NCBI GenBank assembly: GCA_006739055.1
Contig: AP019702.1
Location: 2,321,001-2,385,000 of the forward strand
Direction: 5' to 3'
DNA: 64,000 nt
Source of the DNA: Allostella vacuolata
Lineage (GTDB): Bacteria > Pseudomonadota > Alphaproteobacteria > ATCC43930 > Allostellaceae
A model generated the notes under the pieces. It was not told the origin of the DNA, made no database searches, and saw only the letters and a program-made list of their open reading frames with translations. Shown here piece after piece: positions 1 to 64,000 of this stretch; positions within the stretch are counted from its first letter, which is position 1, and every line of letters begins with the position of its first letter. The translations under genes were made by a program, and so were the position numbers.

Positions 1-573
1 CTGTGCACCCTCTTCGTCGCGATGGTGGCGATCGTCGTCCATCGGTCGGAGTTCCGCTACGGCCGGACGCTGGAGCTGATCGCCACATATCCCCGGGCGG
101 TGCCGGGCCTGCTGGCCGGCATCGGCTTCCTGTGGGCGATGCTGGTCTTCCCGCCGCTCGCCCTCTTGCACAACACCATCTGGATCCTGGTGCTGGCCTA
201 CGTCATGCGCTACCTGCCGACCGGGTTCGGGGCCATGTCGCCGATGCTCCTGCAGATCGGCCGCGAGCTCGACCGGGCGTCGCGGACGGTGGGGGCGGAC
301 TGGTGGACGACCGCCACCCGCATCCTGCTGCCGCTGATCAAGCCCGCCTTGTTCTCGACCTTCGCCATCCTCTTCGTCGCCTTCTTCCGGGAGTACTCGG
401 CGGCCGTGTTTCTCATCTCGCCGGGGGCGGAGGTGATCGGCACCATGCTGCTCAGCTTCTGGATCCAGGGCGACGCCGGGCCGGTGGCGGCGCTGGCGGC
501 GTTCCAGGTGCTGCTGACCTTCCTCTTCGTCTACGGCGCACGCCATCTCCTGGGGGTTAAGATCTATGGCTGA
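1..573 (+). CDS. ABC transporter permease, iron(III)/Fbp type (3' part)
   Basis: The reading frame is open from the first base, so the N-terminal part lies outside the window. The visible ~190 residues carry several hydrophobic segments and an EAA-like cytoplasmic loop (ELDRASRTVGADWWTTATRI followed by LLPLIKPA) that docks to the ATPase. This loop is typical of binding-protein-dependent permeases of the ferric iron/thiamine/spermidine group. The gene ends inside the start of the ATPase gene at 566 (8-base overlap), so the two are translated together as one inner-membrane importer. The substrate is inferred only from family resemblance: iron is most likely, while thiamine or polyamine cannot be excluded. 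Confidence 0.8.
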   Translation: MCTLFVAMVAIVVHRSEFRYGRTLELIATYPRAVPGLLAGIGFLWAMLVFPPLALLHNTIWILVLAYVMRYLPTGFGAMSPMLLQIGRELDRASRTVGADWWTTATRILLPLIKPALFSTFAILFVAFFREYSAAVFLISPGAEVIGTMLLSFWIQGDAGPVAALAAFQVLLTFLFVYGARHLLGVKIYG

Positions 574-1663
574 AGTGCGCATCCAGGGGCTGGTCAAGCG
601 GTTCGGCCCCGTCGTCGCGGTCGACCATGTCGACCTGACCATCGCCGATGGCGAGTTCCTGACCCTGCTCGGCCCGTCCGGCTGCGGCAAGTCGACGACC
701 CTGGCCGCGGTCGCCGGGCTCGACCGCCCCGACGGCGGGTCGATCCAGGTCGGCGACACCGTCTATTACGACAGTGCCAGCGGCGCCTTCCTGCCGCCGG
801 AGCGGCGCAACTGCGGGCTGGTCTTCCAGTCCTATGCGCTGTGGCCGCACATGACCGTGGCCGAGAACTGCACCTACCCGCTGAAGCTCCGGCGGATGAG
901 CCGGGCCGATCGGCAGAGGCGGGTGGAGGAGGCGCTGGCGCTGGTCGAGATGCAGCCCTACGCCGCCCGCTATCCACACCAGCTGTCGGGCGGCCAGCAG
1001 CAGCGCGTGGCGCTCGCCCGCACCCTGGTCTACCGGCCGACCATCCTGCTGCTCGACGAGCCGCTCTCCAACCTCGACGCCAAGCTGCGCGAGCGCGCCC
1101 GGACCTGGCTGGCGCAGATCACCAAGAAGGTCGGGCTGACGACCATCTACGTCACCCACGACCAGATCGAGGCGCTGGCCCTGTCCGACCGCATCGCCGT
1201 GATGCGCGAGGGGCGGATCGCCCAGCTCGACGTGCCGCGCGTCATCTACGAGCAACCGTCCGACCCGTTCGTGGCCGACTTCATCGGCTCCAGCAACTTC
1301 CTGAAGGGCACCGCCGAGGGCGTCACCGGCGACGCGCTGTCGATCCGCCTCGACGGCGGTCGCACGATCCAGCTCGGCCTGCGGCCCGGCATCTCGTCCG
1401 GCCAGCGGGTCACCGTGGCGATCCGGCCGGAGCGGATCGCCGTCCTGGCCCCGGGCGAGGCGGCGCCGGGTGAGGGCTCGCTGCTCGACGCGACCATCGC
1501 CGAGCGCTCCTACCTCGGCTCGCGCTGGATGTACCACCTGGAAGTCGGCCCGACCGTCCTGCGGGTGGAAACGCCCCGCGAGCTGCCGGTCGGCGCCGTT
1601 CATCTGCATGTTCCCCCCGGCGCCGCCCTGGTGTTCGCGGGCGAGGAGGCACCCGAAGCGTGA
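566..1663 (+). CDS. ABC transporter ATP-binding protein (FbpC/PotA-like)
   Basis: ATPase subunit of 365 residues that energises the permease encoded just upstream. Visible motifs are Walker A GPSGCGKST at residues 36-44, signature LSGGQQQRVALAR, Walker B ILLLDEP followed by the D-loop SNLDA, and the switch histidine in YVTHDQ. After about residue 240 comes a TOBE-like beta domain, as in the FbpC/UgpC/PotA family, whose length it matches. The ATG at 566 lies inside the permease gene. The stop at 1661-1663 overlaps the GTG start of the next gene, so permease, ATPase and CoA transferase form one transcriptional unit. No periplasmic binding protein gene is visible; it may lie upstream of the window. 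Confidence 0.9.
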   Translation: MAEVRIQGLVKRFGPVVAVDHVDLTIADGEFLTLLGPSGCGKSTTLAAVAGLDRPDGGSIQVGDTVYYDSASGAFLPPERRNCGLVFQSYALWPHMTVAENCTYPLKLRRMSRADRQRRVEEALALVEMQPYAARYPHQLSGGQQQRVALARTLVYRPTILLLDEPLSNLDAKLRERARTWLAQITKKVGLTTIYVTHDQIEALALSDRIAVMREGRIAQLDVPRVIYEQPSDPFVADFIGSSNFLKGTAEGVTGDALSIRLDGGRTIQLGLRPGISSGQRVTVAIRPERIAVLAPGEAAPGEGSLLDATIAERSYLGSRWMYHLEVGPTVLRVETPRELPVGAVHLHVPPGAALVFAGEEAPEA

Positions 1664-2862
1664 TTGCGTTCCAACCCGATCAGGAAGGGCCCCTGAAGGG
1701 CCTGGTGGTACTCGACCTGTCCCGGCTGGTGGCCGGCAACATGGTCAGCCTGCAGCTGGCCGACTATGGCGCCGAGGTGATCAAGGTCGAGGACCCGAAG
1801 AAGGGCGACCCCTTGCGCGACTGGCGCACCAAGGGGCTCAGCGTCCACTGGAAGGTCTATGGCCGCAACAAGAAGAGCCTGACGCTCAGCCTTCGGTCCG
1901 CGGAGGGACGCGACCTGCTGCGCCGGCTGCTGCCCGCGGCCGACGTGATGATCGAGAACTTCCGGCCGGGCACGCTGGAGGAGATGGGGCTCGGCCCGGA
2001 CGTGCTGCATGCGATCCATCCGGGCCTGGTGCTGGTCCGGGTGTCCGGCTGGGGCCAGGACGGCCCCTACCGCGAGCGCCCCGGCTTCGGTACGCTGGTG
2101 GAGGGGGTGTCCGGCTTCGCGTCCAAGAACGGCTTCCCGGACCGGCCGCCGGTGCTGCCGCCGCTGGCCATGGCCGACATGATCGCCGGTCTCTACGGTG
2201 CCTTCTCGGTCATGGTGGCGCTGAAGCACCGCGACCGGACCGGCCAGGGACAGGTCATCGACCTGCCGCTGCTCGACCCGATCGTCTCCATCCTCGGGCC
2301 GGAGGCGGCCCAGTTCAAGCTGACCGGCCAGATCCCGCAGCGCACCGGCAGCCAGTCGCGCACCGCCTCGCCGCGCAACGCCTTCCAGACCCGCGACGGC
2401 CGCTGGATCGCCATCTCCGCCTCGATGCAGTCCATGGCCGAGCGGGTCTATGCCGCCGTCGGCCGGCCGGACATGACCCAGGACCCGCGCTTCCGCACCA
2501 ACGCCGACCGGATCAAGATCCCGGACGAGGCCGAGGCGCCGCTGCGCGATTTCATCGCCGCACGCGACTTCGCCGAGGTCATGGCGCATTTCGAGCGCCA
2601 CGAGGTCACCGCGGCGCCGATCTACGACATCGACCAGTTCCTGGAGGACCCGCACGTCCAGGCTCGCCAGATCATCGTCGAGCTGCCCGACGCGGAGATG
2701 GGAGCGGTGCCGATGCACAACGTCGTTCCGCGCCTGTCCGCCTCTCCGGGGGCCATCCGCACGCCCGCGCCGGACCTGGGAGAACACTCCGCCGAAATCC
2801 TCGGCCGGATCGGCGTCGACGCCGGCCGGTTCGCCGAGATGAAGGCGGCCGGCATCGTCTAG
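1660..2862 (+). CDS. CaiB/BaiF family CoA transferase
   Basis: Family III CoA transferase of 400 residues that moves CoA between an acyl-CoA and a free carboxylic acid. The N-terminal block GLVVLDLSRLVAGNMVSLQLA and the downstream VSGWGQDGPY are hallmarks of the family. The conserved catalytic aspartate is in MADMIAGLYG (Asp173), matching Asp169 of formyl-CoA transferase. The GTG start overlaps the ATPase stop by four bases (GTGA), which implies translational coupling to the ABC transporter. The acid handled is unknown; coupling to an importer suggests activation of an imported carboxylate, which is inference. A strong hairpin follows the stop codon. Confidence 0.88.
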   Translation: MIAFQPDQEGPLKGLVVLDLSRLVAGNMVSLQLADYGAEVIKVEDPKKGDPLRDWRTKGLSVHWKVYGRNKKSLTLSLRSAEGRDLLRRLLPAADVMIENFRPGTLEEMGLGPDVLHAIHPGLVLVRVSGWGQDGPYRERPGFGTLVEGVSGFASKNGFPDRPPVLPPLAMADMIAGLYGAFSVMVALKHRDRTGQGQVIDLPLLDPIVSILGPEAAQFKLTGQIPQRTGSQSRTASPRNAFQTRDGRWIAISASMQSMAERVYAAVGRPDMTQDPRFRTNADRIKIPDEAEAPLRDFIAARDFAEVMAHFERHEVTAAPIYDIDQFLEDPHVQARQIIVELPDAEMGAVPMHNVVPRLSASPGAIRTPAPDLGEHSAEILGRIGVDAGRFAEMKAAGIV

Positions 2863-2870
2863 ACGCAGTT

Positions 2871-2900
2871 CGCCCGGGCACTCGGTGGAGTGCCCGGGCG
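2871..2900 (+). terminator. Strong hairpin terminator between convergent genes
   Basis: A perfect 13-bp stem (CGCCCGGGCACTC paired with GAGTGCCCGGGCG) with a GGTG loop begins 9 bases after the CoA transferase stop. A short T-containing stretch (AGTTCTT) follows. The position between two convergent genes suggests it can terminate transcription from both sides. Confidence 0.7.
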
Positions 2901-2924
2901 AGTTCTTACCTGCCGGCGCGGCGG

Positions 2925-3452
2925 TTAGCCGCGCGGGCTCGGGGCGGGCTGCAGCGGCTTGGTGCCGGGATCACCCGAGCGCATGCCCGTCGCGTCGTTC
3001 GGCTGCGGAGTGCCAGGCGAGCTCGGACCCGGCGGAGTCACGCTCTGGGTCGCATCGGCCGGCGGCTGACGGCCGGAGCCGGGCGTCGTGGGCAACTCCT
3101 TGGCGCCGGGGTCACCCGCCCGCATGCCGGTGTTGCTCTCGTTGGACTTGGTCGGGTCGGTCGCCGGCGCGGCCGAAGGAGACGTGCTCGGCATCGGCTG
3201 CATCCCGGTCCTCGGAGCCGGGGGAGCGCCGGTGGTGCTGGTCGGCGGGTTGGCGGTGCCCGGGTCGCCGGTGCGCTGGCCGCCCTGCTCGTTCGGGCCG
3301 GGGCGGCTGCGCTGCGGCGTCGTGGACTGGGCCAGTTCCATCACCCGGGCGCCCTTCGCCTCAGTAACGCTGTCGCCGGCGGGTGCTGCCATGGCAGTCG
3401 GAACGGAGAGCGCAAGGGCGAGGGCAGTCGCCGACAGAAACATCCTCTTCAT
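2925..3452 (-). CDS. Secreted Pro/Thr-rich repeat protein
   Basis: Predicted exported protein of 175 residues that I do not recognise. Residues 1-22 form a classic signal peptide (MKRMFLSATALALALSVPTAMA). The rest is low-complexity, rich in Pro, Thr, Gly and Ser, with no hydrophobic core, so it is probably disordered. Three copies of an R-x-GDPG-(T/A) motif sit at residues 60-66, 111-117 and 158-164, the last two within the fuller GMR(A/S)GDPG(A/T)K. Spacing is about 47-51 residues, suggesting internal duplication. A GGAAC-N16-GGTT element upstream (3536-3560) resembles an EcfG stress promoter. It could be a periplasmic or cell-surface stress protein; the function is unknown. Confidence 0.6.
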   Translation of the reverse strand: MKRMFLSATALALALSVPTAMAAPAGDSVTEAKGARVMELAQSTTPQRSRPGPNEQGGQRTGDPGTANPPTSTTGAPPAPRTGMQPMPSTSPSAAPATDPTKSNESNTGMRAGDPGAKELPTTPGSGRQPPADATQSVTPPGPSSPGTPQPNDATGMRSGDPGTKPLQPAPSPRG

Positions 3453-3535
3453 GATCGGACCTTTCGGCTATCCAATTCTTTCGCGGCTTCTTGATCCGCG
3501 GGGTGGGGCCCGCGACAGAAGCTTTCGAATTGGTC

Positions 3536-3560
3536 AACCGGGTCGCTTGCGCTTTGTTCC
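3536..3560 (-). promoter_or_regulatory. Possible EcfG-like promoter (one mismatch)
   Basis: On the minus strand GGAAC (3560-3556) is followed after 16 bases by GGTT (3539-3536), about 84 bases upstream of the start of the Pro-rich secreted protein. The alphaproteobacterial general-stress sigma factor EcfG uses GGAAC-N16/17-CGTT, so the -10 part has one mismatch. The call is weak. Confidence 0.3.
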
Positions 3561-3591
3561 GACAGATAGGCCGGATTCTTTCGGCCGTCGC

Positions 3592-5115
3592 CTATGACCC
3601 CTGCCAGTCGAAGATGCCGCGGCCCTGCTGCGGGGTCGCGATCGTTCCCGGGCGCAGAACGGGGTTGAGGCAGCGCACCTGCTCCGGCGTCAGGGCCGGT
3701 ACCCGTCCGGCCAGGCCGACGAATCGCTCGGCCTCGCCGGGGTCGATCATGCCGTCGGTCAGGGCCCGGAACTTGCCGACATAGTCGGGCCAGGCCCAGG
3801 GGGCGGCACCGTTCGGATGGGCGTCGGCGACCGCGCGTTCGGCCGCGACCACCGTCCCGTCATCGAGCCGGATCTCGATGCGGCCGCCGAAGGCGCGCTC
3901 CGCCGGGTCGGTCGCGTGATAGCGACGGGTCCATTCCGGATCCTCGACGGTGCGGATCCGGTGCCACAGGGCGACGGTCGAGGGACGATGGGCGCGCTCG
4001 GGCGTGTAGCTGCGCTCGTGGTGCCAGGCGCGGTCCTCCAGCGCCACGGCCAGGATGTACATGATGGAGTGGTCGAGCGTCTCGCGGGTGGCGTCCGGGT
4101 CCATCTTCTGCGGGTCGTTGGCGCCGGTGCCGATGACGTAGTGGGTATGGTGGCTGGTACGGACCACCACCTCGGCTGCCCGCGACAGGTCGACCCGGCC
4201 GCCCAGCTCGCGGGCGGCATCGATCAGGGCCTGGGCCTGGTATTCGGCCGAATGGGCCTTGGTATAGGTCTCGAGGATGCCGCGCGGCGCCTCACCCGGC
4301 GCCGGCAGGTGCACGGTGTAGCGCTGGTCCCGGCCGCCCAGCATCCAGGCGATGACCGAGTCCTCGCCCTCGTAGATCGGCGCGGGCGAGGCCTCGCCGC
4401 GCATCGCCCGGTCGACCGCCTCGATCGCCAGCTTGCCGGAGAAGCCCGGCACGAAGGCCTTCCACGAGCTGATCTCGCCCTTGCGCGACTGCCGGGTGGA
4501 GAAGGCGAGGTGCACCGCCTGGTTGACCGCCTGGAACACCACCGGCGTCGGCAGGTCGAGCAGGGCGCCGATCCCGGCCACCGTCGCCGGCGCCAGGTGC
4601 GCGACATGGTCCTTCTTCCAGGCGTGCAGGCAGATCGCCTTCACCAGTGCGACGTGGATCTCGTAGGCGACCGCGATCGCGCGGGTCAGGGCCGCGCCGC
4701 CGCGCCCGGTCTGCTCGGCGACCGCCAGCAGCGGCGCGATCGAATCGCCCGGGTGGGCGTAGTCGGCGGCCAGGAACGTGTCGTGGTAGTCGAGCTCGCG
4801 CACCGCCGTCGCGTTGGCCCAGGCGGCCCATTCCGCATCGACCCGGACATCGCCCAGCCCGAACAGGCTGGCCCCGCCGGCCCGCGGATGCGCCAGCGCC
4901 ATGGCGCGGGCGGCCGCCACCGGCGCCCGGTTGGCCGAGGCGAGCGCGACCGCCGCGTTGTCGACGATCCGGCACGCGACCATCGCGGCGACTTCCGGCC
5001 CGACCGGCCCGCCGCCGGTCGCGACTTCGGCGATCTTCCAGGCGAGTTGATCTTCGCGCGGCAGGCGCGCGGCGGAGGGGTGGACGCGGACGTCATGGGC
5101 GATCATGGGCGGCAT
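3592..5115 (-). CDS. prpD: 2-methylcitrate dehydratase PrpD (MmgE/PrpD family)
   Basis: Enzyme of 507 residues from the MmgE/PrpD family, closest by eye to PrpD, which dehydrates 2-methylcitrate in the propionate-degrading methylcitrate cycle. Family blocks visible are [20 protein letters not shown] around residue 106, [36 protein letters not shown] and [12 protein letters not shown]. All are characteristic of true PrpD rather than distant MmgE relatives. The length is slightly above the usual ~480. It starts with two close Met codons (MPPM) and has no clear ribosome site, so the start could be either. No prpB or prpC is visible, so the gene is detached from the rest of the pathway. Confidence 0.88.
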
Positions 5116-5213
5116 CGCTAGCAGAAGCCGGGGGTTTCGACAGCCCCTTTTCGCGGCGCGGCGGCGCCCTCTATCGTCGCAGGACAGAAGTCGCAGACGG
5201 AAGGACGCGCGCC

Positions 5214-6014
5214 ATGGCGGGACGGCTGGAAGGCAGGGTGGCGATCATCACGGGGGCTGGCTCGTCGGGTCCCGGGTGGGGCAACGGCAAGGCGACGGCG
5301 GTGCTGTTCGCGCGGGAAGGGGCCCAGGTGTTCGCGGTCGACATCAACGCCGCCGCAGCCGAGGAGACCTCAGCGATCATCGCCGGCGAGGGCGGGACGG
5401 CCGTCGCGCACCGCGCCGACGTCGCCTCCCACGACGAGGTCCGGGCGATGGTGGAGGCCTGCATGGCCCGGTTCGGGCGGATCGACATCCTGCACAACAA
5501 TGTCGGCATCGCCGTCGTCGGCGGCGCGGTCGACCTGCCCGAGGAGGAGTGGGACCGGGTCGAGCGGGTCAACCAGAAGAGCGTCTTCCTGGTCTGCAAG
5601 CATGTGCTGCCGGTGATGGAGCGCCAGGGCAAGGGGGCGATCGTCAACACCGCCTCGATCGCCGGCATCCGCTGGACCGGGGTCGACTACATCTCCTACT
5701 ACGCGACCAAGGGCGCGGTCGGGATGATGACCAAGTCGATCGCGCTCGCCTATGCCGCGCGCGGCATCCGCTGCAACGCCATCCTGCCGGGCCTGATGGA
5801 TACCCCGATGATCCGCCATGGCCTGCCCGACGCCTATGCCGGCGGCGATGTCGACCGGATGATCGAGAAGCGCCACCAGCAATGCCCGATGGGCCACATG
5901 GGCGACGCCTGGGACGTGGCTCACGCGGCCCTCTTCCTCGCCTCCGACGAGGCGCGCTACGTGACCGCCCATGAGCTGGTGGTGGATGGCGGGATGACCG
6001 CGCGATGCGCCTAG
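5214..6014 (+). CDS. SDR family NAD(P)-dependent oxidoreductase
   Basis: Classical short-chain dehydrogenase of 266 residues. It shows the Rossmann glycine motif [13 protein letters not shown] at 13-25, NNVG at 95-98, Ser148 and the catalytic YxxxK (Tyr162/Lys166), plus the C-terminal ELVVDGG block. The glycine loop is longer than in most SDRs ([10 protein letters not shown]) but keeps a plausible cofactor fold. The ATG at 5214 follows ACGGAAGGA, a good ribosome site; a longer open frame upstream lacks one. Substrate is not predictable. It stands alone between the divergent prpD gene and the trehalose genes. Confidence 0.85.
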
Positions 6015-6065
6015 AGACAGCCTCGGGGTTGATCTCGACGCCCGCAAGAGCGACATGACTAGGCC

Positions 6066-6848
6066 ATGAATTCGCCAGAAGGCGGCTGGGTTGCCCCACC
6101 CGCGAGCCTCGATGGTTCCTGGGCGTTGTTTCTCGACGTCGACGGAACCCTTCTCGACATAGCCGACGAGCCGCAGGCGGTGCGCGTGCCGGACCGGCTG
6201 CGGCCCGACCTGCATGCGCTGGCGCTGCATCTGGGCGGCGCCATGGCGCTGGTCAGCGGCCGGACCATCAGCGAGCTCGACCGTATCTTCGAACCGCTGC
6301 TGCTGCCCGCCGCGGGCCAGCATGGGGCGGAGATCCGGCTCGACCCGCTGGGGTCCATCCGCTCGGGCCATGTCGACCCCGTGCTCCCCCGGCTGGCGCC
6401 CGAGGTGCGCGCGCTGGCCGCGGTCTGGCCCAATGTCGAGGTGGAGGAGAAGGGGGCCGCGATCGCGGTCCACTTTCGCCGCCAGCCCGAGGCGGAGGTG
6501 CCCCTGACCCGCGCGCTGCGCAGCCTGGCCGAGGGTGTCGGCGGCGCGGTCGAGCTGCTGGAAGGCAAGATGGTGCGCGAGTTGCGCGACCGGCGGCACA
6601 CGAAAGGCACCGCGATCGGGATCTTTATGGCCAGCCCGCCGTTCATTGGCCGGCGCCCGATCTTCATCGGCGACGACGTCACCGACCGGGACGGCTTCGC
6701 GGCCGCGGAGGCAGCCGGCGGGATCGCCATGTCGGTGGGCGTCAACCCGGCACTCGGCCGGGCCCCGGCATTTACCGATGCGGAGGCGGTGCGCGCATGG
6801 CTGTCTTCGCTGACGAAGGGTGAAGCGATGGAAAGCACGGCGGCATGA
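6066..6848 (+). CDS. otsB: Trehalose-6-phosphate phosphatase OtsB
   Basis: HAD-superfamily phosphatase of 260 residues that converts trehalose-6-phosphate to trehalose, the second step of the OtsAB pathway. The nucleophile motif DVDGT is at 24-28, the motif II serine is in LVSGR, the motif III lysine is in HTKGTA (Lys180) and the acidic motif GDDVTDRDG is at 202-210. The stop overlaps the start of the GH15 gene by four bases (ATGA), so OtsB, GH15 and OtsA form one operon. Its product is a compatible solute used against osmotic and desiccation stress. Confidence 0.95.
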   Translation: MNSPEGGWVAPPASLDGSWALFLDVDGTLLDIADEPQAVRVPDRLRPDLHALALHLGGAMALVSGRTISELDRIFEPLLLPAAGQHGAEIRLDPLGSIRSGHVDPVLPRLAPEVRALAAVWPNVEVEEKGAAIAVHFRRQPEAEVPLTRALRSLAEGVGGAVELLEGKMVRELRDRRHTKGTAIGIFMASPPFIGRRPIFIGDDVTDRDGFAAAEAAGGIAMSVGVNPALGRAPAFTDAEAVRAWLSSLTKGEAMESTAA

Positions 6849-8656
6849 CGGCCAATCTCGACCTCGGCGTCATCGGCAACTCGGTCGTCGCGGCTCTGGT
6901 CGACCGGTCCGGCCGCATGGTCTGGATGTGCTATCCGCGTCTCGACGGCGACCCGGTCTTCTGCAGCCTGCTCGACGGCGATGAGAAGTACGACGGAGCC
7001 TATCGCATCGACCTGGAAGGCTTCGCCGAGAGCCGCCAGCGCTACCTCGGCAATACCGCGATCCTGGAGACGATCCTGACCGACGCGAACGGCTCGGCCC
7101 TGCGGATCGTCGACTATGCCCCGCGCTTCAAGCAGTTCGACCGTCTCTACCGCCCGCCGACGATCATCCGGCGCCTGGAGCCCTTGTCCGGCGTGCCCCT
7201 GATCACCGTGCGCCTGCGGCCGCGCTTCAACTACGGCGCCGAGCCGGCCCAGCGCACGGTCGGCAGCAACCATATCCGCTATTTCGCCAGCAGCCCGTCG
7301 TCCCAGTCTGCCCCGCTGCGGCTGACGACCGATGCCCCGCTCGCCCACATCGTGGCCGAGGAGCCGTTTGCGCTGGTCCACCCGATGACCCTGATCCTGG
7401 GGCCGGATGAGACCTTCGCCGGTTCGGTGCCGCGCCTGGGCGTCGAGTTCCTGGACCGGACCCGGGACTACTGGATCGAGTGGCAGCGCTACCTCTCGGT
7501 GCCGTTCGAGTGGCAGGAGGCGGTCATCCGCGCGGCCATCACCCTGAAGCTGTGCGCATTCGAGGAGACGGGCGCGATCGTGGCGGCGCTGACCACCTCG
7601 GTGCCGGAGGCGCCGGGCACGCCCCGCACCTGGGACTATCGCTACTGCTGGCTGCGCGACGCGTATTTCGTCGTCCACGCGCTGAACCGGCTGGGCGCGA
7701 CCCTGACCATGGAAGACTTCCTGCGCTACATCACCACCGTGGCGCAGACGGAGACGAGCGGGGTCCTGAAGCCGGTCTACGGCCTGCTGCCCTCGGTCCC
7801 GCTCGACGAGCGGACAGTGCCCAGCCTGCGCGGCTATCGCGGCATGGGCCCGGTCCGGGTCGGCAACCTGGCCCAGGTGCAGATCCAGAACGACAGCTAC
7901 GGCAGCATCGTCCTGGCCGCCGCCCAGATGTTCTTCGACCAGCGCCTGCCGCACCAGGGCGACCTCGACCTGTTCCACCGGCTGGAGCGGCTGGGCCGCA
8001 AGGCCGCTGCCGTGGCGTTCGAGCCCGATGCCGGCCTGTGGGAGTTCCGCGGCCGGCTGCGCGTCCATACCCATTCCACGGCCATGTGCTGGGCTGCCTG
8101 CGACCGCCTGGCGAAGATCGCCGTGGTGCTGGGCGAGAAGGATTCGGCCGACGACTGGCGGCGCACCGCCGACGCGATCCGCGAGCGCCTGCTGGCCGAG
8201 GCCTGGAACGAGGAACTGAACAGCTTCATCGACGCCCAGGGCAGCACGGAGGTCGATGCGAGCCTGCTGCTGCTGCAGGAGATCGGGCTGGTGGCCGCGG
8301 ACGACCCGCGCTTCCTCGGCACCCTCGCCCTGGTCGAGAAGCGCCTCCGGCGCGGCGCCCACCTGATGCGCTATGCCGCCCCGGACGATTTCGGCATGCC
8401 CGAGACGGCCTTCACCGTCTGCACCTTCTGGTACATCGACGCGCTGGTGGCGGTCGGCCGGCGCGAGGAGGCGCGCGTGCTCTTCCAGCAGGTGCTTGCC
8501 TGCCGGACCCATCTGGGCCTGCTGTCGGAGGACCTCGACCCCTCGCGCGGCGAGCTATGGGGGAATTTTCCGCAGACATATTCGATGGTCGGCCTCATCA
8601 TCTCGGCAATGCGGCTGTCGAAAAGCTGGGAGGAAGCGTTTTGGCGCGGCTCGTAA
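6845..8656 (+). CDS. Glycoside hydrolase family 15 protein (trehalase/glucoamylase-like)
   Basis: GH15 protein of 603 residues with an N-terminal beta-sandwich region (starting LDLGVIGNSVVAALVD) and an (alpha/alpha)6 barrel. The highly conserved substrate-pocket block TWDYRYCWLRD is at 262-272. Family members are glucoamylases, but those lying between otsB and otsA may act on trehalose or intermediates of its synthesis. Whether this one degrades trehalose or trims glucans cannot be told from sequence alone. It overlaps otsB by four bases and the otsA start by 16 bases, so all three are translationally coupled. No signal peptide is evident, consistent with a cytoplasmic role. Confidence 0.88.
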   Translation: MTANLDLGVIGNSVVAALVDRSGRMVWMCYPRLDGDPVFCSLLDGDEKYDGAYRIDLEGFAESRQRYLGNTAILETILTDANGSALRIVDYAPRFKQFDRLYRPPTIIRRLEPLSGVPLITVRLRPRFNYGAEPAQRTVGSNHIRYFASSPSSQSAPLRLTTDAPLAHIVAEEPFALVHPMTLILGPDETFAGSVPRLGVEFLDRTRDYWIEWQRYLSVPFEWQEAVIRAAITLKLCAFEETGAIVAALTTSVPEAPGTPRTWDYRYCWLRDAYFVVHALNRLGATLTMEDFLRYITTVAQTETSGVLKPVYGLLPSVPLDERTVPSLRGYRGMGPVRVGNLAQVQIQNDSYGSIVLAAAQMFFDQRLPHQGDLDLFHRLERLGRKAAAVAFEPDAGLWEFRGRLRVHTHSTAMCWAACDRLAKIAVVLGEKDSADDWRRTADAIRERLLAEAWNEELNSFIDAQGSTEVDASLLLLQEIGLVAADDPRFLGTLALVEKRLRRGAHLMRYAAPDDFGMPETAFTVCTFWYIDALVAVGRREEARVLFQQVLACRTHLGLLSEDLDPSRGELWGNFPQTYSMVGLIISAMRLSKSWEEAFWRGS

Positions 8657-10032
8657 TCGTCTCCAATCGAACAGCGGCCCCCCGCGACCGCGGCGCCCGG
8701 GCGGGCGGCCTGGCGGTCGGCCTGCGCGAGGCGCTGCAGAAGCGCGGCGGCCTGTGGTTCGGCTGGAGCGGGGAGCTGCGTGAAGGCGACGCGGGCGAGC
8801 CGAAGACCCAGGAGGCCGGCAACATCCTGTTCGCCACCATTCCGCTGACGCCGGCCGACCATGACGATTTCTACGTCCATTATGCCAACGGCACGCTCTG
8901 GCCGCTCTGCCACTACCGGCTCGGCCTGATCGAGTTCCGCCGCAGCGCCTACGAAGGCTACCTGCGCGTCAACCGCCTGTTCGCGGAGAAGCTGGCGCCG
9001 CTGCTGCGCCCGGACGACCTCATCTGGATCCACGACTATCACTTCTTCCCCCTGGCATCGGCCCTGCGGGCGCTGGGCGTGACGAACCGGATGGGCTTCT
9101 TCCTCCACATCCCGCTGCCCGCGCCGGAGGTGCTGACGGCCCTGCCGCGCCATCGCCGGCTGATCGCCGACCTCTGCGCCTATGACCTGGTCGGGTTCCA
9201 GACCGGCGACGACCTGCAGTCCTTCACCAGCTATATCGAGCGCGAGACGGCCGGCACGCTCGACCCGCGCGGCACTTTCCGGGCGTTCGGGCGCTGCGGC
9301 GAGGCGGCGGCGTTCCCGATCGGCATCGATACGGCCACCTTCGCCGAACTGTCCGAACAGGCGGCCGACAGCGCGCAGACCCGGCGCCTGCACGAGAGCC
9401 TGGCCGGTCGCCGGCTCGTCATCGGCGTCGACCGGCTCGACTACTCGAAGGGGATCCCGCAGCGCATGGAGGCGTTCCAGACCCTGCTGGAGGCCTATCC
9501 CGAGCATCGCGGCCGGGTGACCTACATGCAGATCGCTCCCATCTCCCGGGGCGAGGTGGAGGAGTACCAGGCCCTGCGGCGCGACCTGGAAGGGTGGGTC
9601 GGTCGCATCAACGGCCGCTTCGGCGAGTATGACTGGGCGCCCGTGCGCTACCTCAACAAGGCCTTCCCGCGCCAGGCCCTGGCCGGCTTCTTTCGCCAGG
9701 CGGCGGTCGGCCTGGTGACGCCCCTGCGCGACGGCATGAACCTGGTCGCCAAGGAGTATGTGGCCGCGCAGGATCCCGCCGACCCGGGCGTGCTGGTCCT
9801 GTCGCGCTTTGCCGGGGCGGCGCGCGCGATGCCGCAGGCCCTGATCGTCAATCCCTTCGACGTCGAGGAGATCGGCGACGCCGTGCACCTGGCGCTGACC
9901 ATGCCGCTGGCCGAGCGCCGCGCCCGCTGGAACGAGATGATGGCGGAGTTGCGCCGCAACACCATCCAGAGCTGGTGCGAATCCTTCGTCGAACGCCTGG
10001 CCGGAGCCGACACGGACGAACAGGCGGCCTAA
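8641..10032 (+). CDS. otsA: Alpha,alpha-trehalose-phosphate synthase OtsA
   Basis: GT20 glycosyltransferase of 463 residues that makes trehalose-6-phosphate from UDP-glucose and glucose-6-phosphate. Visible blocks are AGGLAVGL at 21-28, WIHDYH at 129-134, GVDRLDYSKG at 262-271 (Arg265 and Lys270 contact the sugar nucleotide) and PLRDGMNLVAKEY near the C-terminus. Length is close to E. coli OtsA (474). The start is taken as TTG at 8641 because GGGAGGAAG lies 7 bases upstream and the next residues ARLVIVSNR match family N-termini. The start lies inside the GH15 gene, so OtsA synthesis should depend on its translation. Confidence 0.93.
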   Translation: MARLVIVSNRTAAPRDRGARAGGLAVGLREALQKRGGLWFGWSGELREGDAGEPKTQEAGNILFATIPLTPADHDDFYVHYANGTLWPLCHYRLGLIEFRRSAYEGYLRVNRLFAEKLAPLLRPDDLIWIHDYHFFPLASALRALGVTNRMGFFLHIPLPAPEVLTALPRHRRLIADLCAYDLVGFQTGDDLQSFTSYIERETAGTLDPRGTFRAFGRCGEAAAFPIGIDTATFAELSEQAADSAQTRRLHESLAGRRLVIGVDRLDYSKGIPQRMEAFQTLLEAYPEHRGRVTYMQIAPISRGEVEEYQALRRDLEGWVGRINGRFGEYDWAPVRYLNKAFPRQALAGFFRQAAVGLVTPLRDGMNLVAKEYVAAQDPADPGVLVLSRFAGAARAMPQALIVNPFDVEEIGDAVHLALTMPLAERRARWNEMMAELRRNTIQSWCESFVERLAGADTDEQAA

Positions 10033-10134
10033 TGACGCGGTGCCGCGCGATGTGAATGCGTTGCATTCCTGATCGCTGCCGTGCTCCTGTCCCTGTGACG
10101 GACCCGACGGGCGGCGACCGGGGAGATCGAGGCG

Positions 10135-10818
10135 ATGCTGCTGGCCATTCCCGATATTCTTTCGAAGGCCGAGGTCGCCCGTTGCCGCGAGGTCATCGAC
10201 CAGGCGGAATGGATCGACGGAAATGCGACCTCCGGCCACCAGTCCGCGCTGGCCAAGAACAACCTGCAGCTTCCCGAGGGGTCGCCGGCAGCCCGGCAGG
10301 TGGGCGGCGCCATCCTCGATGCGCTCGGCCGCAGCGCGCTGTTCGTGTCGGCCGCCCTGCCGCTCAAGGTGTTCCCGCCCTTCTTCAACCGCTACTCGGG
10401 CGGGCAGGAGTTCCGCACCCATGTCGACAATGCGATCCGCCAGATGCGCGGCAGCGACTTCCGCATCCGGGCCGACCTGTCGGCGACGCTGTTCCTGACC
10501 GAGCCCGAGGATTATGACGGCGGCGAGCTGTCGGTGGAGGACACCTACGGGGTCCAGCAGATCAAGCTGCCGGCCGGGCATCTCGTGCTCTATCCGTCTT
10601 CCAGCCTGCACCATGTCACCCCGGTGACGCGGGGGGCGCGGGTCGCGTCCTTCATGTGGATGCAGAGCATGGTCCGCGACGACGGCCAGCGGACGCTGCT
10701 GTTCGAGCTCGACACCAGCATCCGCGAACTGGGCGCGCGCGACGGCCATGGCGACCCGGCGGTGGTTCGCCTGACCGGCATCTATCACAACCTGCTGCGA
10801 CGCTGGGCGGACTGCTGA
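10135..10818 (+). CDS. Fe(II)/2-oxoglutarate PKHD-type hydroxylase (YbiX/PiuC family)
   Basis: Dioxygenase of 227 residues. The iron triad is visible as H96-x-D98 in [11 protein letters not shown] and a distal histidine at 159/160 in [10 protein letters not shown]. The 2-oxoglutarate arginine is R169 in RGARVASF. Length and layout match the PiuC/YbiX PKHD family, often linked to TonB siderophore receptors, though no receptor gene lies next to it here. It starts with ATG 103 bases after otsA and converges with the RES toxin gene. Confidence 0.88.
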
Positions 10819-10830
10819 GAGGCTGGACGC

Positions 10831-11451
10831 TCACGGGTCGGAGCCGACGATGCCGACTTTCAGATCATCCAGCACTGCCGCCAGGCCCGGCGCTGCAATC
10901 AGCTTCATCAACCGGGACGTCCGGAGCTTCGGGACAGCGCGGTCGAACACCGCCAGGTTGGTGTGCCCGTTGAGCCGCGATGGGTAGACGATCCCATCCG
11001 GTTGCTCCAGATGTTCATGGAAGGCCAGGGACCAGGCCCGTGCGAGCGTTTGGCTGGAAGCCCTGGCAACATCCGTCGGAACGCCCATGGCGATGGCGCC
11101 GTCGCCGCCGAGGTCGACCATCTTGAGCGGGGCGGCGATCTCGATTTCGGCGTAGTGGCGGTCGTGCAGTTCGGCCTCTTCCATCGGCAGGTTGCCGATC
11201 ATGCCGTCGCGCTGGTCTCGGAGCACCGCCTCAAGGAAGCAAACCTTCAAGGTCTCGCCGAGATAGAGCACCCCGAAACGGCGGGCAGCCACCCGACGTC
11301 TGGGATCGCTGAACCGGCTGGGGGTCTTGCCGATCCCAAGTGGGTCCGAATAACGGCCCAGGTAGATGCGGCCGAACCGCCTGCCTGTCGGCACTTCGTG
11401 GATCCGGAGGTCCGTGTCCGCAAAGCGAGCCGGCGGGGCGACCCTGGCCAT
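10831..11451 (-). CDS. RES-domain toxin (NAD-degrading type)
   Basis: Protein of 206 residues with the RES fold. The blocks RIYLGRYSDPLG, VLYLGETLKVCFLEAVLRD and YPSRLNGHTNLAVFDR contain the conserved arginine, tyrosine, glutamate, serine and asparagine that shape the ADP-ribosyltransferase-like pocket. Characterised RES toxins deplete cellular NAD+ and are neutralised by a partner Xre/MbcA/ParS antitoxin. Here the start codon follows the antitoxin stop directly (TAGATG), the usual antitoxin-first order. The gene looks intact. NAD as target is inherited from the family and is not shown here. Confidence 0.85.
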   Translation of the reverse strand: MARVAPPARFADTDLRIHEVPTGRRFGRIYLGRYSDPLGIGKTPSRFSDPRRRVAARRFGVLYLGETLKVCFLEAVLRDQRDGMIGNLPMEEAELHDRHYAEIEIAAPLKMVDLGGDGAIAMGVPTDVARASSQTLARAWSLAFHEHLEQPDGIVYPSRLNGHTNLAVFDRAVPKLRTSRLMKLIAAPGLAAVLDDLKVGIVGSDP

Positions 11452-12195
11452 CTACCGGAAACTGGTCCCGACGCTTTCGGCTGCTGCGAGCGCGGCCTTG
11501 CCATGCCCGCGCTCCAGAGCCTCGCGACCGGTCAACCCGTCGAGTTCGCCGTGCGGCTGCACCAGAAAGCGATAGACCGTCCAAGGTCCGCCCAATCGCT
11601 CGTGCAGCTTCGCAAGTTCGGCAAACGGCTTTCCGTCGGCGTCGAGCTGCCAGATCGGGAAGCGGAAGCCGCGCTTCGCGCCGTCCAGGCCCAGCACCTG
11701 GCCGCTCCGGCGCTTTGTGTTGACCGTGACACGGGTAGTGCCAAGCACCTTCGCGAACGCATCTGTGCTCAGCATGTCGCCACCGCCGAGGATCTCGGCG
11801 GCACGCAGGCGACCCCGTTCACGTGCTGCAGCCAGTGCCGCCGGCAGTTCGGCGTCCGGTGGCGGAGCCTCGTGCACTACCGGCTCGGACGCGGCCGGCG
11901 TCTCCCTGAAGAAGGTTACGACCGTCTCACCTTCGGGATCGACATCGACGCGGAAGCTGACGGACCGCCCGCCCGTGCGGCTCCTGGTGATCGCATCCCC
12001 ATAGCCCTCCAGGAGTATCTTCACCCGCTCGGGGCTGTCGGCGATTGCCTCGGATGCAGCCGCCGGGATCGCAAGCTTGAAGCCCGTCGCTCCGCCGAAG
12101 AAGTGCGTCGTCGTGGCGGTGGACGGCTTGTCAGCGGACCGGGGGCGCTGGTCCGTGCCGGTGTGTGGGGCCGTCTTCGATTTCGGCGCTGCCAT
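11452..12195 (-). CDS. Xre/MbcA/ParS-type antitoxin with long N-terminal extension
   Basis: Likely antitoxin of 247 residues for the RES toxin encoded immediately downstream. Residues ~130-183 look like a helix-turn-helix region (MLSTDAFAKVLGTTRVTVNT). Residues ~185-247 match the Xre/MbcA/ParS toxin-binding domain (WTVYRFLVQPHGELDGLTGR then EALERG). Typical partners are about 120-170 residues; this one has about 100 extra, with a low-complexity lead (1-35) and a small beta-rich segment (~38-98) that I do not recognise. The ATG at 12195 is chosen because GGAGG lies 7 bases upstream; a further in-frame ATG at 12261 lacks such a site. The pair is probably autoregulated through the HTH. Confidence 0.75.
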   Translation of the reverse strand: MAAPKSKTAPHTGTDQRPRSADKPSTATTTHFFGGATGFKLAIPAAASEAIADSPERVKILLEGYGDAITRSRTGGRSVSFRVDVDPEGETVVTFFRETPAASEPVVHEAPPPDAELPAALAAARERGRLRAAEILGGGDMLSTDAFAKVLGTTRVTVNTKRRSGQVLGLDGAKRGFRFPIWQLDADGKPFAELAKLHERLGGPWTVYRFLVQPHGELDGLTGREALERGHGKAALAAAESVGTSFR

Positions 12196-12289
12196 GATCC
12201 AACCTCCGCTGGAGGATAGATGGCGACTCTCGACAGGTTCGTAAAGCTGGTAAAGCGACATGGATCGGCTGGCGCCGACTGCCGGGCGC

Positions 12290-13396
12290 CTAATCGTCGT
12301 CCGGCGGCCGTTCCGGCGGTAGCTTGCGCCGGCCGCCGACCGCGCGGAAGAAAGGCGGGGCGACGGCGACGATCATCAGGATGCGGGCGATGTGGTGGGT
12401 GGCGACGAAGGCCGCGTCGATGCCGAGCGCCAGGGCGACCAGGCTCATCTCCGCCAGGCCGCCCGGCGCGTAGGCGAGCAGCAGCGCCTGGGTCGGGATG
12501 CCGGTCAGCGCATGCAGGGCGCCCGCGCACAGGAAGGCTGCGCCCAGCGTGATCACCGTGCCGGCGGCGGCGTGCAGGGTCGTGCGGCCGATCATCGCCA
12601 GCTTGACCCCGACGAAGCGCGACCCGACCGCGCTGCCGATGGCGATCTGGGCGACGGCGACCAGCTCGGACGGCGGCCGGCTGGCGGTGATGCCGGTCAG
12701 GTGGACGACGCCGCTGACGATCATCGCCCCCAGCAGGGGCGCGGCCGGCAGGCGCAGCCAGATCGCCCCCGACGCCCCGACCACGCCGCAGGCCGTCAGG
12801 ATGGCGAGGTCGAGGAGCGGGAAGTGCAGGATGCTCAGCCCCGCCCCGGCGGAGCCCGCCGGGTGATACCCGCCGTAGAACTTGAAGCCGAAGACCAGGA
12901 TGAAGACGACCAGCATCACCCGGGCGCCATGGGTCAGGCCGATCAGCCGGGGGTCGCCGCCCATCGCCCCGCCGACCATGACCATCTCGTTGAGCCCGCC
13001 CGGCATGGCGGTGAAGAAGGAGGTGATCGGCCCGTAGCCGGCCACCTTGCGGAAGTAGAAGTAGGTCGCCCCGCCCGCGACCACGACGTAGATGATGAGG
13101 CCGGCCAGAGTCACGCTCCAGCGGCCGATCTGGTCGAAGAGGGCGGGCGTGAAGGAACTGCCGAGCATGACGCCCAGCACCACCACCATGCCGGAGCGCA
13201 GCCAGCGCGGCATGCCGATCTTGAGGCCCGACACCGACGCCGCGATGCAGGCGGCCATCGCCCCCAGCATCCAGGGCAGCGGCAGGTTCAGCAGCCAGAA
13301 CACGGCCCCGCCGGCGGTGCCGGTGGCGAGCGCCAGCAGAACCTGGGACAGGGGCGGTGACGGCGGCCGCTGCCGTCGGGCTGGTCGTGCCGCCAC
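12290..13396 (-). CDS. AbrB family integral membrane protein (PF05145-like)
   Basis: Polytopic inner-membrane protein of 368 residues with two homologous halves of about five to six hydrophobic segments. The family signature LPLPWMLGAM near residue 40 recurs in the second half as LPAAPLLGAMIV, and GGLNEMVMVGG recurs as PGGLAEMSLVAL. Despite the family name (AbrB, formerly 'ammonia monooxygenase') it is neither a DNA-binding AbrB regulator nor an oxygenase. A transport role is suspected for the family. It lies 6 bases upstream of the aspartoacylase-like gene in unrelated function space, so no substrate is proposed. Confidence 0.82.
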   Translation of the reverse strand: MAARPARRQRPPSPPLSQVLLALATGTAGGAVFWLLNLPLPWMLGAMAACIAASVSGLKIGMPRWLRSGMVVVLGVMLGSSFTPALFDQIGRWSVTLAGLIIYVVVAGGATYFYFRKVAGYGPITSFFTAMPGGLNEMVMVGGAMGGDPRLIGLTHGARVMLVVFILVFGFKFYGGYHPAGSAGAGLSILHFPLLDLAILTACGVVGASGAIWLRLPAAPLLGAMIVSGVVHLTGITASRPPSELVAVAQIAIGSAVGSRFVGVKLAMIGRTTLHAAAGTVITLGAAFLCAGALHALTGIPTQALLLAYAPGGLAEMSLVALALGIDAAFVATHHIARILMIVAVAPPFFRAVGGRRKLPPERPPDDD

Positions 13397-13402
13397 GCCG
13401 GA

Positions 13403-14359
13403 TCAGCCGACGAAGCGGCCGAGGCGGACGGCGGTATTGCCCTTGGTCAGGCGGCGGGTCGGCATGATCAGGATGCAGCGGTCATAGGGCGTGACGATCC
13501 AGCGGTCGCCGTCGCGGCCGAGCGGCGTGCCCGCCTTCTCGATCACCTCCAGGCCGATGAACGGCTCGACGAAGCTGAAGGAATCGCCGGTGATGGTCAC
13601 GGCCTCGGTCACCTCGACGATCTGTTGCGGCGCGGGCGCCGCGGCCGGCAGGTGGCGGGCGACGAAGGCGTCGTCGACGATGTCGAACAGGCGCAGGAAG
13701 CGCAGCGTGGACGCCATCGCCACGTCGGCCGACGACCGTTCCCAGTGCTGGCCGCATTCGACCAGCAGGGCCGCCCGCTGGTGGCCGTCGATGCCGAAGT
13801 CGCCATAGTCGCGCAGCCGCTTGCCGGCCTTGTGGCCCTCGTCGCACACCACCAACTCGGGCACCGCGACGGCCTTGGCAAGCGCCAGCCCCTGGCGGGT
13901 CAGGCCGGCCAGGGACAGGGCGGCGGTCGCATGCTGCATGGAATGGATGTCGAGCAGCTGGTCGACGGTGTCGATCAGCGGCCGCAGCTCGCGGGCGCGG
14001 GCCAGCTCGACGCTCGTCCGCGGCCCGTCCAGCACGTCCGGCGTCCACACCCGGTTCATGTCCTCGTCGACGTAGCGCGAGGCGGTCGGCCGGGCCGTGT
14101 CGAAGGACAGGTAGGCGGCGACGTTGCAGAAGACGAGGGTGAGCTTGCCGGCCTTGGGGCGGACCTGCTCGCGGAACAGGAAGTCGACGGCGATCGCCCC
14201 GCACAGCTCGTTGCCGTGGATCACGGCGTTGACCATGACGTGCGGGCCGGGCCGGCCGCTGTCGAACGTCCAGGCATAGTCGATGCCGGTGTTGCCCTGG
14301 CGATAGGGGGCGATGTCGACCGGCTGAATCTCGATCGGGTACTCTTCGGCGCTGGCCAT
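13403..14359 (-). CDS. Succinylglutamate desuccinylase/aspartoacylase family hydrolase
   Basis: Zinc hydrolase of 318 residues. The zinc motif HGNELCG (His-x-x-Glu) follows the strand VMVNAVIHGNE. A third zinc histidine probably lies in LDIHSMQH. The C-terminal beta domain contains EPFIGLEVIEKAGTPLG. Relatives deacylate N-acyl amino acids such as N-acetylaspartate or N-succinylglutamate. The ATG at 14359 is preferred over upstream positions because the family N-terminal region begins there. The gene is followed on the same strand by the AbrB-type membrane protein and preceded by an ArgE-like deacetylase, suggesting a small N-acyl amino acid utilisation group. Confidence 0.85.
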   Translation of the reverse strand: MASAEEYPIEIQPVDIAPYRQGNTGIDYAWTFDSGRPGPHVMVNAVIHGNELCGAIAVDFLFREQVRPKAGKLTLVFCNVAAYLSFDTARPTASRYVDEDMNRVWTPDVLDGPRTSVELARARELRPLIDTVDQLLDIHSMQHATAALSLAGLTRQGLALAKAVAVPELVVCDEGHKAGKRLRDYGDFGIDGHQRAALLVECGQHWERSSADVAMASTLRFLRLFDIVDDAFVARHLPAAAPAPQQIVEVTEAVTITGDSFSFVEPFIGLEVIEKAGTPLGRDGDRWIVTPYDRCILIMPTRRLTKGNTAVRLGRFVG

Positions 14360-14403
14360 CGTCAGGCTTCCGTTGCTCGCGGGGGGCAGTGGCTGGGGCA
14401 GGA

Positions 14404-15570
14404 TCAGGCGGACAGGCGTTCGGTCAGGCGGACCAGGAACGCCTCGCAGGCGGCGATCTGGTCGATGGCGATGAACTCGTCCGGCTTGTGCGCCTGGTCG
14501 ATGCTGCCGGGGCCGCAGACCACGGTCGGAATGCCGGCCGCCTCGAACAGGCCGGCCTCGGTGCCGAAGGCGACCTTGCCCGAGCGGTTGGAGCCGGACA
14601 GGGCCCGGGCCAGGTCGGCGACCGGGGCATCGTCGGCGGTGCCGAGGCCGGGGAATTCCGACTGCTGCGTCCAGGTGAAGCCGGTGTCGGCCTGCACCGC
14701 CCGCATCTCGGGCAGCAGCACCGTTTCGGCGTACTTCTGCACCTCCGCCAGCAGCGCATGGGGATCGGTGCCGGGCAGGTAGCGGAATTCGAAGTCGAAC
14801 CAGCAGTCCTTGGGCACGATGTTGAGCGCCGTGCCGCCCTGGATCACGCCGGTGTGGACGGTGGTGTAGGGCGGGTCGAAGGCGCCGTCGTGCGGGCCCT
14901 GGTCGCGGAACCGCCGGGCCATGTTCTTGAGGTAGGCGATGACCTCGGCCGCGGCCTCGATCGCGTTGACGCCGGTGTGGCAGATCGACGAATGGCACTC
15001 GAAGCCGCGCACATGGCAGCGGTAGCTGAGCTTGCCCTTGTGGCCGACGATCACCTGCATCTCGGTCGGTTCACCGACGATGCACGATTCCGGCCGGATG
15101 GGGCGGTCGGCCAGCCCGGCGATCATCTTGCGCACGCCGAGGCAGCCCACCTCCTCGTCGAAGGAGAAGGCGAGGTGGATCGGCGTCCGGAGCGGCGCCC
15201 GGACGAACCGCGGGACCATGGCCAGGACGACCGCGACGAAGCTCTTCATGTCGGTGGTGCCGCGGCCGTACAGGCGGCCGTCCTTCTCCACCACCTGGAA
15301 GGCGTCGGTCGACCATTCCTGCCCGTCGATCGGCACCACGTCGGTGTGGCCCGACAGCATGACGCCGCCGCGGTCGGCCGGCCCGATGGTCGCGAACAGG
15401 TTGGCCTTGGCGCCCGTGTCGTCGAAGAACAGCTCCGAGGCGATGCCGTGCCCGGCCAGGTATGATTCGATCCAGCGTATCAGCTCGAGGTTGGAATTCC
15501 GGCTGGTCGTGTCGAAGGCGATCAGCCGCTCGATCATGCGCAGGCTGTCGGCGGAGGGGGCGGCGGTCAC
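14404..15570 (-). CDS. argE: Acetylornithine deacetylase (ArgE, M20 family)
   Basis: M20 metallopeptidase-fold deacetylase of 388 residues that removes acetyl from N-acetylornithine to give ornithine. The N-terminal block LIAFDTTSRNSNLELIRW is diagnostic of the ArgE subgroup. Metal ligands are in SGHTDVVP, GRGTTDMKSF, DEEVGCLG and VGEPTEM. The start is taken as GTG at 15570 with GGAG upstream; an ATG at the MIERLI residues would be slightly short. Forty-four bases separate it from the aspartoacylase-like gene on the same strand. The product ornithine could feed the polyamine genes further along the window, which is inference. Confidence 0.88.
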   Translation of the reverse strand: MTAAPSADSLRMIERLIAFDTTSRNSNLELIRWIESYLAGHGIASELFFDDTGAKANLFATIGPADRGGVMLSGHTDVVPIDGQEWSTDAFQVVEKDGRLYGRGTTDMKSFVAVVLAMVPRFVRAPLRTPIHLAFSFDEEVGCLGVRKMIAGLADRPIRPESCIVGEPTEMQVIVGHKGKLSYRCHVRGFECHSSICHTGVNAIEAAAEVIAYLKNMARRFRDQGPHDGAFDPPYTTVHTGVIQGGTALNIVPKDCWFDFEFRYLPGTDPHALLAEVQKYAETVLLPEMRAVQADTGFTWTQQSEFPGLGTADDAPVADLARALSGSNRSGKVAFGTEAGLFEAAGIPTVVCGPGSIDQAHKPDEFIAIDQIAACEAFLVRLTERLSA

Positions 15571-15671
15571 GGGCGGCGGCTCCAGGGGTCGGGAAACTAA
15601 GGGGCAGGCCCCACTATGGCGGACGGCACGGCCGCGCGCCAACCATCGCGATGCACGGGCCGGGCCGGGCG

Positions 15672-17000
15672 TCAGCCGGCGCGGCGGATGTCGGCCCCGC
15701 AGGCCGCCAGCTTGTCCGCCATGCGATCGTAGCCGCGATCCAGGTGATCGAGGCCGTCGAGCACGGTTTCACCCTCGGCGCCCAGGCCGGCGATCACCAG
15801 GGCGGCCGCGGCCCGCACGTCGGTGCCGCTGACGACGGCCCCCTGCAGGGCGGGCACCCCGCGCACCACCGCCGTCTGTCCCCGCACGGCGATGGCGGCC
15901 CCCATCTTGCGCAGCTCGTCGACATGGCGGAAGCGCTGCTCGAAGATCGTCTCGGTGATCATGCTGGCGCCCGTCGCCGTCGCCAGGAGCGCCATGGCGG
16001 GGGCCTGCAGGTCGGTGGCGAAGCCGGGGTGCGGGCGGGTCACGATGTCGACGCCGGCCAGGCCCGAAGGCGCGCGCCGGGCCATGAGCCCGTCCTCGAC
16101 CGGCCGCAGCTCGACGCCCGCCGCCGCCAGCAGCGGGGCGGCAGCGCCCAGCAGGTCGAGCCGCCCGTGGCGCAGGTGCAGCTCGCCGCCGGTGATGGCG
16201 GCGGCGCAGGCCAGCGTGCCGAGCTCGATCCGGTCCGGCATCACCGGGTGCACGGCACCGCCGAGCGGCCGGCCGCCCGCGATGGCCAGGACATCGGTGC
16301 CGGCACCCTCGATCGACGCCCCCATGGCCGCCAGGCACGCCACCAGGTCGGCGATCTCGGGCTCGCGGGCGGCATTGCGGATGATGGTGGTCCCGCGCGC
16401 CATGGTCGCCGCCAGCAGCAGGTTCTCGGTCGCGCCGACGGACGGCTGCGGCAGCAGGATCTCCGCCCCGCTCAGGCCGCGCGGGGCGGTCGCCCGGATC
16501 GTCCCTCCGGCCAGCTCGATCTCCGCCCCCATCGCCCGCAGCCCGGCGACGTGGAAGTCGATGCCGCGCAGCCCGATGGCGTCGCCCCCCGGCATCGGCA
16601 GGTTCGCCTCGCCGCCGCGGGCGAGAAGCGCGCCCAGCAGCAGGACGGACGCCCGCATCCGCGCCACCAGTTCGCGATCGATCCGCACCGGATGGACCTG
16701 GTCGGCGCAGATGGTGACGGACAGGCCGGCCTCGGTCCGCGACCAGTGCAGCTCGGCGCCGAGCCGCCGCAGCAGGGCCGCCAGCACGGCCACGTCGAGG
16801 CTGGCCGGCATGTTGTGCAGGGTGACGAGATGCGGCGTCAGCAGGGCCGAGACCATGAGCGGCAGCACGGCGTTCTTGGCGCCGCTCACCGGGTAGGTGC
16901 CGCGCAGAGGCCGGCCGCCGCGGATGACCAGGGTCCGGGCCGGGTCCGGCCGCCACCACGGCACGGCATCGGAGAGGGGGGAGGAGGCGGATCGGCTCAT
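15672..17000 (-). CDS. murA: UDP-N-acetylglucosamine 1-carboxyvinyltransferase MurA, Asp-type active site
   Basis: Enzyme of 442 residues for the first committed step of peptidoglycan synthesis, transfer of enolpyruvate from PEP to UDP-GlcNAc. The fold is complete: SGAKNAVLP holds Lys42/Asn43 (Lys22/Asn23 in E. coli), GFATDLQAP holds Asp330 (Asp305), DVRAAAAL holds Arg396 and DRGYDRM holds Arg423. The catalytic loop reads PMPGGDAIGLRGID, so the usual Cys115 is Asp140 (codon GAC, 16583-16581). Cys-to-Asp variants in mycobacteria, chlamydiae and Borrelia keep activity but resist fosfomycin. It may be the only MurA or a second copy; the window cannot tell. An N-terminal extension of about 20 residues precedes the domain. 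Confidence 0.9.
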   Translation of the reverse strand: MSRSASSPLSDAVPWWRPDPARTLVIRGGRPLRGTYPVSGAKNAVLPLMVSALLTPHLVTLHNMPASLDVAVLAALLRRLGAELHWSRTEAGLSVTICADQVHPVRIDRELVARMRASVLLLGALLARGGEANLPMPGGDAIGLRGIDFHVAGLRAMGAEIELAGGTIRATAPRGLSGAEILLPQPSVGATENLLLAATMARGTTIIRNAAREPEIADLVACLAAMGASIEGAGTDVLAIAGGRPLGGAVHPVMPDRIELGTLACAAAITGGELHLRHGRLDLLGAAAPLLAAAGVELRPVEDGLMARRAPSGLAGVDIVTRPHPGFATDLQAPAMALLATATGASMITETIFEQRFRHVDELRKMGAAIAVRGQTAVVRGVPALQGAVVSGTDVRAAAALVIAGLGAEGETVLDGLDHLDRGYDRMADKLAACGADIRRAG

Positions 17001-17215
17001 GGGCGGAATCCGATCAGGACGGAATCATCCCCTACGGTAGCGCAAGCGGGCGGGCTTGTCCGTTTCTCGCCCGAGGAAGGGGCCTGCCCACTAAATTTTC
17101 CCGCCTAAATCCAGCGAAGCTTGCGCGCGCGTTGCCTCAACGGGCGATTTCGGCGATGGTGCGACCATGGATTGCCCGTCCGGTCGAGACGGGATCAATA
17201 AGGGGAGAGCAGGGG

Positions 17216-18787
17216 ATGAGCATTTTCGCCCGCGGGGCATTCGTGATGGTGATCTCGGCCGTGTCCGCCGGCACCGCCGGTGCGGCCGACCTGACGATCG
17301 GGCTGGGTGGCGCGGTCTCGGCGATGGATCCGCACTATCACAACGTCGCCACCAACAACATGGTCAACCGGCACATCTTCGGCCGGCTGGTCGACCAGGA
17401 CGCGAAGCAGACGCTGATGCCCGACCTGGCCGAATCCTGGAAGGCGATCGACGACACGACCTGGGAGTTCAAGCTGCGCCGCGGCGTCAAGTTCCATGAC
17501 GGGTCGGACTTCGACGCCAAGGACGTGGTGGCGACGTTGAAGCGCATCCCGTCGGTCGTCAACGCGCCGTCGTCCTTCCGCATCTTCACCGGCCAGATCA
17601 CCGAGACCGTGGTGGTCGATTCGCACACGATCCGCCTGAAGACGGCGACCCCGTTCCCCCTGATGCCGGTGTTCATGGCCGGCTTCGCGATCATCTCGGA
17701 CGAGTTCGAGACCGCGACCACGGACGACTTCAACTCCGGCAAGGCCGCCATCGGCACCGGCGCCTACAAGCTGAAGCAGTATGTCCGCGGCGACCGCATC
17801 GAGCTGACGCGCTACGACGGCTATGCCGGGACCAAGCCGGCCTGGGAGAACGTGACCATCAAGCAGGTCACGAATCCCGCGGCCCGCGTGGCGGCCCTGC
17901 TGTCGGGCGACGTGCAGATCATCGACCAGGTGCCGACGGCCGACCTGGAGCGGTTGAAGAAGGACAAGAAGATCGGGGTGTCGAGCGTGGTCTCGAACCG
18001 CGTCATCTACCTGTCGATGGACACCAACCGCGACCAGTCGCCCTTCGTCACCGCCAAGGACGGCAAGCCGCTCGCCAAGAACCCGCTCAAGGATGTGCGG
18101 GTGCGCAAGGCGATGTCGATGGCGATCAACCGCCCGGCGATCGTCGACCGGGTGATGGAGAAGCAGGCGATCCCCGCCGCGCAGTTCCTGCCCGAGACGT
18201 TCTTCGGCACCAGCAAGAACCTGAAGGTCGAGAAGTTCGACGCCGAGGGCGCGCGCAAGCTGCTGGCCGAGGCGGGCTACAAGGACGGCTTCGCCATCAC
18301 CCTGCACTCGCCCAACGACCGCTATCCCAACGACGAGAAGATCGCCCAGGCGGTCGCCCAGATGCTGAGCCGCATCGGCATCCAGACCAAGGTCGAGGCG
18401 ATCCCGTTCGCGACCTATTCGCCGCGGGCGACCAAGCTCGAGTTCAGCTTCATGCTGTGGGGCTGGGGATCGGGCACGGGCGAGGTGTCCTCGCCGCTGC
18501 GCTCGCTGGTCGCGACCTATGACCGCGAAAAGGGCAACGGCCCATCCAACCGCGGCCGCTACAGCAACCCGAAGGTCGACGAGCTCCTGGCCACCGCGCT
18601 GCGGACGGTGGACGACGCGGCCCGGGCCAAGCTCCTGGCCGAGGCGAGCGAGGCGGCGATCTTCGACGTCGCCGTCATTCCGCTGCACTACAACATCAAC
18701 AACTGGGCGACCCGGGCCGGCTTCTCCTACGAGCCGCGTACCGACGAATCGACCCTGGCGATGGGCGTGAAGGCGGCGAAGCGCTAG
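17216..18787 (+). CDS. ABC transporter substrate-binding protein, family 5 (dipeptide type)
   Basis: Periplasmic solute-binding protein of 523 residues that delivers its ligand to the transporter encoded downstream. A signal peptide spans about residues 1-24 (MSIFARGAFVMVISAVSAGT then AGA). Family 5 features include SAMDPHYHNVATNNMVNRHI, LAESWKAIDDTTWEFKLRRG and VKFHDGSDFDAKDVVATLKR. The ATG at 17216 is chosen since AGGGGAGAGCAGGGG precedes it and the signal peptide begins there. It is the first gene of a seven-gene plus-strand run. Ligand is unknown; dipeptides, oligopeptides or modified amino acids are all handled by this family. Confidence 0.92.
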   Translation: MSIFARGAFVMVISAVSAGTAGAADLTIGLGGAVSAMDPHYHNVATNNMVNRHIFGRLVDQDAKQTLMPDLAESWKAIDDTTWEFKLRRGVKFHDGSDFDAKDVVATLKRIPSVVNAPSSFRIFTGQITETVVVDSHTIRLKTATPFPLMPVFMAGFAIISDEFETATTDDFNSGKAAIGTGAYKLKQYVRGDRIELTRYDGYAGTKPAWENVTIKQVTNPAARVAALLSGDVQIIDQVPTADLERLKKDKKIGVSSVVSNRVIYLSMDTNRDQSPFVTAKDGKPLAKNPLKDVRVRKAMSMAINRPAIVDRVMEKQAIPAAQFLPETFFGTSKNLKVEKFDAEGARKLLAEAGYKDGFAITLHSPNDRYPNDEKIAQAVAQMLSRIGIQTKVEAIPFATYSPRATKLEFSFMLWGWGSGTGEVSSPLRSLVATYDREKGNGPSNRGRYSNPKVDELLATALRTVDDAARAKLLAEASEAAIFDVAVIPLHYNINNWATRAGFSYEPRTDESTLAMGVKAAKR

Positions 18788-18806
18788 CCGCCCGAGGATC
18801 CCCGGA

Positions 18807-18834
18807 CCGGCATCGGCGATGACGTCGATGCCGG
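18807..18834 (+). promoter_or_regulatory. Intergenic stem-loop after the binding-protein gene
   Basis: CCGGCATCG (18807-18815) pairs perfectly with CGATGCCGG (18826-18834) around a 10-base loop, with no T-run after it. Such hairpins between a binding-protein gene and its permease genes often stabilise the upstream message and lower downstream expression. Confidence 0.5.
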
Positions 18835-18859
18835 CCGCCGCCCTGCCGGTGGTGTATCT

Positions 18860-19837
18860 ATGACCGTGTTCCTGATCCGCCGCCTCATGCAGGCGGTCGT
18901 CGTGCTGTTCGCCATGTCGCTGATCGTCTTCGTCGGCGTCTACGCGATCGGCAACCCGATCGACATCCTGATCAGCCCCGAGGCCGACCAGCTCGAGCGC
19001 GAGCGGGCGATCCACGCGCTCGGCCTCGACCTGCCGCTGTGGGAGCAGTATTTCGTCTTCCTGCAGCGCGCCCTGACGGGCGACCTCGGCCGCTCCTTCG
19101 CATTCGGGGCGCCGGCGCTCCAGATCATCGTCGAGCGCATGCCGGCGACGCTGGAGCTGGCGGTCGCGGCCATGGGCATCTCGATCCTGGTCGGCATCCC
19201 GCTCGGCATGTGGGCCGGCTTCCGGCCGGAATCCTTCGGCGGACGGGCGATCATGGCGGGCTCCATCCTCGGCTTCAGCCTGCCGACCTTCTGGGTCGGG
19301 CTGATGCTGATCATGGTGTTCGCGGTGCATCTGGGCTGGCTGCCGTCGACCGGCCGCGGCGAGACGGTCGAGGTGCTGGGGCTCCAGCTCAGCATCTTCA
19401 CCTGGAACGGCTGGACCCATCTCCTGCTGCCGGCCTTCAACCTGGCGCTCTTCAAGATGGCGCTGGTGATCCGGCTGACCCGGGCCGGCATGCGCGAGAA
19501 CCTGCTGATGGACTACGTCAAGTTCGCCCGCGCCAAGGGCCTGTCGCCCGGCCGGGTGATCTTCGTCCATGTGCTGAAGAACATCATGATCCCGGTCGTC
19601 ACCATCCTCGGCCTGGAGCTGGGGTCGGTGATCGCCTTCGCGGTGGTGACCGAGACCATCTTCTCCTGGCCCGGCATGGGCAAGCTGATCATCGATTCGA
19701 TCAACCAGCTCGACCGGCCGGTGATCGTCGCCTACCTGCTGATCACCGTGTCCATGTTCATCTTCATCAACTTCGTGGTCGACATCCTCTATTCGGTGCT
19801 CGACCCGCGGGTTCGGCTCAAGGAGATGAAGTCGTGA
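18860..19837 (+). CDS. ABC transporter permease, DppB type
   Basis: Inner-membrane permease of 325 residues. The N-terminal segment FLIRRLMQAVVVLFAMSLIV is typical of DppB/OppB. The EAA loop RAGMRENLLMDYVKFARAKG followed by LSPGRVIFVHVLKN docks to the ATPases. About six membrane segments are visible. It pairs with the DppC-type permease, whose GTG start overlaps the TGA of this gene (GTGA). Together they form the membrane channel of the dipeptide-type importer. Confidence 0.94.
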   Translation: MTVFLIRRLMQAVVVLFAMSLIVFVGVYAIGNPIDILISPEADQLERERAIHALGLDLPLWEQYFVFLQRALTGDLGRSFAFGAPALQIIVERMPATLELAVAAMGISILVGIPLGMWAGFRPESFGGRAIMAGSILGFSLPTFWVGLMLIMVFAVHLGWLPSTGRGETVEVLGLQLSIFTWNGWTHLLLPAFNLALFKMALVIRLTRAGMRENLLMDYVKFARAKGLSPGRVIFVHVLKNIMIPVVTILGLELGSVIAFAVVTETIFSWPGMGKLIIDSINQLDRPVIVAYLLITVSMFIFINFVVDILYSVLDPRVRLKEMKS

Positions 19838-20766
19838 CCGTCACCACCCCCGACCGGGTCCCGGCCGTCGAGGCCGAGGCGGCGGCGCCGGCCGTCGTCT
19901 CGCCGCTGCGCCGCTTCTGGATCGACTTCCGCGACAGCAAGGTGGCTGTGGCCGGCCTTGCCGGCTGCATCCTGATCGTCGCCCTGGCCCTGCTGGCGCC
20001 GTTCATCTCGCCGCAGAACCCCTACGACCTGGCCCAGCTCGACATCATGGACGGGCGGCTCGAGCCGGGGGCGGCCGGGATGGACGGGACCATCTTCTGG
20101 CTCGGCACCGACGACCAGGGCCGCGACATGCTGAGCGGCATCCTCTATGGCATCCGCATCAGCCTGGCGGTGGGCGTCGCCAGCGGCGTCCTGGCGATGG
20201 CCTTCGGCGCCTCCATGGGGCTGCTCGCCGCCTATTTCGGCGGCCGGGTCGACACCCTCATCATGCGCGTGGTCGACCTGCAGCTGTCCTTCCCGGCCAT
20301 CCTGCTGGCGCTCATCCTGGTCGCCGTGCTGGGGCAGGGGATCGACAAGATCATCATCGCCCTGGTGGCGGTGCAATGGGCCTATTATGCCCGCACCATC
20401 CGCGGCACGGCGCTGGTGGAGCGGCGCAAGGAGTATATCGAAGCCGCCCGCTGCCTGGCGCTGGGTGACGCCCGCGTCGTCTTCCGCCACCTGCTGCCCA
20501 ACTGCCTGCCGCCGCTGATCGTCGTCGGCACCGTCCAGGTGGCGCACGCCATCGCGCTCGAGGCGACGCTCTCCTTCCTTGGCATCGGCCTGCCGATCAC
20601 CGAGCCCTCGCTCGGCCTGCTGATCGCCAACGGCTTCGAGTACATGCTGAGCGGCAAGTACTGGATCAGCTTCTTCCCGGGCGTGGCGCTGCTGCTGACC
20701 ATCGTCAGCATCAACCTGGTCGGCGACCAGCTGCGCGACGTCCTCAACCCGCGGCTCCAGAAATGA
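19834..20766 (+). CDS. ABC transporter permease, DppC type
   Basis: Second permease subunit of 310 residues. It has the short cytoplasmic N-terminus and RRFWIDFRDSKVAVAGLAGC first membrane entry typical of DppC. The FWLGTDDQGRDMLSGILYGI block and the EAA loop VERRKEYIEAARCLALGDAR are also typical. The GTG start at 19834 is supported by four-base overlap with the preceding stop; the longer open frame upstream is antisense noise of high-GC coding. It overlaps the ATPase gene at 20763 by four bases (ATGA). Confidence 0.93.
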   Translation: MTVTTPDRVPAVEAEAAAPAVVSPLRRFWIDFRDSKVAVAGLAGCILIVALALLAPFISPQNPYDLAQLDIMDGRLEPGAAGMDGTIFWLGTDDQGRDMLSGILYGIRISLAVGVASGVLAMAFGASMGLLAAYFGGRVDTLIMRVVDLQLSFPAILLALILVAVLGQGIDKIIIALVAVQWAYYARTIRGTALVERRKEYIEAARCLALGDARVVFRHLLPNCLPPLIVVGTVQVAHAIALEATLSFLGIGLPITEPSLGLLIANGFEYMLSGKYWISFFPGVALLLTIVSINLVGDQLRDVLNPRLQK

Positions 20767-21758
20767 CCGCCTCCGCAGCCACCGGGCCGACGCTGGTCGT
20801 CGACGACCTGCGCACCCACTTCCACACCCGCGCCGGGGTGCTGAAGGCGGTGGACGGCGTCTCCTTCACCGTCGACAAGGGCCGCATCCTGGGCCTGGTC
20901 GGCGAATCCGGCTCCGGCAAGTCGGTCACCGGCTTCTCCATCCTGGGGCTGGTCGACCCGCCGGGGCGGATCGCCGGCGGCCGCATCCTCTTCAACGGCG
21001 AAGACCTGGCGACCGCATCCGAGCAGCGCCTGCGCGATCTGCGCGGCAACCGCATCGCGATGATCTTCCAGGACCCGATGATGACCCTGAACCCGGTCCT
21101 GCGCATCGACACGCAGATGATCGAGGCGTTGCAGGCGCATCAGAAGATGGACCGGAAGACCGCCTTCGCGCGGGCCCGCGACGCCCTGGGGCAGGTCGGC
21201 ATTCCCTCGCCCGAGGAGCGGCTGCGGTCCTATCCGCACCAGTTCTCGGGCGGGATGCGGCAGCGGGTGGCGATCGCCATCGCGCTGCTCAACCGGCCGG
21301 ACGTGATCATCGCCGACGAGCCGACCACGGCGCTCGACGTGACGATCCAGGCGCAGATCCTGTTCGAGGCGCAGAAGCTGTGTCGCGAGGTCGGCACCGC
21401 GCTCATCTGGATCACCCACGACCTGTCGGTGGTGGCGGGCCTGGCCGACGAGATCTGCGTCATGTATGCGGGCCGGGTGGTGGAGCAGGGGCCGGTGGTG
21501 GACGTGCTCGACCAGCCGCTGCACCCCTATACCCACGGCCTGATCGGCTCCGTGCCGAGCCGCAATCGCCGCGGCCGGCCGCTGACCCAGATCCCCGGCA
21601 TGGCGCCGTCGCCCCTGTCGCTGCCGGCCGGCTGCAGCTTCCGCACCCGCTGCCCGCGGGCGGACGCGGCCTGCGCGCTGCCGCCGCCGATGGCCGAGCT
21701 GCTGCCCGGCCGCCATGCCCGCTGCATTCACCCGCACCTGGAGGCCGTCGCGGCATGA
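20763..21758 (+). CDS. ABC transporter ATP-binding protein, DppD type
   Basis: ATPase of 331 residues. Walker A is GESGSGKSV, the signature is [16 protein letters not shown], Walker B is [12 protein letters not shown] and the switch histidine is in WITHDLSV. The C-terminal oligopeptide-transporter extension carries the cysteines in [15 protein letters not shown], which hold an iron-sulfur cluster in some family members. The ATG at 20763 overlaps the DppC-type stop. The stop overlaps the next ATPase start, so both ATPases are produced together as the usual heterodimer. Confidence 0.94.
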
Positions 21759-22756
21759 CCGGCGCCCCGATCATCCAGCTGGAAGGCGTGTCCAAGCGCT
21801 TCTCCAAGCCGCTCGACGTCGCCGCCAGGCTCGCCAACATGCTGGGCGCGGCCATGAAGGAAGAGGTGGTGCGCGCGGTCGACACGGTCGACCTGACCGT
21901 CCATGAGGGCGAGGTGGTGGGCCTGGTCGGCGAATCCGGCTGCGGCAAGTCCACGCTTGGCCGCATCGTCGCCGGCATCCACGAGCCGAGCGACGGCCGC
22001 GTGCGCTATCGCGGCCGGGACATGGGCGAGCTGTCGTCGGCGGATGCGAAGCGCGCCGCGCTGGCGGTGCAGATGATCTTCCAGGACCCGTTCGCCTCCC
22101 TCAACCCCCGGCTCCGGGTGGCCGAGATCATCGGCGAGGCGCCGCGCGTCCACGGCATCGTCAAGGCGGCCGAGTGCGACCGCTATGTCGACGACGTGAT
22201 GCGCCGGGTCGGCCTCGACCCGTCCTATCGCCGGCGCTACCCGCACCAGTTCTCGGGCGGGCAGCGGCAGCGCATCGGCATCGCCCGGGCGCTGGCGGTG
22301 AAGCCGGAATTCATCGTCTGCGACGAGGCGGTGGCCGCCCTCGACGTGTCGATCCAGGCCCAGGTGCTGAACCTCTTCATGGAGCTGCGGGCCGAGTACG
22401 GCCTGACCTACCTCTTCATCAGCCACGACCTGGGGGTGGTGGAGCACCTCTCCGACCGCGTCGTCATCATGTATCTCGGCCGGGTGGTCGAGAGTGCGGC
22501 GACCGAGGAGATGTTCGTCCACGCCAACCACCCTTACACGCGCGCGTTGCTGGAGGAGGTTCCGCGGATCGATTCCCGCCGCAAGCAGTTCGAGCCGGTG
22601 AAGGGCGAGATCCCGTCGCCGCTCGACCCGCCGCCCGGCTGCCATTTCCACCCGCGCTGCCCCTTCGCCATGCCGCGCTGCCGGACCGAGGCGCCGGCCC
22701 TGCGCGAGATCGCGCCCGCCCACTATTCGGCCTGCCACCTCAACGACCAGAGCTGA
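21755..22756 (+). CDS. ABC transporter ATP-binding protein, DppF type
   Basis: Second ATPase of 333 residues. It has Walker [10 protein letters not shown], signature [15 protein letters not shown], Walker [13 protein letters not shown] and the [10 protein letters not shown] switch region, followed by the C-terminal cysteine motif [14 protein letters not shown]. The lid before Walker A has an inserted [20 protein letters not shown] segment, as in several DppF/OppF proteins. The ATG at 21755 overlaps the DppD-type stop by four bases. It completes the five-component importer; three bases later the N-formylglutamate amidohydrolase gene begins. Confidence 0.94.
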
Positions 22757-22759
22757 TTC

Positions 22760-23623
22760 ATGCCAAGGGTCGATACGACAATCCAGCCCGTCTTCGTCCG
22801 CCCGCCCACGGGCGACCCGGTGCCGCTGGTGCTCGATTCCCCGCACAGCGGCGACGTCTATCCGGGCGACTTCCGCGCCGCCTGCGCGCCCGAACTGCTG
22901 CGCCAGGCCGAGGACGCCTGGGTCGACGAGCTGTGGGGCGCCGCAACCGGCCTGGGCGCGACGATGGTCGCGGCCGGCTTCCCGCGCGCCTACATCGATC
23001 CCAACCGGGCGCTGGAGGACATGGACCCGGCCTTGCTGGACGAGCCCTGGCCGGGCCCGATCGCGCCCGGCGACAAGTCGGGCCGCGGCGTCGGCCTGAT
23101 CTGGCGGCTGATCAAGGGCGAGGTGCCGATCTACGACCGCAAGCTCTCGGTCGAGGAGGTGCGCCAGCGCATCGACCGCTACTGGCAGCCCTACCATGTG
23201 GCGCTCGACGCGGCGGTCGATGCCGCCCATGCCCGCTTCGGGCGGGTCTGGCACATCGACTGCCACTCGATGCAGGCAACCGGCAACAAGCGCTCGGTCG
23301 ACGGCGACGGCACACCCAGGGCCGACTTCGTGCTGGGCGACCGCGACGGCACCACCTGCGAGCCGGAGTTCACCCGCTTCGTCGCCGACCGGGTCGCCGC
23401 CATGGGCTACTCGGTCAAGGTCAACGACCCCTACAAGGGGGTGGAGATCGTGCGCCGCCACGGCCGCCCGGCCGAGGGCCGGCACAGCCTGCAGATCGAG
23501 CTCAACCGCGCCCTCTACATGGACGAGGAGGCGCACCGCAAGATCCCGCGCTTCGACCGCCTGCAGGCCGACCTGGCGACGCTGACCCGCGACCTGGTCG
23601 GCTTCATCGGCAGCCGGCCGTGA
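22760..23623 (+). CDS. N-formylglutamate amidohydrolase
   Basis: Zinc-dependent amidohydrolase of 287 residues that releases formate from N-formylglutamate, the last step of one histidine degradation route. The family N-terminus VLDSPHSGDVYPGDF supplies early metal ligands. Later blocks RVWHIDCHSMQAT and GRPAEGRHSLQIELNRALYM are characteristic. It begins 3 bases after the DppF-type ATPase and its TGA overlaps the GTG start of the ureohydrolase gene, so the enzyme is expressed with the importer. No other hut genes are visible, so the natural substrate may be another N-formyl or N-acyl amino acid brought in by the transporter. Confidence 0.88.
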   Translation: MPRVDTTIQPVFVRPPTGDPVPLVLDSPHSGDVYPGDFRAACAPELLRQAEDAWVDELWGAATGLGATMVAAGFPRAYIDPNRALEDMDPALLDEPWPGPIAPGDKSGRGVGLIWRLIKGEVPIYDRKLSVEEVRQRIDRYWQPYHVALDAAVDAAHARFGRVWHIDCHSMQATGNKRSVDGDGTPRADFVLGDRDGTTCEPEFTRFVADRVAAMGYSVKVNDPYKGVEIVRRHGRPAEGRHSLQIELNRALYMDEEAHRKIPRFDRLQADLATLTRDLVGFIGSRP

Positions 23624-24507
23624 ACCCGACCTTCGCCACCCCGCCGACCTTCCTCGGCACGCTGCGCACCGACCCCGACGCGCGCTTCGTCGTTGCCGGC
23701 ATCCCCTACGACATCGGCACCACCAACCGCGCCGGCACCCGCTTCGGCCCGGCCGCGATCCGCAGCGCCAGCCGGATGCTGGTCGACGGCGTCAACCCCT
23801 GGCACTGGACCAGCCCGGCCGCCCTCGACCTCGCCGACATCGGCGACTTCGAGATCCGGCTCGGCGACATCGCCGAGAGCCTGCGCCTGATCGAGGCCCG
23901 CGCCGCCGCGGTGACCGGCCACCTGGTGGCGCTGGGCGGCGACCACACCGTCGCTCTGCCGCTGCTGCGCGCCCTGTCGCGCCGCACGGGCCCGCTCGGC
24001 CTGGTCCATTTCGATGCCCATGTCGACACCTGGCCCGACAGCTTCGGCCAGCCGATGGGCCACGGCTCGGTCTTCTACCACGCGATCGAGGAGGGCATCG
24101 TCGACCCCAGGCGGATGATCCAGGTTGGCATCCGCTCGCCGGTCGGCCGCGACGTCTGGGACTGGACGGTCGAGCGCGGCGTCACCATCCTGCCGGCCGA
24201 GGAGTGCCATCACCTGGGCGTCGACGGCGTGGTCGAGCGCATCCGCCGGGTCGTCGGCGACGGCGCCACCTACCTCACCTTCGATATCGACGCCATCGAC
24301 CCCTCCCAGGCACCGGGCACCGGCACGCCGGAGATCGGCGGCCTGTGGACCTGGCAGGCCCAGGCGATCCTCCGCCGCCTCGGCGGCATCGACTGGCGCG
24401 GCATGGACATCGTCGAGGTCAGCCCGCCCTACGACACGGCGGAGATCACCGCTCTGGCGGCGGCGACGTTTGCGTTCGAGTATCTGAGCCTGTTCCGGCC
24501 CGATTGA
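23620..24507 (+). CDS. Agmatinase/arginase-family ureohydrolase
   Basis: Binuclear manganese ureohydrolase of 295 residues. Metal motifs are GGDHT at 106-110, DAHVD at 132-136 and DIDAIDP at 222-228; all ligands are present. The N-terminal GIPYDIGTTNRAGTRFGPAA block favours the SpeB (agmatinase) side over arginase, although guanidinobutyrase, guanidinopropionase and formimidoylglutamase share it. Agmatinase would yield putrescine plus urea, fitting the ornithine decarboxylase and homospermidine synthase genes that follow. Pairing with N-formylglutamate amidohydrolase leaves formimidoylglutamate as an alternative substrate. The GTG start at 23620 overlaps the previous stop. Confidence 0.87.
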   Translation: MNPTFATPPTFLGTLRTDPDARFVVAGIPYDIGTTNRAGTRFGPAAIRSASRMLVDGVNPWHWTSPAALDLADIGDFEIRLGDIAESLRLIEARAAAVTGHLVALGGDHTVALPLLRALSRRTGPLGLVHFDAHVDTWPDSFGQPMGHGSVFYHAIEEGIVDPRRMIQVGIRSPVGRDVWDWTVERGVTILPAEECHHLGVDGVVERIRRVVGDGATYLTFDIDAIDPSQAPGTGTPEIGGLWTWQAQAILRRLGGIDWRGMDIVEVSPPYDTAEITALAAATFAFEYLSLFRPD

Positions 24508-24545
24508 GCTATAGAGGCAGTCCAGACCTCTGCCGGGTGCCCGCC

Positions 24546-25190
24546 ATGCTCTACAACCCCCCGCACTTCCGCGAGAACGACCGCACCGTCCTGGATGACC
24601 ATATCCGCCGCGCGGCCTTCGCGACGCTGGTGTCGGCGGGCGCGGAGGGGCCGATCGTCAGCCATCTGCCGATGCTGCTGCAGGCCGAGCCGGCGCCGCA
24701 GGGGGCGCTGATCGGGCATGTCGCGCGGGCCAACCCGCAATGGAAGGCGAGCGACCTTTCCAAGCCGGTGCTGGCCATCTTCGGCGGCCCGCACGGCTAC
24801 GTCTCGCCGTCCTGGTATCCCGGCAAGACGGAGCATGGCCGGGTGGTGCCGACCTGGAACTATGCGGTGGTGCATGTCACCGGCCGGCTGGTGGTGCTCG
24901 ACGATCCTGATGCGGTGCTCGACATAGTGCAGCGCCTGACCGACACCCACGAGGCGGGCTTCGCCAGCCCGTGGAAGGTGGCCGACGCGCCGGCGGATTT
25001 CGTGCGCGCGCAGCTCAAGGGAATCGTCGGGCTGCGGCTGGAGATTACCTCGGTCGAGGGCAAGATGAAGCTGAGCCAGAACCGCCCGGCGGCCGACCGC
25101 GAGGGCGTGGTGGCGGGGCTGGAGGCCAGGCCCGACCCGGCCAGCCACGCGCTGGGCGGCCTCATGCGCGAGAAGGGGCCGCGCGACTGA
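24546..25190 (+). CDS. PaiB-like FMN-binding protein
   Basis: Protein of 214 residues of the PaiB family with a split-barrel flavin-binding fold. The N-terminus MLYNPPHFRENDRTVLDDHI and the blocks GHVARANPQWK, GPHGYVSPSWYP and VPTWNYAVVHV are diagnostic. Bacillus PaiB was described as a negative regulator of sporulation and protease genes and is encoded with PaiA, a polyamine acetyltransferase; the biochemical role elsewhere is unclear. Its place just before the polyamine genes is suggestive. The ATG at 24546 is chosen because the family N-terminus begins exactly there. Confidence 0.87.
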   Translation: MLYNPPHFRENDRTVLDDHIRRAAFATLVSAGAEGPIVSHLPMLLQAEPAPQGALIGHVARANPQWKASDLSKPVLAIFGGPHGYVSPSWYPGKTEHGRVVPTWNYAVVHVTGRLVVLDDPDAVLDIVQRLTDTHEAGFASPWKVADAPADFVRAQLKGIVGLRLEITSVEGKMKLSQNRPAADREGVVAGLEARPDPASHALGGLMREKGPRD

Positions 25191-25367
25191 GGCGGCGCGC
25201 GGTCCCGTCCCAGAAATCTCCTTGCAATCCCGGCGAAAATCCGTATATCCGCCCCTCGTATTGACGCACACGCACGTGCCAATGGCCCCACGGGGTTATG
25301 TAACGACGGACGCGTCCTTTTTGGCAGAACCGGTCATCAGTGGGCCGGTCCCGAGAGGGAGGTGGAC

Positions 25368-25418
25368 ATGGTTGCGACCCGCGCGGGAGCGCACGCATCC
25401 CGTCTTGGTTCTAGGTGA
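25368..25418 (+). CDS. Candidate 16-residue leader peptide before ornithine decarboxylase
   Basis: An ATG preceded by GGGAGGTGGAC (GGAGG five bases before the start) opens a frame encoding MVATRAGAHASRLGSR and ending in TGA at 25416-25418. The stop codon overlaps the first bases of the terminator-like hairpin that begins at 25417. This ribosome site is among the best in the window, although the ORF is tiny. In enterobacteria the leader peptide SpeFL senses ornithine by stalling ribosomes. This peptide is not obviously similar in sequence, so a sensing role is inference from position only. Three Arg residues and an Ala-rich middle are its only notable features. Confidence 0.5.
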   Translation: MVATRAGAHASRLGSR

Positions 25419-25470
25419 CGACGGCCGGCTGACCCCTGGGGTCAGCCGCTAGATCCGTCGTCGCCCTTTT
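25417..25470 (+). terminator. Two-tier hairpin with T-run, possible attenuator
   Basis: The outer stem GACGACGG (25417-25424) pairs with CCGTCGTC (25455-25462). The inner stem GGCTGACCC (25427-25435) pairs with GGGTCAGCC (25439-25447). TTTT at 25467-25470 follows. The first base of the outer stem is shared with the leader-peptide stop codon. It lies 88 bases before the ornithine decarboxylase start, so it would stop transcription before the gene unless disrupted by a ribosome. Confidence 0.6.
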
Positions 25471-25557
25471 CCTGGAATTCTCGGCCGTCCCTTGCGGGGC
25501 AGGCCGTTTGTCCGACCCCGCCCGCGGCAAGGCCCGGCGGGGCGTCGGGAGGATGTC

Positions 25558-26820
25558 ATGTCCGAGCTGCGTCACCGCTCCGCGGTATCGCCGTTGCGTC
25601 GTCCCATGGTCGGCCGCCAGGCCGATCGCCGGGGCATTCGTGCCAACCAGCGCCTGCCGCTGATCGACGAGGTCGTCCGCGCCCACCGCCCGGAAGACCC
25701 GCTGCACTGCCTGCGCCCGGGCGTGCTGGCCGCGGCCGCGCGCTCGTTCGTGGCCGGCTTTCCCGGCGACGTGCTCTATGCCGTGAAGTGCAACCCGGAG
25801 CCGGCGGTGCTGCGCGCCCTCCACTCGGGCGGCGTCCGCCACTTCGACTGCGCCTCGCCGGCCGAGGTGCGCCTGGTGCGCCAGCTCTTCCCCGAGGCCG
25901 AGGTGCACTACATGCACCCGGTCAAGGGCCGGGCGGCGATCCGCGGCGCGTGGTTCGACCAGGGGGTGCGCGACTTCTCGTTCGACTGCGTCGAGGAGCT
26001 GGAGAAGATCGTCCAGGAGACGGGGGGCGAGGCCGGCCTCGGCCTGTTCGTGCGCCTGGTGCCGCCCAAGGCGAACACCATGTACGACCTGTCCGGCAAG
26101 TTCGGGGCCACCCCGGCGGCGGCGGTCGACCTGCTGCGGCGCGCGCGCGCGGTCGCCGAGCGGGTCGGCATCTGCTTCCATGTCGGCTCGCAGTGCATGG
26201 AGCCGGACGCCTATGCCCGCGCCATCGCGCTGGCGGACGCGGTGGCGCGGGAGTCTGGCGTCCGCATCGACGTGCTCGATGTCGGCGGCGGCTTCCCGGT
26301 CAGCTACCCGGACGTGACCCCGCCGCCGCTCGGCGACTTCATGGCGGCCATCGCCGACGCCTTCGCGGCGACCGGCCTCGGCGATGCCGGCTGCCGCCTG
26401 TGGGCGGAGCCCGGCCGCGCCCTGGTGGCGCCCGGGGTATCGCTGGTGGTCCAGGTGCAGCACCGTCGCGGCGACACTCTGTTTGTCAACGACGGGGTGT
26501 ATGGCAGCCTGTCGGATGCGGGTGCCCCCGGGTTCCGCTTCCCGGCGCGGCTCATCCGCCTCGACCGGTCGGCTTCGGGCGAGCAGCAGGGCTTTTCGTT
26601 CTATGGCCCGACCTGCGACAGCGCCGACCGGATGCAGGGTCCGTTCGTCCTGCCGGCCGACGCGGCCGAGGGCGACTGGATCGAGCTGGGCCAGCTCGGC
26701 GCCTATGGCAGCTCCTTGCGCACGGCCTTCAACGGCTTCGACCAGGCACGGCTGGTCGAGGTCCGCGACCGGCCGCTCCTGGAGACGCCGGGCTACGACC
26801 TGATCGCGGTGGCCGCCTGA
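25558..26820 (+). CDS. Ornithine/lysine decarboxylase, alanine-racemase fold (type III)
   Basis: PLP enzyme of 420 residues that makes putrescine from ornithine. The PLP lysine is Lys77 in YAVKCNPEP. Other family motifs are HVGSQC, DVGGGFPVSYP, WAEPGRALV and YGPTCDSADRMQGP, whose Cys-Asp pair completes the active site across the dimer. It belongs to the eukaryote-like fold III group common in alphaproteobacteria, not the large enterobacterial SpeC/SpeF type; some relatives also take lysine. The ATG at 25558 has GGGAGGATGTC before it. Expression is probably controlled by the structured leader and hairpin upstream. Homospermidine synthase follows 80 bases later and uses its product. Confidence 0.92.
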   Translation: MSELRHRSAVSPLRRPMVGRQADRRGIRANQRLPLIDEVVRAHRPEDPLHCLRPGVLAAAARSFVAGFPGDVLYAVKCNPEPAVLRALHSGGVRHFDCASPAEVRLVRQLFPEAEVHYMHPVKGRAAIRGAWFDQGVRDFSFDCVEELEKIVQETGGEAGLGLFVRLVPPKANTMYDLSGKFGATPAAAVDLLRRARAVAERVGICFHVGSQCMEPDAYARAIALADAVARESGVRIDVLDVGGGFPVSYPDVTPPPLGDFMAAIADAFAATGLGDAGCRLWAEPGRALVAPGVSLVVQVQHRRGDTLFVNDGVYGSLSDAGAPGFRFPARLIRLDRSASGEQQGFSFYGPTCDSADRMQGPFVLPADAAEGDWIELGQLGAYGSSLRTAFNGFDQARLVEVRDRPLLETPGYDLIAVAA

Positions 26821-26900
26821 CCGGAAATCCGGCCGGGCGCCACCATCGGAGCATTGGAAGCACTGGGCCGTCTGGAGCCCAAAATCAGGAGTTCGTTTGA

Positions 26901-28310
26901 ATGAAGCATGTCCGCTTTTCGGGAAAGATCGTCATGGTCGGCATGGGCAGCATCGGCCAGGGGGTGCTGCCCCTCATCTTCCGGCACATCGATATCGACC
27001 CGGAGCGCGTCGTCATCGTCACCGCCGATGACCGCGGCCGCGACGTCGCCGAGGAGTATGGCGTGCGCTTCATCGAGGAGCCGGTCACCCGCGAGAACCA
27101 TGCGGAGATGATGCGCTCGCTGCTGGGCGCGGGCGACTTCCTGCTCAACCTGTCGGTCGAGGTGTCGAGCGTCGCCCTGATGGAACTGTGCCAGGAGGTG
27201 GGCGCGCTCTATCTCGACACTTGCATCGAGCCGTGGCCGGGCGGCTACACCGACCCGAACCTGACCTACTCGCAGCGCTCCAACTACGGCCTGCGCGAGA
27301 CGGCGCTGGCGGTGAAGCGGCGCTCGGCCGGCGGGCCGACGGCGGTCATCACCCACGGCGCCAACCCCGGCATCGTCTCCTACTTCGTCAAGCGCGCGCT
27401 GCTCGACATCGCGCGCGACACCGGCGTCGCGGCGGAGACGCCCAAGGACCGCGCCGGCTGGGCCGGCCTCGCCCAGAGCCTCGGCGTGAAGACGATCCAC
27501 ATCGCCGAGCGCGATACCCAGGTCTGCCTGACGCCCAAGAAGCCGGGCGAGTTCGTCAACACCTGGTCGATCGACGGCTTCGTCAGCGAGGGCTGCCAGC
27601 CGGCCGAGCTCGGCTGGGGCACGCACGAGCGGCACTTCCCGGCCGACGGCGCCCGGCACGAGGCAGGCAGCGGGTCCGCCATCTACCTGATGCGGCCCGG
27701 CGCCTCGACCAAGGTGCGCACCTGGACGCCGCTCGCCGGCACCATCCAGGGCTTCCTCATCACCCACAACGAGGCGATCTCGATCGCCGACTACTACACG
27801 GTCGCCGGGTCCGACGGGGCGGCCGCCTATCGCCCGACGGTGCACTACGCCTATCACCCGTGCGACGACGCGGTCCTGTCGGTGCACGAGCTGGCCGGCC
27901 GCAACTGGCAGCAGCAGACCCGGCAGCGGCTGATGGTCGACGAGGTGGTGAGCGGCATCGACGAGTTGGGCGTGCTGCTGATGGGCCACGCGAAGAAGGC
28001 CTACTGGTACGGCTCGCGCCTGACCATCGACGAGACCCGCGCGCTCGTCCCGCACAACAACGCCACCAGCCTGCAGGTGACGGTGGGCGTGCTGGCCGGG
28101 ATGATCTGGGCGATGGAGAACCCGAAGGCCGGCGTCGTCGAGCCCGACGAGATCGACCACGAGCGCGCCTTCCAGATCATGACCCCCTACCTCGGCAACC
28201 TGGTCGGCCAGTATGGCGACTGGACCCCGCTGCAGGACCGCGGCGTCCTGTTCCCGGAAGACCTCGACCGCGACGACCCCTGGCAGTTCAAGAACTTCCG
28301 GGTGGTCTGA
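26901..28310 (+). CDS. hss: Homospermidine synthase
   Basis: NAD-dependent enzyme of 469 residues that condenses two putrescine molecules into sym-homospermidine, the characteristic polyamine of many alphaproteobacteria. The Rossmann motif GMGSIGQGVLPL starts near residue 14. LDTCIEPWPGGYTDP and THGANPGIVSYFVKRALL are hallmark blocks of bacterial Hss, and the length matches the family. It sits directly after ornithine decarboxylase with its own CAGGAG ribosome site, so precursor and product enzymes are co-expressed. A GC-rich hairpin follows at 28320-28353. Confidence 0.95.
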   Translation: MKHVRFSGKIVMVGMGSIGQGVLPLIFRHIDIDPERVVIVTADDRGRDVAEEYGVRFIEEPVTRENHAEMMRSLLGAGDFLLNLSVEVSSVALMELCQEVGALYLDTCIEPWPGGYTDPNLTYSQRSNYGLRETALAVKRRSAGGPTAVITHGANPGIVSYFVKRALLDIARDTGVAAETPKDRAGWAGLAQSLGVKTIHIAERDTQVCLTPKKPGEFVNTWSIDGFVSEGCQPAELGWGTHERHFPADGARHEAGSGSAIYLMRPGASTKVRTWTPLAGTIQGFLITHNEAISIADYYTVAGSDGAAAYRPTVHYAYHPCDDAVLSVHELAGRNWQQQTRQRLMVDEVVSGIDELGVLLMGHAKKAYWYGSRLTIDETRALVPHNNATSLQVTVGVLAGMIWAMENPKAGVVEPDEIDHERAFQIMTPYLGNLVGQYGDWTPLQDRGVLFPEDLDRDDPWQFKNFRVV

Positions 28311-28319
28311 CGACCGGCT

Positions 28320-28353
28320 CCCGCGCCGCCGCCTGGAAGGGTGGTGGCGCGGG
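28320..28353 (+). terminator. GC-rich hairpin after homospermidine synthase
   Basis: CCCGCGCC (28320-28327) pairs with GGCGCGGG (28346-28353), and CC/GG pairs extend inward. It begins ten bases after the stop. No T-run follows, so it may be a 3' mRNA-protecting stem or a weak terminator. Confidence 0.4.
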
Positions 28354-28431
28354 AATCCCAACATCCCGGCCGCGCCCTTCTCGTCAGTCTTCGTCAGTCT
28401 GGATAGAAACTGGGCATTGCCCGTCGGTCGT

Positions 28432-28534
28432 AGCGTCCCTCGACGGGGCTCGGGATGAGGGGATTTCTCCATCGGCGCAAACGCCTGTGGAGAAAGGAAA
28501 ATTTCCTCATCCCGAGCCTTGGTCGAGGGACGCT
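28432..28534. repeat. Dispersed palindromic repeat, copy 1
   Basis: Two ~29-base arms (28432-28460 and 28505-28534), each with CGTCCCTCGAC and GCTCGGGATGAGG or their complements, face each other around 44 bases that include GAAAGGAA. The arms pair except for a few central bases. A second copy with the same arms and the same internal GAAAGGAA lies at 62454-62551. The size (~100 bp), palindromy and intergenic place suggest a REP/MITE-like element. Confidence 0.7.
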
Positions 28535-28638
28535 TTGACCGGTGGCCAGCGCTCCTGTCGACGGCCGCCGGCGGTTTCATTCCCGGCGGACCGCTTGCTG
28601 TGAACGTCGTGGAAATCGGCCCGGCAAGGGTCTCGACA

Positions 28639-30030
28639 TCAGCCCCCGTTCGTGACGGATCGCTCCGGGCGTCGCCGGAAGCTGGCGACGGCAAGCACCA
28701 GTGCTGCCGCCAGCAGGGCGGCGGAGATTGCGAGCGAGAGGCGCAGGCCGCCGACGATGTCGGTTGCCATCAGGATGCCGTAGGTCGCCACCCCGATCGC
28801 CGCGCCCGCCTGCCGGACGGCGGTGAAGGCGCCTGATGCCACGCCCGAGGCGTCTGGCGGCGCCGCTGCCAGCAGCAGCATCGTGGCGGTCGGCACCACC
28901 AGGCCGATCCCGATCCTGAGGGCGAGCTGGGCTGGAAGCTCCTCGAGATACGAGGTGGTGCCGTCGAGGAGCACGAGCAGGGACATAGTTCCGAGCACGG
29001 CCACCAGCAGCCCCGCGACCAGGACGCGATAGGCGCCCACCCTTGCGGCGGCGCGGCTGCCGGCCAAGTTGGCGGCGATGATCGCGAGCGAGAAGGGCAC
29101 GAAGGCGAGGCCCGTCTCCAACGCGCCGAAGCCCCGCCCATGCTGGAAGTAGAGCGCCAGGCCGAACACCAGCCCGAAGATCGCGAAGCTGATGGCGAAG
29201 CCGGCCGCCATCATCGCGCCGACCTGCGGATCGCGGAACAGAGCCGGCGGCGCGATGGGATGTGCGGCGCGGAGCTCCACCCGGACGAAGCCGACCGCCG
29301 CCGCGACGGCGGCCAGGGCCGCGGCGGCGAAGTATCCGGACGACCACCCGGCCGCCCCGGCCGCGATGACGGCGAGGACGAACGCCCCCAGCGCCACCGT
29401 CGCCAGGACCTGCCCTGCCCAGTCGAAGCGGTGCGGCGGGGTGGCAGGAGGCGGGGCGTCCTCGATGGTCCGGACGGCCAGCCACAGGCCGGGAAGCGCG
29501 GCGGCGGCGCTGACGAGGAAGACGCTCCGCCACCCGACCAGGCTGACGAGGAGGCCGCTCGCCGCGGGCCCGACGGCGACCGCGACCCCGCCGGCGGCGG
29601 TCCAGGCACCGATCGCGCGGGCGCGGGCTGTCGCATCGCCCCGGCATGCCTGGTTGAGGAGCGCCAGCGACGACGGCACCAGCAGCGCGCCGCCGGCACC
29701 CTGGAGGACCCGGGCGGCGACCAGCGTCGCAACGGTCGGCGCCAGGGCGGCGGCGGCCGACGCTGCTCCGAAAATGCCGAAGCCCCAGAGGAAGACCCGG
29801 CGCGCGCCGATCCGGTCGCCGATCGCGCCGGCCGCCACCAGCAGGCCGACGAAGGCCAGCGTGTAGCCATTGACGATCCAGGGCAGGGCGGCGACGTCCG
29901 TGTCGAGCGAGCGGCCGATCTCGACGACCGCGACATTCAGCATGGCGCCGTCGAGCTGGACGGCGGCGAAGCCGAGAACCGTCGCGACGACGGCCGGCGT
30001 CGGCGGGATCGAAGGGGAGGAGGCAGACAT
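28639..30030 (-). CDS. MFS drug-type exporter, DHA2 family
   Basis: Membrane protein of 463 residues with a run of hydrophobic helices, probably 14. DHA2 signatures are visible: VAVVEIGRSLDTDVAALPWI then VNGYTLAF at the first loop (motif D1 region), GDRIGARRVFLWGF (motif A) and RVLQGAGGALLVPSSLALL (motif B/C). It likely exports a drug or metabolite by proton antiport. The ATG at 30030 faces a divergent WYL-family regulator gene across 96 bases holding a perfect inverted repeat, a usual arrangement for a regulator controlling its exporter. Confidence 0.9.
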   Translation of the reverse strand: MSASSPSIPPTPAVVATVLGFAAVQLDGAMLNVAVVEIGRSLDTDVAALPWIVNGYTLAFVGLLVAAGAIGDRIGARRVFLWGFGIFGAASAAAALAPTVATLVAARVLQGAGGALLVPSSLALLNQACRGDATARARAIGAWTAAGGVAVAVGPAASGLLVSLVGWRSVFLVSAAAALPGLWLAVRTIEDAPPPATPPHRFDWAGQVLATVALGAFVLAVIAAGAAGWSSGYFAAAALAAVAAAVGFVRVELRAAHPIAPPALFRDPQVGAMMAAGFAISFAIFGLVFGLALYFQHGRGFGALETGLAFVPFSLAIIAANLAGSRAAARVGAYRVLVAGLLVAVLGTMSLLVLLDGTTSYLEELPAQLALRIGIGLVVPTATMLLLAAAPPDASGVASGAFTAVRQAGAAIGVATYGILMATDIVGGLRLSLAISAALLAAALVLAVASFRRRPERSVTNGG

Positions 30031-30080
30031 CGGGCGGTCCTGGCCGGTAGGGGAGGGACCGCATCGGTAGCCGGTGGCTC

Positions 30081-30098
30081 CTGACAACGTTCTGTCAG
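30081..30098. promoter_or_regulatory. Inverted-repeat operator candidate CTGACA-N6-TGTCAG
   Basis: A perfect 6-base inverted repeat with a 6-base spacer (CTGACA ACGTTC TGTCAG) lies midway between the divergent MFS exporter and the WYL regulator, 29 bases before the regulator start. It is the best candidate binding site for that regulator. Confidence 0.55.
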
Positions 30099-30126
30099 TA
30101 GAGTGGAGCGCTCCGGGGAGACGGCG

Positions 30127-30840
30127 ATGGCGCGGCGGGCCGAGCGGCTGTTCGAGATCATCCAGATCCTGCGTGGATCGGGCCGGCCGATGACGGCGGC
30201 CGCGATCGCCGAGCGGCTGGAGGTTGTGCCGCGCACTGTCTATCGCGACATCGCCGTGCTGCAGGCCCGCCGCGTGCCGATCGAGGGGGCGGCCGGGGTC
30301 GGCTACGTCCTGCGGCCGGGGTTCCACATGCCGCCGCTGATGTTGACGGTCGAGGAGGTCGAGGCGGTGGCGGCCGGGGTCCGGCTGGTCCGCCGCATCC
30401 GCGACGCCACGCTCCAGGAGGCGGCCGCCAGCGTCCTCGCCAAGATCGCGGCCTTGCTGCCGGGCACGCTCGGCCCGCAGCTCTCCGCCGCCCCCGTCTA
30501 TGTGTCCGACGGCAGTGCCGCCACGCCGACCGGCGTCGATCCGGCCGCGGTGCGCCGGGCCATCCGGGAGCGCCGGAAGCTCCGCATCGCCTATCGCGAC
30601 GCGGCCGGCCGCGCCAGCAGTCGGGTCGTCCGGCCGATCGCGATGGCATATTATGTGGACGCCAGCCTGCTCGCCGCCTGGTGCGAGCTGCGCTGCGACA
30701 TGCGGCACTTCCGCATGGAGCGGATCGAGGCGGCCGAGACGCTGGACGAGCGCTTCGCCGATGATGGCGGGCGCCTGCTGGCGGCCTGGCTCGCCGCGGA
30801 GAAGGACCGGACGCAGGCTGCGGGCGGGCCGCCCGACTAG
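30127..30840 (+). CDS. HTH/WYL-domain transcriptional regulator (YafY family)
   Basis: Regulator of 237 residues. The N-terminal winged HTH ([20 protein letters not shown] then [20 protein letters not shown]) is followed by a WYL-type ligand-sensing domain from about residue 135 ([19 protein letters not shown], then [20 protein letters not shown]). In YafY-type regulators this domain senses small molecules or nucleic acid. The ATG at 30127 has GGGGAG 7 bases upstream. It is divergent from the exporter at 28639-30030, which it probably controls. Its TAG shares the palindrome CTAG with the stop of the convergent NAD kinase gene. Confidence 0.88.
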
Positions 30841-31604
30841 GGCTGGAACTGCTCCTTCAGGATCCGTTCCGCCAGGTTCATCTCCCGGTCGAACAGCAGG
30901 GTCATGGCGGTGGTGCGGTCCTCATGCACCTCGACCGCGATCACGTCGCGGACCTCGGTGAAGTCGGCGACGGCGCTGACCGGGCGCTTGTCGGCCTCCA
31001 GGATCTCGAAATGGACCTGGGCGCCGTGCGGCAGCAGGGCGCCGCGCCAGCGGCGGGGGCGGAAGGCGCTGATCGGGGTCAGGGCCAGCACCTCGGAGCC
31101 GAGCGGGATGATGGGGCCGTGGGCCGACAGGTTGTAGGCGGTGCTGCCGGCCGGCGTCGACACCAGCACCCCGTCGCAGACCAGCTCCTCGAGCCGGACG
31201 ATGCCGTCGATGCGGATGCGGATCTTGGCGGACTGGCGGGTCTCGCGCAGCAAGGAGACCTCGTTGATTGCCTGGCCCTCGCAGCGCTCGCCGTGGATGG
31301 TGTGGGCCACCATGCGCAGCGGGTGCAGGGTGACGGCGTCGGCCGCGGTGATCCGCTCGACCAGCCCCTCGGCGGCATAGGGGTTGAGCAGGAAGCCGAC
31401 CGTGCCCCGGTTCATGCCGAAGATCGGCACCCGCCGCTCCAGGCAACGGTGCAGCGTCTCGAGCAGCAGGCCGTCGCCGCCCAGCGCGACGATGACGTCG
31501 GCCTCGGCGATCGGCACATGGGCGTAGAGCCGTTCCAGTTCCACCAGCGCGTCGCGGGCGGGGGCGGTGTCGGCGGCGACGAAGGCGATGCGGGGGGCGA
31601 CCAT
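30837..31604 (-). CDS. nadK: NAD kinase
   Basis: Enzyme of 255 residues that phosphorylates NAD to NADP. It shows the GGDG motif at 42-45 ([13 protein letters not shown]), the adenine/ribose block with Asn-Glu at 114-115 ([10 protein letters not shown]) and [14 protein letters not shown] at 151-164. The length suits a compact proteobacterial NadK. The start is the ATG at 31604; an open frame continues far upstream but without homology. It converges on the WYL regulator gene with four shared bases. Confidence 0.93.
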
Positions 31605-31698
31605 CTGTGCCCGGTTATCCGGCCTGGACGGGGGCGGCGTCCAGCGATTTGCGGCGCGGTCGGGCGGGCTTGCGCCCCGCGGCCCCGCGCGCCATAGC

Positions 31699-32313
31699 AT
31701 GCCGGCCATGGGGGACATCGCCGGCATCATCCTGGCGGGCGGCCGCGCCCGGCGCATGGGCGGCGGCGACAAGGTGCTGCGGCCGCTCGGCCGGTCGACC
31801 ATCCTCGACCATGTGGTGGCGCTTGCCCGACCCCAGGTGGCCGCCCTGGCGCTCAGCGCCAATGGCGATCCCCGGCGCTTCGAACGGTTCGGGCTGCCCG
31901 TCCTGCCCGACGGCGTGCCCGATTTCCCGGGGCCGCTCGCCGGCCTGCTGGCCGGCCTGGAATGGGCGGCGGCGCTGTCGGGGGCGACGCACCTGGCGAG
32001 CTTCGCCGGCGACTCGCCGATCTTCCCGGCCGACCTCGTGTGCCGCTTGGTCGCCAACGCCGGCTCCGGTGCGGCGTGTGCCGCCTCCGGCGGCCGCCTG
32101 CATCCGGTCTTCGGGCTGTGGCCGGTGGCCGCGCGCGACGAGCTGCGCCGGGCGCTGGTCGTCGACGGCCTGCGCCGGGTGGAGGACTGGGCCCGGCGCG
32201 TCGGGGCGGTGGTGGTGGACTTCCCGGCGCCGGCAGGCCGCGACCCGTTCTTCAACGTGAACCGGCCGGAGGACCTGGCCGCCGCGGAAACTATGCTGGC
32301 CGGGCCAGCGTGA
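31699..32313 (+). CDS. mobA: Molybdenum cofactor guanylyltransferase MobA
   Basis: Nucleotidyltransferase of 204 residues that attaches GMP to molybdopterin to make the bis-MGD form of the cofactor. The nucleotide-binding N-terminus [17 protein letters not shown] is diagnostic. [16 protein letters not shown], the FAGDSPIFP metal block and [11 protein letters not shown] complete the family pattern. Either of two close ATG codons (31699, 31708) may be used and neither has a clear ribosome site. It overlaps the convergent DUF364 gene by 23 bases. It fits other molybdenum genes in the window (MoaA, the Mo hydroxylase). Confidence 0.9.
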
Positions 32314-33007
32314 CGTTCCGGCCGGCCGCGCGCAGGCCGCGCACCGCACCGCCCTCCATCAGCACCTGCGCCGCCCGGTCCGTATCCGCGATCACCAGCC
32401 CGCCCAGCCGCTCGATGCCGCGGGCGAAGAGTGCTGGCGCGAGCGGGGTGCCGGGGCCGACCAGGAAGACCCGCCGTCCCTGGGCCAGCGCCAGCAGGCC
32501 GGGCAGGGTGCCGTTGCCGATGGTCGACGCGGTGATGACGACGAGGTCGGCCTCGGCGATCAGCCGGCCGGCCTCCGCCTCGGGATAGTCGCCGGGGCCC
32601 GGCACGCGCTCGACCACCTTGGCGTGCGGGATCGATCGGTCGAGCCCGGGAAAGCGGCCGATCACCACGGTGCTGCGGGCCTCGCGCCCGGCCGCCTCCA
32701 GGGCGTTGCCGTCCTCTCCCGTCACGCTGCGCCGGTTGTGGTGGGCGTTGGCGGCGGCGATGGCGATCGCCGCCTCGAACGGGTTGTCGCTCGCCATCCC
32801 TTCGGCCAGCTGCCGCAGGCTGGTCCCGGCCAGGTGCCCGGCATGGGCGATCGGGCGGCAGCCGGGGGCGTTGCGGACCGGCGAATGCGCCAGCCCCGCC
32901 CCGTCCGGCCCCTCCACCAGGACCCAGTTGATGCCGACCACGACGCGCCCGGAAGGCGCGTCCGGCACCCCGTCCAGCAGGGCCTCGCGCAGGTCCCGGG
33001 CGATCAT
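32291..33007 (-). CDS. DUF364/heavy-metal chelation domain protein
   Basis: Protein of 238 residues resembling the DUF4213/DUF364 family, whose C-terminal half has a Rossmann-like fold with a putative metal-chelating site. Visible landmarks are [33 protein letters not shown] and [20 protein letters not shown]. The biochemical function of the family is unknown. The ATG at 33007 overlaps the stop of the DUF3553 gene (ATGA), so it is translationally coupled to the LLM oxidoreductase group and its 3' end overlaps convergent mobA. A link to metal cofactor handling is tempting but unproven. Confidence 0.7.
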
Positions 33008-33207
33008 GGGCTGGCCGGCCCGGCCGTCGCCGCCACCAGGCGGACCACGGCGGTGTTGATCAGCACCTTGCCGCGGTGCTCGAAATTGACCGTCACCCGG
33101 TCGCCGATCGCCGACTGCACCTGGCCCAGCCCCCAGTCCGGCTCGTCCGGATGACGCACCAGGGCGCCCGGCGTCCAGCCGTCGCCCGGCGACACGGGAC
33201 CGGTCAT
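33004..33207 (-). CDS. DUF3553-type small protein
   Basis: A 67-residue protein with the compact beta pattern of DUF3553: [20 protein letters not shown], then [20 protein letters not shown]. This resembles short CarD- or UvrD-tail-like domains that bind partner proteins. Its ATG overlaps the stop of the LLM oxidoreductase gene and its TGA overlaps the ATG of the DUF364 gene, so three different proteins are made from one coupled message. Function unknown. Confidence 0.72.
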
Positions 33208-34268
33208 TCCGCGGCCATGGGCTTGCGGCCGGCCCACTGGCCGAGCTGCGGCCGGACTTCCGTCGCGAACCGCTCCATCGACCGGGCGACCCGGGCATGG
33301 TCCATGCCGCCGAAATTCATGAACAGGCTGAGATGGCTGGGCCCGACCTCGGCCACGTCCTGCTGCAGCATGGCGACCAGCCGGTCGGGCGGGCCGATCA
33401 TCGCCTTGGACAGGACCTCCTCGACCGTCGGGTCGTGCTCGGTCGCCTCCTCGGCGACGTAGCCGTCCTCGAAGCGGCCGTGCCCGGCCTTGAGGGCGGC
33501 GACCAGGCGATGGGTGTAGATCGCGCGCCGGGCGGCATCCTCGGCATCGGCGCGGTCGTCGGTGACGTAGAGCAGCCGCTGGATGGCGAAGGGCTCGCGC
33601 GACGGGTCGCGCCCGGCCGCGCGGCGGGCGGCGTCGAACGGCGCGCGGACGGCGGCGACGGCCGCGGGCGGCATCCACATGGCGGAGACGAAGGGGGTGT
33701 AGTGCCGCCGCACCACCCGCTCGATCATCGCCGGATCCTTTGCGAGGCCGGCCAGGAAGATCGGCACCGGCTGCTGCACCGGCCGCAGCGGGACATGGGC
33801 GTCGCGCACCTCGACATGGCGGCCCTGATAGTCGATCCGGTCCTGGTCCTGCGCCATGTCGATGACGTCGAGCGCCTCGCCGAAGCGGGCGCGGGCCTCC
33901 TCGATCGGGATGCCGAGGCCGGAGAATTCGTGGCGGTGGCTGCCGCTGCCGACCCCGAGGTCGAGCCGCCCGCCCGACAGGATGTCGACATAGGCGATCT
34001 CGTCGACCAGCCGCATCGGGTTGTAGAAGGGCAGCACCACGACCCCGGTGCCGAGGCGAATGCGGCTGGTGCGGGCGGCGGCGTGCGATGCCATCAGCAG
34101 CGGCGACGGGCACATGCCGAGGTTGGCGAAATGGTGCTCGGCGAACCATACCGTGTCGAAGCCGAGCTGCTCCGCCAGCACCGCCTGGGCGATGGCGTCG
34201 CCCACCACCCGGGTCGGCGGGACCGAGCGGTCGCGCATCTGCTGCAGGATGAAGACGCCGATTTCCAT
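33204..34268 (-). CDS. LLM-class flavin-dependent oxidoreductase
   Basis: Bacterial-luciferase-like TIM-barrel monooxygenase of 354 residues. Landmarks are the N-terminal strand EIGVFILQQM, GFDTVWFAEHHFAN, RIRLGTGVVVLPFYNPMRLV, DILSGGRLDLGVGSG and IFLAGLAKDPAMIE. Such enzymes use FMNH2 or F420 to oxidise small organic compounds; the substrate is not predictable. It is the first gene of a coupled set with DUF3553 and DUF364 proteins. A flavin reductase is not encoded next to it. Confidence 0.88.
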   Translation of the reverse strand: MEIGVFILQQMRDRSVPPTRVVGDAIAQAVLAEQLGFDTVWFAEHHFANLGMCPSPLLMASHAAARTSRIRLGTGVVVLPFYNPMRLVDEIAYVDILSGGRLDLGVGSGSHRHEFSGLGIPIEEARARFGEALDVIDMAQDQDRIDYQGRHVEVRDAHVPLRPVQQPVPIFLAGLAKDPAMIERVVRRHYTPFVSAMWMPPAAVAAVRAPFDAARRAAGRDPSREPFAIQRLLYVTDDRADAEDAARRAIYTHRLVAALKAGHGRFEDGYVAEEATEHDPTVEEVLSKAMIGPPDRLVAMLQQDVAEVGPSHLSLFMNFGGMDHARVARSMERFATEVRPQLGQWAGRKPMAAE

Positions 34269-34288
34269 GGCTGGTGGTTCCTTTGTCC

Positions 34289-34341
34289 TGGCCTTCGGGT
34301 GTCGTGGCCTTCAGGTGTCGTGGCCTTCAGGGGCGTGGCCT

Positions 34342-34346
<5 letters not shown>
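34289..34346. repeat. Short tandem repeat, 16-base unit
   Basis: Units of TGGCCTTCAGGTGTCG or close variants begin at 34289, 34305, 34321 (15 bases) and 34336 (partial). They fill the gap between the enolase-superfamily gene and the LLM oxidoreductase gene, and the last unit runs into the enolase stop codon. This looks like recent slippage expansion. Confidence 0.75.
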
Positions 34347-35429
<1,083 letters not shown>

Positions 35430-35433
<4 letters not shown>

Positions 35434-36245
35434 GGGCGGGTCCCCGAGACGCGGTCCGGGTGATCGTAGAAGGCCGCGAGCGCCGCGTCGAACGCCTCCG
35501 GCTGCTCGATGTTGGAAAGATGCGAGGCCTGGTCGAGGATCGCGAGGCGGCTGCCGGGAATGGCCCGGTGGATCGCCTCGGACGCGGCCACCGGCGTCGC
35601 CGGGTCGTCGCGGCCGACGACGACCAGCGTCGGGATGGCGATCGCGCCGATCCGGTCGGCGAGCGCCAGCGTCTGGATGGCGCCGCAGCAGCCGGCATAG
35701 CCCGCGACCGGGGTGTCGCGGATGTCGGCGCGCACCCGGTCCAGGATCGGCGGGTTGCGGGCGACGAAGGGCGGGGTGAACCAGCGCTCGATGGTCGGCT
35801 CCACCAGGGCCGCCATGCCCTCTGCGCGGGCGATGGCGATCCGTCCGTCGAGCGCGGCGCGGAAGGCGTCCGGCACCTGGCACATGGTGTCGGCCAGGAC
35901 GACGCTGCGCAGCAGGCCGGGATGGGCGCTGGCCAGGGTCATGCCGATCATCCCGCCCATCGACAGGCCGATGAAGTCGACCGGCCCCAGCCCGAGATGG
36001 CCCAGCAGGGCGGCGAAATCGCCCGCGAGCCCGTCGAGATGATAGGGCCCCTCCGGCGCGTCGCTGCCGCCGTGCCCGCGCATGTCGACCGACAGGACCC
36101 GGAAGCGGGCCGTCAGGAACGGCATCTGCGGCGCCCACATGGCGCTCGATGCCGCCAGCGAATGGGCGAGCACTACCACCGGCCGGTCCGCCGGCCCGTC
36201 GAAGCGGTAGTGGATGCGGTGGCCGTCGATCGGATGGTGGGGCAT
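35430..36245 (-). CDS. Alpha/beta hydrolase, 3-oxoadipate enol-lactonase-like
   Basis: Hydrolase of 271 residues. The nucleophile elbow is GLSMGG (Ser95), the acid is probably in VVGRDDPATP and the histidine is in QASHLSNIEQP. Cap-domain residues and VVVLAHSLAASSAMW match PcaD-like lactonases and related esterases. Translational coupling to an enolase-superfamily enzyme suggests it opens a lactone made or used by that enzyme. No other beta-ketoadipate pathway genes are visible, so PcaD itself is not claimed. Confidence 0.83.
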
Positions 36246-36383
36246 GGTTCGCCTCCTTGCATGACCTGGGGGTTGCCTTGGGGATGACCGGTGCGGGCGG
36301 GCGGTCTAAGGTCGCGCCCCGCAGATTCGACGCTTGCCGCCGTCAGCGCAAGCCTTCCGCTTGGCCCAGAGGATGCCCGGAGA

Positions 36384-36803
36384 ATGCCCGTGATCGAAGT
36401 CCCGCCCGGTTTCGAGGAGATCCCGCCCCGGACCGACCGCTATTCCGCCAACCTCGGCCCGTTCTACCGCAAGGAGGTCGAGGAGGGACGCTGGCTGTTC
36501 GGCTTCCGGGTCGAGGAGCGCCACCTCAACTCCAACAGCGTCGTCCATGGCGGCTGCCTGATGTCGTTCGCGGACGAGATGCTGGGCATCACCGTGCATT
36601 TCGCCGCCGGCCGCCGCCGCTGCGCCACCATCAGCCTGAACAACGAGTTCGTGACCGCGGCCAAGCTGGGCGACTGGGTGCTGGGCACGCCCGAGGTGGT
36701 GCGCGTCACCAAGTCGGTCGTCTTCGTGCGCGGCACGCTGACCGTCGACGACAAGATCATCCTGGCGTCGAGCGGCATCTGGAAGCTGCTCGGCCAGCAT
36801 TGA
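36384..36803 (+). CDS. PaaI-like hotdog thioesterase
   Basis: Hotdog-fold acyl-CoA thioesterase of 139 residues. The helix motif NSVVHGGCLMSFADEMLG contains the conserved HGG. The later NNEFVTAAKLGDWVLG and VVFVRGTLTVDDKIILASS strands match the PaaI/YigI group. The start is taken at ATG 36384 (GGAG nearby), giving the usual family length. It is the only plus-strand gene between long minus-strand runs and meets the PfkB kinase gene end to end (1-base gap). It may release CoA from acyl groups handled by the acyl-CoA enzymes next door. Confidence 0.82.
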   Translation: MPVIEVPPGFEEIPPRTDRYSANLGPFYRKEVEEGRWLFGFRVEERHLNSNSVVHGGCLMSFADEMLGITVHFAAGRRRCATISLNNEFVTAAKLGDWVLGTPEVVRVTKSVVFVRGTLTVDDKIILASSGIWKLLGQH

Positions 36804-36804
36804 G

Positions 36805-37632
36805 CTACTCCGCGATCCGGTCGTCGAGGTAGCGGCACCGGTCGGCGAGCACGCGACCGGCCGTCGCTGCGCCGACGCGTGCCGCCTCGGCCGGCGCCAG
36901 GCCGCGGGCCAGGCCGTCGAGCAGGCCGGCAGCGAAGAAGTCGCCGGCGCCGGTGGTGTCGGTGCCGTCGGCAAGCGGCGGGACCGGGATGGATGCCCGG
37001 TCGGTCCCGGTCAGGATCGTGACCGTGGCCTTGCCGGCGGTTAGGACCAGCGCCTCGAAGGCCGGGCCGGCGACGGCCCGGGCGTGGGCCAGCAAGTCCT
37101 CTTCGGCGACGCGGGGCCAGTCGGCGCGCGAGGCGACCAGGATCCGGGCCGGCCGACGCTGTCCGGCATCGAGCGGCATCTGCGAGACGGTGCGATGGGC
37201 GAGCCGGCCCAGCGTCTCCGGCTGCGCGGGTGCGTCGCGGACGTTGAGGTAGACGAGGTCGGCGCCCTCGCCGGTGAGGCCGGCCGTGGTGCGGCGCGGG
37301 ACCGCCGGCAAGAGGATCGTGCGCTCGCCCGCCGGGTCGAGCAGGATCTCAAGCGGCGCCGTGGGCATGTCGACCGTCTCCACCCCATCCAGGCCGAAGC
37401 CGCGATCGGCCAGGGCCCGGCGATGGCGCCGCCCGGCCGCGTCGCCCGAGAGCGCCGTCATCAGGTCGACCCGGTGGCCGAGCGCCAGCAGCACGCTGCC
37501 GGTGTGGAAGGCGCCGCCGCCATAGCGTTCCTGCACGCGCTCGTAGCGCTGCCGCCCGCCCGGGACGAGCGGCCCGGACAGCCGCCACACCCGGTCGACA
37601 TGGGCGCTGCCGACGACGAGGAAGCGGGCCAA
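36805..37632 (-). CDS. PfkB-family carbohydrate kinase
   Basis: Ribokinase-fold kinase of 275 residues. The N-terminal GSAHVDRVWRLSGPLVPGG and the C-terminal anion-hole motif DTTGAGDFFAAGLLDGLA (catalytic Asp in GAGD) are intact. Substrates of PfkB kinases range from ribose to nucleosides and sugar acids, so no specific sugar is named. It is the last gene of the minus-strand acyl-CoA run, 15 bases after the enoyl-CoA hydratase gene, though its role there is unclear. Confidence 0.85.
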   Translation of the reverse strand: MARFLVVGSAHVDRVWRLSGPLVPGGRQRYERVQERYGGGAFHTGSVLLALGHRVDLMTALSGDAAGRRHRRALADRGFGLDGVETVDMPTAPLEILLDPAGERTILLPAVPRRTTAGLTGEGADLVYLNVRDAPAQPETLGRLAHRTVSQMPLDAGQRRPARILVASRADWPRVAEEDLLAHARAVAGPAFEALVLTAGKATVTILTGTDRASIPVPPLADGTDTTGAGDFFAAGLLDGLARGLAPAEAARVGAATAGRVLADRCRYLDDRIAE

Positions 37633-37647
37633 CGGCCAGGGTCCCGG

Positions 37648-38436
37648 TCAGGTGCCCTTGAAGACCGGCTTGCGCTTCTCGATGAAGGCGTCGACCGCCT
37701 CGCGATGGTCGTCGCCGGCCGTCGCCACGGCGTAGTGGGAGGAGATCATGTCGAGGCTGGTGCGCAGGTCGGTGCGCATCCCCTGGTAGACGGCGCGCTT
37801 GATCAGCCGGGCGGCGAGCGTGGCGCTGCCGGCAATCTTGCGGGCGACGCCGTAAACATGGGGCAGCAGCTCCGCGTCCGGCACCGCCTTGTTGATCAGC
37901 CCGATGCGCTCGGCCTCCGCCCCCTCGACGAAGTCCGCGGTCCAGAACAGCTCCAGCGCCTTGGCGACGCCGACCACCCGCGGCAGGTACCAGGCCCCGC
38001 CGGCACCGGGCACCAGCCCGACCTTGACGTAGGTCTCGGCGAAGCGCGCGGTCATCGCCGCGTAGCGCAGGTCGCCCTGCAGGGCGAGGTCCATGCCGGC
38101 ACCGGTCGCCGCCCCGTTGACCGCCATCAGCACCGGCTTGTCCAGGTCTTCCAGCGACAGCGGGATGCGCTGGATGCGCGTCCACAGCTCGTTCTTGCGT
38201 TGCAGCGGGGTCTGCGCCAGCCGGTCCTTCATCTCGACGATGTCGCCGCCGGCGCAGAACGCCTTGCCGGCGCCGGTCACCACCAGCACCTTGATCGCGT
38301 CGTCCAGGCGGACCTGCTGGATGCGCTCGACCCAGGCGTCGATCATCTCGAAGGTGAAGGCGTTCATCCGCTCGGGGCGGTTGAGCGTCAGGGTGGCGAT
38401 GCCGTCCTCGACGGCGAACAGGATCTGGTCGGTCAT
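37648..38436 (-). CDS. Enoyl-CoA hydratase/isomerase family protein
   Basis: Crotonase-fold enzyme of 262 residues. Family blocks are LTLNRPERMNAF, AGKAFCAGGDIVEMKD (first half of the oxyanion hole), VNGAATGAGMDLALQGDLRY and FAETYVKVGLVPGAGGAWYL. The acidic residue after LVPGAGG expected for hydratases is absent (Ala/Trp here), so it may be an isomerase or variant. Its ATG overlaps the stop of the acyl-CoA synthetase gene (ATGA). It follows two acyl-CoA dehydrogenases in the same unit, which fits hydration of the enoyl-CoA they produce. Confidence 0.88.
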   Translation of the reverse strand: MTDQILFAVEDGIATLTLNRPERMNAFTFEMIDAWVERIQQVRLDDAIKVLVVTGAGKAFCAGGDIVEMKDRLAQTPLQRKNELWTRIQRIPLSLEDLDKPVLMAVNGAATGAGMDLALQGDLRYAAMTARFAETYVKVGLVPGAGGAWYLPRVVGVAKALELFWTADFVEGAEAERIGLINKAVPDAELLPHVYGVARKIAGSATLAARLIKRAVYQGMRTDLRTSLDMISSHYAVATAGDDHREAVDAFIEKRKPVFKGT

Positions 38437-40595
38437 GTCGGTTCCTTCGGCCGCTGGCGCACCAGGGCGTCGACGACGCTGACGCCGTGGCCCTGCGGGT
38501 GGACGAGCACGGGGTTGAGTTCGATCTCGACGATCCGGTCGGCGAGGTCGGCGGCCAGCCGCGACAGTCGGGCGGCCAGGTCCGCGAAGGCGGCGCGGTC
38601 GGCGGCCGCGGCGCCGCGCCAGCCGCCCAGCAGCGGCGCGCCGCGCAGGCGGCCGACCAGGGCGTCCGCGCCGACCGGGCCGAGCGGCGCCGGGGCCATG
38701 GCGAGGTCGCCCAGGAGTTCCACCAGCACCCCGCCCAGCCCGACGCTGACCTGCGGGCCGAGCCCGGGGTCGTTCACCGCGGCCGCGATCATCTCGACGC
38801 CCCTGGCCGCCATGCGCTGCACCAGGATGCCGTGGATGGCGGCGCCCGGATGGCTGGCGGCGACCCGCCGCAGGATCGCGGCGTAGGCGTCGGCGACCGC
38901 CTCCCCGTTGGTCAGGCCGAGGACGACGCCGCCAGCCTCGGTCTTGTGCGGGATGTCGGGCGACTGGACCTTGAGGACGACCGGGAAGCCGAGCTCGGTC
39001 GCCCAGCGCCGCGCCTCGGCGGCGGAGCGGGCGAGGCGGGCTGGCGCGGTCGGGATGCCGTAGGCGGCGAGCAGTGGGGCCGCCTGATACTCGCACAGGG
39101 TCTCGCCGGCATTGTCGAGCGCGGCCCGGGCCGCAGCCGGATCCCCGGCGGGCGGCGGGTCCGGCGGCCGCGTGCGGGCCTCGTGGTACTGGGCGAGCGC
39201 CGACAGCGCCCGGGCGACGCCGCCCAGGCTGGTGTAGAGCGGGATGCCGAGCCCGGCCAGGATGTCGGCGGCCGCCGGCGCGGGCAGGGGATAGCTGTAG
39301 AAGAGGATGGGCCGCGCGCTCGACCGCACCAGCTGCTCCAGCCGCTCGCGTTCCAGCGGCAGGCGCGGGTCGGCGGCGAGCGAGGAGATGTTGACGACCG
39401 CATCGATGCCCTCGGCCGTGGCGAGGACCTCCAGGCTCTGCACCCGGTGGTCGTTCTCCATGGCGCTGGCGGTGATGTCGACCGGGTTGAAGGCCGCGCC
39501 GAAGGGCGGCAGGTAGGTGCGGATCCGCGCCTGCACCTCGGCCGACAGGGCCGGGACGGAGAAGCCCTGGCCCTCCAGCGTGTCCGACATCCAGCCGCCG
39601 ACCCCGCCCGAGATGGTGACGATGCCGACCCGGCGCCCGGCCAGCGGCGGGCAGAGGGCGAGCGCCTGGGCCGCGTCCAGCATCGCGTCCTGGTCGTCGA
39701 CCCGGACGATGCCGAGATGGCGGAAGACCGAATCATAGGCGGCGTCGGCGCCGGTCAGGCTGGCGGTGTGCGACAGGGCGGCGCGCTGGCCGGCGGCGGA
39801 GCGGCCGACCTTGGCCACCACGATCGGCTTGCCGCGTGCGAGCGCCTTGGCCGCCACCGCCTGGAAGCGGTCGCCGCGGCGGATCGATTCCAGGAACAGC
39901 AGGATGACCCCGGTCGCCGGGTCCTCGACCAGGAAATCGAGGACGTCGGTTGCGTCGATGTCCGCCTCGTTGCCGGTGTTGACGACATGGCTGAAGGTCA
40001 GATGGCGGCGCAGGCCGCGGTTGAAGATGGCGAAGCCGAGCCCGCCCGACTGGGAGATGATGCCGATCCGCCGGCCGGCCGCCGGCAGGCGCTGGGCCGG
40101 CAGGGCGGCGAAGTCGATCGCCGGGCTGAAGGTGGCGCAGACGCCGTCGGCGATGTTGAGGAAGCCGACGCTGTTGGGGCCGCCGACGCGGATGCCGGTG
40201 CGCGCCGCGATCGCGGCGACTTCGTCCTGCAACTCGCGCTTGGCGCCGCCCTCCTCGGCGAAGCCGCCGGAATAGACCAGCACGCTGCGCACGCCGGCGG
40301 CGGCACATTCCTCCAGCACCGCCGGCACCCGCTCGGATGGGATGGCGACGAGCGCCAGGTCGGCCGGCTGCGGCGTGGCGCCGACGGAGGGGTGGGCCGG
40401 CAGCCCCTGGATGGTGGCCGCGGTCGGGTGGACGGGATAGACGGGCCCGGCGAAGCCCCCCTTGAGGAGCTGCGCCAGGATGCGGCCGCGCACCCGGGTC
40501 GGATCGTCGGCAGCACCGACGACCGCGACCGAGCGGGGCGCGAAGAACGGGGCGAGCGGGTGCGGCAAGATCCGGCTCAGGCCTTCGTCAGCCAC
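38433..40595 (-). CDS. ADP-forming acyl-CoA synthetase (acetate-CoA ligase family)
   Basis: Enzyme of 720 residues that joins CoA to a carboxylic acid using ATP with ADP release. Order of domains: CoA-binding Rossmann domain (FFAPRSVAVVGAADDPTRVR, ~15-130), two succinyl-CoA-synthetase-like ligase domains (IGIISQSGGLGFAIFNRGL; ALSHTASLTGADAAYDSVF with the likely phosphohistidine) and a C-terminal ATP-grasp domain (VLKVQSPDIPHKTEAGGVVL). The start is taken as GTG at 40595, overlapping the upstream acyl-CoA dehydrogenase gene by 19 bases; the GTG at 40601 is an alternative. It probably activates the acid released by the upstream amidohydrolase. Confidence 0.88.
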   Translation of the reverse strand: MADEGLSRILPHPLAPFFAPRSVAVVGAADDPTRVRGRILAQLLKGGFAGPVYPVHPTAATIQGLPAHPSVGATPQPADLALVAIPSERVPAVLEECAAAGVRSVLVYSGGFAEEGGAKRELQDEVAAIAARTGIRVGGPNSVGFLNIADGVCATFSPAIDFAALPAQRLPAAGRRIGIISQSGGLGFAIFNRGLRRHLTFSHVVNTGNEADIDATDVLDFLVEDPATGVILLFLESIRRGDRFQAVAAKALARGKPIVVAKVGRSAAGQRAALSHTASLTGADAAYDSVFRHLGIVRVDDQDAMLDAAQALALCPPLAGRRVGIVTISGGVGGWMSDTLEGQGFSVPALSAEVQARIRTYLPPFGAAFNPVDITASAMENDHRVQSLEVLATAEGIDAVVNISSLAADPRLPLERERLEQLVRSSARPILFYSYPLPAPAAADILAGLGIPLYTSLGGVARALSALAQYHEARTRPPDPPPAGDPAAARAALDNAGETLCEYQAAPLLAAYGIPTAPARLARSAAEARRWATELGFPVVLKVQSPDIPHKTEAGGVVLGLTNGEAVADAYAAILRRVAASHPGAAIHGILVQRMAARGVEMIAAAVNDPGLGPQVSVGLGGVLVELLGDLAMAPAPLGPVGADALVGRLRGAPLLGGWRGAAAADRAAFADLAARLSRLAADLADRIVEIELNPVLVHPQGHGVSVVDALVRQRPKEPT

Positions 40596-41578
40596 GACCA
40601 CAGCCCCGCACCGCCGATCCGCGCCACCTCGCGGCCGAGCGCGATCGACCATTCGCCTTCGTGGCCATACTCGTCGCGCCACGACCACAGGCGCCGGGTC
40701 AGGTGGTGCAGGTGGTGCTCGTGGGTGAAGCCGATGGCGCCCAGCACCTGGTGGGCGTACTCCGCCGCCTTGCCGGCCGCCTCGCCGCAGCGGATCTTGG
40801 CCGCGGCCACCGCCAGGAAGGCATCCTCGGCGTCCAGGCGCTCGGTCGCCAGGCGAGCGGCGACGGAGGCCGCCGCCACCTCCTCGGCCATCAGGGCGAG
40901 CTGGTGCTGGATCGACTGCTGCTTGCCGATCGGCCGGCCGAACTGGACCCGGTCGTTGGCGTAGGTGGCGGCGATCTCCAGCGTCGTTTCCATGGCCCCC
41001 TGCATCAGCAGGCTGCGCGCCCAGGCGTTCTCGCGCCGCCAGCGCTCCAGGTCGATGGGGGCGGCCGCCTCGGCCAGCACCGGGCCGTCGAGCACGACCG
41101 TGTCGCGCGGCTCGCCGGCCAGGTTGCGGCCGGCTTCGATGGTGGCCGATGCGGGGGCGACCAGGAGCACGCGGTCCCCGGTCAGGAGGACGAATGCCCG
41201 GGCCTGCCCGGCCCAGGCGACGCCGCGCAGCGTCGCCGACACCCGGCCGGCCGCGACCTCGATGCGGTTGGCATCCCCCGACGCGGCGATGGCGAGCGGG
41301 CCCTCCGGCGCATCCAGGCCGGCGCGCTGCAGCAGGCGGCGGGCCAGCAGGGTCTCGGCGATCGGCAGGGGGGCCGCATGGCGGCCGGCCGCGCGCAGCA
41401 CCGCGGCGGCGTCGGCCACCCCGGTCTCCGCGTCGGCGAAGGCCTCGACCAGCCCGGTCTGCTCGACCGACTGCCAGAGCGCCGTGGGGAAGGTGCCGGC
41501 CTCGGCCGCGTCCAGCAGGGCCTTGTCGATCGCGTCGCCGAACAGGCGGTCGGCGGTATCGAAGACGAGATCGCTCAT
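40577..41578 (-). CDS. Acyl-CoA dehydrogenase, second subunit-like
   Basis: Acyl-CoA dehydrogenase of 333 residues, shorter and more divergent than the adjacent one. The C-terminal part is clear (FGRPIGKQQSIQHQLALMAE, then HQVLGAIGFTHEHHLHHLTR). The middle flavin-binding region is degenerate, as in the smaller partner of heterodimeric acyl-CoA dehydrogenases such as the steroid side-chain FadE pairs. Its ATG overlaps the stop of the larger acyl-CoA dehydrogenase gene (ATGA), which supports a two-subunit enzyme. Start at 41578 fits the family N-terminus. Confidence 0.85.
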   Translation of the reverse strand: MSDLVFDTADRLFGDAIDKALLDAAEAGTFPTALWQSVEQTGLVEAFADAETGVADAAAVLRAAGRHAAPLPIAETLLARRLLQRAGLDAPEGPLAIAASGDANRIEVAAGRVSATLRGVAWAGQARAFVLLTGDRVLLVAPASATIEAGRNLAGEPRDTVVLDGPVLAEAAAPIDLERWRRENAWARSLLMQGAMETTLEIAATYANDRVQFGRPIGKQQSIQHQLALMAEEVAAASVAARLATERLDAEDAFLAVAAAKIRCGEAAGKAAEYAHQVLGAIGFTHEHHLHHLTRRLWSWRDEYGHEGEWSIALGREVARIGGAGLWSWLTKA

Positions 41579-42726
41579 CGGAGGCCAAGTCCCCGGGCAA
41601 TGATGCCGCGCAGGATCTCTCTGGTCCCGCCGCGCAGCGTGATGGAGGGGGCGTTCAGGACCGCTTCGGCCTGGATCGCGTCGAACGGGTCGTTGGCGCC
41701 GGGCATTGGCATGGCCGAAGGGGCGACCAGGCGGGCGGTCTCCGGGATGGCGCGCTCGAAGGCATTGCCCAGGTCCTTGACGCAAGCCGCCTCCAGGTTC
41801 GGCGTCTCGCCGGCCTGCAGCATGCCGGCGATCGACAGCGACATGCCGCGGAGCGCCCAGAGATGGGCGACGAAGCGGCCGGTCGTCTCCGCCACCCGGT
41901 CGTCGGGGGCCTCGCCGCCGCGGTCGACCAGCGCCGTCAGCAGGCGATAGGTGGACAGGAAGCGTTCCGGCCCGCTGCGCTCGAAGGCGAGCTCGCTCGT
42001 CACCTGCTTCCAGCCGTCGCCCGGCTGGCCGACCATCATGTCGTCGCCGAGGAAGACGTCGTCCAGCACCATCTCGTTGAAGTCGTGGTGGCCGGCCAGG
42101 TTGCGGATCGGCCGGATCGACACGCCCGGCGCCTTGAGGTCGAGAATGACCTGCGACAGGCCGGAATGGCGGTCGGGTTCGGCCGGACCGGTGCGCACCA
42201 GCGTGATGGCGTAGTCGGAGATATGGGCGTTGGAGGTCCACACCTTGCGCCCGGTGATGCGCCAGCCGCCGTCGACCTTGGTCGCGCGGGTGCGGATCGA
42301 GACCAGGTCGGAGCCGGAATCGGGCTCGCTCATGCCGATGCAGAAGAAGATCTCGCCGCGGGCGATGCGCGGCAGGAAGCGCATCTTCTGCGCCTCGGTG
42401 CCGTTGCGCAGGATGAGGGGCCCGCTCTGGCGGTCGGCGATCCAGTGGGCGGTGATCGGCGCGCCCGACACCAGCAGCTCCTCGGTGACGACGTAGCGTT
42501 CGAGCCCGCTGCGCTCGTGGCCGCCGTAGCGCCTGGGCCAGGTCATGCCGATCCAGCCCTGGGCGCCGACCAGACGGCTGAAGGCGACGTCGGGATGGGT
42601 CCCGAAGTCGCCGCGGGGGGACCAGCTGCCCTTGGCCCGCTCCTCGGCGAGGAAGGCGCGCACCTGACGGCGCAGCGCCTCGGCCTCGGCGGGCAGGGTC
42701 GGGGGGTCGAAACGCAAGGCGGTCAT
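41575..42726 (-). CDS. Acyl-CoA dehydrogenase
   Basis: FAD enzyme of 383 residues that introduces the alpha-beta double bond into acyl-CoA. Blocks visible are FFCIGMSEPDSGSDLVSIRT (flavin/substrate contact), GWRITGRKVWTSNAHISDYA and the C-terminal SITLRGGTREILRGIIARGL. The last shows the R-G-G-T variant of the FAD-binding segment. It is 48 bases after the amidohydrolase start region and coupled to a second, smaller acyl-CoA dehydrogenase. Substrate may be a branched or bulky acyl-CoA, since paired dehydrogenases often handle such chains; that is inference. Confidence 0.9.
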   Translation of the reverse strand: MTALRFDPPTLPAEAEALRRQVRAFLAEERAKGSWSPRGDFGTHPDVAFSRLVGAQGWIGMTWPRRYGGHERSGLERYVVTEELLVSGAPITAHWIADRQSGPLILRNGTEAQKMRFLPRIARGEIFFCIGMSEPDSGSDLVSIRTRATKVDGGWRITGRKVWTSNAHISDYAITLVRTGPAEPDRHSGLSQVILDLKAPGVSIRPIRNLAGHHDFNEMVLDDVFLGDDMMVGQPGDGWKQVTSELAFERSGPERFLSTYRLLTALVDRGGEAPDDRVAETTGRFVAHLWALRGMSLSIAGMLQAGETPNLEAACVKDLGNAFERAIPETARLVAPSAMPMPGANDPFDAIQAEAVLNAPSITLRGGTREILRGIIARGLGLR

Positions 42727-42751
42727 GAAGGCTCCGGCATGTGGCTCAGGC

Positions 42752-44434
42752 TCAGGCGGAGAAGGAACGCAGCACCCGGCCGGGGCCGGCGGCAGGGCGA
42801 GTGTAGTCGCGCCCGTCATGGACGGCGACGCCGTTGACCCAGACCCCGTGCATGCCGACCGGGTCGCGGACCATGCGGCTGTCGCCGCCCGGCAGGTCGG
42901 GCACCCGGCGCGGGCGCGGGCTGGGCGCCACCCGGGCGGGATCGAACAGCATCAGGTCGGCATGGCCGCCGACGGCGATCCGCCCGCGGTCGGGAATGCG
43001 GTAGATGGCGGCCGGCTTGGAGGTCAGCTGGCGCACCGCCTCTTCCAGGGTGAAGGCGCCGCGGTCGCGGACCCAGTGGCCGAGCAGGTGCAGCCCGTAG
43101 CCGGCATCGCAGAGGAAGCTCAGATGGGCGCCCGCGTCCGACAGCGCGATGACGCCGTTGCCGTGCTTCAGCATCGGCTCCAGCTGGTCCTCGTCGGCGT
43201 TGATGAGCTGGGCCGAGAAGAGGGTGGCCAGGTCTTCGGACACCGCCAGGTCGAAGAAGGCGTCGACCGGGTCGGCCCCGGCCGCGGCCGCGATGTCGGC
43301 GATCGAGCGGCCTTCCAGCGCGGCGTTGGCCGGCGTGCCGGCGGCCCCCACCTGCACCCGGGCCCAGTTGCCGTAGAAGAGCTTGCCCTTCTTGGGCGTG
43401 CCGAGCGTCGCCCGGAAGCGGCGGCGGAAGTCCGCGTCGGCGAAGTGCCGCGCCAGGGTCGCGGTATCGGCGCCGCGCAGGTCGTCCCAGACGTCGAGGC
43501 TGGACAGCGGGTAGGCGTTGGCGAGCGTGAATTCCATGGTCAGCGGCTGGCACGAGGTCTGGCCGTAGACCTCGACCCCGCGGGCGCCGGCGGCGGCGCA
43601 GTCGCGCAGCTGGCCCGGGCCGCGGTCGGGGAAGGTGTCGTTCTGGAACACCGACGAGAAGATGACGGGCCGGCCGGTGTCGCGGCCGAGGCTCTCCAGG
43701 AAGGCGACGCTGGTGTTGGGGCCGGCCGTCATCTGGTAGACGCCTCGCCCGGCCTCGCCCAGCACGCCCACCAGGGTGCGGATTTCGTCCTCGTCGGCCA
43801 GCCGCGAGGGCATCGGTACCCCGCCATAGCCGTTGTGGTTCTCGGAATGGGACGAGGCGAAGCCGACCGCGCCCGCCGCCAGCGAATCGGCCACCAGGCC
43901 GCGCATGGCGGCGATCTCCTCGGCGGTCGCGCGGCGCTCGGAGGCGGCCTCGCCCATCACCGCGCTGCGCACCGTCGAGTGGCCGACGAAGCCGGCGACG
44001 TTGAGGTGCGGGCCCTTCGACTGGATCAGGTCGAGATATTCCCCGAAGCGCTCGAACCGCCAGTCGATGCCGCTGCGCAGCGAGGCGAGCGACATGCCCT
44101 CCACCTCCGACAGGTTGCGGGCGACGAGGTCGCGCCGCTCCGGCGGGCAGGGGGCGATCGAGAAGCCGCAATTGCCCATGACGACGGTGGTGACGCCGAG
44201 CGCGGTCGAGGGCGACGCGGTCGGGTCCCAGGTGAGCTGGGCGTCGTAGTGGGTGTGGACGTCGACGATGCCGGGGGCCAGTACCAGCCCGTCGGCGTCG
44301 ACCGTCTGCCGCGCCGGCTCGGCGATCCGGCCGATGGCGGCGATGCGCCCGTCGGCGACGGCGACGTCCGCGGTGATGGCGGGGGCGCCGGTGCCGTCAA
44401 CGACACGGGCGCCCCTGATGATCAGGTCGAGCAT
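42752..44434 (-). CDS. N-acyl-D-amino-acid deacylase-like amidohydrolase
   Basis: Amidohydrolase-superfamily enzyme of 560 residues. The first metal motif is PGIVDVHTHYDAQLTWDP (H-x-H) and VMGNCGFSIAPC supplies the bridging cysteine typical of D-aminoacylases. Later blocks are GHSTVRSAVMG and ALSDAGAHLSFLCDAGYGLH with the catalytic aspartate, then LTSKPAAIYRIPDRGRIAVG. D-aminoacylases release a fatty or short acid from N-acyl-D-amino acids; relatives act on other cyclic amides. It sits between a TRAP transporter and acyl-CoA enzymes, so it may deacylate the imported compound and hand the acid on. Confidence 0.88.
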   Translation of the reverse strand: MLDLIIRGARVVDGTGAPAITADVAVADGRIAAIGRIAEPARQTVDADGLVLAPGIVDVHTHYDAQLTWDPTASPSTALGVTTVVMGNCGFSIAPCPPERRDLVARNLSEVEGMSLASLRSGIDWRFERFGEYLDLIQSKGPHLNVAGFVGHSTVRSAVMGEAASERRATAEEIAAMRGLVADSLAAGAVGFASSHSENHNGYGGVPMPSRLADEDEIRTLVGVLGEAGRGVYQMTAGPNTSVAFLESLGRDTGRPVIFSSVFQNDTFPDRGPGQLRDCAAAGARGVEVYGQTSCQPLTMEFTLANAYPLSSLDVWDDLRGADTATLARHFADADFRRRFRATLGTPKKGKLFYGNWARVQVGAAGTPANAALEGRSIADIAAAAGADPVDAFFDLAVSEDLATLFSAQLINADEDQLEPMLKHGNGVIALSDAGAHLSFLCDAGYGLHLLGHWVRDRGAFTLEEAVRQLTSKPAAIYRIPDRGRIAVGGHADLMLFDPARVAPSPRPRRVPDLPGGDSRMVRDPVGMHGVWVNGVAVHDGRDYTRPAAGPGRVLRSFSA

Positions 44435-44474
44435 GGGCGGCTCCGGGGTTTGATGGGCGATCTGCGCCTAGAGC

Positions 44475-46649
44475 TTAGGGCAGGGACCCGCCTGAAGGAA
44501 CCGTGCCGGCGCGGCCCCCGCCCGACAGGCGGCGGCCGGCGCGGAAATTCCAGGCCAGGATCGGGATCAGCACCGCGCAGGAGACGAGGTGCAGCACCCG
44601 CTCGTTGGGCCACAGGAGACCCAGGAAGCACCCGGCCAGGACGATGCGCAGCGGCCAGGGGATCGGGGCCTCGCCGTAGCCTTCCCAGGCGGCGGCGAAG
44701 GCATAGAGCGCCAGCGCGCAATAGATCGACAGTTCCAGGTCGATCCAGAAGCTGTTGCCGAGGTAGGGCGTGTAGGCGAACAGCAGGGGCACGATGTAGA
44801 TGCCCTTGGCGAGGCGCCAGGCGGTGAAGCCGGTCGCCATCGGCGGCCCCTTGGCGATGGCCGCCGCCGCGAAGGCGGCCAGGCAGACCGGGGGCGTCAC
44901 GTTGGAGTCCTGGCTCAGCCAGAAGATGACGAGGTGGGCCGCCAGCATCGCCGCGGCGACCGCCTGCGGCAGCACGGTCTGGTCGATCACCATGCGCTTC
45001 ATCTCGGCCGGAACCCGGTCGAGCAGAGCCGCCGCCGCGGCCGAATCCATGGGCTGGCCGATCGCCCCCATCTGGTCCGGGGCGACCAGCATCAGCACCG
45101 CCTTGACGCTGTCGGCGATCTGGCCGGAGGCGATCGCGGCGACGATGTCCTGGCGCAGGATCAGGTCGGCGAGCGCCGGGGCGGACAGCGTCGCCAGGAC
45201 GATGTAGGCCGCGGTGACCGGCAGCCCCATACCCAGCACCAGCGAGGCGATGGCGATCAGGATCAGGGCGATCAGCAGGTTGTTGCCGGCCCAGTGGTTG
45301 ATCATCAGCGAGAAGGTGTTGCCGAGGCCGGTGGTGGTGACCGCGTTGATGACGATCCCGATCGCCACCAGCAGCACGGCGGTGAGGATCATGTTCTTGG
45401 AACCGGTGGCGAGCGCGTCCAGGATCCCGAGCGGCCCGATCTTCTTCGGGGAAGCCCAGGACGCAACGATGACCGCGACGATGCCGAATCCGGCGGCGTA
45501 GGCCGGCGAGTATCCGGCGATCAGCATCCCGACCAGGACCGCGATCGGCGCGAAGAAGGAGATCGCGCCGTCCTTCACGACCTTGAAGAGCGGCGGCGGG
45601 TTCTCGTCGACCAGCGAGAGGTTGTGCTTCTTGGCCTCGATGCGGACGTAGAAGCCGACCGACAGGAAATAGAGCATGGCCGGCATCACCGACACGGCCG
45701 CGATGTAGAGGTAGTCGATCTGCAGGTAGCTCGCCATGACGAAGGCGCCGGCGCCCATAACGGGCGGCATGATCTGGCCGCCGGTCGAGGCGGTGGCCTC
45801 CACCGCGCCAGCGAAGCGCGGGGAATAGCCCGCCCGCTTCATGAGCGGGATGGTGACGACGCCGGTCGACACCACGTTGGCGACGGCGGAGCCCGATATG
45901 GTGCCGAACAGCGCCGAGCCGATCACCGCGACGAAGCCGGGGCCGCCGGCGAGCCGGCCGGCGATGGCGCGGGCGAAGTCGATGATGAAGTCGCCGGCGC
46001 CCGAGCGCATCAGGAAGGCGCCGAACAGGATGAACATGACGATGTCGCGGGCACCGATCTGGGCGACGTTGCCCAGCATGCCGTCGTCCGTATAGAAGCC
46101 GCGGAACAGCATCGTCTCGACCGACAGGCCGGGGAAGGTCAGCATGCCCGGGACGTACCGGCCCCACACCGTCACGTAGGTGAAGAACAGGACGATGATG
46201 ATCGGGATGGTGTTGCCGGTCGTGCGGCGGGTGAACTCGATCGCCAGCAGGGCGGCGACCGAGGTCATCACCCAGTCGATCGGCAGGAACTGGGAGGCCC
46301 GGGCATAGAAGGCGGTTTCGCCCAGGATCAGATAGAGGAAGCAGCCGACCGCCAGCAGTCCGAGCACGGCATCCAGCGCCAGTGCCGCCCGCCGGCCGCC
46401 CTCGGTCCGGGCATGCCATGCCGGGTAGACCAGGGCGCACAGGAGCCCGAAGGCGCCGAAATGGAACGCCGCCAGATGCAGTTCCGACGGCGTGGCCAGG
46501 GTGTTGAGATAGATGTGGGCAAGCGCGACGGCGACGCCGAGCCCCTGGATGATCCAGCGAAGCGGCCCTGCGGCCCCGCGGGTGAGCAGCCCGGCACCGC
46601 CTTCGCGGTCGGCCGCGACCGTGCCGGTTGCGGGTTCGGTCGCGGCCAT
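44475..46649 (-). CDS. TRAP transporter permease, fused DctQM type
   Basis: Integral membrane protein of 724 residues in which the small (DctQ-like, ~4 helices) and large (DctM-like, ~12 helices) TRAP subunits are fused. This is the usual form for TAXI-partnered transporters. The DctM signature region is visible as FAGAVEATASTGGQIMPPVM followed by GAGAFVMASYL, and the repeat-like LGMGLPVTAAYIVLATLSAP lies in the second half. It uses an ion gradient rather than ATP. The TAXI binding-protein gene lies 22 bases upstream on the same strand, so both are co-expressed. Confidence 0.93.
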   Translation of the reverse strand: MAATEPATGTVAADREGGAGLLTRGAAGPLRWIIQGLGVAVALAHIYLNTLATPSELHLAAFHFGAFGLLCALVYPAWHARTEGGRRAALALDAVLGLLAVGCFLYLILGETAFYARASQFLPIDWVMTSVAALLAIEFTRRTTGNTIPIIIVLFFTYVTVWGRYVPGMLTFPGLSVETMLFRGFYTDDGMLGNVAQIGARDIVMFILFGAFLMRSGAGDFIIDFARAIAGRLAGGPGFVAVIGSALFGTISGSAVANVVSTGVVTIPLMKRAGYSPRFAGAVEATASTGGQIMPPVMGAGAFVMASYLQIDYLYIAAVSVMPAMLYFLSVGFYVRIEAKKHNLSLVDENPPPLFKVVKDGAISFFAPIAVLVGMLIAGYSPAYAAGFGIVAVIVASWASPKKIGPLGILDALATGSKNMILTAVLLVAIGIVINAVTTTGLGNTFSLMINHWAGNNLLIALILIAIASLVLGMGLPVTAAYIVLATLSAPALADLILRQDIVAAIASGQIADSVKAVLMLVAPDQMGAIGQPMDSAAAAALLDRVPAEMKRMVIDQTVLPQAVAAAMLAAHLVIFWLSQDSNVTPPVCLAAFAAAAIAKGPPMATGFTAWRLAKGIYIVPLLFAYTPYLGNSFWIDLELSIYCALALYAFAAAWEGYGEAPIPWPLRIVLAGCFLGLLWPNERVLHLVSCAVLIPILAWNFRAGRRLSGGGRAGTVPSGGSLP

Positions 46650-46671
46650 CGGCCCGCTCCGCCGGTGCCGA

Positions 46672-47691
46672 TCAGTTCTCGATCAGGTGCGCCGGGATCG
46701 TCAGGCCCTTCTCGCGGTAGAACCGGATGGCGCCCTTGTGCAGCGGCAGCGGCACCCCGGACATCGCCCGCTCGAGCGTCATCTCCTTGGTCGAGGCATG
46801 GATGTTGTAGAGGAAAGGCAGGTTCTCGTAGATCGTCTTGGTGATCAGGTAGACGTCGTTCTCCGGCAGTGCGTCGTTGACCGCCAGGAAGTTGACGTAG
46901 GCCGAGGTCTTCACGTCCCGGTCGAGGCCCGGATAGGTGCCGGCCTTGATCGTGTAGTGGTAGAAGAGGCCGGTCCCGCCATCGAGCTTCTTCAGCTCTT
47001 CGTCGGTGACCTCGAGGAGCGTGGCGTCCTTGGCCGACTTGGCGAACACCTGGGTGACCGACGCGACCGGGATGCCGGCGGAGGCGTTGGTGCCGTCGAT
47101 CTGCCCGTTGCTGAAGCTGTCCCCGCTCGGCCCATAGCCCTGGTAGACGAGGTCGAACTTCGTGTAGTCGACGCCCAGACTAGGAAACATGAATTTGTTC
47201 AGGGATTCGAGTCCGGAGTTGCGCGCGCCGATCGAATATTTGCGGCCGTAGAGCAGTTTCAGGTCTTCGAGCGTGCCGGTCTTGGTCAGCGACTTGCGCT
47301 GGATGTGATGGTCGACGTTGGCCCACAGGCTGGTGATGCCGCGCAGGTGGCGCTGCGGGCCGACCTGGGCGAACTCGTCCTTGCCGAGCCAGGCGTTGCG
47401 CGCCACGAGCCCGAGGATGATCGCCAGCTGCGCCTGATTCTCGCGCATCAGCTTGACGTTCTCGGTCGAGCCGGCCGAGCTGATCGCCGAGATGTCGATC
47501 TTCTCGGTCGTCTGCAGCTTCACCTTGGCCAGCGTCGCCAGGGCGACTCCGACCGGGTAGTAGGTGCCGCCGGTGGTGGCCGTGCTCAGAATGTATGAGC
47601 GCGGCGCCTGGGCGAGCGCCGGGCCGCAGGCCAGGCTCCCGGCGACGATGGTGGCGACCGCAATCAGCCTGGGCGAAATATGCCGCTTCAT
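46672..47691 (-). CDS. TAXI-family TRAP transporter solute-binding protein
   Basis: Periplasmic binding protein of 339 residues. The signal peptide covers about residues 1-27 (ends GPALAQA). The TAXI hallmark ILSTATTGGTYYPVGVALAT follows at once, then NVKLMRENQAQLAIILGLVA and YSIGARNSGLESLNKFMF. TAXI proteins bind carboxylates such as glutamate or 2-oxoglutarate. It is the first gene of the minus-strand run, so the transcript probably starts in the 47692-47830 gap. Ligand is presumably the substrate of the downstream deacylase and acyl-CoA enzymes. Confidence 0.93.
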   Translation of the reverse strand: MKRHISPRLIAVATIVAGSLACGPALAQAPRSYILSTATTGGTYYPVGVALATLAKVKLQTTEKIDISAISSAGSTENVKLMRENQAQLAIILGLVARNAWLGKDEFAQVGPQRHLRGITSLWANVDHHIQRKSLTKTGTLEDLKLLYGRKYSIGARNSGLESLNKFMFPSLGVDYTKFDLVYQGYGPSGDSFSNGQIDGTNASAGIPVASVTQVFAKSAKDATLLEVTDEELKKLDGGTGLFYHYTIKAGTYPGLDRDVKTSAYVNFLAVNDALPENDVYLITKTIYENLPFLYNIHASTKEMTLERAMSGVPLPLHKGAIRFYREKGLTIPAHLIEN

Positions 47692-47830
47692 CCGCTTCCT
47701 CCCTGGTTTGCGGCGGGCCGGGGCCGGCCTGCCGCAACGGTTTCCTCGCGGGCTCTGCCTCGTTGGACAGGCCTCGTTCTGAACAACTGGCTAACATCGA
47801 ACCCGGCGGGCGATCAACCCGCGCGGATGC

Positions 47831-48193
47831 TCAACCAGGCCGAATATGGATGAACCGGGGATCGTCCGGCGTGCCTTCCAGGGGGGCCGCCGGACGCCAG
47901 GTGACCACCCGTTCGATCTCGGCCGCCAGCGCCAGGTCGCGGCCCGTGATGCCGCCGGACTCGTGGGTGTCCAGGCGCACCGTCAGCCGGTCGTAGGCAA
48001 GGGTCAGGGTGGGATGGTGCCAGGCGGCCTCGGCCAGGTGGGCGACGGCGCCGGCGGCCAGCATCGTCGCCTTCCAGCCGCCGGTTCGGTAGGTGCGGGT
48101 GATCGCCCTCCCGTCGCGGCTCCAGGCGGCCAGCGCGCCCGACAGCGCGGCATCCACGGCATCGTCGGCCAGGGTCGGCGGCGGGGTGCGCAT
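47831..48193 (-). CDS. phhB: Pterin-4a-carbinolamine dehydratase (PhhB)
   Basis: Enzyme of 120 residues that dehydrates 4a-hydroxytetrahydropterin, recycling the cofactor of aromatic amino acid hydroxylases. The substrate-pocket motif EAAWHHPTLTLAYDRLTVRL then DTHESGGIT fits the PCD/DCoH family, with the histidine pair and distal His visible. Fifteen bases separate it from the dihydroneopterin aldolase gene on the same strand, forming a small pterin operon. No phenylalanine hydroxylase gene is visible here. Confidence 0.9.
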   Translation of the reverse strand: MRTPPPTLADDAVDAALSGALAAWSRDGRAITRTYRTGGWKATMLAAGAVAHLAEAAWHHPTLTLAYDRLTVRLDTHESGGITGRDLALAAEIERVVTWRPAAPLEGTPDDPRFIHIRPG

Positions 48194-48208
48194 CGGCTGT
48201 CCTTCGCT

Positions 48209-48577
48209 TCAGGGATCGCGGCTGCGCTCGATCTCGACCCCGACCACGGCGCCGGCGAAGACGTCGAGCTTCTCGACCCGGACGGTGACGCGGACGGCCC
48301 GCGGGTCCGCGAGCGACAGGGCCGCGATCCGCTCGGCCAGGGTCTCGGCCAGGTTGAAATGGGTGTCGGCGACCAGGGCCTGGGTGCCGGCGACGATGTC
48401 GCCGTAGGAGATGACGCGCTTCAGCGCATCCTCCGGGTGGCCCGGATCGATCCGGGCCACCAGCGTCACGTTGACCCGGATCCGCTGCTTGGCGTGATGT
48501 TCGTGGGCGAAGGCGCCGATCGATGCCGCGAGCACGAGATCGCGGACCAGGATCCGGTAGGGGGCGTCAGTGGACAT
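48209..48577 (-). CDS. folB: Dihydroneopterin aldolase (FolB)
   Basis: Enzyme of 122 residues of folate synthesis that converts dihydroneopterin to 6-hydroxymethyl-dihydropterin and glycolaldehyde. The tunnelling-fold pattern is visible: ILVRDLVLAASIGAFAHEHH (catalytic and substrate residues), ISYGDIVAG and NLAETLAERIAAL with the pterin-anchoring glutamate. It is upstream of phhB in the same direction and divergent from the broken DUF599 gene. Confidence 0.91.
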   Translation of the reverse strand: MSTDAPYRILVRDLVLAASIGAFAHEHHAKQRIRVNVTLVARIDPGHPEDALKRVISYGDIVAGTQALVADTHFNLAETLAERIAALSLADPRAVRVTVRVEKLDVFAGAVVGVEIERSRDP

Positions 48578-48675
48578 GATGGCCGAACATGGTCCGCGGC
48601 GCGCCGATGCTCAAGCGCCATCCCGCGATAGGATCCCCTGGCGCCCCGGCCCCGATTGCGGAAAGCTCGCCTGCC

Positions 48676-48857
48676 ATGACCATCTCGATCCTCGACGGCG
48701 CGGCCTTCGCCTGCTTCGTGCTGGCCTGGGGCGGCTATGCCTATGTCGCCGACCATAGCGGCTGGGCCCAGGGCAACCTCATCACCACCGTCCACGCCCT
48801 GCGCCGACGCTGGATGGAGGAGGCGCTGCGCCGCGAGAACCGCATCGGGGACACTAG
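48676..48857 (+). pseudogene. DUF599 membrane protein gene truncated by IS insertion
   Basis: The N-terminal ~60 residues of a DUF599-type protein remain: one hydrophobic helix (LDGAAFACFVLAWGGYAYVA) and the conserved basic stretch LRRRWMEEALRRENRIGD. Reading then enters the IS element and ends 16 codons later. Normal family members are over 200 residues with more membrane helices. Beyond the IS there are only about 60 bases before the osmC-like gene and no trace of the missing part, so the rest was probably deleted. It is presumably non-functional. Confidence 0.72.
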
Positions 48858-49653
48858 GTCACCGACTCATAATGACGTAGCCAAATTCTGGTGGCTGCGA
48901 GCTTGACGAGGGCGAGGTAGTTTTCGGGGTGCTTCTCGAAGCGGGTGGCTACGGCGCGGAAGTGCTTGAGCTTGCTGAAGAAGCGCTCGACGAGGTTGCG
49001 GTAGCGGTAGAGGAAGGGACTGAAGGCGACAGTGGCCTTGCGGTTGCGCTTGGGCTTGACGCAGGCCCAGGCGCCTCGATCGGCCAGCGCCTGGCGCAGG
49101 GCATTGGAATCGTAGGCGCGGTCGGCCAGCAGGATCTGCCCCTCTTTCATTCCGTCCAGCATGTCGGCCGCACTGCGGCCGTCATGCGCCTGCCCCGGCG
49201 TCAGCTTCACGGCGACGGGCCGCCCCTCGGCATCGACCAAGGCATGGATCTTCGTCGTCAGCCCACCTCGCGAGCGCCCCATGCATCGGGGGTCAGGAAC
49301 GTCCCCGCAGGTGGCTTCCGGCCCCCCTTTTTACCGTTCGCACCGTGCTGGTGGACGCGGATCGAAGAGCTGTCGATCATCTGGAGGTCCCCGTCGTAGG
49401 CCGCCGAAACCGCCGCGAAGATGCGATCCCAGACCCCCAGCTTGCGCCACCGGACGAAGCGGTTGTAGCAGGTCGTCGCCGGCCCGTAGCGCTCCGGGAT
49501 GTCCGCCCACGGCGAACCCGTCCGCAGCCGCCAGTAGATGCCGTTCAGCACCCGGCGGTCGTCCACGCGCGGCACTCCGCGCGGCTTGTTCGGCAACAGC
49601 AGCTCAATGATCGACCACTCGAAGTCCGTGATCTCGTACCGGCGAGGCTTCAT
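48854..49653 (-). CDS. IS5-family transposase made by programmed -1 frameshift
   Basis: Two frames together encode a DDE transposase of about 266 residues. The first (49653-49258) has the N-terminal helical domain and the first catalytic Asp in MIDSSSIRVH. The second (49282-48854) has the second Asp in LLADRAYDS and the Glu in NLVERFFSKLKHFRAVATRF. The frames join at a run of five A and six G bases; a -1 slip at G-GGG-GGC (49327-49321) reads through as PEATCGDVPDPRCMGRSRGG, the conserved family sequence. The stop TAG lies in the flanking CTAG target rather than in the element. Confidence 0.88.
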
Positions 49654-49721
49654 CCATACTCTCCCTCGCCAGAGGGAATCACGACAGCCCTCAAACCGCT
49701 ACCCGTTTATGAGTGCGTGAC
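48858..49721 (-). mobile_element. IS5-family insertion sequence (IS427-like group), ~864 bp
   Basis: Terminal inverted repeats GTCACCGACTCATAA (48858-48872) and TTATGAGTGCGTGAC (49707-49721) match at 13 of 15 positions. CTAG occurs directly outside both ends (48854-48857, 49722-49725), the target duplication expected for this group. One transposase split into two overlapping frames fills it. Both ends and the catalytic residues look intact, so it may still be mobile. Confidence 0.88.
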
Positions 49722-49784
49722 CTAGTAGCGCAATATCCGCCGTCGTGCATTTCCTTCCGCCCCATCCGCAACCGGAGGCAGATC

Positions 49785-50243
49785 ATGAGCAGCTACGAAG
49801 CCGAGATCCTGTGGCAGCGCGGCGACCAGGCCTTCTCCGACGGGCGTTACAGCCGCGGGCACGAGTGGCGCTTCGACGGCGGGGCGGTGGTGCCGGCCTC
49901 GTCCTCGCCGCATGTCGTGCGGGTGCCCTATTCGGTGGCCGCCAACGTCGACCCGGAGGAGGCCTTCGTGGCCGCGCTGTCGAGCTGCCACATGCTCTTC
50001 TTCCTCAATCTGGCCCAGAAGCGCGGGATCGTGGTCGATCAGTATCGCGATGTCGCCGTCGGCCACATGGAGAAGAACGCGGCCGGCCGCATGGCCATGA
50101 CCCGCGTCGTCCTGCGGCCGGAGATCGCCTATGCCGGCGCAGCGCCGTCGCCGGAGACCGAGGCCGAGCTCCACCATGAAAGCCACGAGCTCTGCTTCAT
50201 CGCCAACTCGGTGACGACCGAGGTGACCGTCGAGCCGCGATAA
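49785..50243 (+). CDS. OsmC/Ohr-family peroxiredoxin-like protein
   Basis: OsmC-family protein of 152 residues. Both redox cysteines are present, Cys68 in AALSSCHMLFFL and Cys137 in HESHELCFIANS. The family reduces organic hydroperoxides using these thiols. The sequence resembles the general OsmC subgroup rather than classical Ohr. The ATG at 49785 has GGAGG 8 bases upstream. It begins 60 bases after the IS element, which may have altered its promoter region. It belongs to a local stress group with the lipocalin gene. Confidence 0.87.
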   Translation: MSSYEAEILWQRGDQAFSDGRYSRGHEWRFDGGAVVPASSSPHVVRVPYSVAANVDPEEAFVAALSSCHMLFFLNLAQKRGIVVDQYRDVAVGHMEKNAAGRMAMTRVVLRPEIAYAGAAPSPETEAELHHESHELCFIANSVTTEVTVEPR

Positions 50244-50252
50244 GGGGCCGGC

Positions 50253-50278
50253 GGAACGATCCGATCCCGCCTGCCGTT
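50253..50278 (+). promoter_or_regulatory. EcfG-type general stress promoter (GGAAC-N17-CGTT)
   Basis: GGAAC at 50253-50257 and CGTT at 50275-50278 are separated by 17 bases, an exact match to the known alphaproteobacterial EcfG consensus (GGAAC-N16/17-CGTT). It lies 36 bases before the lipocalin start, a good distance for a promoter. The -10 part sits in the 5' arm of a hairpin (50266-50275 with 50294-50302), which the transcript itself would not contain in full. Confidence 0.65.
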
Positions 50279-50314
50279 CGTATCGCGCGAATAGGCAGCG
50301 GGAAGGGTTCGGGC

Positions 50315-50887
50315 ATGGCACGGATGGCGGCGGTTGTGGCGGTCGCGATGGCGACCCTGGCGGGGGCGGCGACCGCACGGGCGGAGCAATCGGCCGTGCC
50401 GGTCGTCCAGGGCGTCGACCTGCTGCGCTATTCCGGCCGCTGGCACGAGATTGCGGCGATCCCGGCCTGGTTCCAGCGCAAGTGCGCGGCCGACACCACG
50501 GCCGACTATGCGCCCGCCGCCGACGGGCGGATCACCGTGGTCAATGCCTGCCGCGAGGCGGACGGGACCCTGCGGGAAGCGACCGGCACGGCGCGGCCGG
50601 TCGGCCAGCCGGGCGAGGGCAAGCTGGTCGTGACCTTCCTGTCGGTGTTCGGCATCCCGGTATGGCTGGCGGGCGGCGACTACTGGATCATGGCGCTCGA
50701 CCCGGACTATCGCTGGTCGCTGGTCGGCCACCCGACGCGCGACTATGCCTGGATCCTGTCGCGCACGCCGACCCTGCCCATGGAGACGCTGGTCGACCTG
50801 CGCCAGCGGCTGTCGGCGGCCGGCTACGACCCCTGTCGGCTGATCGTCACCGCCGACCCGCGGCGCCAACGCCTCTGCGATCTGTAG
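50315..50887 (+). CDS. Bacterial lipocalin (Blc-like), exported
   Basis: Lipocalin of 190 residues that probably carries a lipid or other hydrophobic ligand in the envelope. The signature G-x-W is in YSGRWHEIAAIPAWFQRKC (Trp43). The later GDYWIMALDPDYRWSLVGHP and DYAWILSRTPTLPMETLVDL match Blc. A signal peptide spans residues ~1-23 (ends TARA); no lipobox is seen, so it is soluble rather than membrane-anchored, unlike E. coli Blc. An exact EcfG-type promoter lies upstream, suggesting stress induction. It converges on moaA with a 6-base gap. Confidence 0.9.
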   Translation: MARMAAVVAVAMATLAGAATARAEQSAVPVVQGVDLLRYSGRWHEIAAIPAWFQRKCAADTTADYAPAADGRITVVNACREADGTLREATGTARPVGQPGEGKLVVTFLSVFGIPVWLAGGDYWIMALDPDYRWSLVGHPTRDYAWILSRTPTLPMETLVDLRQRLSAAGYDPCRLIVTADPRRQRLCDL

Positions 50888-50893
50888 GAAGCC

Positions 50894-51919
50894 TCAGCCG
50901 CCGGTCACGCTCATGTGGCGGGAGACGGCGGCGGTCTTGCGGCGCCGGTCGATGATGAAGTCGTGGCCCTTGGGCTTGCGGGCGATGGCCGCCCGGATCG
51001 CCGCTTCGAGCGCAGCCTCGTCGTCGGTCGCGCGCAGCGGCTGGCGCAGGTCGGCCGCATCCTCCTGGCCGAGGCACATATAGAGCGTCCCGGTGCAGGT
51101 CAGCCGCACGCGGTTGCAGCTTTCGCAGAAATTGTGGGTGAGCGGCGTGATGAAGCCGAGCCTCTGCCCGGTCTCGCGCACCGTGTAGTAGCGCGCCGGC
51201 CCGCCGGTCTTGTGGTCGCTCTCGTCCAGCGTCCAGTTCTGCTGCAGTCTGGCCCGGACCATCGACAGGGGCAGGTACTGGTCGAGCCGGGCGTCGCCGC
51301 CCAGTTCGCCGAGCGGCATGACCTCGATCAGGACCAGGTCGAAGCCCTCGTCGCCGCACCAGGCGATCATCCGGTCGAGCTCGTCGTCATTGACGCCCTT
51401 GAGCGCGACCGCGTTGATCTTGATCTTCAGCCCCGCCGCCTTGGCCGCGGCCACGCCTTCCAGCACCTGGTCGAGGCGGCCCCAGCGGGTGATGGCGGCG
51501 AACTTGCCGCGGTCCAGCGTGTCGATCGAGACGTTGATCCGCTTGACGCCGCAGGCCGCCAGCTCGGCCGCGTGCTTCGCGAGCTGGCTGCCGTTGGTGG
51601 TGACGGTCAGCTCGTCCAGCGCGCCCGATCCCAGATGGCGCGACAGGCCGCGCACCAGGCTCATCACGTTGCGCCGCACCAGCGGCTCGCCGCCGGTCAG
51701 CCGCAGCCGGCGCACGCCCAGTCGCACGAAGGCGCTGCACAGCCGGTCCAGCTCCTCCAGGCTCAGGATCTCCGCCTTGGGGAGGAACGTCATGTCCTCG
51801 GCCATGCAGTAGAGGCAGCGGAAATCGCACCGGTCGGTCACCGAGACGCGCAGATAGTCGATGCGCCGGGCGAACGGGTCGATCAGCGGGGCCGCGGTGT
51901 GGGGGGCGGTCATCGTCAT
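50894..51919 (-). CDS. moaA: GTP 3',8-cyclase MoaA
   Basis: Radical SAM enzyme of 341 residues for the first step of molybdenum cofactor synthesis, cyclising GTP. The N-terminal SAM cluster is C31-x3-C35-x2-C38 in [11 protein letters not shown]. The C-terminal GTP-binding cluster is in [19 protein letters not shown] (C-x2-C-x13-C). The protein ends in Gly-Gly (SVTGG), required for activity in characterised MoaA. No moaC or other moa genes are adjacent. It would supply the cofactor for the Mo hydroxylase encoded at 59168-61492. Confidence 0.95.
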
Positions 51920-52099
51920 ATCCGGTTAGATATAATGCTCCGGGGCCCGGCCTGCAAAGGGGGTGCTGCGGCGGAATGCCGCCGCCGGCCGGATCCGGCC
52001 GGGACGATGGCCCGCCGCGCGGAAACGTGACACATTCGCGGCAGAACACGACATGATCCGCATTCGCATCACCGCCCCCGCGTCCTGGAGCGCCGCCCG

Positions 52100-53800
52100 T
52101 TGACCGACGCCACCCTTTCCGGCCCGGCGGCCGCCGCCTCGTTCCAGCCCCGGCCCCGCAGCGGTGTCCGCGCCGGCGCCCGGGCCTGGGCGTGGATCGC
52201 CATCGCCATCGCCGTCCTGGTCAGCGTGCCGCTTCTGGCCGTCTTCGCCAACCTGTTCCAGCCGTCGGACGGGGTATGGGGCCATCTGGCGGAGACGGTG
52301 CTGCCGCGCTACGTGGTCAACAGCCTGTGGCTGGCGCTCGGCGTCGGGCTCGGCACGCTGGTGATCGGCACCGGCACCGCCTGGCTGGTCACCATGTACC
52401 GGTTCCCGGGCTGCCGGGTGTTCGAGTGGGCGCTGCTGCTGCCGCTGGCCGCACCCGGCTACGTCATGGCCTATGCCTATGCCGACTTCCTGCAGTTCGT
52501 GGGGCCGGTGCAGACGACGCTGCGCGCCACCATGGGCTGGAGCCGGGGCGACTACTGGTTCCCGGAGATCCGCTCGGTCGGGGGCGCGGCCTTCGTGCTG
52601 ACGCTGGCCTCCTATCCCTATGTCTACCTGCTGGCCCGCTCGGCCTTCCTCAGCCAGTCCGTCTGCGTGCTGGAGGTGAGCCGGACGCTCGGCTGCAGCC
52701 AGTGGCGCATGTTCTTCCGGGTGGCGCTGCCGCTCGCCCGGCCGTCGCTGGTGGCCGGGGTGGCGCTGGCGCTCATGGAGACGCTGGCGGAGTTCGGCAC
52801 GGTCCAGCATTTCGGCATCGATACCTTCACGACCGGCATCTACCGCACCTGGTTCGCCCTCGGCACGCCGGTCGCCGCCGCCCAGCTCTCGGCCCTGCTG
52901 GTGGTCTTCGTGGCCGCCCTGGTGGTGGTGGAGCGCTGGTCGCGCGGCCAGGCGCGCTTCCACCACACGACCAGCCGCTACCGCCACCTGCCGGTCCAGC
53001 CGCTGGGCTTCGCCGCCGGCCTGGTCGCGGTCGTCGCCTGCCTGCTGCCGATCCTGCTCGGCTTCTTCGTGCCGGGCGGGGTGCTGCTGGACATGGCAAT
53101 CGACGGCGGCGACCCGCTGTTCGGGCCGCAGTTCCTGGGCTTCGCCCGCAACAGCCTGCTCCTGGGGGCCATGGCGGCGGCACTCGTGCTGGCGGTCGCA
53201 GTCGTGCTCGCCTACGCCGCGCGGCTGGCGCCGGGGCGGATCGTGCGCTCCGCGGTCCGGGTGGCGACGCTGGGCTATGCCATGCCGGGGGCGGTGATCG
53301 CGGTCGGCGTGCTGATCGCCTTCGGCTGGCTCGACAGCACGCTGGATGGCTGGATGCGCTCGAGCTTCGGCCGTTCCACCGGCCTGCTGTTCAGCGGCAC
53401 CGCCTTCGCGCTGCTGATGGCCTATCTGGTGCGGTTCCTCGCGGTCGCCTTCAACGCCGCGGAATCGAGCCTGGCCCGGGTCACCCCGCATATCGACCAG
53501 GCGTCCCGGGTGCTGGGGCAGGGGCCGGGCGGCACCCTCTGGCGGGTCCACCTGCCGATGCTGCGCGGCGGCCTGCTGACCGGCGCCTTGCTGGTCTTCG
53601 TCGACGTGATGAAGGAACTGCCGGCGACGCTGATCGTCCGGCCGTTCGATTTCGACACGCTGGCCATCCGCGCCTACCGGCTCGCCTCCGACGAGCGGCT
53701 GGCGGAAAGTTCTACAGCCTCGCTTGCCATCGTGGTCGCCGGTATCTTGCCGGTCATGCTTCTGAGTCGTGCCATCGGCCGGGCTCGTCCCGGCGCGTGA
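52100..53800 (+). CDS. ABC transporter permease, fused iron(III)/Fbp type
   Basis: Inner-membrane permease of 566 residues with two homologous halves of about six helices each, as in SfuB/FbpB. The EAA loops are [20 protein letters not shown] in the first half and [20 protein letters not shown] in the second, followed by the conserved LPMLR. The start is TTG at 52100 with GGAG upstream; a short cytoplasmic lead precedes the first helix. The binding-protein gene begins in its stop codon. No ATPase gene is adjacent; the similar ATPase at 566-1663, about 50 kb away, or one elsewhere may serve it. Confidence 0.85.
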
Positions 53801-55164
53801 TGCAACATCGCGCCTTCTTCGCCGCGGCGCTCGCCGCCGGCGTCCTGTCCGTCGGCGTGCTGACTGTCGGGGCACGCCCGGCCGCCGCCGAGCCGGTGAC
53901 CATCGGCGTCGTCCTGAGCGAGGCGCCGGCCGCGGCCGTGCTCTCCGCCTCACTGATCCGCGCCGGCATCGAGGCCGCGGCCCAGGTGGCGAACGGCGAG
54001 GAGGCCGGCAAGGCTTCCCCCATCCGGCTGCTGTTCGGCGACGACCGCGGCACCTCGCCGGGGGCGGCCGACATTGCCGCCCGGCTGCTGGGCGAGGGCA
54101 AGGCGGTGGCGCTGATCGGCGGCCAGGGCTCGCCCAACGCCCCGGCGCAGATCGCGGCTGCGGCCCGGGCCGGGCGCCCGTTCGTCAACGTCAACGCCTG
54201 GGACGCGGGCCTGCGCATGTCGGGCGTCGCCGACGTCTTCCACATCGCGCCCGACGCCGGCGCCCTGCAGGATGCCTTGGCCCGTTCGGCCGCGGCCCTG
54301 GCCGCGGCCAAGGTCGCGGTGGTGGGGGCCGCCTCGGACCGCAGCGGCGAGGCCCGGGCCGAGCCGTTCCGCGCCGCCCTGGCGGCCCGCAACCCGGCGA
54401 TCGCCAGCACCTACCTCGCCTTCGACCCGGCTGCGCGTCCGCAGGCGCTGGCCGCCCAGCTTCGCCGCGACCCGCCGGACCTGCTGATGGTGATCCAGGG
54501 CGGCACCGCCGGGGCGCGGCTGCTCGCCCCCATCCGCCAGGCCGGCATCGCGCCCACGGCCCGGACCCTGGTCCTGGACGCGGCCGGCATCGCCGATTCC
54601 ACCGCCTTCTGGGACGATGCGGGCGACGGCGGGCCGTTCCTGCTGTCGGTGGCGCTGTACCACCCGGCGATCCCGCTGACCGCCCGGGGCGAGGCCGCGC
54701 GCAAGGTGCTGCCGAGCGACATGCCGGAGACGCGCCTGTTCCACCAGGGGGCGGACGCTGTCTTCGCCCTGGTCGATGCCCTGCGCCGCGCGCGCTCGAG
54801 CGAGCCCGAGGCCCTGGTGCACGCGCTCGACGCGGCGCCGGCCATGGGCACCCGCGGGCCGATCCGCTTCGAGACCGAGAAGGGCCCGCGCTACCGCCAG
54901 CGGGTCGACCTGCCCTTCGCCCTGGTCCAGCATGTGGAGCAGGGGGCCCCGGCGCAGCGCGCCCAGGCGGTCTGGATCCCCGGCCAGCCGGCGGAGATGA
55001 CCAGGCCGGCGCGGCCGGCGGCACCGGCCGCGCCGGGCGCCAAGCCGGCGCCGGCCGTCCCTGCGGCCGCTTCGTCGGCGCCCCGGCCTGCCGTCCCCCC
55101 TGCCGCGCCGGCCGCGACCGTGCCGGCGATTCCCCCCGCCAAGCCGGCCGGAGCCGCCCGATGA
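53800..55164 (+). CDS. Exported type-1 periplasmic-binding-fold protein with Pro/Ala-rich tail
   Basis: Protein of 454 residues with a signal peptide (ends GARPAAA) and a type-1 periplasmic binding fold resembling branched-chain amino acid or urea binding proteins. Landmarks are [58 protein letters not shown] and [20 protein letters not shown]. The last ~65 residues are a Pro/Ala-rich tail with no fold. It is coupled to an Fbp-type permease (start overlaps its stop), although such permeases normally use type-2 fold binding proteins. It may be a sensor, or part of a different uptake function; ligand unknown. Confidence 0.72.
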
Positions 55165-56192
55165 CCGTCAACCTCTACAGCGACACCCAGACCCGGCCGA
55201 CGGCCGCCATGCGCCGGGCCATCGCCGAGGCGCCGGTCGGCGACGAGCAGCGCGGCGAGGACCCGTCGGTCAACGCTCTGTGCGAGCGGGTCGCCGCCCT
55301 GCTGGGGCAGGAGGCGGCCCTGTTCCTGCCGTCCGGGACCATGTGCAACGAGATCGCGCTCGCGGTCCATTGCCGCCCCGGCGACGAGGTCCTGGCCGAC
55401 GTCACCTCGCACCTGATCCATTTCGAGGCCGGCGCGCCGGGGGCGCTGGCCGGGGTGCTGATCGGCACCCTGCCGGGCCGGCGCGGCATCTTCACCGCGG
55501 CCGACGTGGATGCGGCCGGCCGGGCCGAGAGCCGCCACGCCCCGCGCCAGCGCCTGGTCTCGATCGAGAACACGGCCAATCTCGGCGGCGGCACGGTCTG
55601 GCCGCTGGCGACCGTCCGGGCGGTCGCCGACGCGGCGCGGCGGCGCGGGCTGTCCGTGCACATGGACGGCGCCCGGCTGATGAACGCGGTGGTCGCCTCG
55701 GGCACCGCGGCGGCGGAATATGGCCGGGCCTGCGACAGCGTCTGGATCGACCTGACCAAGGGGCTCGGCTGCCCGGTCGGTGCCGTGCTGGCGGGCGGGC
55801 GCGACTTCATCGAGGAGGCCTGGCGCCTCAAGCATCGCTGGGGCGGGGCGATGCGGCAGGCGGGCATCCTGGCGGCGGCGGGCCTGCACGCCCTCGACCA
55901 CCATGTCGACCGGCTGGCGGACGACCATGCCAATGCGCGCCGCCTCGGCGAGGGGCTGGCGCAGCTGCCGGGCGTCGCCGTCGACCTCGACTCGATCGCG
56001 ACCAACATGGTCTATCTCGACGTCTCCGGCACCGGCATCGATGCCGCCGACATCGTCGCCCGCCTGAAGGAGCAGGACGTGGTGATGGGGGCGTTCAGCG
56101 CCGGCAGCATCCGCGCCGTCACCCATCTCGACGTGGACCGCGCCGGCATCGAGCGGGCGATCGCGGCCTTCGCGGCGATTCTCGGCCGCTGA
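55161..56192 (+). CDS. ltaE: Low-specificity L-threonine aldolase
   Basis: PLP enzyme of 343 residues that cleaves L-threonine or allo-threonine to glycine and acetaldehyde. Family landmarks are [60 protein letters not shown] at 167-176 and the PLP lysine Lys200 in [14 protein letters not shown]. The ATG overlaps the stop of the preceding binding-protein gene (ATGA), so its expression is tied to that transporter set. The reason for the link is unclear. The next feature downstream is the FMN riboswitch. Confidence 0.92.
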
Positions 56193-56265
56193 CCGGCTCG
56201 GCCATTGACCGGCTTTCCCGCGCTCCGCTAGAGATTGCGCGCCGCCGGGCGTCCCGGCGGCGAAC

Positions 56266-56986
<721 letters not shown>

Positions 56987-57022
56987 TAAGGGTCGATTAT
57001 ATTGCTGGCGCGGAGGCAATCC

Positions 57023-57397
57023 ATGTTCCGTGTGTTGTATGCTTTGCTACTCTTGTCATTTGCCGGCGAGGCAGCGGCCGATCAGAAATGGCTGAAGGTC
57101 CGGAACTGCTGGCGCGAGCCGGTCGCCGTGCACGCCTACAATGCCCACGACACCGTCTATATGTCGGACGCCAGCGACAATACCAACATCCTGCGGGCTT
57201 CGACGGTCGACGTCTACTGCTTCACCCGGGACGGTGTTTCAGCCGCCAACGGTGCGTGCAAGCTGCAGGTGAAGTATAGCGAAGGCGGTTCGTTCATCGA
57301 GGTCCGTGGCTGGACGGAGCACCACTACACTGGCGATGTGTGCGTCAAGGACAAGTACGAGGGCAAGCTCAGCCACATCTCGAGCTGCACCTGCTGA
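57023..57397 (+). CDS. Small secreted cysteine-rich protein, unknown
   Basis: Protein of 124 residues with a clear signal peptide (MFRVLYALLLLSFAGEAAA) and a mature part of about 105 residues. The mature part contains six cysteines (NCW, YCF, ACK, VCV, SC, TC) that could form three disulfides. I do not recognise a family. The ATG at 57023 has GGAGG 7 bases upstream. Base composition is visibly less GC-rich than its neighbours, hinting at a different origin or weak codon selection. It follows ribH2 by 36 bases in the same direction but probably has its own role. No repeats or membrane anchors are seen. Confidence 0.72.
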   Translation: MFRVLYALLLLSFAGEAAADQKWLKVRNCWREPVAVHAYNAHDTVYMSDASDNTNILRASTVDVYCFTRDGVSAANGACKLQVKYSEGGSFIEVRGWTEHHYTGDVCVKDKYEGKLSHISSCTC

Positions 57398-57438
57398 ATG
57401 GCGTCATGAAGGGGCCGGCCGTGATGGCCAGGCCCCCT

Positions 57439-58035
57439 TCAAGGTTTCGGTGCTCGTTTCGCCGGCCGCCGATAGGCGATCTGGCGGCCGCGGATCCCGT
57501 AGGCGCGGGCGCGCGCGTCGGGGTGCAGCACGTCGCCCTGGACCGCGCCCGTCTCGCGCATCAGCCGCTCCTCGGCGGCCGGCCCGTCCTCGATCGTGCC
57601 GTCGAAGAGGATATGGCGGAGGGCCAGGCCGCGGGCGGCGAGGTGGCGCCCGACCAGGATGCAGCGGTGGCAGGTCAGCGGGTCGCGCTCCATGCACAGC
57701 AGCGCCAGACGGCGGCGGCCGGCGCCGTCCTGGACCCGGTCGAGGCCGGCCTGGAACAGCGGCCGGGTCGCCAGCCGGTCATAGTCGACCGCGCCCTCGC
57801 ACCAGCAGGCGGGGTCGTCGGTGCGCGCGCCCAGCTCCGCGCCCAGGAAGACATAGGCGATCTCCGCCCCGACCAGGGCATCGCGCAGCGGGTCGCGGCG
57901 GAACTGCGGGGCGAAGCGGGAGTAGGGGTGGGAGCGCACGTCGGCCACCGCGTCGATGCCGTGCGACCGCAGGATCTCCAGGAAGCGGCCGATCGGGTGG
58001 TTCGAGTGCCCGATCGTATGGACGATGCCCGTCAC
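57439..58035 (-). CDS. DUF488 domain protein
   Basis: Protein of 198 residues of the DUF488 family: VHTIGHSNHPIGRFLEILR at the start, then AVADVRSHPYSRFAPQFRRD and the C-terminal Cys/His block LALLCMERDPLTCHRCIL. The family is of unknown function but the Cys/His motif suggests metal or nucleotide chemistry. The GTG start at 58035 overlaps the stop of the GNAT gene (GTGA), making it the last of a coupled minus-strand series. Confidence 0.85.
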   Translation of the reverse strand: MTGIVHTIGHSNHPIGRFLEILRSHGIDAVADVRSHPYSRFAPQFRRDPLRDALVGAEIAYVFLGAELGARTDDPACWCEGAVDYDRLATRPLFQAGLDRVQDGAGRRRLALLCMERDPLTCHRCILVGRHLAARGLALRHILFDGTIEDGPAAEERLMRETGAVQGDVLHPDARARAYGIRGRQIAYRRPAKRAPKP

Positions 58036-58535
58036 AGCCGCCGCCGGTAGAAGTGGCGGTCCATCGCCGGCAGGTAGCGCTCTTCGACGAATCCCGCCTT
58101 CTCCAGCACGCGGCGGGAGCCGGGATTGTCGGGATGGGCGAAGGCGACGACCTCGTCCAGGCGATGGCGGTCGCGCGCGACGGCAAGCGCCGCCCGGGTC
58201 AGCTCGGTGGCGTAGCCCTGGCCCCAGGTCTCGGGGGCGAAGAAATAGGCCACCTCCACCCCCCAGCCGGGATCGAACGGGTCCCGGTAGAGCCCGCCCC
58301 AGCCGATGATCCGCCCGTCGTCGCGCGCGCGGATGGTCCACGGGGCGATGCCGGTTCGCCGCCGCTGCCACTCATGGCCCGCGACGTGCCGCCGGCAGTC
58401 CCGGAGGCTGGTGCGCCGGTGGGTGTGGCGCATCGCCTCCGGATCGCCCATGAAGCGGAACAGGGCCGGCACGTCCGCCAGCCGCGGCGGGTCGAGCCGC
58501 AGCCGCGGCGTCTCGACGGATGCGGCCGCCCTCAA
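58032..58535 (-). CDS. GNAT-family acetyltransferase (RimJ/RimL-like)
   Basis: Acetyltransferase of 167 residues. The N-terminal ETPRLRLDPPRLADVPALFR, the GWGGLYRDPFDPGWGVEVAY strand and the acetyl-CoA loop ETWGQGYATELTRAAL (Q-x-x-G-x-A pattern) are typical of GNAT proteins that modify ribosomal proteins or small molecules. The C-terminal HPDNPGSRRVLEKAGFVEE is strongly conserved in the group. The start is TTG at 58535, overlapping the GST stop (TTGA); no better start exists. It is coupled to the genes on both sides. Confidence 0.87.
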   Translation of the reverse strand: MRAAASVETPRLRLDPPRLADVPALFRFMGDPEAMRHTHRRTSLRDCRRHVAGHEWQRRRTGIAPWTIRARDDGRIIGWGGLYRDPFDPGWGVEVAYFFAPETWGQGYATELTRAALAVARDRHRLDEVVAFAHPDNPGSRRVLEKAGFVEERYLPAMDRHFYRRRL

Positions 58536-59164
58536 TAGTAGGGCGCCTTCAGCCCCTCGACCTGGAACATCTCCTGCACCGCCGTCCGGCCGGCGATGCG
58601 GGCGAGGTAGGGGCCGAGGTTGGGCAGGTCGCGGGCCTTGCGCGGCAGGTTGCGCGACCAGCGCGCCAGCATGAAGAGGAAGGCGTCGGCGGCGCTGAAA
58701 TGCTCCCCGACCAGCCATTCGCGGCCGGCGAGTGCCGCGTCGAGCGGCTCGAACATCGCGACCAGCCGCTCCTCCAGCCGGATCCGGGCCATCGACTGGT
58801 GCGCCTCGTCGGCGACCCGCTCGGGATAGAACCAGACCATCAGGTCGGCCTGCACCGTGTTGGTCAGGAACATCAGCCACTGGTAGAGCCGGGCGCGGTC
58901 CGGGTCGCCGAGGGGCGGCGCCAGGCGGGATTCCGGATGCTGGTCGGCAAGGTGGAGGCAGATGGCCGCCGCCTCGAAGATCACCAGATCGCCGTCGACC
59001 AGGGTCGGCAGCCGGCCGAGCGGGTTGAGCGCCAGGTATTCCGGCGTCTTGTGGGCCCCGGCCTCGCGGTCGAGGAAGACCATCTCGTGCGGCACGGCCA
59101 GCTCGCGCAGCAGGATGTGCGGGGCCATGCCGGCGGTGCCGGGGGAATTGTAAAGGCGATACAT
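58532..59164 (-). CDS. Glutathione S-transferase
   Basis: GST of 210 residues with the N-terminal thioredoxin-like domain (MYRLYNSPGTAGMAPHILL; the Ser in NSPGT takes the catalytic place) and the glutathione-contact block NPLGRLPTLVDGDLVIFEAA. The helical C-terminal domain contains VGEHFSAADAFLFMLARW. It resembles beta/zeta-like bacterial GSTs. The gene lies 3 bases after the Mo hydroxylase gene and overlaps the GNAT gene start, so all are in one transcript. Confidence 0.9.
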   Translation of the reverse strand: MYRLYNSPGTAGMAPHILLRELAVPHEMVFLDREAGAHKTPEYLALNPLGRLPTLVDGDLVIFEAAAICLHLADQHPESRLAPPLGDPDRARLYQWLMFLTNTVQADLMVWFYPERVADEAHQSMARIRLEERLVAMFEPLDAALAGREWLVGEHFSAADAFLFMLARWSRNLPRKARDLPNLGPYLARIAGRTAVQEMFQVEGLKAPYY

Positions 59165-59167
59165 GGG

Positions 59168-61492
59168 CTACCTTCCGTGGATGGTCCGCCACAGCCGCTC
59201 GGGCGTCAGCGGCATGTCGACATGGCGGATGCCGAGCGGCTTCAGGGCATCCATGACGGCGTTGACGATGGCGGGCGGCGCCCCGGCGCAGCCGGCCTCG
59301 CCGGCACCCTTGACGCCAAGCGGGTTGGCCGGGGCCGGGTCCTCGCGCACATGCAGGGCCAGGTCGGGCAGGTCGTCGGCCCTGGGAATGCAGTAGTCCA
59401 TGAAGGACCCGGACAGCAGCTGGCCGGAATCCGGGTCGTAGACGGTGTGCTCGTGCAGCGCCTGGCCCAGCCCCTGGGCGATGCCGCCATGCACCTGGCC
59501 GCCCAGCATCAGCGGGTTCAGCACCCGGCCGAAGTCGTGGACGATGGTGTAGCCCAGCACCTGCGGCCGGCCGGTCTCCGGGTCGATCTCGACCTCGGCG
59601 ACGTGGCAGCCGTTGGGATAGGTGTAGCCGGCGACCTTGAAGCGGTTGTCGGCGTCGAGGCCGGGCGCGAACCCTTCCGGCAGCCGCGCCGGGTCGTGGG
59701 CGGCCGCGGCCACGTCGCGGAAGGTGACCCGGCGGTCGGTGCCGACGACCGAGAAGGTGCCGTCGGCGAAGGCGATGTCGGCATCCGCCGTCTCCAGCAG
59801 GTGGCCGGCGATCGTCCGCGCCTTGTCGATGACGGTGCGGGCGGCGCCATGCACGGCGCTGCCGCCCATCACCAGCGAGCGCGAGCCGCCGGTGCCCTGG
59901 CCATGGCGCACCTGGTCGGTGTCGCCCTGGAACACGTCGACATCCTCGATCGGCAGGCCCAGCATCTCGGCCACGATCTGGGCATAGGCGGTGACGTGGC
60001 CCTGGCCGTTGGCCATGGTGCCGACCAGGACGGTCGCGCGGCCGTCGGGGGCGATGGCGATCGTCGCGTCCTCGTGCGAGGCGCCGGCGCAGCGCTCGAC
60101 ATAGAACGACATGCCGATGCCGCGCAGCCGCCCCGCGGCGCTGGAGGCGGCGCGCCTCGCCTCGAACCCGTCCCAGTCGACGAGCGGCAGCGCGGTGTCG
60201 AGGTTGGCCTCGAAATGCCCGGCATCGTAGGTCAGCCAGATCGGCGTCCTGTAGGGCAGCTGGGCCGGCTGGATGCAGTTGCGCCGGCGCAGCGCCACCC
60301 GGTCGATGCCGAGCTCGCCCGCGGCCACGTCCACCAGCCGTTCCAGCAGGTAGACCGCCTCCGGCCGGCCGGCGCCGCGATAGACGTCGGTCGGCACCGT
60401 GTGGGTGAAGACGCCCGTCACCCGCAGGTGGATGGCCGGTGTCGCATAGGGGCCGACCAGGGCGGGCGCGTTCAGCGTCGGCGACAGCAGGCCCTTGTTG
60501 GCGATGTAGGCGCCGATGTTGGCGGTGGTGGTGACGCGCAGCGCCAGGAACCGGCCGTCGGCATCGACCGCCAGCTCGCCGCGGGTGCGGTTGTCGCGGG
60601 CGTGGGCATCGGTCAGGAAGGCGTCGCTGCGGTCGCCGACCCACTTGACCGGTCGGCCGAGGCGGCGCGCCGCCCAAGGCACCAGGATCTGCTCGGGATA
60701 GAGCGAGTTCTTGATGCCGAAGCCGCCGCCGACGTCGCGCACCACGACCCGCACCTGCTCTTCCGGCACATGGAAGACCTGGGCCGCCAGCTGCTCCTTC
60801 AGCTGGTGGGGCATCTGGCTGGCGGTGGTCAGGACGTAGCGGCCGTCGACCCATTCGCCGACGGCGCCGCGGGTTTCCATCGCGGCGACCACCACCCGGT
60901 TGTTGACCACGTCGAGGGTGACGATCCGCGCCGCTTCGGCGAACGCCTGCTCGGTCGCCGCACCGTCGCCCGTTTCCCAGGTGAAGCAGACATTGTCGGC
61001 CAGGCCCGCACGGACCGGCGGCGCGCCGTCCGCGGCGGCCGCCAGAGGGTCGACGATGGCGGGCAGCACCTCCCACTCGATCGCGATCCGCTCCGCGGCG
61101 CTGCGCGCGGCCTCCGGCGTCTCGGCCACCACCATCGCCACCCCGTCGCCGACATAGTGGGCGACGTCGTGGGCGAGCGCCGGCCAGGCCGGCAGCGCGT
61201 TTGGCCGGGCGGGCCCGGTGCCGGCCGGCCAGGGCGGCTCATAGGTGCAGGGGATGCCGCCGATGCCGTCGGCCGCCAGGTCGGCGCCGGTCAGGACGGC
61301 CAGCACGCCCTCGGACGCGGCCGCCTCGGCGGTGTCGATCGACAGGATGCGGGCATGGGCGTGCGGCGAGCGCACCATCCAGGCATGGGCCAGCCCGTCC
61401 GGCCGGTGGTCGTCGACGAACCGGCCGCGGCCGGTCAGCAGCGACTGGTCCTCCTTGCGCCGGACCGGTTGTCCGAAGGCGTTCTGACCCAT
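59168..61492 (-). CDS. Xanthine dehydrogenase-family molybdopterin-binding subunit (CoxL/CutL-like)
   Basis: Large catalytic subunit of 774 residues of a molybdenum hydroxylase. The N-terminal hammerhead (GQPVRRKEDQSLLTGRGRFV) precedes the Mo domains. Cofactor blocks are VRDVGGGFGIKNSLYPEQIL, DVYRGAGRPEAVYLLERLVD and NGQGHVTAYAQIVAEML, and the catalytic glutamate lies in GVKGAGEAGCAGAPPAIVNA. The active loop YRGAGRPE is not the AYRCSFR of true CO dehydrogenase, so a role in CO oxidation is unlikely. The usual medium (FAD) and small (2Fe-2S) subunit genes are not adjacent. Confidence 0.9.
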   Translation of the reverse strand: MGQNAFGQPVRRKEDQSLLTGRGRFVDDHRPDGLAHAWMVRSPHAHARILSIDTAEAAASEGVLAVLTGADLAADGIGGIPCTYEPPWPAGTGPARPNALPAWPALAHDVAHYVGDGVAMVVAETPEAARSAAERIAIEWEVLPAIVDPLAAAADGAPPVRAGLADNVCFTWETGDGAATEQAFAEAARIVTLDVVNNRVVVAAMETRGAVGEWVDGRYVLTTASQMPHQLKEQLAAQVFHVPEEQVRVVVRDVGGGFGIKNSLYPEQILVPWAARRLGRPVKWVGDRSDAFLTDAHARDNRTRGELAVDADGRFLALRVTTTANIGAYIANKGLLSPTLNAPALVGPYATPAIHLRVTGVFTHTVPTDVYRGAGRPEAVYLLERLVDVAAGELGIDRVALRRRNCIQPAQLPYRTPIWLTYDAGHFEANLDTALPLVDWDGFEARRAASSAAGRLRGIGMSFYVERCAGASHEDATIAIAPDGRATVLVGTMANGQGHVTAYAQIVAEMLGLPIEDVDVFQGDTDQVRHGQGTGGSRSLVMGGSAVHGAARTVIDKARTIAGHLLETADADIAFADGTFSVVGTDRRVTFRDVAAAAHDPARLPEGFAPGLDADNRFKVAGYTYPNGCHVAEVEIDPETGRPQVLGYTIVHDFGRVLNPLMLGGQVHGGIAQGLGQALHEHTVYDPDSGQLLSGSFMDYCIPRADDLPDLALHVREDPAPANPLGVKGAGEAGCAGAPPAIVNAVMDALKPLGIRHVDMPLTPERLWRTIHGR

Positions 61493-61516
61493 TCTCGGGA
61501 TTCCTCAGATCGGCCC

Positions 61517-62413
61517 TCAGGGCCGCAGATGTTCGGTGAACCAGTCGCGCGCGGCCCCGCCCGCCCGGGCCAGCCCGGCGATGTAGGGGTCGAAGTGCCC
61601 GCCCGGCAACAATACGAGCTTCTTCGGCTGCAGCGCCCGCTCATAGGCCTCCAGCATCAGGTCGGGCGGGGTCAGGCGGTCGTGCGGTGCCACGATCAGC
61701 AGGAGCGGTGTCGGCGAGATGCGGGGCACGTAGATGCCGGGCTCGTATTCCCGCGCCATCTCCAGCGTGCGCAGGGTGACCGCGTTGCGCCAGGAGGGCG
61801 CGCGGTCGGTCGAGCCGTCGAAGAATTCCCAGCAGTCGGCCCCCGGCAGGGCGCAGGGGGCGGCCAGGTCGGCGGCGACCACCGGGAACATCCCGGGCGG
61901 CTCGCCGCGGAAGCGCGCCTCGCGGTCGGCGTCGAAGCGGGCGAGCAAGGCGGGAAGCTGGTCCGGCCGCACCCGCCGCCGCCCGCTCTCCGCGCCGCTG
62001 ATGTGCGGGACCTGGGCCACCACGCATTTCACCCGCCGGTCGATCGCCGCCACCACCAGTACGTGCCCGCCCGAATAGCTGGTGCCCCAGATGCCGATCC
62101 GCTCGCGATCGGTCTCCGGCAGGGTGGCGGCGCAGGTGATGGCGGAGCGGTAGTCGCGGACCTGCGCCCAGGGGTCCATCTCCTGGCGCGGCTCGCCGTC
62201 GCTGGCGCCGAGGTTGCGGTGGTCGTAGACGAGCGCGTTCAGCCCGGCGGCGGCGAACATCTCCGCGAAGCCGTCGAGATACTGCTCCTTCACCGCCGAG
62301 AAGCCGTGCGCCATGACGATGGTGGGGGCGGGGCCGGCGGCGTCGGCGGCCGGATAGAACCAGCCGCGCAGGGTGGTGCCGTCGGCGTCGAACGCGATGT
62401 CGCGGCGCTGCAT
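61517..62413 (-). CDS. Alpha/beta hydrolase (esterase/dienelactone hydrolase-like)
   Basis: Hydrolase of 298 residues. The N-terminal IAFDADGTTLRGWFYPAADA, TIVMAHGFSAVKEQYLDGFA and VYDHRNLGASDGEPRQEMDP match the YcjY/FrsA-like family. The nucleophile elbow is IWGTSYSGGH, the acid is in IVAPHDRLTPPDLM and the histidine is in PGGHFDPY. The start at 62413 has AAGGA 5 bases upstream; the in-frame ATG at 62425 lacks such a site. Its upstream region holds a copy of the palindromic repeat. It is followed by the Mo hydroxylase gene in the same direction. Confidence 0.85.
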   Translation of the reverse strand: MQRRDIAFDADGTTLRGWFYPAADAAGPAPTIVMAHGFSAVKEQYLDGFAEMFAAAGLNALVYDHRNLGASDGEPRQEMDPWAQVRDYRSAITCAATLPETDRERIGIWGTSYSGGHVLVVAAIDRRVKCVVAQVPHISGAESGRRRVRPDQLPALLARFDADREARFRGEPPGMFPVVAADLAAPCALPGADCWEFFDGSTDRAPSWRNAVTLRTLEMAREYEPGIYVPRISPTPLLLIVAPHDRLTPPDLMLEAYERALQPKKLVLLPGGHFDPYIAGLARAGGAARDWFTEHLRP

Positions 62414-62453
62414 GGCTTCCTTCATGGGTGGTGGGCTCGGCCCGACGGCCGCA

Positions 62454-62551
62454 GCGTCCCTCGACTGCGCTCGGGATGAGGACCGTTCTTCGTTGCACAA
62501 GCGCTTGTGCCGGAAAGGAAGAGCCTCATCCCGAGCGAAGTCGAGGGACGC
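62454..62551. repeat. Dispersed palindromic repeat, copy 2
   Basis: Arms 62454-62481 and 62524-62551 (28 bases each) are inverted copies matching at 27 positions, with the same CGTCCCTCGAC and CTCGGGATGAGG sequences and the same internal GAAAGGAA as the copy at 28432-28534. The element lies between the alpha/beta hydrolase and the small secreted protein gene. Confidence 0.75.
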
Positions 62552-62573
62552 GGTGACCGCTGGGCCGGATGCA

Positions 62574-63080
62574 TCATTCCCGCCGGACCTCGACCGCGCT
62601 GCCCAGCAGCGGGCTGCGGCAGACCACGCCCTTGCCGTCCCCGGTGATGCCGACCGTGACGCGGATCTCGAACAGCCCGTCCACCGTCTCGTCCCAGGCA
62701 GGGTCGACCGCGAACTGGTCGATGGCGGTATAGGAAAAGAGGCTGGCCCAGGCCGACGCCGGGCGATAGGGCTCGCCCGTGTCGGGATGGACGGCGGCGG
62801 CCCGCTTCAGCTCGGCGACGATGGTGCGGCAGCGCGCCTCGGTCGCCGGGTCCTCCTCGGCATAGGCGAAGACGACGATGCGGCCTTCCTGCACCCGGGC
62901 CGAGCCGCCGAAGCCGAGCGTCCGCCCCGTCTCGTTGATGAACGCCTCCAGCCGGGCGAGCGACAGGTCGAGCAGCGTCGCCGGCCTGGCCGCCAGCGCC
63001 GCCAGCACGGCATCGGGCTTCTGCGCGGCGGCCGGCATTGCTGCCAGCAGCGCGGCCATCGCCAGGACGCCCCGCCTCAA
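62574..63080 (-). CDS. Small exported protein, unknown
   Basis: Protein of 168 residues starting with a hydrophobic signal-like segment (GVLAMAALLAAMPAAAQ, cleavage likely near residue 20). The mature part has no recognised domain; LFEIRVTVGITGDGKGVVCR near the end has a beta pattern. It is coupled to the VWA protein gene by a TTGA overlap at 63080-63077, which is why TTG is taken as start; an ATG at 63059 would delete seven residues before the hydrophobic core. Probably a periplasmic partner of the VWA protein or its operon. Confidence 0.6.
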   Translation of the reverse strand: MRRGVLAMAALLAAMPAAAQKPDAVLAALAARPATLLDLSLARLEAFINETGRTLGFGGSARVQEGRIVVFAYAEEDPATEARCRTIVAELKRAAAVHPDTGEPYRPASAWASLFSYTAIDQFAVDPAWDETVDGLFEIRVTVGITGDGKGVVCRSPLLGSAVEVRRE

Positions 63081-64000
63081 TGCCCCAGCTCCCGCATCGC
63101 CTCGTCGAGCCCGGCCAGCGTGAGGGGGTACATGCGGCCCTCCATCTCCTTGCGGATCATCTCGATCGACTGCAGGTAGGACCAGCGCTCCTTCGGCACC
63201 GGGTTGAGCCAGACCGCGCGCGGCCAGGTCGCCAGGATGCGCTGCATCCACACCTGCCCAGCCTCCTCGTTCCAGTGCTCGACGCTGCCGCCCGGCTGGA
63301 CGATCTCGTAGGGGCTCATGCTGGCGTCGCCGACCAGGATCACCTTGTAGTCGGCGCCGTAGGTGCGCAGCACCTCCTCGGTCGGCGTGCTCTCGACCCG
63401 GCGGCGCTGGGCGCTCTTCCACAGCCGCTCGTAGACGCAGTTGTGGAAGTAGTAGAACTCCATGTGCTTGAACTCGGCCTTGGTGGCCGAGAAGAGCTGC
63501 TCGCAGAGCCGGATATGGTCGTCCATCGACCCGCCGATATCGAGCAGCAGCAGCACCTTCACCGTGTTGTGCCGCTCCGGCACCATGCGGATGTCGAGCC
63601 AGCCGGCGTTGCGCGCGGTCGAGCCGATGGTGCCGGGCAGGTCGAGCTCGTCGGCCGAGCCCTCGCGGGCGAACTTGCGCAGGCGGCGCAGCGCCAGCTT
63701 GATCTCGCGGGTGCCGATGACGACGCTGTCGTCCAGATCCTTGAACTCGCGCTTGTCCCAGACCTTGACCGCCCGGCGGTGGCGCGACTGGTCCTGGCCG
63801 ATCCGCACCCCCTCGGGGTTGTAGCCATGGGCGCCGAAGGGCGAGGTGCCGGCGGTGCCGATCCACTTGCTGCCGCCCTGGTGGCGGCCCTTCTGCTCCT
63901 CCAGGCGCTGGCGCAGGGTCTCCATCAGCTTGTCCCAGCCGCCCAGCGCCTCGACCTCAGCCATCTCCTCCGGCGTCAGCAGCTTCTCGGCCAGCCGGCG
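63077..64000 (-). CDS. VWA-domain protein (CoxE/YehP-like), 5' end outside window
   Basis: The frame is open to the window edge, so only the C-terminal ~307 residues are seen. A von Willebrand A domain is evident from VKVLLLLDIGGSMDDHIRLC, where D-x-G-x-S forms the MIDAS metal site. It is followed by FYYFHNCVYERLWKS and ADYKVILVGDASMSPYEIVQ. The preceding region (TSPFGAHGYNPEGVRIGQDQ, RRAVKVWDKREFKDLDDSVV) is common to a family of bacterial VWA proteins often next to MoxR-type ATPases. The Mo hydroxylase gene downstream fits this, as CoxE-like proteins help mature such enzymes. Confidence 0.87.
   Translation of the reverse strand, partial: RRLAEKLLTPEEMAEVEALGGWDKLMETLRQRLEEQKGRHQGGSKWIGTAGTSPFGAHGYNPEGVRIGQDQSRHRRAVKVWDKREFKDLDDSVVIGTREIKLALRRLRKFAREGSADELDLPGTIGSTARNAGWLDIRMVPERHNTVKVLLLLDIGGSMDDHIRLCEQLFSATKAEFKHMEFYYFHNCVYERLWKSAQRRRVESTPTEEVLRTYGADYKVILVGDASMSPYEIVQPGGSVEHWNEEAGQVWMQRILATWPRAVWLNPVPKERWSYLQSIEMIRKEMEGRMYPLTLAGLDEAMRELGH

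Follow-up and report, generated by a model that had tools for sequence, protein, structure and literature searches.

In Allostella vacuolata, the gene for an ornithine decarboxylase (ODC) is preceded by a leader in which, on balance, we believe that a structured RNA gates a short open reading frame, and that translation of this ORF keeps a terminator from forming, with the result that the decarboxylase is made. The RNA would belong to one superfamily with the Rfam families ar45 (RF02347) and speF (RF00518). The window referred to throughout is the whole stretch of 64,000 nt that was analysed, and its features are listed in Table 1. Comparison with other alphaproteobacterial leaders supports, as parts of this proposal, the RNA core, its stems, the predicted placement of the Shine-Dalgarno (SD) sequence of the leader ORF within stem P3, an adjacent start codon and an association with polyamine genes.

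Architecture of the leader

Sequence and folding together confirm what the preliminary description had proposed for this region, namely a multi-stem RNA, a 16-codon ORF with a strong SD and a two-tier hairpin followed by a T-run. Likewise, the TGA of the ORF shares bases with the 5' arm of the outer stem in the fold of 25412-25475. This segment folds at -39.5 kcal/mol (z -5.25, with 0 of 200 shuffles as good) and the leader from 25255 to 25475 at -107.6 kcal/mol (z -3.34, 1 of 200); the 51-nt leader ORF alone has no structure beyond that of its shuffles (z 0.31, 120 of 200 as good). From the stop of the leader ORF to the ATG of the decarboxylase there are 139 nt. A strict scan of 25100-25600 reported no sigma-70 promoter.

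The decarboxylase, of a type that we term ODC2, matches the lysine/ornithine decarboxylase 5gjm of the PDB (E 9.9e-42), and no NCBIfam model scored above its cut-off. Homospermidine synthase (HSS) is encoded by the next gene on the strand. On the 5' side of the leader are genes for an N-formylglutamate amidohydrolase, an arginase-family protein and an FMN-binding protein that we take to be PaiB-like. The latter two genes, just upstream on the same strand (23620-25190 of the window), could both fit arginine or polyamine metabolism.

Table 1. The ODC2 leader and the genes that follow it, in positions of the window
Feature	Position	Strand	Remarks
Promoter-like TTGCAA-16-TATATC	25222..25249	+	by eye; similar in 4 genus members
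Conserved RNA core (R1 match), ar45-like 5' domain and speF-like 3' hairpin	25262..25360	+	
Stem P1, GACGC (25263-25267) with GCGTC (25312-25316)	25263..25316	+	encloses the ar45-like domain, with near-invariant blocks CGCACGTGCC (25271-25280) and AACGACG (25302-25308)
Stem P3, CTTTTTGG (25317-25324) with CCGAGAGG (25351-25358)	25317..25358	+	predicted SD sequestration
Shine-Dalgarno of leader ORF, GAGAGGGAGG	25353..25362	+	sequence and alignment; 5 nt spacing to leader-ORF ATG
Leader ORF MVATRAGAHASRLGSR	25368..25418	+	ATG at 25368, 16 sense codons, TGA at 25416-25418
Two-tier terminator-like hairpin over the TGA, then TTTT	25414..25470	+	hairpin 25414-25465 with 11-bp outer and 10-bp inner stem; TGA inside the outer-stem 5' arm; TTTT at 25467-25470; strict scan negative
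Ornithine decarboxylase (ODC2)	25558..26820	+	Pfam PF02784/PF00278; PDB 5gjm
Homospermidine synthase (HSS)	26901..28310	+	PDB 4xq9, E 8.7e-180

Distribution and gene context

Rfam gave no match in the window up to E 1, and on 14 loci it gave only weak matches with miRNA and sRNA names, in a locus (L012) that by eye is without the leader. The leader is common to all four genomes compared from the window's genus and to seven loci of the other family of the order. A covariance model, R1, was built from 11 leaders of the window's order and cut before the start codon. It matches 41 of the 43 genomes of that order, from which the 11 training sequences come, including 25 of 25 that are at least 90% complete. 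Across the class it matches 55 of 385 sampled genomes, 50 of them outside the order. R1 also has a weak second match (33.2 bits) in the genome of the window, ahead of the other ODC of that genome.

A gene-blind DNA pattern scan gave at least 119 stretches. Among the pattern matches listed, R1 matches one place in each of 80 loci out of 80, whose titles include Azospirillum, Magnetospirillum, Parvibaculum, Acetobacteraceae, Kiloniella, Zavarzinia and Reyranella. When an independent sample of 115 genomes of the class was queried with an ODC1 protein, GCACGTGCC was found 240-440 nt before ODC in 19 of the 30 loci examined.

In all, 175 R1 loci with 148 distinct cores were compared, a set that includes genomes reached by two collections as well as the 11 training sequences; a second weak match in L073 was dropped before counting. 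The first recognisable gene is ODC1 in 96 loci, ODC2 in 52 and HSS in 8 (156 of 175). No gene could be recognised in 19 loci, 17 of which have less than 800 nt of sequence.

Although R1 ends before the start codon, an ATG lies within 30 nt past the core in 170 of the 175 loci, and at +4 to +12 in 163 of those 170. By eye, the other five comprise one locus cut by a contig end, two with GTG, one with an ATG slightly further away and one with none. The start that follows the core belongs to an ORF of its own in 135 loci, two of these ORFs, those of L085 and L130, being long, and it runs in frame into ODC in 27 of 175 (26 distinct cores); 8 loci end at a contig edge. In those 27 loci the start is that of ODC itself, so that the RNA should not need a separate peptide in order to act.

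A few loci have other surroundings. In L182 and L206, with Phaeospirillum and Magnetospirillum titles, the RNA and a short ORF stand before similar small proteins, some 60-70 aa long, whose function is unknown. In L085 (R1 match 1501-1596) the ATG of the RNA opens a 294-aa ORF in place of a polyamine gene, and its sequence reads like that of a class-I glutamine amidotransferase. A divergent leader, CACCCACGTNCC ... AACGAGGTNACGGTGCG, is found about 150 nt before ODC1 in L262 and L266, where R1 scores only 14.3 and 16.1 bits, which suggests that the superfamily is wider than the reach of R1.

The hairpin over the stop codon

The ORF, its SD and the stem that overlaps the stop are present in all four genomes of the genus, with changes that preserve the stem (by eye). 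Outside the genus, the 16-aa sequence of the peptide is not kept. In the hairpin, L003 has a compensatory change and L004 has a stem that is rearranged but still paired (by eye).

The preliminary description had seen here a possible ribosome-controlled attenuator. Its geometry is preserved within the genus, and similar arrangements are found in other lineages, but its T-run is weak: it is 4 long in the window and reads TGTTT in L003, one of the four genus members. A strict terminator scan of 25100-25600 found nothing because the T-run has only this length, and an ORF end lying over a terminator hairpin is seen by relaxed terminator criteria only.

Of 111 unique leaders, 16 have a hairpin followed by T4 that begins between -14 and +15 nt relative to the stop, against 2.6 expected (ODC2 10 of 43, ODC1 6 of 60, HSS 0 of 8). 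Azospirillum and Acetobacteraceae are represented among the 16 cases, some of which are closely related to one another. Counted anywhere in the leader, such hairpins occur in 20 of 43 ODC2 leaders, against 6.2 expected; the enrichment is unconvincing for ODC1 (13 of 60 vs 8.0) and for HSS (2 of 8 vs 1.6). The expected numbers come from single-base shuffles, 5 per leader for hairpins anywhere and 10 per leader for those next to the stop.

The remaining 95 of the 111 leaders have no stop-adjacent hairpin of this kind, and therefore the downstream step in them would be a different one, possibly involving Rho, or absent. These leaders have an ORF all the same, as would be expected if the leader ORF served to shield the transcript from Rho and the hairpin were secondary. 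Salmonella ORF34, whose translation is reported to counter Rho, works in this manner (PMC6386406). We consider such shielding an unlikely explanation of the leader, given that the hairpin of the window is far stronger than in shuffles and that the genus retains it, with compensatory changes.

Another kind of hairpin was seen by eye in the Acetobacteraceae-type loci L141, L149, L170, L173, L197 and L143. There the end of the leader ORF itself is a perfect or near-perfect hairpin (e.g., GCGATGCG..CGCATCGC), just before the TGA and mostly with AGT in the loop.

The leader peptide

Substitution patterns were compared among 118 unique leader ORFs, duplicates and ORFs of more than 70 codons (thus L085 and L130) being left out. 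In 189 pairs of equal length, which are not independent of one another, pN/pS is 0.48 in frame, against 1.31 and 1.10 in the shifted frames. Before ODC1, the ratio is 0.37 for ORFs of 36 codons (78 pairs) and 0.43 for 38 codons (17 pairs), and it exceeds 1 for 32 codons (1.63) and 47 codons (1.32), with 6 pairs each. Before ODC2, it is 1.14 for 11 codons (37 pairs), 1.23 for 15 codons (16 pairs) and 0.48 for 13 codons (3 pairs), and smaller groups of short ORFs range from 0 to 0.88. The 14-codon ORFs of HSS leaders give 0.66 (7 pairs). The 16-codon group, to which the window ORF belongs, has a ratio of 0.53 that carries little weight, as it comes from 4 pairs; three of these compare members of the genus, which differ at just 2-3 of 51 nt. 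By these ratios, selection at the level of the peptide is clear for some ODC1 leaders and not so for the window peptide.

A Ser-Ser pair stands in the second half of 48 of 60 unique ODC1 leader peptides. When one unlabelled ORF is included, AGY encodes the first Ser in 27 cases and TCN in 22, and AGT encodes the second in 42 of 49. That the first Ser draws on both codon families speaks for the peptide, and the near-fixed AGT at the second for the codon or the RNA. We suspect that the long ODC1 leader peptides may have an added nascent-chain function, which is probably absent from the short window peptide. By eye, the leader peptides of L263 and L258 end in KTSISGL and RKTSI, resembling the NPLSS endings, and their P3 sequence differs.

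The window peptide has no Ser-Ser. Attenuation by Arg codons was ruled out, since the window ORF holds no run of regulatory codons, only 3 scattered Arg codons. Ornithine has no codon.

The suggestion that the peptide is a sensor of ornithine or a polyamine is unsupported, given that the peptide is not kept outside the genus and that the RNA would act without it in 27 of 175 loci. In its explicit form, the leader peptide would sense the metabolite within the ribosome tunnel, where SpeFL reportedly senses ornithine, and would stall the ribosome at the stop codon. We regard this as quite unlikely for the window. Salmonella ODC does need a 34-aa leader ORF, with ornithine raising expression (PMC6386406), and the peptide-level selection in several ODC1 groups would suit a sensor, as would their frequent Ser-Ser with mostly AGT at the second Ser. 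However, the window peptide is without that pair, the two larger ODC2 groups and some ODC1 groups have ratios above 1, and lineages in which the RNA gates ODC directly have no separate peptide.

Predicted pairing of the ribosome-binding site

Of 147 unique leaders (those with less than 35 nt downstream, those without an ATG and duplicates were left out), 134 have the SD paired, in the predicted fold, with the U-run segment that follows P1. Counted among the 13 others are L108-L111, the paralogous leader of the window's genome and its three genus counterparts, in which the U-run is lost but the sequence that takes its place remains paired with the SD.

The structure was also assessed on 59 diverse leaders, after removal of cores longer than 128 nt or more than 90% identical. 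The named structure has 87.9% of its cells paired, against 36.6-59.7% when slid. Changes on both sides occur in 15 pairs, against 7.3 in shuffles (0 of 500 reach 15); when the structure is slid by 1-3 columns, 10-12 such pairs remain. For the helix of P3, 86.4% of cells are paired, and of its 8 pairs 5 vary on a single side and 3 on both. RNAalifold predicted only the 5' domain on the 59 leaders, with P3 absent; the assessment of P3 comes from the named-structure counts. What is conserved, as judged from alignment and predicted folds, is the upstream RNA domain, the predicted SD pairing and the start codon.

Relation to ar45 and speF

The leader had earlier been associated with the speF motif known at this gene in alphaproteobacteria. 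A search with the Rfam speF model, as then proposed, gave no match in the window up to E 1 and nothing at the gathering threshold of 37 bits, but homology to ar45 plus speF appears from the sequence to be real. At E 0.001 the speF model had no match in the window's genome, in a search in which the control genomes were silent as well; in a separate search it was found in 6 of 190 genomes of the class. Rfam ar45 is immediately upstream of speF in 3 of 3 speF loci scanned, and by coordinates it adjoins speF in all 6 speF-positive genomes. R1 matches 6 of 6 of these ar45-speF loci (L031-L036) across the junction of the two Rfam models, with E values of 1.2e-5 to 0.0085 for 18.8 kb; the loci were preselected as holding those families, and matches at whole-genome scale would be weak.

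The ar45 model does not list the window copy up to E 10, gives the second copy of the genome 19.6 bits (gathering threshold 40) and scores at best 22.6 bits in 11 R1-positive genomes (cut-off 40). Nevertheless, the leader shares with ar45 the CGCACGTGCC and GCAACGACG blocks, a similar nesting of stems and a closing stem followed by U's. The arrangement of CGCACGUGCC ... GCAACGACG in the closing stem and then a U-run, by which ar45 may be recognized, is found here, the window having GTAACGACG. With speF, the leader has in common its place before ODC in alphaproteobacteria, a homologous core hairpin at the same place and, by eye, a bulge in that hairpin and a U-run near AGAGG. It is unlike the six speF loci in that these have, by eye, no ATG or consistent frame past AGAGG. 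A TTG is present in 6 of 6, but the frame shifts between L031 and L032 (by eye), and it was rejected as the start of a leader ORF.

Given the shared blocks, the adjacency of ar45 and speF, and the R1 matches at all six junctions, we read the leader as a divergent, Rfam-invisible member of one ar45-speF superfamily, of which Rfam would recognise a single branch, split between two models.

Published work describes ar45 of Bartonella and S. meliloti as a small RNA in its own right that lies immediately before speF, and reports that the S. meliloti RNA co-precipitates with Hfq (PMC7717549); the literature terms ar45 uncharacterised. Such a separate transcript, and the presence of CTTTTTGG directly 3' of P1 in the window, would be in keeping with a switch that consists of termination at P1 and the U-run, the leader ORF being a passive remnant. 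We find this very doubtful, given that SD pairing remains in L108-L111 although the U-run is lost, and that the start codon comes next in nearly all loci. Despite the reported Hfq association, it is extremely improbable that the 5' domain is a trans-acting sRNA without a role in cis, given its linkage to polyamine genes, the SD and the start codon.

Regulatory model

In the mechanism that we favour, the 5' domain of the ar45-speF-type RNA would answer a signal (a polyamine, ornithine or a protein) and shift P3, and the SD in front of the leader ORF would thereby become accessible or be masked. If the SD were free, the ORF would be translated and a ribosome at the TGA would occupy the 5' arm of 25414-25465. 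The hairpin would then be blocked, transcription would continue, and ODC (and homospermidine synthase) would be made. If the SD were hidden, the hairpin would form and transcription would stop at TTTT.

The sign of this scheme, in which an exposed SD turns ODC on, was chosen by parsimony with the lineages in which the RNA would gate the ODC start directly. A polyamine or ornithine is our guess for the signal because ODC and HSS make polyamines. The guess is tempered by the related speF RNA, which is reported to have bound none of ornithine, lysine, diaminopimelate, putrescine, cadaverine and spermidine (PMC1273637, 2005).

A broader proposal, which we put forward as a tentative possibility, is that ar45, speF and the window leader form one metabolite-sensing superfamily that governs polyamine synthesis across Alphaproteobacteria and has an exchangeable output. 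The RNA would hide either the ODC start directly or a leader ORF that drives antitermination. In this proposal, many ODC1 leader peptides, with endings like R(K/E)NPLSS and AGU for the last Ser, would be a new family of ribosome-arrest peptides, so that RNA and peptide sensors would act in series.

Comparison with known systems and implications

The nearest published description that we found for a leader ORF of this sort is the odc1 motif (uORF-25-1), which is also an alphaproteobacterial ODC leader with a ribosome-binding site in the right shoulder of a hairpin and a short uORF, whose use was shown in E. coli reporters (PMC8632094). As described there, and the comparison is with the description only, odc1 differs in having a pseudoknot and a uORF that starts with UUG, is always 11 aa long and overlaps the ODC start. 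The window leader has 16 aa from an ATG instead of an invariant 11-aa uORF with a UUG two nt before the main UUG. The pattern TTGnnTTG, which is not the odc1 motif proper, occurs within 120 nt before ODC1 in 0 of 30 genes of the class.

The SpeFL/ORF34 system is gammaproteobacterial, has a different peptide and presumably controls an ODC of a different family. It resembles the window leader in that a leader ORF is needed for ODC, with control of termination (PMC6386406). In what we found of its description, there is no RNA domain that hides the SD of the leader ORF itself, and the SpeFL-type core HIRR..H, as quoted there, is absent from our leader peptides (PMC6386406). Similarly, the SAM-II metA riboswitch of S. 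meliloti has its SD inside the riboswitch, with an AUG1 and a terminator ahead of the start that is used; unlike the window leader, it has a known ligand, a different RNA and an AUG2 in frame with AUG1 (PMC9373788).

For ar45- and speF-type leaders, we found no leader ORF described in the open-access PMC literature. The main text of a paper on the small proteome of S. meliloti makes no mention of ornithine, speF or ar45.

Both speF and ar45 have so far been orphans, the 2005 study of speF having found no ligand that binds and ar45 being called uncharacterised. Regarded as the two parts of a single leader that masks a ribosome site, that of a leader ORF in one branch and that of the enzyme gene in another, they would gain a concrete, testable mechanism and a route to the sign of regulation. 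Such a mechanism would offer a possible account of how many alphaproteobacteria switch polyamine synthesis. If true, it would be another case of a small ORF tied to ODC, beside Salmonella ORF34, the uORF of eukaryotic ODC (PMC6386406) and odc1.
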